From positions 1-32,562 of the forward strand of contig JAMDHS010000139.1 of assembly GCA_029717555.1 (NCBI GenBank): a stretch of DNA of 32,562 nucleotides. The letters run 5' to 3'. A program made the translations under genes and the position numbers. The notes below the pieces were generated by a model. The model made no database searches. It was not told the origin of the DNA and worked only from the letters and a program-made list of their open reading frames with translations. Each line of letters starts with the position of its first letter. Positions within the stretch are counted from its first letter, which is position 1. Positions 1-32,562 of this stretch are shown here, one piece after another. This DNA comes from Peribolospora baueri (Eukaryota > Basidiomycota > Peribolosporomycetes > Peribolosporales > Peribolosporaceae).

Positions 1-2
1 AG

Positions 3-34
<32 letters not shown>

Positions 35-1529
35 CAGCACGGAGGTAGGAGGTAGATGGCGGGCGCTCACCCCAAGGAAGAGGCCAGCCCAGACGGTCCA
101 GAGCAAGAAGGTGAGGGACAACCACCAATAGCCGTGCACGACGTCGGTCCAGATGTCTACGGCTCGTGTCGTCATCTGATCCGTGATGGTCGAAGCGTTG
201 GCCAGCTCGCTTTCAAAGTCGAGGAAATTTGCATAAGCGCTATCGACGAACTGATTGGCCATGACGGACGGGCCGACGATGGTTCTGTAAGATGGGTGTG
301 ATAGGACGTAAGGGAGCTGGACGGCAAAGGACGACAGACGAGGACTGCCATGACAGACAAACAAAGACAACTGCTCACCCAGCCATGACGAAGGGAACGC
401 CGAGGCAAAGACAGTTGATGACGATCGGCTTCGGAAGATAAGAATTGCGATCCCAGCCACTGCGACGCTTCCTCGAGTCTTCCGTTCGGCGGACGAGAAG
501 ACTCGGCGAGGCATAGAAGGTGCCCCTGCCATTCGGGAAACAGGCGGAGGTTCGAAGTTGTCAGCGGACAGAGGATCTAGGTGAACTCGACCTTTGGAGA
601 GAAACTCACCAGCCGGCCCAGAAGGCGCCAAACCAGAGAGGAAGCCAGATGAGACTGATCCAAAGGGCCTGGCGCCAAGCCGGTGCGCCATCTCTATGAA
701 CTTTGACGCCCTCCCAAACATATCCTTCCCACACTGTCGAAAGAAGGAAGGGGGACAAACGACCGATCGTTGAAAATCGGTTCGAGCCTCGCGTTGCATG
801 TCCGCCAGAATCACTCACCGACCGCAAAGCAGCCTTCTATGAGCACAAAGGCCATCTAAAGGACGAAGGAAGACGAGAAGAAGAGGTTTCGCATCAGAAT
901 TGAGGCACTTGAAAGTTGGGAGGACCATCGACGAGGGACGCACGAGAGCGTTAGGCACAATGTACGAGCCGTCGGCGCGAGACATGATCTTGAAGATCCA
1001 GCTGAAAAAGCAAACGAGCGACTGGTTAGTCCATGGACGGATAGCGGAGAGACCGGACAAGGCCCGTGAGACGCACAATGTTTTTTGAAGGATTCGTCGG
1101 AGGATGGCGGCGCCTGACGAGGCAAGGGGGAAGCAGATATCGAACGCAAACGCTCAGCCGAAAGCCCAGCTAGGCTAATGTGGTGGATCGCTTGTATTGT
1201 CCTTTCCTTCTTCCCAGGGACCAGATCCCGACCCCCCCTCTTTTTTCCATCTTCCATTCGAGTCGGGTTATCCCATAAGAGCTCGTCAACTCACCGCCAG
1301 CACAAATGACGACAGCCAAGCAGATAGAGATGACCTCCATCTGCAAAAAGTAGACATTGCCGAGGGTCATGTCATAGAAGAAGAACTGCCTGACGAACTT
1401 GTGTAGGCTTTGTACGGGCGTCGGGTCATGGGAAAAGTCGGGGAGCGTCAAGACGGGGTTATCGTACAACCGGAAGGAGTAGAGCGACATGGGCGTCGGG
1501 AACTGGGGGGGTGCCGGCGGCGGAGCCAT
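1..1529 (-). CDS. Multi-pass membrane protein, uncharacterised (5' part)
   Basis: I do not recognise the family. Reading on the minus strand, seven exons fit in phase: 1529-1295, 1113-1077, 1001-944, 855-819, 733-610, 525-379 and 284-71. The last is followed by a GTGAGC donor at 70, and the gene then leaves the window through an intron holding a 31-base A run (T on the coding strand). The ATG at 1527-1529 opens a Pro-rich N terminus (MAPPPAPPQFPTP). At least five hydrophobic segments follow: near NVYFLQMEVISICLAVVICAG (split here: NVYFLQMEVI, SICLAVVICAG), FVLIEGCFAVV, ISLIWLPLWFGAFWAGW, IVINCLCLGVPFVMAG and YWWLSLTFLLWTVWAGLFLG. The segments are Trp/Phe-rich, with charged loops such as EDSRKRRSGWDR. 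Three exons are under 60 nt. The pattern suggests an integral membrane protein, but no substrate or activity can be inferred. The exon chain is well supported by phase; the function is unknown. Confidence 0.72.
3..33. repeat. 31-base A homopolymer at left edge
   Basis: An uninterrupted A run starts at the third base of the window. It lies in an intron of the membrane-protein gene and is a T run on that gene's coding strand. The window probably starts here because assembly stopped at the homopolymer. Confidence 0.95.
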
Positions 1530-2035
1530 GGCGGGCGACGTGGCTTCGCCGAGCGCACCTCGGGCGTCGGTCGGGTCTGCGTCTGCGTCTGTGCTTGCGC
1601 TGATGTGATTCGACCGAGCCGGTGGGCGAGCTTGGCTCTGCGGAAGCCAGCGTCGTCGTCGAGGTGTGGGAGGGAGAAAAGTCGGGGCTCGGGCACACCT
1701 TGGAGGGGGACGAGGTGGTGGTCAGAAGCGAACGTGGGAGGGAATGGAAGACATGGAAGACATGACCTTGGGGCGCGACAAAAGAGTGCGGCAGCCGGGC
1801 GAGTTCGGAGAGGGTGAAGCAAGAAGAAGAGGAGCGAAGAAGAACAAGGAAAGAAAGACAAGACGTCTGCGGAGGCCCGCTAGGTCGCTGGTGAAGGGTG
1901 AGACGGGATGGGGAGTCCGCCGCATCCGATCTGATCGGCCAGCCAGGCGGGATCTCTTCTTGCTCTCCTCTCTTCTGTTCTAATTCTTCCTTCCTTCCTT
2001 CCTTCCTTCTTCTCCGAGGGCCGAGGGAGCGGCAA

Positions 2036-2051
2036 ACGCATGCGCATGCGT
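2036..2051. repeat. 16-bp perfect palindrome
   Basis: The sequence ACGCATGCGCATGCGT equals its own reverse complement and contains two overlapping GCATGC cores. It lies about 510 bp upstream of the left gene's ATG. It could be a dimeric protein-binding site or chance in GC-rich DNA. Confidence 0.5.
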
Positions 2052-2625
2052 CTGCTAGGTGGACTGACTGACTAGTTCATCAGCTCATCTGTCGCTAGCG
2101 CAAAACACGTCGACCAAACCCGTTGGGCCGGCGTCCCAGGACGGACGACATTGACGGGAGTGTCCGTTGCGCCGCGCCGAGGACGGCGACGCGGGCTGAG
2201 AGTAGAGAGGAGAGTCGATGCGGGGACTGCAGTCAGCGTGTGCGCCTCACGCGTGCGAGCCTACGAGCCTACTCGCCTACGGGCCTACGGGCGTACGAGT
2301 CTGGCTGGTTCCGGGGGCTGCCGGAAGTGCAGCAGGCGAATTAGGTGGGCACACTAACTTAGCTAGGCCATTGCCGACGACAAAGCGAAGCGTCGCGGGC
2401 GTGTCCCGGGCCGGCGACGGAATGGGCGACGGTTGGCGAGGCGAGGCGAGGCGCGGCGGAAGCTCATAGCCATGTGCAAATGTGCAAATATGCAAATGTG
2501 CAGGATGGGCGCCCAAATAAAGTAAATAGCGTCCTCCGTCGTGGGTCGCGAGCGCCGGGCGCAGTGCAGTGTGCTCGGCTGGGCTTGGCTGGAGAGGTCA
2601 ACCGCGGCGACAAGGCGTTGGGGTT

Positions 2626-2665
2626 GGTTGGTTGGTCGTTGGTCGTTGGTCGTTGGTCGTTGGTT
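2626..2665. repeat. GGTCGTT heptamer tandem repeat
   Basis: About five near-perfect copies of a 7-bp unit (GTTGGTC) lie in tandem after a short GGTT run. A related TTGGTTCG repeat occurs near 3311-3344. These are simple microsatellites with no evident function. Confidence 0.75.
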
Positions 2666-3094
2666 ACGCCCGATGGAGGAGAAATGAGAGCCGAGTAGGG
2701 TGGGAGGCGGCGGCCGCTGGCGCAAGAAGGCTCCGAGGGCTGTCGTGGGGCGCACGGTGTCATCTCGCCGTCCTCCTTCCTCCCATTCCGCCATCAGCGG
2801 GTGAAAATCGTTACCGTTCTCTGTCCCTTGGTTTGGTCGTCCTTGTGAGACGCTCTCGCCCCCACCTCGTCCTTCTTTCCATTTCTCCTGTCTCACAACG
2901 CCTCCCCTCGCTCGCAACGCCGACCAGCAGCTGGCCAGGTCTCTCTCTCTCACACACACACAGAGCGGATGGATGGGTGCCTCGAGGGAAGTGACGTGAT
3001 GTGAGGTGTCGGCTACCTATAGGCGGCCTACACACACACACGTCTCATCCTACCACTCAGTCAGTCAGTCGACGGCGAGTCGCGGTTACTATAC

Positions 3095-3150
3095 CCACTC
3101 GGCGGAAAAAAGGGCTAGACAGCCACTCGGCGGGAAAAAGGGCTAGACAG
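3095..3150. repeat. 28-bp tandem duplication (27/28 identical)
   Basis: Two adjacent copies, 3095-3122 and 3123-3150, differ at one base (GGCGGAAAAA against GGCGGGAAAA). Each copy starts with CCACTCGG and ends with GGGCTAGACAG. The low divergence suggests a recent duplication. It lies in non-coding DNA between two genes. Confidence 0.9.
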
Positions 3151-3557
3151 ATGCGCTAACGAGGACAGTGGCCGGTCGCCTCGGACGCCGGACGCCGCTT
3201 CTTCGCATGCCTCCGTAGGTCGTTGTCGATCTCTCTCTCTCTCCTTACCGACCAAGATGCGCTCGAAGAAGTCAGATCGCAAGAATGGATGGATAGATCT
3301 GATAGTGGGTGGTTGGTTCGTTAGTTCGTTGGTTCGTTGGTTCGTGATGGAAGCGATGGATGGACGCGAACGAACAGAAAGGCTAGTCAGTCGTCGGAAC
3401 GGCTTTTCCGCCCGTCCTGCGTCGAGTCGAGTCCAAGTCGAGTCGACCTTCTCTTACTCGCCAGTCCACTCGTCCGGTTCCACCCCGTCGTCGATGTTTA
3501 GGCGACGATCGAGGTCGACGACGGCGTCTGCGCGACGCTAGCTAGTCAGCTAAGGAA

Positions 3558-3558
<1 letters not shown>

Positions 3559-3595
<37 letters not shown>
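3559..3595. repeat. 37-base A homopolymer
   Basis: An uninterrupted A run about 430 bp beyond the stop codon of the WDR7-like gene (T on that gene's strand). It is as long as the runs at both window edges. Confidence 0.95.
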
Positions 3596-3599
<4 letters not shown>

Positions 3600-4027
3600 G
3601 GACACCGCCTCCGACGATCAGCGGTCGTCGTCGGTATTCTTCTCCGTCTCGGCCTTTCCCGTATGTGAAACAGCCATTGCGACCAGCACACGACCCCGGC
3701 ATGCCATCATCGCATCGCATGGGGTTGCAGATGCCACGACGCAGCTTAGCGTAATCACACCGTCTTCTGACGGTCCTCGGTCTGTCAAACGTTGCCATCA
3801 CTTCCGCCCCACAAATCCCCCGCGATCGACTTTCACATGCCGGCGGACGTGGCAGTCGCACTCGCAGTCGGACGGGGCAGCGCCGGAAGAAAGTGACCAA
3901 CAAGTCAACCACCACCACTATTCACGCGACGGACTATACCTGCCCTACGACTGTGGTTATGTACAGTACAACGGGCGGTCACCGCACGTCCCTGCAATCG
4001 ACGACGAGAACAGCGGGGGGTCCTATT

Positions 4028-7000
4028 TCATGTGCTAAACGACAGCGTGGTCTGACCGATGATCACTCGCGCCGTCCGGTCCGTCGGCCACTCGAACCGT
4101 ACTAGCTCTAGCGTGGCAGCGACGGTCATCCATCCTGTTTTCGCGAGCGCGAACGGTGGTGGTGTGGTGCGATGAGACGAAGCGAAGCCGACATCCATCA
4201 TCGTCAGTCAGTCAGTCAAGCAGTCAGTCAGTCAGTCAGTCAGCACGGCAGCCCAACAACGCACGCACCTTCATCGCCGACGTGAAAGTCGATCGACTTG
4301 TACGCTCCTGAACCGTCCCCTCCGCCTCCCTGCCTCGGCGGCGCGCCCGGCATAAAGAGACTCGTGATAGACGTTCCCACCTTCCAAATCAGCGCCTTGC
4401 CCTCTTCCAAGCTCACCGTCACCAGCCGTCTGCCGTCGGGTGAAAAGCTGCACGCCGTCACCTGTCGCTTGTGCCCTTCGAGTACGTACAGCCGCGTGGC
4501 TGTCTTGAGGTCGTACATGATCGCAGCCCCTTCGTGCGTGCCCACCGCCAGCCGCTGCAGCTTGCCGTGGAAGGCGATGGACGGGTAAGTGCTCACCAGC
4601 TCGTTGATCATCACCGTCGCCGCTTCCACCACCGCTTCACGCAGGTTGGTGATCGTCGGATCCAGCGATTTCACCACCGCCTCCGCCAGTCTCGGCAGAT
4701 TTGGATACAGCACCAGCGGTTTCTGAACACACAAACAACCAACGGTACGACGGTTGATATGAACGGCACTCGGGGCCTCGGAACACAAAAAAGAAATCAT
4801 GCTCTCACCCTGCGGACCATGAATGCGACCAACTTCATCGTCGCCGTGCAATGCGCCGGAGTCCTCGCTTGCAGGATATCGAGCGAAAGGGTGGTCATGA
4901 ACAGCGGCGTATTGACCGAAGCCATCTGGAGCGTCGCCTGCCGGGCCAGACTCCGGTTCTCCGGCGCCGCCGTCGATTCCTTGTTCGTCGCGAGGCTGAA
5001 CAGCGTCCGCACGACTTCCATTGCATCGAAGTAGTGTTGCCAGATGGAGAAACCACGGCAGCAGAGCTCGATGGCGATGGCCTGGTGAACGGCGTTGTCG
5101 CCGTCGTCGATGTACGTTGCGATGCTAGCCGAAATATCCTTCAGAGAGCTACACATGGAAATACGCTCAGTGTTTGCTTTTCGCCACATCGTCAACTCGG
5201 TGACTAAGACTGACCTTGACTCTAGCAGTTTGTATCGCTCGCTCGCGATGAGTCCGAGGAGGAGCACAGCCAAAGGCCCATCAGACGTCTCCGCCTGCAC
5301 TTGAACCGGGGCCGCACCGGGAACTACGCATCCCAAAAGATAAAAGAGAGTGCTGAAGATCAGTTAAGATGCTTGTACGCCTTTGTTTTGCCTCATCTAG
5401 CTTTAAAGACAAGCTCTTACGGCGAGGCTGCCACTCTTCAGCAAGCTGGATAACCTCTTCGTTGGAAAGGCGGCTGAGAAAAGAGCCGAACAGGAGCCTT
5501 GCCGAGGCTTGAATCTCGGCTGTGTGGGGGTGACCGAGGCCAGGGAAATAATCAGCAATCTGAACCGTCGGGACGACTGCGGGCTCGGATCGCACTCACT
5601 AGACGCGTCGAAGAAGTAGCTGACAAAGAAGGACAAGGAAGGCTGTGCAAACTCCTCTCCAACCACGTCGGGGAGCGAAGACGCCATGAAGGCGATGATC
5701 TCGCTGGCAGCCCTTTCGTACTCTGCAATGGCCGCCAATCGAGCGTTCGTTGGCGGCGTTAACAACAGAAGGAACATCGTAGACAACCTAATCTGTCTTC
5801 GCTCGACGCACCTTCCATATTCAAGAACACACGTAGCAAACTGACCATGACCAGTAAACGATGTGCCGTGGAAAGAGGAGAGATCGTCCAAACATTCCGG
5901 CCTTGGGAAGGCGCTGTGCGAGCAACTGCTCCGTCGGTACTAGAAACATACGGTAACAGGTCAATTTTGTAAGTGGTGAGACCTGCCAGGATTAGCAATG
6001 ACTGGCTGGGAGGGACATTGAGAGGTTCACCTGGGTATGCCCACGCCTACGTGCTTGCCAAAACCCACATGCTCGCCCAGTACGTCGGCACACAGCTGAT
6101 CAAGCCTCTCGTCCAGATGGCGCGGCAAAATCGGCGCGAGCAGAGAGCGAGCGATCACGAGCGCCTTAGTCGCATGCGGCGTCAAACTGGAGCGGACGAA
6201 ACTTTTGGGCACCTTGATCCGCCCTAGGGTGTCGAAGACGTCTGCGCCGGGCTGTTCATTGTTAGAATGGACCGATGAAGAGGGTTGCAGGATGCGGGTG
6301 ATGATGTCTAACGCTTTGCGGAAGTCAATATCGGTTATGGCAGCTGACAGTCGAATGGAAAGTACGGGAACATAAAGGAGATGAACCCGATGTCATCATA
6401 TCATGAACTAAAAATGGAGCTCACCACATGAGGGGCGAATAACTGGTGGCCTTCGCAGCAGATGTCCAGCTATGTCCGTGTTCTTGATGGTCAATTCCAA
6501 GTCACTGCAAAAAATTATCGTTCGGAGAGTTGGACGTGTTAGTTCTGGAGTACCGCGGTTGACCGGTTAGTACTCACAGTTCAGCCCAGGGGGAGTCGCC
6601 CTCCGCAAGAACAGCTTCGGCTGTCGCCATAGTCACGGAGCGTCGTAGCTCCTGCGACCTTGCGTCCCACAATCTTGCCTTCCCATCCGCGTAAAGGAGG
6701 AGCAGGTCCTCGTCCCTTGCGTATAGCCGAGAAAGGGGAGCCGACGACGAGGGCAGCGTGAAGGATAGTCTCAGCCCGTCAAGAAGCAACACAGCGACCG
6801 TGCCGTCCTCAGCAACAACGACCAAAGATCCTTGCAAACGGGGCATGGGTTCTTGGCCGAGCTGGAAGATAGAACGGACAGGCGTGGTAAAGAGAGCAAA
6901 TTCGGCTTGCAGTCGAAGGTCCCTAAACAAGTCGCAAGCAAGAGGTCAGGCTCATCCTTGATGCTCTCGTGAGAAGATTGGAAAGGTACCTACTGCGAGC

Positions 7001-10000
7001 TCCATACAACCAGAGCGCCGGTGTCGGTCCCACCCACGACATGCTTCGAACCCGTGCGCTGGTTCACCACTTCGCGCAGGACGATGATGGAGCCATCGTA
7101 TCGAGATGCATTGGCGAGCGGGGCCAGTGAAGGGGGCTCGGATCCTAGGAGCTTGTCGAAAGTGTGAGACGATATATTCCCGGTTGCTAGGGAGGACAAG
7201 GACATGAGAGGAGGGCATCAGCATTGAGATGAAGAAGACAAAGCAAACCAGATGCTCGACCATGGCGCTCACAGCTTCCCAGTAAGATCCGACTCAATGC
7301 AAGAGGCAAAGCAGCCGTAACGTGGACCCGGCCTGTAGCTGTAGAAGCACCTTTCGTCTGGAACAATGTCAGTGAAGCTTCGGCATGGTTCGCTTCTTTG
7401 ATGCAGGTCGGTGTGCAAACTAGCTGCAAACGCCCATCCCTCAGGCGCGCAAGCACAAATTGCTCGCCAGCCGAAGCAGGCAGGCAAACAGCTCTCTCGG
7501 TGCACGGCGATGGAAGTCGACTGACGATGTCGACACTAGCCGAAAGGCAAAAAGAACGACGCAGTTAACAGGGCATCCCTGACAGGACAACCGCCGAAGG
7601 TGACTTCTTACTATAACCGATCGCCGTCCTCCGTTTCGTCGCCGTTTTCATCTGCGGGCTGCAGTCGGACCTTCAAAGCACCGTTCTGAAAATTTCCATC
7701 CAACAAATTTGTGAGCGTCACTCTGATGAACTCGGGTCGAAGCAGGCTAAATTTTGCCTTTGTCTACTTAATTCAACCGCGGTCATACCTTTGTAGTAAT
7801 CAAAATCTCTCCCTCCCAGGCCAGCGACTGGACGTCGGTAATACCCGGCTCGTCTATGCTCGCCAGGGTCACGACTTCTCGATTCCGGACCGTGAACACC
7901 TGCGAGACATGTGGCAAGTGATCCGATGAATGATCATCAAGACAGTCAGCCCCAAGAAGAAATTCAAAAACACTCACTGCTGCCGACCTCGAGTTCCATG
8001 CGACGAGCAGCTCCCCTCCCGCGCTCGCCAAATGTCTCGGCTTGCCTCGGGCGAGTTGAACAAACCCGTCCACCTGGATAGGTTCACCAAGCGTGATTGG
8101 CGGAATGTGTACGGTCATAGGGACCCCGCCACCTTGCTGGCCCTGTTGTTGACCTTTGTCACTGCTTCCAACGCCGGACGCCGTCGGCTGATTCACAGGG
8201 CCCCCAGCCACAACGCCAACGGCAGAATGGGCGGAGGTGGAAGCGGGTGGAGCAAAAGTAACCCTACGAAGGAGGACGCTTCCGTCTCGACGGTCGACGG
8301 ACGCGAGGTGGCACACTCCTGACGCCGCGGCGACCACCTGCGTCGGCGGGGTGTGCCTCGAGGGCCAGTCCAGCTCCTCCACAATCCTTTCGGGAGGCGT
8401 GAGGGAAATGAAGGAAAGGCGGGAGGAAAGGGCGTCATAGCATAGGGCGTGTCGCTACGGTTGATGTTTTGGTGGGTAAACATGAGGCGGTACGCGTGCA
8501 AGTAAAGGAAGGGACGAGAGAGAGATATATGTGACGGAGCTGCTGGTCAGCTACTCAACTGACTTGACATGATTTGATACTGCTCATTATTCAAGGGAAA
8601 AAAAGTATGCTCCACGCACCTGTCCAGATGTAATTATCTCCAGATTCTCAAACCTCGCCGCCCTCGTGATGGACGCGCCTAGACCAGTAGAAAGGGCGGC
8701 TCTATCAGCCGTCTCCGAAGGTTTGACGTTTCCGCCCTCTCCTCTGACACTGGCATCGCTTGGTCGTCGACTCCTAGAAGCTCCGGCGAGAAGGCCAGGC
8801 AGGGGGAGGTGTGAGAAGTCCAGGTGATGATGCTTAGTCTGCTCTTTATCCTTCGACGCAAACGGTGATTCCGCATTCGGCCTGGCGGGACCATTGGGCG
8901 AGTTGTCTAGACCTCCCGCAGCTCTTGCAGGTTTGGGAGGGAGGCCTGTGGACAAAGAAATGGATCGGATGAGAGAAAAATCCTCTAGTGACCAGATGGA
9001 AAGGGTGCTGTGTAAGTGTTCGGAGTTGAGGGGTCAATTCGAGGTGAGAGGTAATCGTGTCAGCTGCTTCCTATTCCCATCCAGCTCTATGCCACGTATA
9101 GACCATATCCGGCCCACCGCTTCCGGGGTTTCTGACACCTAAAGCCAGTCCAGTTCGCACTGGAGAAAAACTCACCCGCGGCTCTGCAAGACAACCATCT
9201 TTGCCTTTTCCTGAACGGAACTATTGCCTCTGATCCTCCCGAGTCTCTCCACTTTCACTACTGGGCTTTGGTCTGGCGTCAGGAGCTGCACGAGGGGCTC
9301 CAGAGATCCATCCTCCGTCGTGACGTCGGTATCAACGCGGAATTGTTGACTGAGTGGCCTTCCCGGAGGTTGGTAGGGAAATCTGAGGGTTGTCTCCGAG
9401 GACCTGCCCGCTTGCTCCCCGCCGACAGAGCTTTTGCGGCCGTCTTCGCCCTCGTGGTCCTTGACGACAGGCTCATAGGACTGCGCATGTCCGGAGCCGA
9501 ACGGACGCTCGCCGCCGCGAGAGGAGGGCGGAGTGCCAGATGTACTGCTCACGGCTGTGCTAGGTGCCGGCCAGTTTCCCTCTGTCGCCTCTGTTCTTGT
9601 CGTAGGAGACTGGCGCCCGTTCTTGTACTCCTTGCCAACTTTGCCCGCCCCTGCACCCACGTTCCCCACCCTAGCGCCTGCCCCTCCGCTCGCTGCGGCA
9701 ATTTGGCTTAGGGAGCTAACGGAAGAGCGGTGTCGATGCCCGTTCGAGTGGTCTTTCCCCTTCTCACCGCTTGACGGGTGGCCAAGGCCCAGTCGTTCGA
9801 ACATCCCACTCAAAGCGGAAGGGTGCGGCGAATGTGTATCGCTGCAGGCGGCATCTCGAATGACTTGGAGTTCGCCCTGAGCAGTGTGATCGTGGTTGCT
9901 GTCGCGGCCGCCGTCTTCGCTTGCGTTGGACTCATCAGCCTTGCCCGTAATCTCCTCAAAGTCGCTCGCAGAGACATTAGCATGTGATGTACCAGTGAGA

Positions 10001-10884
10001 GGGGATATCAGAGGTGCTGAGACGTGAGGCGCGGACGGAAGCCTAGGAGCAAGGTCGAGATGCGGGTGACCACCGGCAGTGCGTGCGGAGACGACGGACG
10101 GCATAGGACTGGATCGGGCAGCGCTCGTGCGAGAGGACATCGATAACGAGCGGTGGAAACGTCGAGCAAACTGGTCTGCAACCTCAGGTGATGTGGGAGG
10201 TAAAGGCGAGCGATAATGGCTGCCGCTAGGTCGGTGTTCGCTGAGAATCCATACCGAGCCATCTGCACAACCCAATGCAACCACCATCTTTCCTCGTCCT
10301 TGAGGTCGCTCGATTTGTGGCTCGTCCTGATCGGAGTCCCCAAGCTCGACCGCAGGTAGCTGCGTTGCATCATTGAGATCCTCACTTTGTTCGGCGTCCT
10401 CGCGCCATGACTCTGCTACGGAAAAAGCGGTGGGTCCGGGTTGAGAAGTCCCTTCTTGTCGGCCGTCCTCGCCTGTCTGGTCGACGGTCGTAGTGGCAGC
10501 AGCATCGCCAGGCTCTATAACTTCCGCAGGATGGTAGACATCTGGCGCAGTTGATGGGTGATCGTGCCAAGCGACCATGTCCCGCATCCATTTCCTTCGC
10601 CCGGCGTTGCAAGCAACGTCGCCGTCCATGAGACAGAACGGGTCCGCACCGTCAGGAGCATCTTCCCATTCTCCCTCTGCATCGAACACCTCGTCTTCGA
10701 AAGCAAGTGCTGGATCATCTCCAGGATGACCGTAGTGCTCTGGACCCCAGCTAGCCACATCGTACTGAGTAGGCGGGGTTGGCTCGAACGGCTGTCCGGT
10801 GGCTGGGCGTTGATCGGAAGATTGGCGGGACGAGCTGGGCCAGTGGAAGGACAGCGGTACGACGAGCGGAAGGATGGTCGTCAT
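4028..10884 (-). CDS. WDR7: WDR7 / rabconnectin-3 beta homologue (WD40 protein)
   Basis: In animals WDR7 pairs with DMXL proteins (Rav1 relatives) to promote V-ATPase assembly and acidification of endosomes and vesicles. Eighteen exons fit in phase: 10884-9176, 9131-9096, 9007-8620, 8454-7978, 7899-7789, 7685-7612, 7535-7273, 7186-6994, 6922-6578, 6504-6425, 6343-6031, 5939-5812, 5722-5600, 5519-5421, 5323-5215, 5148-4809, 4722-4269 and 4134-4028. Together they encode 1782 residues. WD40-type strands include VALGCADGSVWIL (about residue 205), LSIWSLEDF, VVGGTDTGALVVWSS and LLLLYADGKARLWDA. The C terminus (RLAVGTHEGAAIMYDLKTAT, then LEGHKRQVTACSFSPDGRRL) closely resembles the terminal WD repeats of WDR7. 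The helical middle also fits (ELCCRGFSIWQHYFDAMEVV against human GRGFTVWEPY). The protein is longer than human WDR7 (1490 residues) because of a Ser/Gly-rich insert at about 220-520. The start is the first in-frame ATG. The 36-nt exon 2 is the least certain part. Confidence 0.9.
4204..4243. repeat. TCAG microsatellite in last intron of the WDR7-like gene
   Basis: Eight TCAG units, in blocks of three and five separated by a TCAAGCAG interruption, lie inside the final intron (4268-4135). On the gene's strand they read as tandem CTGAC, which matches the fungal branch-point consensus CTRAC. Confidence 0.85.
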
Positions 10885-11419
10885 GGCAAGCAAGCGCAAG
10901 CGTCTGCTACGCAGAGCTGAGCTCGAATGTGAGAAAGCGGAACGTCGCCCTATGGTAGGGTCGACTCCTGAAAGTGTAGACCCTCTTGGCCTTGGGAGGT
11001 CGAGTGGTCCGACGGATCTACGTGTGGGTTGATCGACTGGTGCGGTTCAAGAGGCGGTCCGTGCGCACTGCTCCCGCGCCCCGCAGGCCTGATGACTCGA
11101 TCACGACGCGAGAGAGAGAACTCGATTGCCCGTACCGCACAGATGTAGCGAGCCGACCCGGGCGATACGACAATGAAGCGAGTGTAACATGGCGATGGAC
11201 CAAGTACCTAACCGCACATAACAAAAAGACAAGGGAGGAGGAGGGAGTGGAGACGACGCGCGCAGAGCAGAGGGCGCAAAATGTCACGTGATTACTTCCT
11301 TCCATCGCGGCCAGACGACCAAGCAGCGACCATATCGCACGGACAGGTGAATCATATCACCCACCATCTTATTTTCTGCTTCCTCAGCTGCCGTGAGCGC
11401 TGTCATCAAGCTTAAGAGG
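10885..11419. other. Divergent intergenic region, WDR7-like / ARG7
   Basis: This 535-bp region must hold the promoters of both flanking genes. It contains TCACGTGA at 11284-11291 and a TGACTC core at 11093-11098, a half match to the Gcn4/Cpc1 site. I see no TATA box and no coding exon with splice support. Confidence 0.65.
11284..11291. promoter_or_regulatory. Palindromic CACGTG E-box
   Basis: TCACGTGA is a perfect 8-bp palindrome with a CACGTG core, the class bound by bHLH factors such as Cbf1 in yeasts. It lies 129 bp upstream of the ARG7 ATG and 400 bp upstream of the WDR7-like ATG. Function is inferred from the motif only. Confidence 0.45.
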
Positions 11420-13607
11420 ATGTTGTACTTTATCTCTACGTGCCGCCGTTTATCTGTATTGCCCTCTCAGCGGCTTTTCTCGACCACGACAGTTCCACTC
11501 GGCGCACAAGACAAGTCGCGCCATGTGATCGCCCTTCCAGACTCGTCTTTTCCCCGAGGATTCCTCGTCGCCTCGGCTTACGCCGGTGTGAAGGCTAGCT
11601 TGTCCGGCAAGCCCCCACCGTCTGCCTCACAACCCGAGCTCTCATCCAACGACACCGGCACACTTTCATCGAGTTCGACCGGACCCTCATCTTCCAAGCC
11701 CGACCTCGCTGTCGTCTACTCTACCTCGCTCACCCGCTGCTCCGCCGCCGGTACATTTACTCTCAATGCCTTTAAAGCCGCGCCTGTTCAAGTATCGCAG
11801 CAGATCCTGCTCCGAAGTCAAGGCAGGGCGAAAGCGGTGGTCGTCAATAGTGGATGCGCGAACGCGGTGACGGGCAAGAAGGGCATCGAGGATGCTTGGT
11901 CTATGTGCCGTCAAGTAGACGAGCTCGCTCTGGGTGCTTCCGGCACCGCCGCTGGCTCCGATAGTCAGACGCTGGTGATGAGCACAGGTGTAATTGGCCA
12001 GAAGCTGCCTATGTCCGCGATCCTACCTTCCCTCGCCTCCATGCTCCCCGCCACGTCGGCTTCATCTGCCAACGCTCCCACCGCTTCCACCACGACGTCG
12101 GAGAGAAGTCTATACAATGCTTGGCACTCCGTTGCCCGGGCGTTTATGACTACCGACACGTTCCCAAAGCTTCGTACTCGCACGTTCAAGCTAGCCGGTC
12201 GGGAGGTTCGGATGGTGGGCATCGACAAGGGAGCAGGAATGATTCACCCTAACATGGCTGGTCCATCCGCGTCGTCTTTCTCACCACCGGCGGCAGCGGG
12301 AGCTGGCAGCATGGGGGGCCTACATGCGACGCTCCTTGGTCTTTTCGCAACGGACGCGGCAGTGTCTCCTCGCTCTCTGCAAAAAGCACTCGACCACGCC
12401 GTATCGAAGAGCTTCAACTGCATAAGCGTTGACGGAGATATGAGCACCAACGATACCATCATTGCCCTTGCCAATGGTGCCGCGTTTGCCGACCAAGCGA
12501 GGCCTGATTCTGGCAGTCTCGATTCCGCTGCGAAGGCAGAAGGGATCAAAGCTCGGGAAGAAGTGGATTGGGAGACTCACCCGGAGGATTACAAGGCTTT
12601 CGAGAACGAGTTGACGGACATGGCGAAGGAGATGGCTCAGCTCATCGTGCGGGACGGAGAAGGGGCGGAGAAGTTTGTCGAGGTTCACGTGAAGGTTGGT
12701 TTCGCAGCTTGGATCTGTCGCCATTGGTACCTCAGCACGAATCTCAACATAAAGAAAGATGACGGAAAGCTTAAATCGAGGTCCTTCCTTTTCTCTTCTC
12801 TCTTCTCTCTTCTCTCTTCACCTTATTCCTCCTTCTCTTCTCTTTCGCGGTGTACTTGCAGGGTGCACCAACTTATCCCATCGCACACTCGATCGCCTCG
12901 ACCATCTCTACCTCCATGCTCACGAAATGCGCACTTCACGGCGGCGACGCCAACTGGGGCCGAATTCTTTGCGCAACCGGTTACGCCCCGCTTCCCTCCG
13001 ACTCTAACCCATTGTCTCAACCATATGCCATTGACACCACCGCGGTTTCCGTTTCCTTCATTCCTTCTGCTTCCTTCTCGGAAAAGGAGGGTCAAGAGCC
13101 ACTCGTTCTCCTCAAGAACGGAGAGCCAGTTCAGGTGGACGAGGAGAAGGCGGCGAGAATGCTGGCAGAGGAGGACGTGAAAATCGAGGTGGATTTGGGG
13201 GAGAAGGACGGAGAACAGGCCACATATTGGACCTGCGACCTCAGCCACGAATACGTTTCAGTGAGTCGACTAGATCATCGACCCTATGCCGCTACCTAGT
13301 TGCTTCGGTCTTTCACGACAGAACGACACGACACGGCTTCGGATTAGGGACGTACGCAACGGTAACCATTTTCTTCTTTCTTTGCTTGCTCCCCTTTTTT
13401 TCAAATTTCCACTTGCGCGTTTTTCATCAGATCAACGGCGATTACCGGTGAGAACCCGCCCCGCCCTTTTTACCCTTATGACATTATGTCGCTTGCACGA
13501 TTGTTCTCGCTAAGGATCCCTTGCTGACAGTGTCTTCTGACGGACGTCCTTGTTCGCCCTTCCTCACTCGTCTCTGCCTCTGTCCCTCTTGTGTGCGCAG
13601 CTCGTGA
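11420..13607 (+). CDS. ARG7: Mitochondrial glutamate N-acetyltransferase (ArgJ/Arg7)
   Basis: ArgJ enzymes move the acetyl group from N-acetylornithine to glutamate in the arginine acetyl cycle, in the fungal mitochondrial matrix. Exons 11420-12694, 12862-13260, 13431-13447 and 13601-13607 give 565 residues. The N terminus (MLYFISTCRRLSVLPSQR) is basic and hydrophobic, like a mitochondrial presequence. Family motifs follow: VVNSGCANAVTGKKG, MSTGVIGQKLPM, DKGAGMIHPNMA, ATLLGLFATDAAVS, NCISVDGDMSTNDT and GGDANWGRI, ending INGDYR(S). The enzyme self-cleaves before a Thr, expected to be Thr304 in HATLLG; a 23-residue insert precedes it. The last junction is ambiguous: a stop at 13449-13451 would give INGDYR, while splicing GTGAGA to the strong acceptor at 13600 gives INGDYRS. 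Intron 1 has a GTTGGT donor. The first in-frame ATG is used; a GTG at 11393 is ignored. Confidence 0.93.
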
Positions 13608-14123
13608 GAATCACCTATCAAGACGGCCGGATCATCAAAATGCCCCTTCAGCGTAGTTCGTGATGGGGATGGCACCAAGAATAGACAGACGGACCGCGGT
13701 GCTTTTCGTCTTTCAATTCTCGTCTATCTAGGATTTCGGAGAGTGGGCTGGACACAAATGGCCGTGAATGACGTCGTTGCGGCTTGCCGCCGATGTGTAG
13801 ATAGGATCTTCCTATCGAGAAATGGAGCTTCGGAAGGAAGCAAAATGAAGACTGGAATGTGCCACGATGACCGTTTACTGCGGCCGCATGTACGACGCGA
13901 TCGCGTGCGGAGGGAACTCGTACGTCCAACTTCTAACGCCATCCACATTCACCGCTCAGCGTAGCATAGGTCCACCGCGTTCTCGACTCGGGCCCTTCGA
14001 CCTCTGCCCCGCCAGAGGCGGAGCGACTCTGGCACAGCAAGGGAGTCAGCGGCGTCCTTGGCAAGTTTTTCACTTCGGCCTTCAAAGCACATCGACCCGC
14101 CACCACCCGCTTTCCCTTCCGTC
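13608..14123. other. Intergenic, ARG7 to next gene
   Basis: This 516-bp tandem intergenic region holds the ARG7 3' UTR and the promoter of the next plus-strand gene. No clear TATA box, RNA gene or coding exon was seen. Confidence 0.6.
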
Positions 14124-16538
14124 ATGACAGACGCCATCAGATCGCGCCTCGGCGCGACCACCGCCGCCGCCGCCAGAAAGGGCGCCAAACTCGTTCTTGA
14201 CCGTATCACTTGGCCTGCGCATGCCCCTTCTTCCTCTCCTGTGACATTGAAGAGAGCGCTGGACTTGTTTCAACAGTCTTTGTGTTTTGTGCAGATTTGG
14301 TGCCGGTCGGGCGCCGACGCGAAAGTCGCCAACATGCCTGATCGCATCTACCTGCCCGGATCGCGAGGTGCCTCTGTTCGAGAAGCGTCAAGATCTGTTC
14401 TTGTGTCACAAGCACCTTCTCTTATTTGCACCACCTTCGAAGGCGACGAAGAAATACCTTCCTTGCGCGAGTTGATTCGCGCACTCGTCAACAAAGGATG
14501 GGAGGTGTGCGAAGACCAAATCCGAACTCCATTTCGGGATTTCGTGGCTAGCATGGGTGATACAGGCGCAGAAATGCGTCTGACGGTGGCCTACATGGTT
14601 CTCAGTAAGTCTCATAGCGCATACTTCATCTCGTACAAGGACTTCCAATGAATCTGACATTCGTTTTGACTCGTTATGGCCGACCTTACTTGTTATCCAC
14701 TAGGCATCGTGGTTATCTGCCTCATCCACGTCGCTCTTCGGTTTCGAAGGTCATTGTTGCCTCCTTCATCTCCTCCCATCCAGATCACCTCCAAGGGCCG
14801 TTCCATCACGCCGCTTTTGGCCGGCTCGTCGTCCCGCTCCTCAGGCTCCTCTTTTAGCGACCCTTTCAGGATTCAACGTCTCAGGGGCAAGCAGACTGAC
14901 TCGTACGAGTTTCGAAGTCCCGAAGGCTTAACGCCAATCCTTCTACGCAAAAAGCTCGTATACCCGGCCGTGGCTGGCACGCCGGACATTGAAGCGGACG
15001 AGGGCGAACCGACCCCCACCCCCAGTCCGAGCAGGTCGTCGGGGCCATCTGGACCTCTTTCTTTTTTCCCTTCCCCTGCCCGATCACACTCAGGTTTGAG
15101 GAGGAGAAGCTCCTTCCGGCAATCCGGTGATGCTTCTGGCGATAACAGCGCTGGTAGCTCGGTGCCGTCTGAACGTCTTCGCGTCCGACTTCAAGAACCA
15201 GACTGGAGGGAACTTGCACAACGTTCGGAACACCAACGGGCTTACGTCCGGGCAAAATGGTTGGTCGCCGCAGAGGCGAGGCTTAAAGCTTTGGAGGCGG
15301 AATCGCCGACCGGCCAGTTCGTCACCCCCAATAGCGAAGGACCCGATGCGCATAGCGGCAGCTCTGGCGGGCTGAGCCCAAAGGAGAGAGAAAGGAAGTT
15401 GTGGTACGAAGAAGAGACGGGAAGAAGCACGGCTGCGTCGGGCAGAGCTTGGAATTGGAGAAAGCGGCGCGCGGCCTCAGACGGCAATATCGTGGTCCCT
15501 TCGCCACCTCCGAGCCATGACAAGGCTGAACATCACCACGACGCCCACCAGGGCGCATCTTCGAACGATGGCGCGCGGTTAGGCTCGCCCAGTCGAAAGG
15601 ACGGGGTGGCGGAGGAGCTAATGGACGATTTCGTTCTAGTACCTTCGCGAGCCAGCAGTCTCAAACCGAGGCAACGACGCACGACCAATTTGGACGCTCA
15701 GGAGAGCAAAGGAGACGGGGCGAAGGCGGTGATGAAGGCCTCGGTCGCTGAGGACGACATGGAGGTGCTAGCTGAGGATCAAGACGGTGACATGGAAGAG
15801 GTGGACGCTGCTACTCGGGTAGATCAAGCCGCAAAGGGAAGTTCATTTACCGAAGGGAATGCCCTTGGTATGACGGACGAAGCGCAAGCTCAGCCCATGG
15901 CTCGACAAGCAGCAACTGATGTTTCGGCCGAGACGCCGCCAGAAGCACCCCCTTCGCCACTTGAGGCAGCAGCGGCTGCGGCCAACGTCAGTCGGCCCCT
16001 ATCTTTTTCGAGAGCGTCAGTTTCGGATGGAAAGTCTCACGCGCCATCGCCTCCGGAAACGAGGGCCTCAGCCGTCGGTCCGTTTCACTCTCATGGGTTA
16101 CCGACTTTTTTCTCCAGCGAGTCTTGGGATTCAATGTCTTCTGTGGCAAGCGACCCAAAGACCCCACCTGACTCGGAAACGCCCAAGTCCAGCTCCCCCT
16201 CGTTCTTATCGTCTGCGACCGCCCCCAGGCCCAGCTGCGACGACCCGCTAAACGATCCAGTCAGCTCACGCACACGCTCCGCTTCGTCGTCCCCACTATC
16301 ATCCGGAAGGTCCGATGCGGATCCAAATAATAGCGTTCCCGCTCCCTCCAAGGGCGAGGACGACCCTCGCTATCAGAATCACCACCGTCGTGACTGGGTC
16401 GAGGGAAAGGGACACACGGGCACCAAGGTCAGAAAGGGCGTCAAAAGCATCAGAAATAACAAGCCCACGGCGAATGGAAGAGCGGTGGAGTCGCCAATAC
16501 CTTGGGTGAAGAAGGAGGTCTACATTCGGTCCGGCTAG
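14124..16538 (+). CDS. Single-pass membrane protein with long disordered tail, uncharacterised
   Basis: The family is not recognised. Two exons, 14124-14604 and 14704-16538, are joined across a GTAAGT...ACTAG intron and give 771 residues. The intron splits the only clear transmembrane segment, which reads YMVLSIVVICLIHVALRFRR at about 156-175 and is followed by basic residues. The first 155 residues contain some predicted helix (SLRELIRALVNKGWEVCEDQ). After the membrane comes a tail of about 590 residues rich in Ser, Pro and charged residues. It holds one short helical stretch (QRSEHQRAYVRAKWLVAAEA, about 347-366) and acidic patches. The positive-inside rule suggests the tail is cytosolic. 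The first in-frame ATG is used; frame stays open upstream to a TTG at 14058. The long open frame and clean splice make the gene convincing, but the role is unknown. Confidence 0.8.
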
Positions 16539-17132
16539 TATGGCTGGTGGCTTTGAGGTGGTCGTCTCCTCTCGGAGAAGTCGCGACAGGAAGGGAGCCA
16601 AGTCTTTCATCTCGTCTCCCCTGGTCAACTGTTACCCGTTCCTGACGTCTTCGGTCGAAAGTCTGCGTTCTTTTTCGCATCCACACGACATCATCCGTCA
16701 AGCAATACCTTGTCTCTTTGCTTTCATTCTTTCTCTATTCTTACTTTGTCTTCTAGCTCCGTGTCGGATGATCTACTCGGTCTGTCTCGGTTGCCTTACT
16801 TTCTATTGTGTGTCACTACATATCGTACTCCTCACTCCTGCCTATGTATCGTATCCTAGTTTGTTTTCTTCCTTTGCCTGTACCTCGATATCTTTATTAA
16901 TGACACATGGAGGAGAGATCCCTCACTACCTTGCTACGTCTGTGCTCGCGAGCTAAGGTGCATGTGCTTAGCCTCCAGTTTCAGTACGACGTCCTCGCGG
17001 TATTGTTTTCTTAGCCTCGAGAAGAGTCGTTCCTTCCACTTCCCTTGGGTCTCGTTCCTTCATTTCTCCTCTGTCCGGGTCACTCTCCTTCCTTTCGCCC
17101 CTTGTCTCCCTCTCGCTTGGGGCTGACTCCAC
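16539..17132. other. Intergenic, pyrimidine-rich
   Basis: This 594-bp stretch between two plus-strand genes is rich in C and T on the plus strand, with many CTTTC and CTCC runs. It presumably holds the upstream 3' UTR and the downstream promoter. I see no gene in it. Confidence 0.6.
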
Positions 17133-17611
17133 ATGTCGAGCTCGGCGCTGACATCCTTTCAAATCCCTACAGGACGAGGTGCAGTACTGTAAACGAGCAC
17201 GTCGACGGTAGATATCCTCAACACCCGCCGTGGCTTCTCAGACGTGGCCCAGCGGAGACACGACCCAATAGAGGCCCTCTTCGACGAATCATCACTTCCG
17301 GGCCCCTCGGCTAGAACTGTAGCAAGTCTTCAGACTGCATTGACGAGCCCACCGACACTGGCATCACTTGGGGCGCGACGGGGCACGCTGCACATCACGC
17401 CATTACGAGAGAACTACTCCTTGATCACGTTCCCGCGGCGTCGCTTCCCTCTCCACCACTCTAACAGCAATGGCTGGTTGCTGGCTTCCGATCTAGGTCT
17501 CTACTTCAAGACGAGAGTGCGATGCTCCTCTCACTTTCTCCCGATACCTTTTCTTGAGTTGGCATACTCAACTTTCCGCTACAGATCTTAGTTTCTAGAC
17601 GGCAGCCTTGA
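17133..17611 (+). CDS. Small orphan protein, 115 residues
   Basis: I do not recognise this protein. Three exons are proposed from phase and splice signals: 17133-17178 (MSSSALTSFQIPTGR), 17242-17516 and 17585-17611 (ILVSRRQP then TGA). The introns are 63 nt (GTGCAG...CTTCTCAG) and 68 nt (GTGCGA...CGCTACAG). The middle exon reads on from DVAQRRHDPIEALFDESS and contains a strand-like RENYSLITFPRRRFPLHH, then NGWLLASDLGLYFKTR. The protein is basic, with no Cys and no obvious membrane segment. Splicing matches phase at both junctions, which supports a real gene more than a chance frame. It converges on MPP6, whose 3' end lies 22-163 bp away depending on MPP6 splicing. The first exon is the weakest part. 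Confidence 0.55.
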
Positions 17612-17773
17612 CTGAGAAAGGACACTCCCTGCCTAGGCTCGCACCTGGATGTCCACCTGCAACAGGAAAGGATGCCGTTCCTTGGGACCGTTTTGACCAC
17701 AAGCCAGGTCTGCGATTACTCCGTATTAAGAGCACCAGGGCGATGGCTATGAGGAAATATAGAAATACCATTT

Positions 17774-19189
17774 TCATACCCTTCCCTTCGCCTTTTTCTT
17801 GCCTTTTCGCTCCCGCGCCTGCTCCGCTGCACTGCTCGAAGAAGGCATGTTCGCCTTTCTCGCCTTGTCCCTTTTTCCTCCCCCTTCTTTGCCCGCTTGC
17901 TTCATGGCCCTGACTCCCAACGTTTCCTCCTCGGCGCTTCCGATACCTGCCCTTCCTTCACTCTTTGAATTATCCGCCATCTCCAACAGTCCATCCGAGT
18001 CCTCTTCTCCGCTTTCACCCTCATCGTCCGAAGAGGTCCCAGACGAAGAGATATTCCGCTTGGTACGCATGTCCGCCGCTTTTCTCTTCGCCGCCGCTTT
18101 TCGTGCTTCGAAGTGGGACGGGTCACCAGTACTGCTCGCCGTCTTTGTGCGCTTGACTGCCCTGGCGCCTTCGATAATCTCGTCTCTGCGAGACTTCTTC
18201 TGGGCGCTCGCCTTCGTCCCTGGCCCCGTGTCGTCCTCACCGTCGAAACCTTTGGGCCTCATGAAGCTCTTCGGCCCATCCTTCCGCCCCGGCGGCTCCA
18301 GCTCGCCCGCATCGTCGTCCTGATCATCAACCATATTTACGTCTTCCTCTACGTCCTGCGGAGCGGAACGATCATGGCGTGCCATGTCTGAGAGACGCTT
18401 GGAAGATGAGAGCTGAGAGCCCGAGCGCGAAGGTTTCGTTCGGCTGGAATCGACCGCTGCAGCAGATGCTTTTTCTTCTCCCTAAGTTTGACAGACAGAA
18501 TATTGACGAAAACTTACCGTAAGCATGATTGACGACCAAACAACGGCCGAACTCAAGCGGCGGATAGAATAGATAAAGACGGGATGGAAAAAAAGCTCAC
18601 CTCGGCCTCCTTCCTTTTTCCAAACTTCCCAAACCCTCTCCGTCCGCCTCCTGCAAACATGGTCACGCCGCTTCCGACACCGTAGCCAATCTTGTTGGCG
18701 CTTTCGCCGATCCAGCCAGCATAGCTCGGTTCGTACTCCACCGTGACCGTCGGAGACGGTGTCCTCGAGCAGCCTTCTAATCCAATATGAGCGCGTGGCA
18801 GGACCCACAGTGAGTCTGATTCACCGGAAAGCGCAGTTCCAGCCGCCTGGTGAGCGGGAGATGTAGAGTCGGAAGCGGAAGGGGGCGTGCGCGAGAGGGA
18901 CACAGGCTGAGTCGAGCTGCTAGACGTGGACGCTACACCCGCAGACAAGGCCGGCCCCCGTTGCATGAACTAAGATTCAAAAGTGGATGAGAAGGAGAGA
19001 GTCGTTTGAGATGGATTGGAAAAGAAGGACTGGGATTAGTCTGAAATCGATGACACCTCTCCCTCGTCCGATTGACCGTTGTCCTTGACAGGAACGACAA
19101 GCCGTGTAAAAACCACTCGCCTTGAGAGCAAGCGTATTGGAGCTGAGCGACCCCGCCGCTCGCTGTCGTTTGTTCACTGGCGAGGACAT
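17774..19189 (-). CDS. MPP6: Mpp6-family nuclear exosome cofactor
   Basis: Mpp6/MPHOSPH6 binds the nuclear RNA exosome and helps recruit Mtr4 for rRNA maturation and RNA surveillance. The family signature is the short N-terminal block LKFMQRG; here exons 1 and 2 join to give NTLALK|FMQRGPA, like human LLRMKFMQRG. Exons 19189-19121, 18969-18601 and 18481-17780 are in phase. Frame then runs to a TGA at 17774-17776, giving 381 residues. An alternative is splicing at 17779 (GTATGA) to a strong acceptor (CTGTTGCAG), which adds VDIQVRA and stops at 17633-17635. Downstream features are Gly-rich GGGRRGFGKFGKRK, the patch GRKDGPKSFMRPKGFDGEDD, and a Lys/Glu-rich C terminus. The protein is much longer than human MPHOSPH6 (160 residues), mostly by disordered sequence. 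Intron 1 appears to use a GC donor. MPP6 is divergent from H2A.Z. Confidence 0.82.
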
Positions 19190-19521
19190 GATGTTATTGT
19201 GCGATGCGTCGTCGACGACGTCCAAGCTGTGAGACGTGCGGCCAAGGTCGTTTGGGAGGGACGTCCCTGCTCAAACAATTGCTGCGGCATCGCTCGATCT
19301 TCCACGTGGTCCTGGGGTTCGATCTGGTGCCGGGTCTTTTTTGGGACGCGTCTGACGCGCCGCGTTTTGGACTCGAACCACCACCCACGACTGCCCATCC
19401 ATTCTTGTCCGTCCCGGTCGGCCTTGCCACCAGTAAACCTGCGTGTCCACACCTTCCTTCTCCATCCATCCGATCCACGCTCCCTTTTCTCTCGGCGCTC
19501 ACCGTAGAAGAAGGAAAGGCC
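19190..19521. promoter_or_regulatory. Bidirectional promoter region, MPP6 / H2A.Z
   Basis: The start codons of MPP6 (minus) and H2A.Z (plus) are 332 bp apart, so both promoters and 5' UTRs must share this interval. No TATA box or CACGTG element was seen. Confidence 0.7.
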
Positions 19522-20448
19522 ATGTCCGAGAAAACCACGGGCGGAAAGGGGGGGAAGACCAAGTCCGCCGCTGCTGCCGCGGAGGGCAAGACTCAGCAGC
19601 AGACTAGGAGCCAGAAAGCTGGTTTGCAGGTGAGTGCTTGGTTTTTGAGCTGGGAGGGCGCGAGGTTGTTGGATGGATGACTCCAGCGTGGCTCGTTGTC
19701 GTGTTCCGACGGAAATTGGACCAGCGACGCGTGACTGGGTTCTTCGGTGGCGCACCGGCTCTCCGATCACCTTCGCCCCCGCTTCTCACCAACTGCTCGT
19801 GGTCTGTCGACCCATCCGCTCACTCTCCGTTTTCCACCATCTCTTCTCGTGCTCTAATTTGTTTCATGACCCGCAGTTCCCCGTCGGCCGTATCCACCGC
19901 TACTTGAAGGCGCGGACGCAGAACAACGTACGCATCGGCGCCAAGGCCGCCGTGTACACGAGTGCCATCCTTGAGTACCTGACCGCTGAGGTTTTGGAGT
20001 TGGCCGGTGAGTATGCATCGTGGCGAGGAAGATTTGTCCCTTTCTGGGATGACTGCCACTTTTAGCTAGATGGCTCCCTTGGTTGACCTTCGTCGTTCGG
20101 TTGCGTGCGCTTTCCACCTTCTTTTGCAACCGATTCCACTCAATACAGGTAACGCGTCGAAGGACCTGCGCGTGAAGCGTATCACTCCTCGCCACCTCCA
20201 GTTGGCCATTCGCGGCGACGAGGAGCTCGATAGCTTGATTCGCGCCACGATCGCCGGCGGTGGTGTCCTGCCTCACATCCACAAAAGTGCGTTGCGTCTG
20301 CTATCGTCGTGTTGTTGCCTTGCTCGTCTCAAGTCATTGGCCAGCTCATTGACTTTTTTTGTATTCCCTGCTCGCCCAACAACACCTCTCCACGGCAGAC
20401 CTTATCAAGCCGTCCGGCAAGAAAGCGGCCAAGGCGGGTGGCCAGTGA
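19522..20448 (+). CDS. HTZ1: Histone variant H2A.Z
   Basis: H2A.Z replaces H2A in nucleosomes flanking promoters and is deposited by SWR1-type remodellers. Exons 19522-19629, 19877-20006, 20149-20286 and 20399-20448 give 141 residues. The fold is complete: [40 protein letters not shown], then [20 protein letters not shown]. Features that separate H2A.Z from H2A are present: [18 protein letters not shown], the acidic-patch stretch GDEELDSLI, and [20 protein letters not shown]. The N-terminal tail is Lys/Gly/Ala-rich, with acetylatable lysines. The C-terminal tail is short ([10 protein letters not shown]). An SQ[E/D] motif, the H2A.X mark, is absent. Three introns of 112-247 nt interrupt the gene, which suggests a replication-independent variant. 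Reading frame stays open upstream of the ATG, but that sequence is not histone-like. Confidence 0.97.
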
Positions 20449-20990
20449 AGTCTTCACCGCCCCTCCGCCGCGCTGCGTACGCTGCGTTATGATGTACCCC
20501 TCCATCTCTTGCCATTTCTTTAACGTTCCTCTGCGAACTGTTTTCTGCTGCCGCTAGTAGTCCCCCTTATGGTCGTCCCCTTACCCCCCTTTCCCTCCCT
20601 GTCGCAACCCAGCTCGTTCGTACGTGATTCGTCGAGGGGATGTATGTACTGTATTGCGGATCCTATCTTGTCTCGATGTTAGTGCCTGCCCTGGGATGCC
20701 AGAGGTGAGGTCCGGTCCTGTCGTATCCATCTCATATCGACGGTCGGTTCAGCCGCCGGCGGTCGTAATGCATACACGGTGACCCGAGGTACGATGCCCT
20801 CGAGCGAAAGTGCCTGTTCCGATTGGGAAAAACCGAGGTTCACATCGACCGTCGAGCGTTTGTTGAATCTAATTTAGATTACACGGCTTTCCTTCTAAGT
20901 CCCTTCTACAAGGTGTCCAACTCTCGTCTTGCGTCGTTGCATCTTCCGGGTGCTTGCCGTCCACTTTCCTCTTCATTTCCACCGTCCCCT
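20449..20990. other. Convergent intergenic region, H2A.Z / RidA
   Basis: Both flanking genes end here, so the 542 bp are 3' UTR and termination sequence. No coding exon or RNA gene was recognised. Confidence 0.6.
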
Positions 20991-21960
20991 TTAAGCCTTA
21001 ACGGCGGCGATGCACTCGACCTCTACAAGCACATCGCGAGGGAGACGGGCCACCTCGACGGCAGAGCGAGCGGGCTTGTAAGGGTGGAAGAACTGGAGAG
21101 GGCCGTGCAGAAGCGACGTTGAAAGCGGAGAAGGAGGTAGAGGGGAATGACAGTTCATCAGCCGGAAAAGAGCCGTTACAGGAAAGAAGACGGGGAGGGC
21201 TCCGTATGGACTCACCTTTTCATAAACGCCATTGACCTTGGCAAAGTCGTTCATGTCCTTAAGGAACACGGTGGTCTTGAGCACGTGTGAGAGGTCCGAT
21301 CCTGAGGCTTCAACTACGGCCTTAAGGTTCGCGAGGGCTCGAGCCTTTATAGTACAATGGGATGGAGTGGGGGATGGGAGGTATGCGGCGCGACAAAAGA
21401 GGGATGGGCGGATGAGGTGTGAGCTTGTGCGTTGCAATTAGGATCATCCAGTGGTTACAACTCGCTCACCGTCTGCTCCTCGATCCCACCCTCAACGACG
21501 GTCATCGTCTCAGGAACGAAGGGAATGCACCCAGAGGCAAATACGAGACCGTTGTGCTTGACCGCCTGAGCTATTGTAGCAAAATGAGCGGGGGAAGGGG
21601 GAACGAGGGGGTTCGTTCGTGGGCACGTTCAAGCGATGGCTGGGACAGGTCGGGATGGCCAGGAGGAGCTACGGAATGGCCTTTCCAAACTGAACAGTCG
21701 CGCATCATTCGAAAGCAAAAGGAACGACACCCACAGTAGGGTCCGATGGCGGCGGGCGCATCCTTCGTACTGACGGTCTCGTAAGGCGAAGACATTTTGC
21801 TGTTGCGGGGGGCTCGGACGGAGAAGAAGCGGTTGGTCGAAAGTGCGACGAGGGCGGGGCGGGTTGACGGCGGTGGGAGGACGAGGGTGGGACGAAGAGG
21901 GGGGGATGGCAAAGGGAGATGGAAAGAGGAGAGACGGGTTCGGAGGACAGATGAGCGCAT
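20991..21960 (-). CDS. MMF1: RidA/YjgF family reactive-imine deaminase, probably mitochondrial
   Basis: RidA proteins hydrolyse reactive 2-aminoacrylate and related imines made by PLP enzymes, and fungal members act in mitochondria (Mmf1) or cytosol (Hmf1). Exons 21960-21735, 21570-21470, 21344-21216 and 21092-20991 give 185 residues. Family motifs are complete: APAAIGPYSQAVKHNGLVFA, SGCIPFVPET, a helix ALANLKAVVEASGSDLSHVL, KTTVFLKDMNDFAKVNGVYE, and PARSAVEVARLPRDVLVEVE. The conserved Arg of PARSAVEVA is the family's substrate-binding residue. The first 55 residues (MRSSVLRTRLSSFHLPL...) are rich in Arg and Ser and nearly acid-free, like a mitochondrial presequence. A second ATG at codon 56 (MSSPYETV) would start a standard-length cytosolic form. 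The gene converges on H2A.Z. Confidence 0.94.
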
Positions 21961-22525
21961 CGACGGCGAGAGGTGGGATGAAAGACGGAAGCTAGGGAAG
22001 GCCGAGTGATCGGGTAGAGGTAAAGCCTCGTATCTCCTCGTATCTCCACTTCGCTCGCTTTCTGTGTGAGCCACCTTTACCGACTCCTCTCTCCGTCTCG
22101 CACATACATTTAGTAGTACAGCACAGGTATGCAAGTCGAGGCAGAGCCGTCTCCCATCTCTACGTCAGAGGCTAGCGGTGCCATCTGTCTTCGCTCAGAT
22201 GGACGCCGTGGAATTTTGGTTTATTGCTTGTCCACCTGATGGTCCATGTATAAGTACGAAAACGAAAGGATACACAAAGGTCTGATAATCGGTCTCTGCT
22301 GCCGCCGGAGCGGCAAAAGAACGGAAAGATGGGGAAAGGGGAGAGCGGGTGTGGATGTAACTGCAACGACGCGGAAAGGGACAGCAAATAGGCAGGAGAA
22401 TGTTCGCGAGGACATCTAGGAATAGGCAAATGGAGGAGTTGTGAGGGAGCAAGAGAAGGATAACGTCAAGGAGATGGAGAAGCGTGAGGGAAGGGGCTGA
22501 GTGAACTCCCACCGCTTACGGTGGC
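21961..22525. other. Intergenic, RidA promoter and GMC 3' end
   Basis: This 565-bp stretch holds the RidA promoter and the 3' UTR of the GMC oxidoreductase, both on the minus strand. No gene or clear TATA box was seen. Confidence 0.6.
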
Positions 22526-24868
22526 TCACAGAGCGACGACGACGCCCGCAGCCACCAAGCCAAGCAGGGCCGTCATCAGGCCGAGGTGATGACCGGCGCT
22601 GTCCCCGACGGCCCCGGCGTTCTTTCCGTCTACCGATCCAATAGACGACGGACTGCTTCCCCCGGACGTGGTGGAGCTGGAGTTCGCAGGCTTCCAAGAG
22701 GCTGCAATTATCTCGGCCGCGATCTCTGCGATGCCGTACGTTGGCGCCATGAGGTGGGCGGAGATGCTGAGCGGGACCACGCTGGCGTCCACGACGCGCA
22801 CATTCTTCGTCCCGTAGACGACCATATGCTCGTCTACCACGCCACCCAAATTCCGCGGCAGCATCGAAGAGGTGGCGGCGGGATGGAACTCGGTGCCGAT
22901 GACGGTGCGCAGCCAGGTCTCCCAGTCCGCGTTGGTCGACACAGCACTTCCCGGCTGTGTTTCGGTGCCGAGGATAGTGGAGAGAGGGGCGGTCTCAGCG
23001 ACCTTGCGAGCCATCTGGAGGCCTGCGGACAACAGGGTCAAGTCGGAGGCCGATTCCAAGTAGTGCGGATCGATAGAGGGATAGTCGAAGGGGTCATTCG
23101 AGTTGATCGCCACGCTGCCCCGGCTGAACGGCCGCTGGAGCGCTGCCTGCACCTGCACGGTGCCGGTGGAAGTGAGCGAAAGCAAGAGCTCGATAGGGGC
23201 CACCTGGGTGGTGAGGATCTTCTCAACCGTCATGTTGTATTGCACTTGGTAACCGGCCTTGACAGTGTCGTCGGCGTTCAAAGCGTTGACGGCGGTCGTC
23301 ATGTTCCCTCTTGCCTGATTGAGGAATTGGTTCGCCGCGTTCTCACCGCCGAGGAGAGTGGAGAGGTTGGGGTAGGCGATGGCAGAGTTGACGTACGACG
23401 CCTGCAACGTGTCCTGCAGGAACGAAGAGTTGGCCGTCTCGCTCGTCGTCGTCCAGGAGACCGAGGTGCTAAGGTGGTCCTGCAGGTTCATTCCCACCCC
23501 AGGCAAGTCGAGGAGAACGTCAACATTGGCCGCGTTGAGCACGTTGCTAGGGCCGATTCCGGAGAGCTGGAGGATCTGAGGCGTGTTGACAGAACCACCT
23601 GCACCGAAAGAAGAACCATTTTAAGACGACGATTCGATTGGGCTTTGGCATCGGAACGACAGGGTCGTGAAGATGTACGTACCGGAGACGATAACCTCGC
23701 GCGAGGCGGTCACGTTGACGCGTGGTGCGCCGGAAGAGGAGGCGAACTCGACGCCAGACGCGATGAGAGTGCCGGAAGTCTCGTTGAAGAGAATCCGGGT
23801 CACCATTTGCTCGGTGAGGATGGTCAGATTAGGGCGGTCATAGGGGTCGATGTAGCCGCTCAGAGAAGTGGAGCGAGTCCTAGACACCGGAAAAGGCAAG
23901 CACAAAGGAGAAGATTCAGAGCGAAGCTCAAGGTCGAGAGCGCGGAACATGTGAGTCGAGCCCTCAGCACTCACCAGTTGCTGGGGTTGATCGCGCTCGT
24001 GGTGACAAAGGCACCAAAGGACTGACCGCCATCAGGGCCGGGGCTCGTCTCCACGCCGACGCCATTCAAAGTTTGAAACCAGAGGCCCACGGCGGGCATC
24101 TCGTAGCCGGGGTAGGAATAGTGTATCGGACCACTGGTACCATGGTTTTCGGCAAGGTAGTGTATGTCGACCACGTCCACTACGCTCGACGTCGGGGGCG
24201 TGAACGTCTCTGACTTCTTCATCGCTGCGAGCATCTTGTCCCAGCTCCAGGTGTCGTTCGCCGTGGGGGTGCCCACGAGGTCCACCCACGCTTGCTGCTC
24301 GATTTCGGAATGACGGACGAGGTAGAGGCCGTTGATCGCCGAGCTGCCTCCGAGCACCTTGCCGCGGGGCCAGCTGATGTTCCGGTTGTCAACGTTGGGC
24401 TGTTGGACGGTCATGTATTGCCAGTCCTGGGCCGTGCCCGTCCGCGAGTTGAAGTATGAGCCGAGGGGCTGGTTGATCGAGTTGGCCACCGTAGCGTTGC
24501 TGTGCGGATTGATGCCGGCTTCGATGACGGCCACGGTCACCGAAGAATCCTCGGACAGGCGAGAGGCGAGCGCAAGGCCTGCCTGGCCTCCTCCGGCGAT
24601 GACATAGTCAAAGCTCTTGCCTACGTGCGACGAGAGACGTGGATTCGGGTCAGCCTACGAGTTTGAGCATTGGCATGCTGGAGGCGTGGCAGAAAGCAAT
24701 GGCGAGCTCACCGGCCACCTGACTCCAGTCCGTTGTGGTGCTTCTCCGCACTCGCTCGTTGTCCCACATGCTTCGGGCGTTCGTCGGCGTGTAGGTGGCC
24801 CCCACGGCGGACATGGCGGCGGAAGCGCCGGCGAGGGCAAAGCCGAAAGAGGTCAAGAGGGAAGGCAT
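22526..24868 (-). CDS. Secreted, probably GPI-anchored GMC oxidoreductase
   Basis: GMC flavoenzymes oxidise alcohols or sugars with FAD; secreted fungal members (aryl-alcohol oxidases, glucose oxidases and dehydrogenases) make H2O2 or reduce quinones. Exons 24868-24712, 24620-23975, 23879-23683 and 23598-22526 give 690 residues. A signal peptide begins MPSLLTSFGFALAGASAA. The FAD-binding motif GGGQAG is at about 62-67 in FDYVIAGGGQAGLALASRLS. GMC signature 1 is PRGKVLGGSSAINGLYLVRH; signature 2 is GGSVNTPQILQLSGIGPSNV. The catalytic His is expected at about 572 (GTEFHPAATSSMLP) and the partner His at about 615 (ISAHLMAPTYGIAEIAAEII). Several N-x-S/T sites are visible. The C terminus has a Ser/Gly-rich linker, then a hydrophobic end (LGLMTALLGLVAAGVVVAL), which suggests a GPI-attachment signal. 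Substrate cannot be told from sequence. Confidence 0.93.
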
Positions 24869-26143
24869 GCTGGTGGTAGTGGACGATCCGCCCAACAGGA
24901 GACACTCGGTGCGGTGGCCGATCGAATGGAGCAATTGCGATGCAATCAGCTCGCGCGCCAGAGATGGAGGCTAGCTGACCAAATACGAGGCCGCGAGCGT
25001 CGTGAGATAGACAGTGATATGACTCTGGAAGCGCAGCCCGTGCGTAGCGAGTGTGGTGTTCGTCCCTGTCTGAAAAAAAGAGTGTCTGTACGAAAAAGAA
25101 AGGGAGAGAGGAGGGGGTAAAGGGGACAAAGGCCGGGATGAGCGGCGAGCCAGCTGGTGAAGAGCGAAGTCGAAAAGGTGCTGTGGAGAGAGGGGTGAGC
25201 GAGCGACGAAGAAGCACGAGTACAGCCAAGACGACGGCCGGAAGGACCTTGATGGTTCCGAGGCCGGCCGACGACATCGATGGGATCAGTTCACGCCAAG
25301 GACATGCCGAGGTATGCGGGCTCCAAGGGGGGTTCCTTTCTTGTCACCATTCAGGGTGGATGATTTCACGGCGGGAGGAAGAAGAGGGAAAGGTGAGACC
25401 ATCTTACCGAGCTAGATCATAGTAGATCAGAGCAAACCGGCCTCGGCGACCTCGAAAAGCGCATGCCGAGCGATCTACCACCGACTTGGCTCCGCTCCGC
25501 ACCAACACAGCCAGAAGCGGATACATTCGCTCCAAGAACGGCAAAGCAAGTCTTTCCGCTACTTAATAAATAGAGATCGCGAAGCCGCCTGGGCTCGACG
25601 TCAGAGCACAACGACGGCTAGAGGATCGTACGCCGCTGAGACCAATGCCGACGATCCGAGCACCCGATCGACTGCGCGACTTCTTCCGAGCAGCCGACGG
25701 AGTGATGCCTGTCCAAACCGCGTTCCCGGCGCAGACGGAGTCGTGCGCACATCCAACTCCCGCGCCCGCCAAGCTTCAGTGTCGGGTTGAGGGGGACGCG
25801 GGCCTAATCGTCCGCCGACGTCGACCAGGGCTCCTTCCGCATGCGTGACTTCCCGAGCTTTGTGCTTCCGTAGGCAGTGGATGCGCGTGTAGTAGACAGA
25901 CTAAGAGCCGGTCGGCATGGTCGATTCATAGCGCATGCGAACTCGCCATTTAATAATTCAAATTCGTGCTGTTTGCACACTGCCCTCCTAGTAACATTGC
26001 ATCCTACGGATCCGGTTTAAGTGAGAAGAGAGGAAGAGATATTAGAGACATACATACACGGACAGATACAGACAAAGTAAGAGAAAGGCCGAATGTACGT
26101 CCAATATAACGATCCAAGAGCGGGACAGCGGAATGGATGGAGA
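24869..26143. other. 1.3-kb intergenic region upstream of GMC gene
   Basis: It holds the GMC promoter and the 3' UTR of the repeat-protein gene. A minus-strand frame starting at an ATG near 25277 encodes a hydrophobic N terminus (MSSAGLGTIKVLPAVVLAVL) but has no splice-supported continuation, so I do not call it. No tRNA or other RNA gene was recognised. Confidence 0.5.
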
Positions 26144-28302
26144 TTACAAGTCGTAGCTAGTGATGGTGTCGAGGCCGCCCTTGTTGAGGTTCTTGCCACC
26201 AGCGCCGCCGAAGCCGCCAGCACCGCCGTTGCCACCGACAGCGACGCCAGAGCCGCTGCCGACGCCGCCGGAGAAGCCCTTGCCGCCAGAGGAGTCGCCG
26301 GAGGCCAAGTTGTGACCCGAACCGCCCTTGCCTCCTTTGCGGCCGTCGGCGATCTGCTTCGCCTCAGCGTTGCCGGAATTGTTACCCTTGTCGTTACCAT
26401 TACCAGAGAAGTTGGACTCCTGGTTGCCGGAGCCGAGCATGCCGCCGTAGCCGAGCAGGTCGCCCTCCTCACCACCACGGCGTATCAGGTCAGTGACGGT
26501 GGCGTTGATGGGAGCGTTGACTGGCACATTGACGCCGACGGGGAGGATGCCGACGTCGCCGACGTCGACGGCGCCGACGGGGAGGATGCCGCCGTGGGCG
26601 ACGTCGATGCCGCCGTGCGCGACGTCGACGGGGATGCCGCCGTGGGCGACGTCGATGCCGCCGTGCGCGACGTCGACGGGGATGCCGACGTTGCCAACGT
26701 CAGTGACAGGAACCCCGACGGGACCGACGGGGGCGTTGATGAGCGAGCCCGGGGTTTCCAGTTTGGCGGCCGGGGTGGACAGGTCCGGCGTGAAGGTGTC
26801 CGGGGCTGGATTAGCAGCGCCCGGGGGCGGATAAGAAGGGCCCTGGAATCGAGTAGCAGCGCTCCGGGCTGGGGAAGCAGCGCTCGGGGTTGGAGAAGCA
26901 GCACCCGGGCCTGGAGAAGCAGCGCTCGGGGTTGGAGAAGCAGCACCCGGGCCTGGAGAAGCAGCGCTCGGGGTTGGAGAAGAAGCACCCGGGCCTGGAG
27001 AAGCAGCACCCGGGCCTGGAGAAGCAGCACCCGGGCCTGGAGAAGCAGCACCCGGGCCTGGAGAAGCAGCACCCGGGCCTGGAGAAGCAGCGCCCGCGGC
27101 CAGAGAGGGGTAGGTAATGGTCCCCGAGTTGCCGTCATTGCCGGACGCATGAGCATGGCCGAAGTCGTTGCCGACGAAGCGGCGAATGGACAACCTAGTC
27201 GCCGGGGTCGCTGGCGTCGCTGCGGTTGCCGGGGTCCCCGAGGGCGGGCAAAGCGTTATCACCGAGTTGCCGTCATTGCCAACCCAGTCAGCGTGGTTGA
27301 AATCGTCGGCTGCAAAGTTGCGACCCTGGAGACCGGGGGAGGTACTAGGCAAGAGGCTGTACGGGACGCAGGCAGGGTTGTTGGGGTCGTAGGAGATGAC
27401 CAAAGAGTTTTGGTCGTTGCCAGACTCGCCCAGGTCAGTAAAGTCGGAGGCAGCGACGGAGCGCTTGTTGTAGGTGGGGTAGTAGGTGTTCAGGCCGCCA
27501 ATGTTGAGGTTCTTGCCGCCCCAGCCTCCAAAGCCACCCTTGCCGCCATTACCTCCAATAGCGGTGCCAGAGCCAGAGAAAATTCCACCGCCCCTGCCTT
27601 TGGAGCTAGAGAAGCCAGCGGCCTTGTTGTGGCCAGAGCCACCCTTGCCACCCTGAGATGGAGCAAATTCAGGCGTGTAGGAGGGTTGGAAACAAACGTC
27701 AGCAAACAGAGGCCTTCGTAAGAGGGCCGTAACTTACGAAGGCCGTGGCAAGAGAGTGCAAGGAGGAAGGCGCTACCCACCATACCACCGTTGGCGGCCT
27801 GCATCGCCTTGGCGTTCCCAGAGCCGTTGCCGTTGTCATTGGCGTTGCCAGAGAAGTTGGACTGCTGGTTACCCGAGGCGAAGGGAGCGCCATCCTCACC
27901 GCCGCGCTTGACGTAATCGTAGTCAGACATGTTCAGGCCACCCTTGTTGATGTTCTTACCGCCGAAGCCACCCCCGCCGCCATTACCGCCATTGCCGCCG
28001 ACGGCAGTGCCAGAGCCGGAGAAGACACCACCCGATCCGTATCCCTTGGCCTTGTTGTGACCGGAGCCGCCCTTGCCTCCCATTCCGCCGTTGGCAACCT
28101 GCTTCGCCTTGGCGTTGCCCGACTTGTTGCCCTTGTCGTTGCCATTGCCGGAGAAGTTGGACTGCTGGTTTCCAGAACCGAGGCCAAAAGAATCTTCGTC
28201 ACCACCCCGGGCGGAAAGTCTTCGCTCCACGAGCACGGGGCGAGCCGAAACAGAGAGGGCTACGGCCATAACGGTAAAGGAAAGGACTGAAGAGGAACGC
28301 AT
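26144..28302 (-). CDS. Secreted Gly/Asn-rich repeat precursor with dibasic (Kex2-type) sites
   Basis: Not assigned to a named family. Exons 28302-27781 and 27652-26144 give 676 residues. A signal peptide (MRSSSVLSFTVMAVALSVSA) is followed by dibasic sites at about 27-28 (RR), 132-133 (KR), 236-237 (KR), 331-332 (RR) and 565-566 (RR). Three Gly/Asn-rich modules begin at or just after such sites (about 32-131, 134-235, 567-676). Each opens with GG[ED][ED], then SGNQ[QE]SNFSGN, [KR]GGKGGSGHN or similar, a GSG[TV]A[VI]GGNGG stretch, and GGKN[IL]N[KI]GGL. Between modules 2 and 3 lie three copies of a second motif (DF...GND.NS..I), eleven 7-residue Pro/Ala/Ser units and two 16-residue VDVAHGGI units. 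Kex2-processed repeat precursors such as Ustilago Rep1 have this architecture, which is the basis for the inference. Possible roles include a cell-wall or surface peptide; none is shown. A TATA box lies 94 bp upstream. Confidence 0.85.
26582..26677. repeat. 48-bp tandem duplication in coding sequence
   Basis: Two adjacent near-identical 48-bp units encode VDVAHGGIDVAHGGI plus P or L (residues about 500-531). Within each unit the VAHGGI motif occurs twice, so the array itself grew from a shorter unit. Confidence 0.88.
26861..27091. repeat. 21-bp tandem array, 11 units, coding
   Basis: Eleven in-frame 21-bp units encode AASPGPG, AASPTPS and variants (residues about 362-438). Five consecutive AASPGPG units are followed by ASSPTPS, then alternating GPG and TPS types, so a 42-bp higher-order unit is visible. 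Low divergence suggests a length-variable linker. Confidence 0.9.
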
Positions 28303-28966
28303 CTTCGGTGGAGGATCAGGAGATGAGAGGAGAGGGGAGGACAGGTGGGATAGAGGTGAGGGATGGAGAGACCAAAGCAAGCCGGTGCCAGTCGTCTTTA
28401 TAGAAGTTGTCCGCGGAGATGCCCGAGCTAGATGAACGCTACCAGACATCTTGTCATTCGAAAGCGGCAAGGGAACTCTTGCGTGGATTTGTCGATAAGA
28501 AGAAAGCGGTTAAGGAGGTCTCCACAAAAGCGCAAGTCAGCGGAGCCGGGTAGCAAGACCTCGACGGAATCGGCTGTAGGAAACCTTGGAGCGTTGCAAA
28601 CACGAGATGAGTACCTGTAGAGACAAAAATGAATGCATCGGACGTGTGACCCAGGAGCATCTCGTTCGAAAGCGTTACGAATCGGAGGCTGGTGTGATGC
28701 GTCGGAAGTGGATGGTCTCAAGCGATTGGGATGGACACTATGGCGCTTGCGTGCATCAGTCCCGGCACGTGGCTGGGCGCTCATAGCCGGAGAAAGCCGT
28801 CCATGCGGATGCGGACAGGCGCGAGCCAGCGAGTCGTTCTTGCCTTTCCTTGCCTTCTGACACCACCTCGCAATCTTGCTCTCGTAGGAGGGGTTCTCTC
28901 CCTCGCATCGCAGGCAGACCGTACGTACTCGTTGTCCGGAAGAGCGCACCAAAACACAGACCCAAA
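28303..28966. other. Divergent intergenic region, repeat precursor / GLO3
   Basis: This 664-bp interval holds both promoters. A TATA box for the minus-strand gene is at 28396-28402. No TATA box is evident for GLO3, and no additional gene was recognised. Confidence 0.6.
28396..28402 (-). promoter_or_regulatory. TATA box of the repeat-precursor gene
   Basis: On the minus strand the sequence reads TATAAAG, 94 bp upstream of the ATG at 28302. The spacing suits a core promoter of a strongly or conditionally expressed gene. Confidence 0.6.
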
Positions 28967-30932
28967 ATGGCGGACGCCAGCAAGGAGGAGATCGCGGCGA
29001 TCTTCAAGTACCTCAAAAGCTCTCAGAAGGGCAACAACGTGAGTTCTCGCCTTGCGCAACCGGTACATAGACCTCGAAAGGCGATTGCACTGGCTCGGTG
29101 ATGTCTATACCGACGACTAGTATCCTCTCACGTTTGCTGCGCTACACAGATGTGCTTCGACTGCCAAGCCAAGAACCCGTCGTGGGCTAGCGCAACGTTT
29201 GGTATCTACATTTGCTTGGATTGCTCCAGCGTCCACCGCAACATGGGCGTTCACATCAGCTTTGTCCGGTGAGCGCAAGATGTTTGAAGATGGCTCTTTC
29301 CACATGAATACGTCAAACTGACGAAGCCAAATCCGCTACCGACCACCTCCGCCCAGCTCGACGAACCTGGACACTTGGACCTGGCCACAGCTTCGCTTGA
29401 TGCGGGCGGGCGGCAACGCAAGCGCTACCGAGTTCTTTTCCAAGAACGGAGGTGCCTCTCTCCTCTCTTCTTCGGACGCAAAGGCTCGGTACAGTAGCCG
29501 CGTCGCTCAACTCTACAAGGAGGAGCTGGGAAGGAGGGTGCAGGTGGAGAGCGCTGGCAATCCGAACGTACGCTTCAGGGTCGATGGCGGGAAGGAGGCC
29601 GAGGATGGATCATCCGCGTCCAAGGAGGACGACTTTTTTGAGAGCTGGGACAAGCCAGCTACCCCGAAGCCGACGAGCCCGCAGGTCAAGCCTTCCGCTC
29701 CGCCCAGCATCGGTCGTACGCTGACGCCTGGTGGCTCTTCCTCCCCTCCCGCCCCCGGCAGTGGTGCTTCCACGCCCACGTCTGCCTCTTCCGGTGCCCG
29801 CACCGTCACATCCTCGTCTCTGCGATCCAACAATTCGTCTAACACCTCCGCACGCCGTCCAGGCCTCGGCGCCGCTCGCACCGGCTCCTCTTCCACCTCC
29901 ACCAGCACGACCGGCGGCGGGGCGCGGACGGGATCGAAGCTGGGCGCGAGCAAGCTGGGCGTGAAGAAGGCTGCCGCGCCGATCAACTTCGAGGAGGCAG
30001 AACGCAAGGCGAGGGAGGAGGAGGAGCGCATCAAGCAGCTCGGGTACAACGCGCAGAGGGAGAGGGAAGAGGAAGAGAGGCGAGCCAAGGAAGCTGCCTC
30101 GGCAGCTGCTGCTGCGACCTCCTCTTCTGCGGCGGCGGCCACGGCGCAGATGGCGGCGACCGCGGGCAAGGTGCCCAGCAATGTCGTGGCCACGCCGCCG
30201 AAGGCCGAAGCTGGCAAGGAAGGCAGACAGAGCACGGAGATGGAGCGCCTTGGCATGGGCTTTGGCAGGCTCGGGTTCGGTCAGGCGGCCGGTGCCAAGG
30301 GGAGCGGCGCGACGTCCAAGCCCAAGGGTGCGAGCAGCAACGGTACCGACCAGAACGAGTCGAGTTACGCACGGTCCAAGTTCGGTGACCAGAAGGGTAA
30401 GTGCAGTCGCCGTCGGTGCGGGAGGGTCTTGATGTTTTATCCTCGTATCACTCGTAGGTCCCCCCACAGCTAACTTTACTAAATGTCTTCTTTTCTGCCG
30501 CCCACCGCGCAGCCATCTCCTCGGACCAGTATTTCGGCCGGGGCAATTATGACCCTTCCTTCTCGTCCGAATCATCCGGTCGTCTCCAACAATTCTCCGG
30601 ACAAACGTCCATCTCCTCCAACCAGTACTTCGGCCGGCCTGAGGAAGATGACTTGCCCGGTGGAGGGAGGGGAGATTATGGTGGGGAGGGGTACGATATG
30701 TCCGAGTTGGAGCAGCAGGCGAAGGAGTATTATCGACGGTTCATGAGCAATCCCGAGGTACAGCAGGGGCTTGAAACGTTGAGGTCCGGAGCGCTCAAAG
30801 TGAGTATGCGACGATGAGTCTACGAGCTGTGTACGTCGCCGGTCTGACGACGTCGTCTTTCCGCTCTCTCTTTCCGCCTCATTCCTGCAGCTCTCGGATT
30901 ACCTCGCGGATATGTCGAGGAACGGATCATAG
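28967..30932 (+). CDS. GLO3: ArfGAP of the Glo3 / ArfGAP2-3 type
   Basis: Glo3-type proteins stimulate GTP hydrolysis on Arf1 and act with coatomer on COPI vesicles at the Golgi. Exons 28967-29038, 29150-29268, 29357-30396, 30513-30799 and 30891-30932 give 519 residues. The ArfGAP zinc finger is C26-x2-C29-x16-C46-x2-C49, followed by [20 protein letters not shown]. Arg54 is the expected arginine finger. The middle is a Ser/Thr/Pro-rich linker, then a charged helix ([20 protein letters not shown]) that may form a coiled coil. The C terminus has two copies of an ISS-x-QYFGR motif ([22 protein letters not shown]), the repeated Glo3 motif that separates this class from Gcs1/ArfGAP1, and ends [13 protein letters not shown]. 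Introns are short with good signals. The first ATG is used. Confidence 0.93.
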
Positions 30933-31431
30933 ATTGAATTCGTGGCTGGATTCGCGTATCCTTGAGCTCCCTTGGATGGAGCAATCGTCGATCATTCGAT
31001 ACATTCATATGTAGTCAAGGCGTCTGCCCCGATTCGCTCCTTCTCCATTTCGTGTCGGTTTGGCCACCTTCCTTTTCCTTTTCCCCGTTGCACATACCGA
31101 CCCCGTCAGACGGTCTGCTCGTTTGCCTCGCTCGACTTGTCCGTTCAGTTTCCCGGTCCGTCGAGAAAGGTATGCGTGACGAACTGCTGTGGACGAGTGG
31201 TCTTGCGAAGCTTTCTATGAGAGATCTATGAGCAGTCGGTGGAGAGACGGCAAAAGGCGTCACGGTGAGACGAATGGATATTGATCGGTGTTCGGCGATC
31301 GCTCGGCCGAGAATGATCGTCGGGCGGAATAACTCGAGCGCGCTATATAAATGATGAATGGACTCGGCTCGGCGACTCTCTCTGCCTTCCTCTCTCCACA
31401 CTCGACGCTCCTTGACCTGGCACCTCTCCTC
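30933..31431. other. Intergenic, GLO3 to oxidoreductase gene
   Basis: This 499-bp tandem region holds the GLO3 3' UTR and the promoter of the next gene, including a TATA box at 31344-31351. No further gene was seen. Confidence 0.6.
31344..31351 (+). promoter_or_regulatory. TATA box of the oxidoreductase gene
   Basis: TATATAAA lies 81 bp upstream of the ATG at 31432, a plausible core-promoter spacing. Confidence 0.65.
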
Positions 31432-32517
31432 ATGTCCGCTGTACCGCCCAAGATGCGTGCCATCCTCGTCAAAGGTGGCACCGGCCCAGCCGAGAGCCTG
31501 TACATCGGAGAGGCGGAGACGCCCAAGCCTAAGGAGGGCGAAGTGCTCGTCAAGGTGGGTCTGCGTGGGATGTGTGAGATGCGTCGTGCCTCTGAGCATG
31601 AGGCACGTTGTGATACCGTCTTGGGCCGAGCGAAGCGTAGCATCGTCCCTGAGTCCCTCCCCTCGTCCGTCCGTCCGTCCGCTCGTCTCGCCTCCGCGAA
31701 CCTGTGCGCCGTGCGTAGATCAAGGCGTTCGGATTGAACAGGATGGACATAATGTGAGTTCGTTCTTTGTTTCCCTTGCTCGAAACGCTTTTTGACGGCA
31801 TGCGATCTCCTCGTTTCCGTCTCTGTTTTGCTGCACTCATCCCCTCCACCCTCGTGTCCCCTGGCTCAACAGGCAGCGAGAGGGTCAGTGATGCTGCTCG
31901 CCGTCCGGCTCGGCCGGTTTGGCATTTCTCGAACCCGCAGGAGGCCAGCTACGAGCTCAATAGTTTTTGTTTTTCTTCCTCACTTCTCCTTACCTTTCCT
32001 CTCCACTCGCAGGGCACTATCCCGTCCCCCCGCACGCCTCCCCCATCATGGGCGTCGAATTCTCAGGCCACGTAGTGTCCGTACACCCTTCCGTCCATTC
32101 CGCGTCGGAGGATGTACCCAAGTATAAGGAAGGAGACGAGGTGTTCGGCCTCGCAGTCGGAGGGGCCTATGCCGAGTACATCGCCTGCCCCGCCAAGATG
32201 TGCCTGCCCAAGCCCAAGGAGCTCTCTTGGGAAGTCGCGGCGGCCATTCCCGAGAGTGAGCGAGTGCGGCAAGCGGGCAAGAAGAGAGTCGCCTTGAAGA
32301 GTTCACGAAGTAGTCGGCCGCCAAACTGAGCATTTTTTTCCGGCTTGGTTCATCGGCCGCTCTTTTATCGTGGCTTTCGCTCCGCCCAGACTTTTTCACA
32401 TCTTACCAGGCCCTTAAGCTCATCGGCGGCGTGAAGGAGGGGGACGCGGTCCTGTAAGCGATCAAGTCGTGACCCTCTCCCGGTGACCGCGCCTCGACAA
32501 CGACGCCTTTGACGTCC

Positions 32518-32562
<45 letters not shown>
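31432..32562 (+). CDS. TP53I3-like NAD(P)H quinone oxidoreductase (5' part)
   Basis: Members of this zinc-free medium-chain dehydrogenase family reduce quinones with NADPH. Exons 31432-31554, 31719-31753, 31873-31883, 32013-32255 and 32390-32453 are in phase; the gene continues past the right edge. The product starts MSAVPPKMRAILVKGGTGPA, then GEVLVKIKAFGLNRMDIM, QREG, HYPVPPHASPIMGVEFSG, DEVFGLAVGGAYAEYIACPA, and AAIPENFFTSYQALKLIGGV. These match human TP53I3 in order (ALNRADLMQRQGQY, GLEASGH, AAAIPEAWLTAFQLL). The zinc ligands of alcohol dehydrogenases are absent. The NADPH-binding Rossmann half is beyond the window. Exon 3 is only 11 nt. The last visible intron runs into a T homopolymer. 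About 158 residues are visible, roughly half of a typical 330-residue member. Confidence 0.9.
32522..32562. repeat. 41-base T homopolymer at right edge
   Basis: The final 41 bases are all T, within an intron of the oxidoreductase gene. This mirrors the A run at the left edge and probably marks an assembly break. Confidence 0.95.

Follow-up and report, generated by a model that had tools for sequence, protein, structure and literature searches.

Rep1 of Ustilago maydis, a protein of 652 aa with repeats lying between Kex2 sites and a role in surface fibrils (PMC4617103, PMC8528282), is the described system closest in plan to the locus reported here, and its products are given as ten peptides of 35–53 aa and one of 228 aa (PMC4617103). 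Ece1 and CA0365 of Candida albicans are polypeptide precursors with repeats and Kex2 sites that have been likened to Rep1 (PMC2515848). For KEPs in general, two surveys provide working rules. According to Le Marquer 2019, a KEP has a signal peptide and no membrane helix and yields at least four fragments at KR/RR, at least three of them similar, the C-terminal fragment being excluded from the first count (PMC6339444); RK is not a site under these rules. Umemura 2020 looks for at least three repeats of 8–100 aa between KR, KK, RK or RR (PMC7329392), and Vogt et al. likewise accepted RK in their initial screen (PMC9769878). Two or three motif types are carried by 79 of 1193 KEPs (PMC6339444), and basidiomycete yeasts have been reported to give longer KEP peptides. 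Furthermore, GpRIC of Geosiphon (Gly/Asn-rich with KR sites) and AGL of Glomeromycotina (PG-rich, with Pro/Gly/Ala tandem repeats) are both described as disordered (PMC8786786).

Here, we describe a gene for a predicted 676-aa protein in a window of 32,562 nucleotides, i.e., the whole stretch of Peribolospora baueri DNA that was analysed (contig JAMDHS010000139.1). The protein resembles Rep1 in its predicted secretion, its length, its repeats parted by Kex2 sites and a single long fragment, predicted at 232 aa as compared with 228 aa in Rep1, and the choice of Rep1 as analogue in the initial annotation was apt with regard to the overall plan. The two differ, as judged from the description of Rep1 rather than from a sequence comparison, in that Rep1 consists of 12 amphipathic repeats of 34–55 aa, whereas two unrelated module families occur here, one hydrophilic and of about 100 aa (A), the other of about 46 aa (B), and the long fragment precedes the last repeat. 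Modules A thus lie outside the Rep1 type in both length and character; B1 and B2 (46 and 45 aa) fall within its range as far as size, the one property compared, is concerned. In common with KEPs in general, the protein has repeats bordered by Kex2-type sites, preceded here by a putative signal peptide, and it shares with Ece1 and CA0365 a likeness in plan for which no sequence resemblance is claimed. The sequence kinds found in GpRIC and AGL, again compared by description, belong to separate proteins there but to one chain here.

Gene model and genomic surroundings

The two-exon gene model extends on the minus strand from an ATG at 28302 to a stop codon at 26144–26146, and its features are collected in Table 1. 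We infer that the predicted intron (27780–27653; borders GTGGGT...CAG) is spliced out, which leaves module A2 gap-free at the junction when compared with A1 and A3. It includes a branch-like motif, CTGAC, with its A 47 nt upstream of the intron end. GTAAGT, an alternative donor inside the intron, was rejected for the main form as its use would break the frame and give a 203-aa product. A perfect 12-bp inverted repeat with a 10-nt loop (27711–27744) overlaps this alternative donor and might influence donor choice; a search across the window for a second exact copy of the repeat found none. At the N-terminus, the signal peptide proposed earlier was recognised by eye and by hydropathy, and the 676-aa protein is presumably secreted.

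Table 1. Predicted features of the precursor gene, listed from upstream to downstream (window positions).
Feature	Position	Strand	Basis
TATA-like box TATAAAGA, 100 nt upstream of ATG	28395..28402	-	pattern match only
Signal peptide, aa 1–20	28243..28302	-	inspection; hydropathy mean +1.32
Short pro-segment, aa 21–32; sites VERR (P1 R28) and LSAR (P1 R32)	28207..28242	-	sequence
Module A1, aa 33–133, C-terminal YVKR	27904..28206	-	sequence, alignment
Module A2, part one (exon 1), aa 134–174	27781..27903	-	sequence, alignment
Predicted 128-nt phase-0 intron within A2	27653..27780	-	sequence
Module A2, part two (exon 2), aa 175–238, C-terminal YNKR	27461..27652	-	sequence, alignment
Module B1, aa 239–285, C-terminal LQGR	27320..27460	-	alignment vs shuffles
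Module B2, aa 286–332, C-terminal LSIRR	27179..27319	-	alignment vs shuffles
Module B3, aa 333–358	27101..27178	-	alignment vs shuffles
11 heptads, AASPGPG / AASPTPS type, aa 362–438	26861..27091	-	repeat analysis
Val/Ile-rich array, DVAHGGI(P) repeats, aa 481–563	26486..26734	-	repeat analysis
Module A3, aa 567–676, after LIRR, up to stop codon	26147..26476	-	sequence, alignment

Codon bias was strongest in modules A (Nc 33.0, as against 38.7 for the whole gene and 41.5–53.4 for stretches of three neighbours), but low complexity could account for these low values, which consequently carry no weight as evidence. The strand opposite the repetitive exon has a 546-aa stop-to-stop frame (26081–27721, plus strand), which we regard as a by-product. 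Pfam matches were obtained for four of the ten ORFs scanned among the 42 listed in the window, namely WD40, ArgJ, GMC oxidoreductase and ArfGap, the last scoring just under its cutoff. The GMC oxidoreductase gene (22526–24654) adjoins on the same strand; its 22526–23620 part gave the Pfam match and, as best PDB match, an oligosaccharide dehydrogenase/glucose oxidase. There is no evidence tying this neighbour to the precursor gene.

Two module families and two arrays

The initial annotation had proposed three copies of a Gly/Asn-rich module, each beginning at GG[ED][ED] and the first two extending to the next dibasic site, and all of this was borne out. Pairwise identity of the three copies amounts to 67–74% at the protein and 67–73% at the DNA level, and the alignment scores of 333–366 (shuffle means 93–98) were reached by 0 of 1000 shuffles in each of the three pairs. 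The protein has three GG[DE][DE] motifs in all, starting at residues 33, 134 and 567, and A1 and A2 end in a dibasic site each (Table 1). Gly makes up 33–35%, Asn 10–14% and hydrophobic residues about 16% of the modules, which contain nine (A1), six (A2) and seven (A3) Lys residues and no inner KR or RR. According to NG86, dN/dS amounts to 0.228/0.827 for A1–A2 and 0.227/0.810 for A1–A3, while YN00 gives a weaker ratio for A1–A3 (0.279/0.483). This points to constraint on the A protein sequence, the strength of which depends on the method, and by the same measure the copies look old with their protein sequence kept. Shared N-glycosylation sites were also considered as a feature of family A and dropped, since the two sequons common to all copies are no more than expected by chance (P = 0.19).

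Between A2 and the heptads we found family B, a second set of three copies sharing DF-x6-GND[GQ]NS that had gone unnoticed before. B1 and B2 align with a score of 50 (shuffle mean 21) and B2 and B3 with a score of 59 (mean 20), both reached by 0 of 5000 shuffles; for B1 and B3 the score of 44 (mean 19) was reached once in 5000 (P = 0.0002). A common origin of the B and A families received no support in any of nine comparisons (P 0.23–0.90). The only two cysteines of the whole protein lie in B1 and B2, one in each.

The B modules are followed by the Ala-Ser-Pro-Gly heptads, the Val/Ile-rich array and finally A3. The initial description of two spacer peptides was hence too simple, as the spacer is composed of modules B1 to B3 plus one Pro/Gly and one Val/Ile array. 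The seven AASPGPG copies among the heptads are identical in DNA, and judged from this identity the array is young or homogenised, in contrast to the old-looking A copies. The Val/Ile array is built on a 48-bp unit (2.2 copies, 98% matches), terminates in GVNVPVNAPINATV and, by hydropathy, exceeds every other part of the mature protein in hydrophobicity.

Homology searches covered Pfam, the PDB and viral and prokaryote collections, and their negative outcome therefore says little about fungi. No Pfam match was obtained for the whole protein (E ≤ 1) or for five pieces of it (E ≤ 10), and no PDB match for A1, the one module searched there (E ≤ 1). The A alignment matched 192 stretches of viral contigs and 369 of prokaryote genome contigs, none of which was a relative by tblastn. 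Six module strings had no match in open-licence paper text, and no description of the module emerged among the matches listed by keyword searches of that literature.

Kex2-type sites and predicted products

KR or RR is found at residues 27–28, 132–133, 237–238, 331–332 and 565–566. All five sites listed in the initial annotation are thus present, the third at 237–238 instead of 236. Only 0.96 such sites are expected (P = 0.0011, 20,000 shuffles). Counting all dibasic pairs gives six and a weaker P of 0.031, owing to a single RK (612–613) inside A3 that the earlier list did not contain. Outram et al. described an expanded Kex2 motif, LxxR, together with a P4 preference (PMC8528282). With LxxR included, the protein has nine P1 Arg, as compared with 1.59 in shuffles, and nine was reached in 0 of 50,000 of them. 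All six modules start immediately after the Arg of a KR/RR or LxxR site (A1 LSAR/GGDE, A2 YVKR/GGED, A3 LIRR/GGEE, B1 YNKR/SVAAS, B2 LQGR/NFAAD and B3 SIRR/FVGND), whereas shuffles placed at most two of six starts in this way; the A edges in this count follow from homology alone, those of B were drawn with knowledge of the sites. Both shuffle tests assume independent sites, while the modules are duplicates and the YVKR and YNKR tails may represent one inherited site. The remaining three P1 Arg lie no more than six residues upstream of A1 or B3, and the interiors of the modules and arrays contain none of the nine. The Kex2-type sites immediately preceding A1 and B2 are of the LxxR form and had been missed earlier.

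For cleaved Kex2 sites, Bader et al. reported an enrichment of acidic residues at P1' and P2' and, moderately, at P4' (PMC2515848). In agreement with this, P4' is Asp or Glu at all three A starts; P1' and P2' are Gly-Gly, unlike the residues enriched in that study. The proposed release of the modules by Kex2 is, in summary, well supported by the number and placement of the sites, and we consider cleavage of the precursor probable on this sequence evidence.

In the proposed pathway, a Kex2-type protease in the Golgi would cut the secreted precursor into separate peptides, from which Kex1 would trim the C-terminal Lys and Arg. Predicted products, given with average masses for unmodified peptides with trimmed basic ends, are A1 (99 aa, 9281.6 Da, pI 9.31) and A2 (103 aa, 9680.1 Da, pI 9.70), both basic, the mildly acidic A3 (110 aa, 10111.5 Da, pI 5.15), the acidic B1 (46 aa, 4699.0 Da, pI 4.05) and B2 (45 aa, 4555.9 Da, pI 4.13), and a fragment of B3 with the Pro/Gly and Val/Ile arrays (232 aa, 21220.1 Da, pI 4.43).

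Measured against the survey rules, the protein would, on our reading of them, fall outside both KEP definitions, since only two A fragments are non-C-terminal and the A fragments exceed 100 aa. Its five KR/RR sites yield six fragments and its N-terminus is hydrophobic, as judged by hydropathy only. Counted by eye, the similar fragments are two with A, the third being C-terminal, and two bearing B, in place of the three looked for by Le Marquer 2019. Between dibasic sites, the A1 and A2 fragments measure 103 aa each (29–131 and 134–236), above the upper limit of Umemura 2020, and A3 would be divided at its RK. Going by the published rules rather than by the survey scripts, both surveys would skip this protein.

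Competing readings and biological meaning

We favour, with moderate confidence, a precursor of the Rep1/KEP kind that Kex2 would process into several peptides for the hyphal surface or matrix. A rather unlikely but still serious alternative is that the Gly/Asn/Pro-rich chain stays whole in the cell wall or matrix, with Kex2 removing only the short pro-segment at the N-terminus and the inner sites being shielded or incidental. In favour of this reading, predicted Kex2 sites of secreted proteins frequently remain uncut and are no proof of cleavage, as among 20 named predicted substrates considered by Bader et al. 12 were cut and eight were not (PMC2515848), and the protein has eight potential N-glycosylation sequons, some of them in every A module. 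The confinement of inner KR/RR and LxxR sites to the fronts of modules speaks against an uncut protein, as does the chance-level sharing of two sequons by all A modules (P = 0.19).

Less probable still is strict equivalence to the Rep1 repellent, i.e., a precursor whose peptides assemble into surface-active amyloid fibrils, as those of Rep1 do (PMC8528282, PMC4617103). The amyloid-like resemblance suggested initially found no positive support in modules A, with their 33–35% Gly and about 16% hydrophobic residues; hydrophobic stretches sit in the Val/Ile array, and to a lesser extent in B, rather than in A. Being hydrophilic and longer than the Rep1 repeats, modules A do not lend themselves naturally to amyloid repellency. 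Structure models of A1 aligned with A3 (two sequences; pLDDT 46.5) and of B1–B3 (33.6) were too poor to count either way.

A role as precursor for cyclic, modified peptides of the dikaritin/ustiloxin RiPP type, or for signals resembling pheromones, is highly improbable and was set aside on account of unit size and the lack of a visible UstYa gene: HxxHC, which we take to be a mark of UstYa, occurs in six frames of the window as three single motifs, far apart and without a pair, and the UstYa-type (DUF3328) family was absent from the ten scanned of the 42 listed ORFs, a scan that extends only 4.3 kb upstream of the gene in the window and in which introns could conceal a gene. The putative signal peptide, the repeats and the Kex2 sites have counterparts in such precursors, but the four-residue cores described for them are far shorter than the units of 26–110 aa found here (PMC7329392).

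Returning to the Kex2-processed precursor, the released peptides would serve, in the reading we prefer, as structural, disordered or self-associating parts of the hyphal surface or the extracellular matrix, in the manner of the Ustilago Rep1 repellents. This role is tentative, and we would place it slightly below an even chance. In Coprinopsis, no phenotype was detectable when kep genes were knocked out (PMC9769878), which counts against a strong role. A more speculative option, to which we give little credence, follows from the opposite charges: the basic A1 and A2 and the acidic B1, B2 and B3-arrays fragment, pictured as disordered peptides supplied in fixed ratio by one gene, could, after cleavage by Kex2, co-condense into a two-component extracellular coating.

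The precursor is best described as one that would behave as a KEP near the edge of the KEP working definitions; it belongs to a known kind, as long KEP peptides and multi-motif KEPs have already been reported. If it is cut as predicted, published KEP surveys can overlook precursors with long modules or C-terminal repeats. It would then also add a precursor of mosaic build, with protease sites portioning out its arrays and its two module families of unrelated sequence, and would broaden what is known of the ways in which fungi produce surface or matrix peptides, within an already known mechanism.
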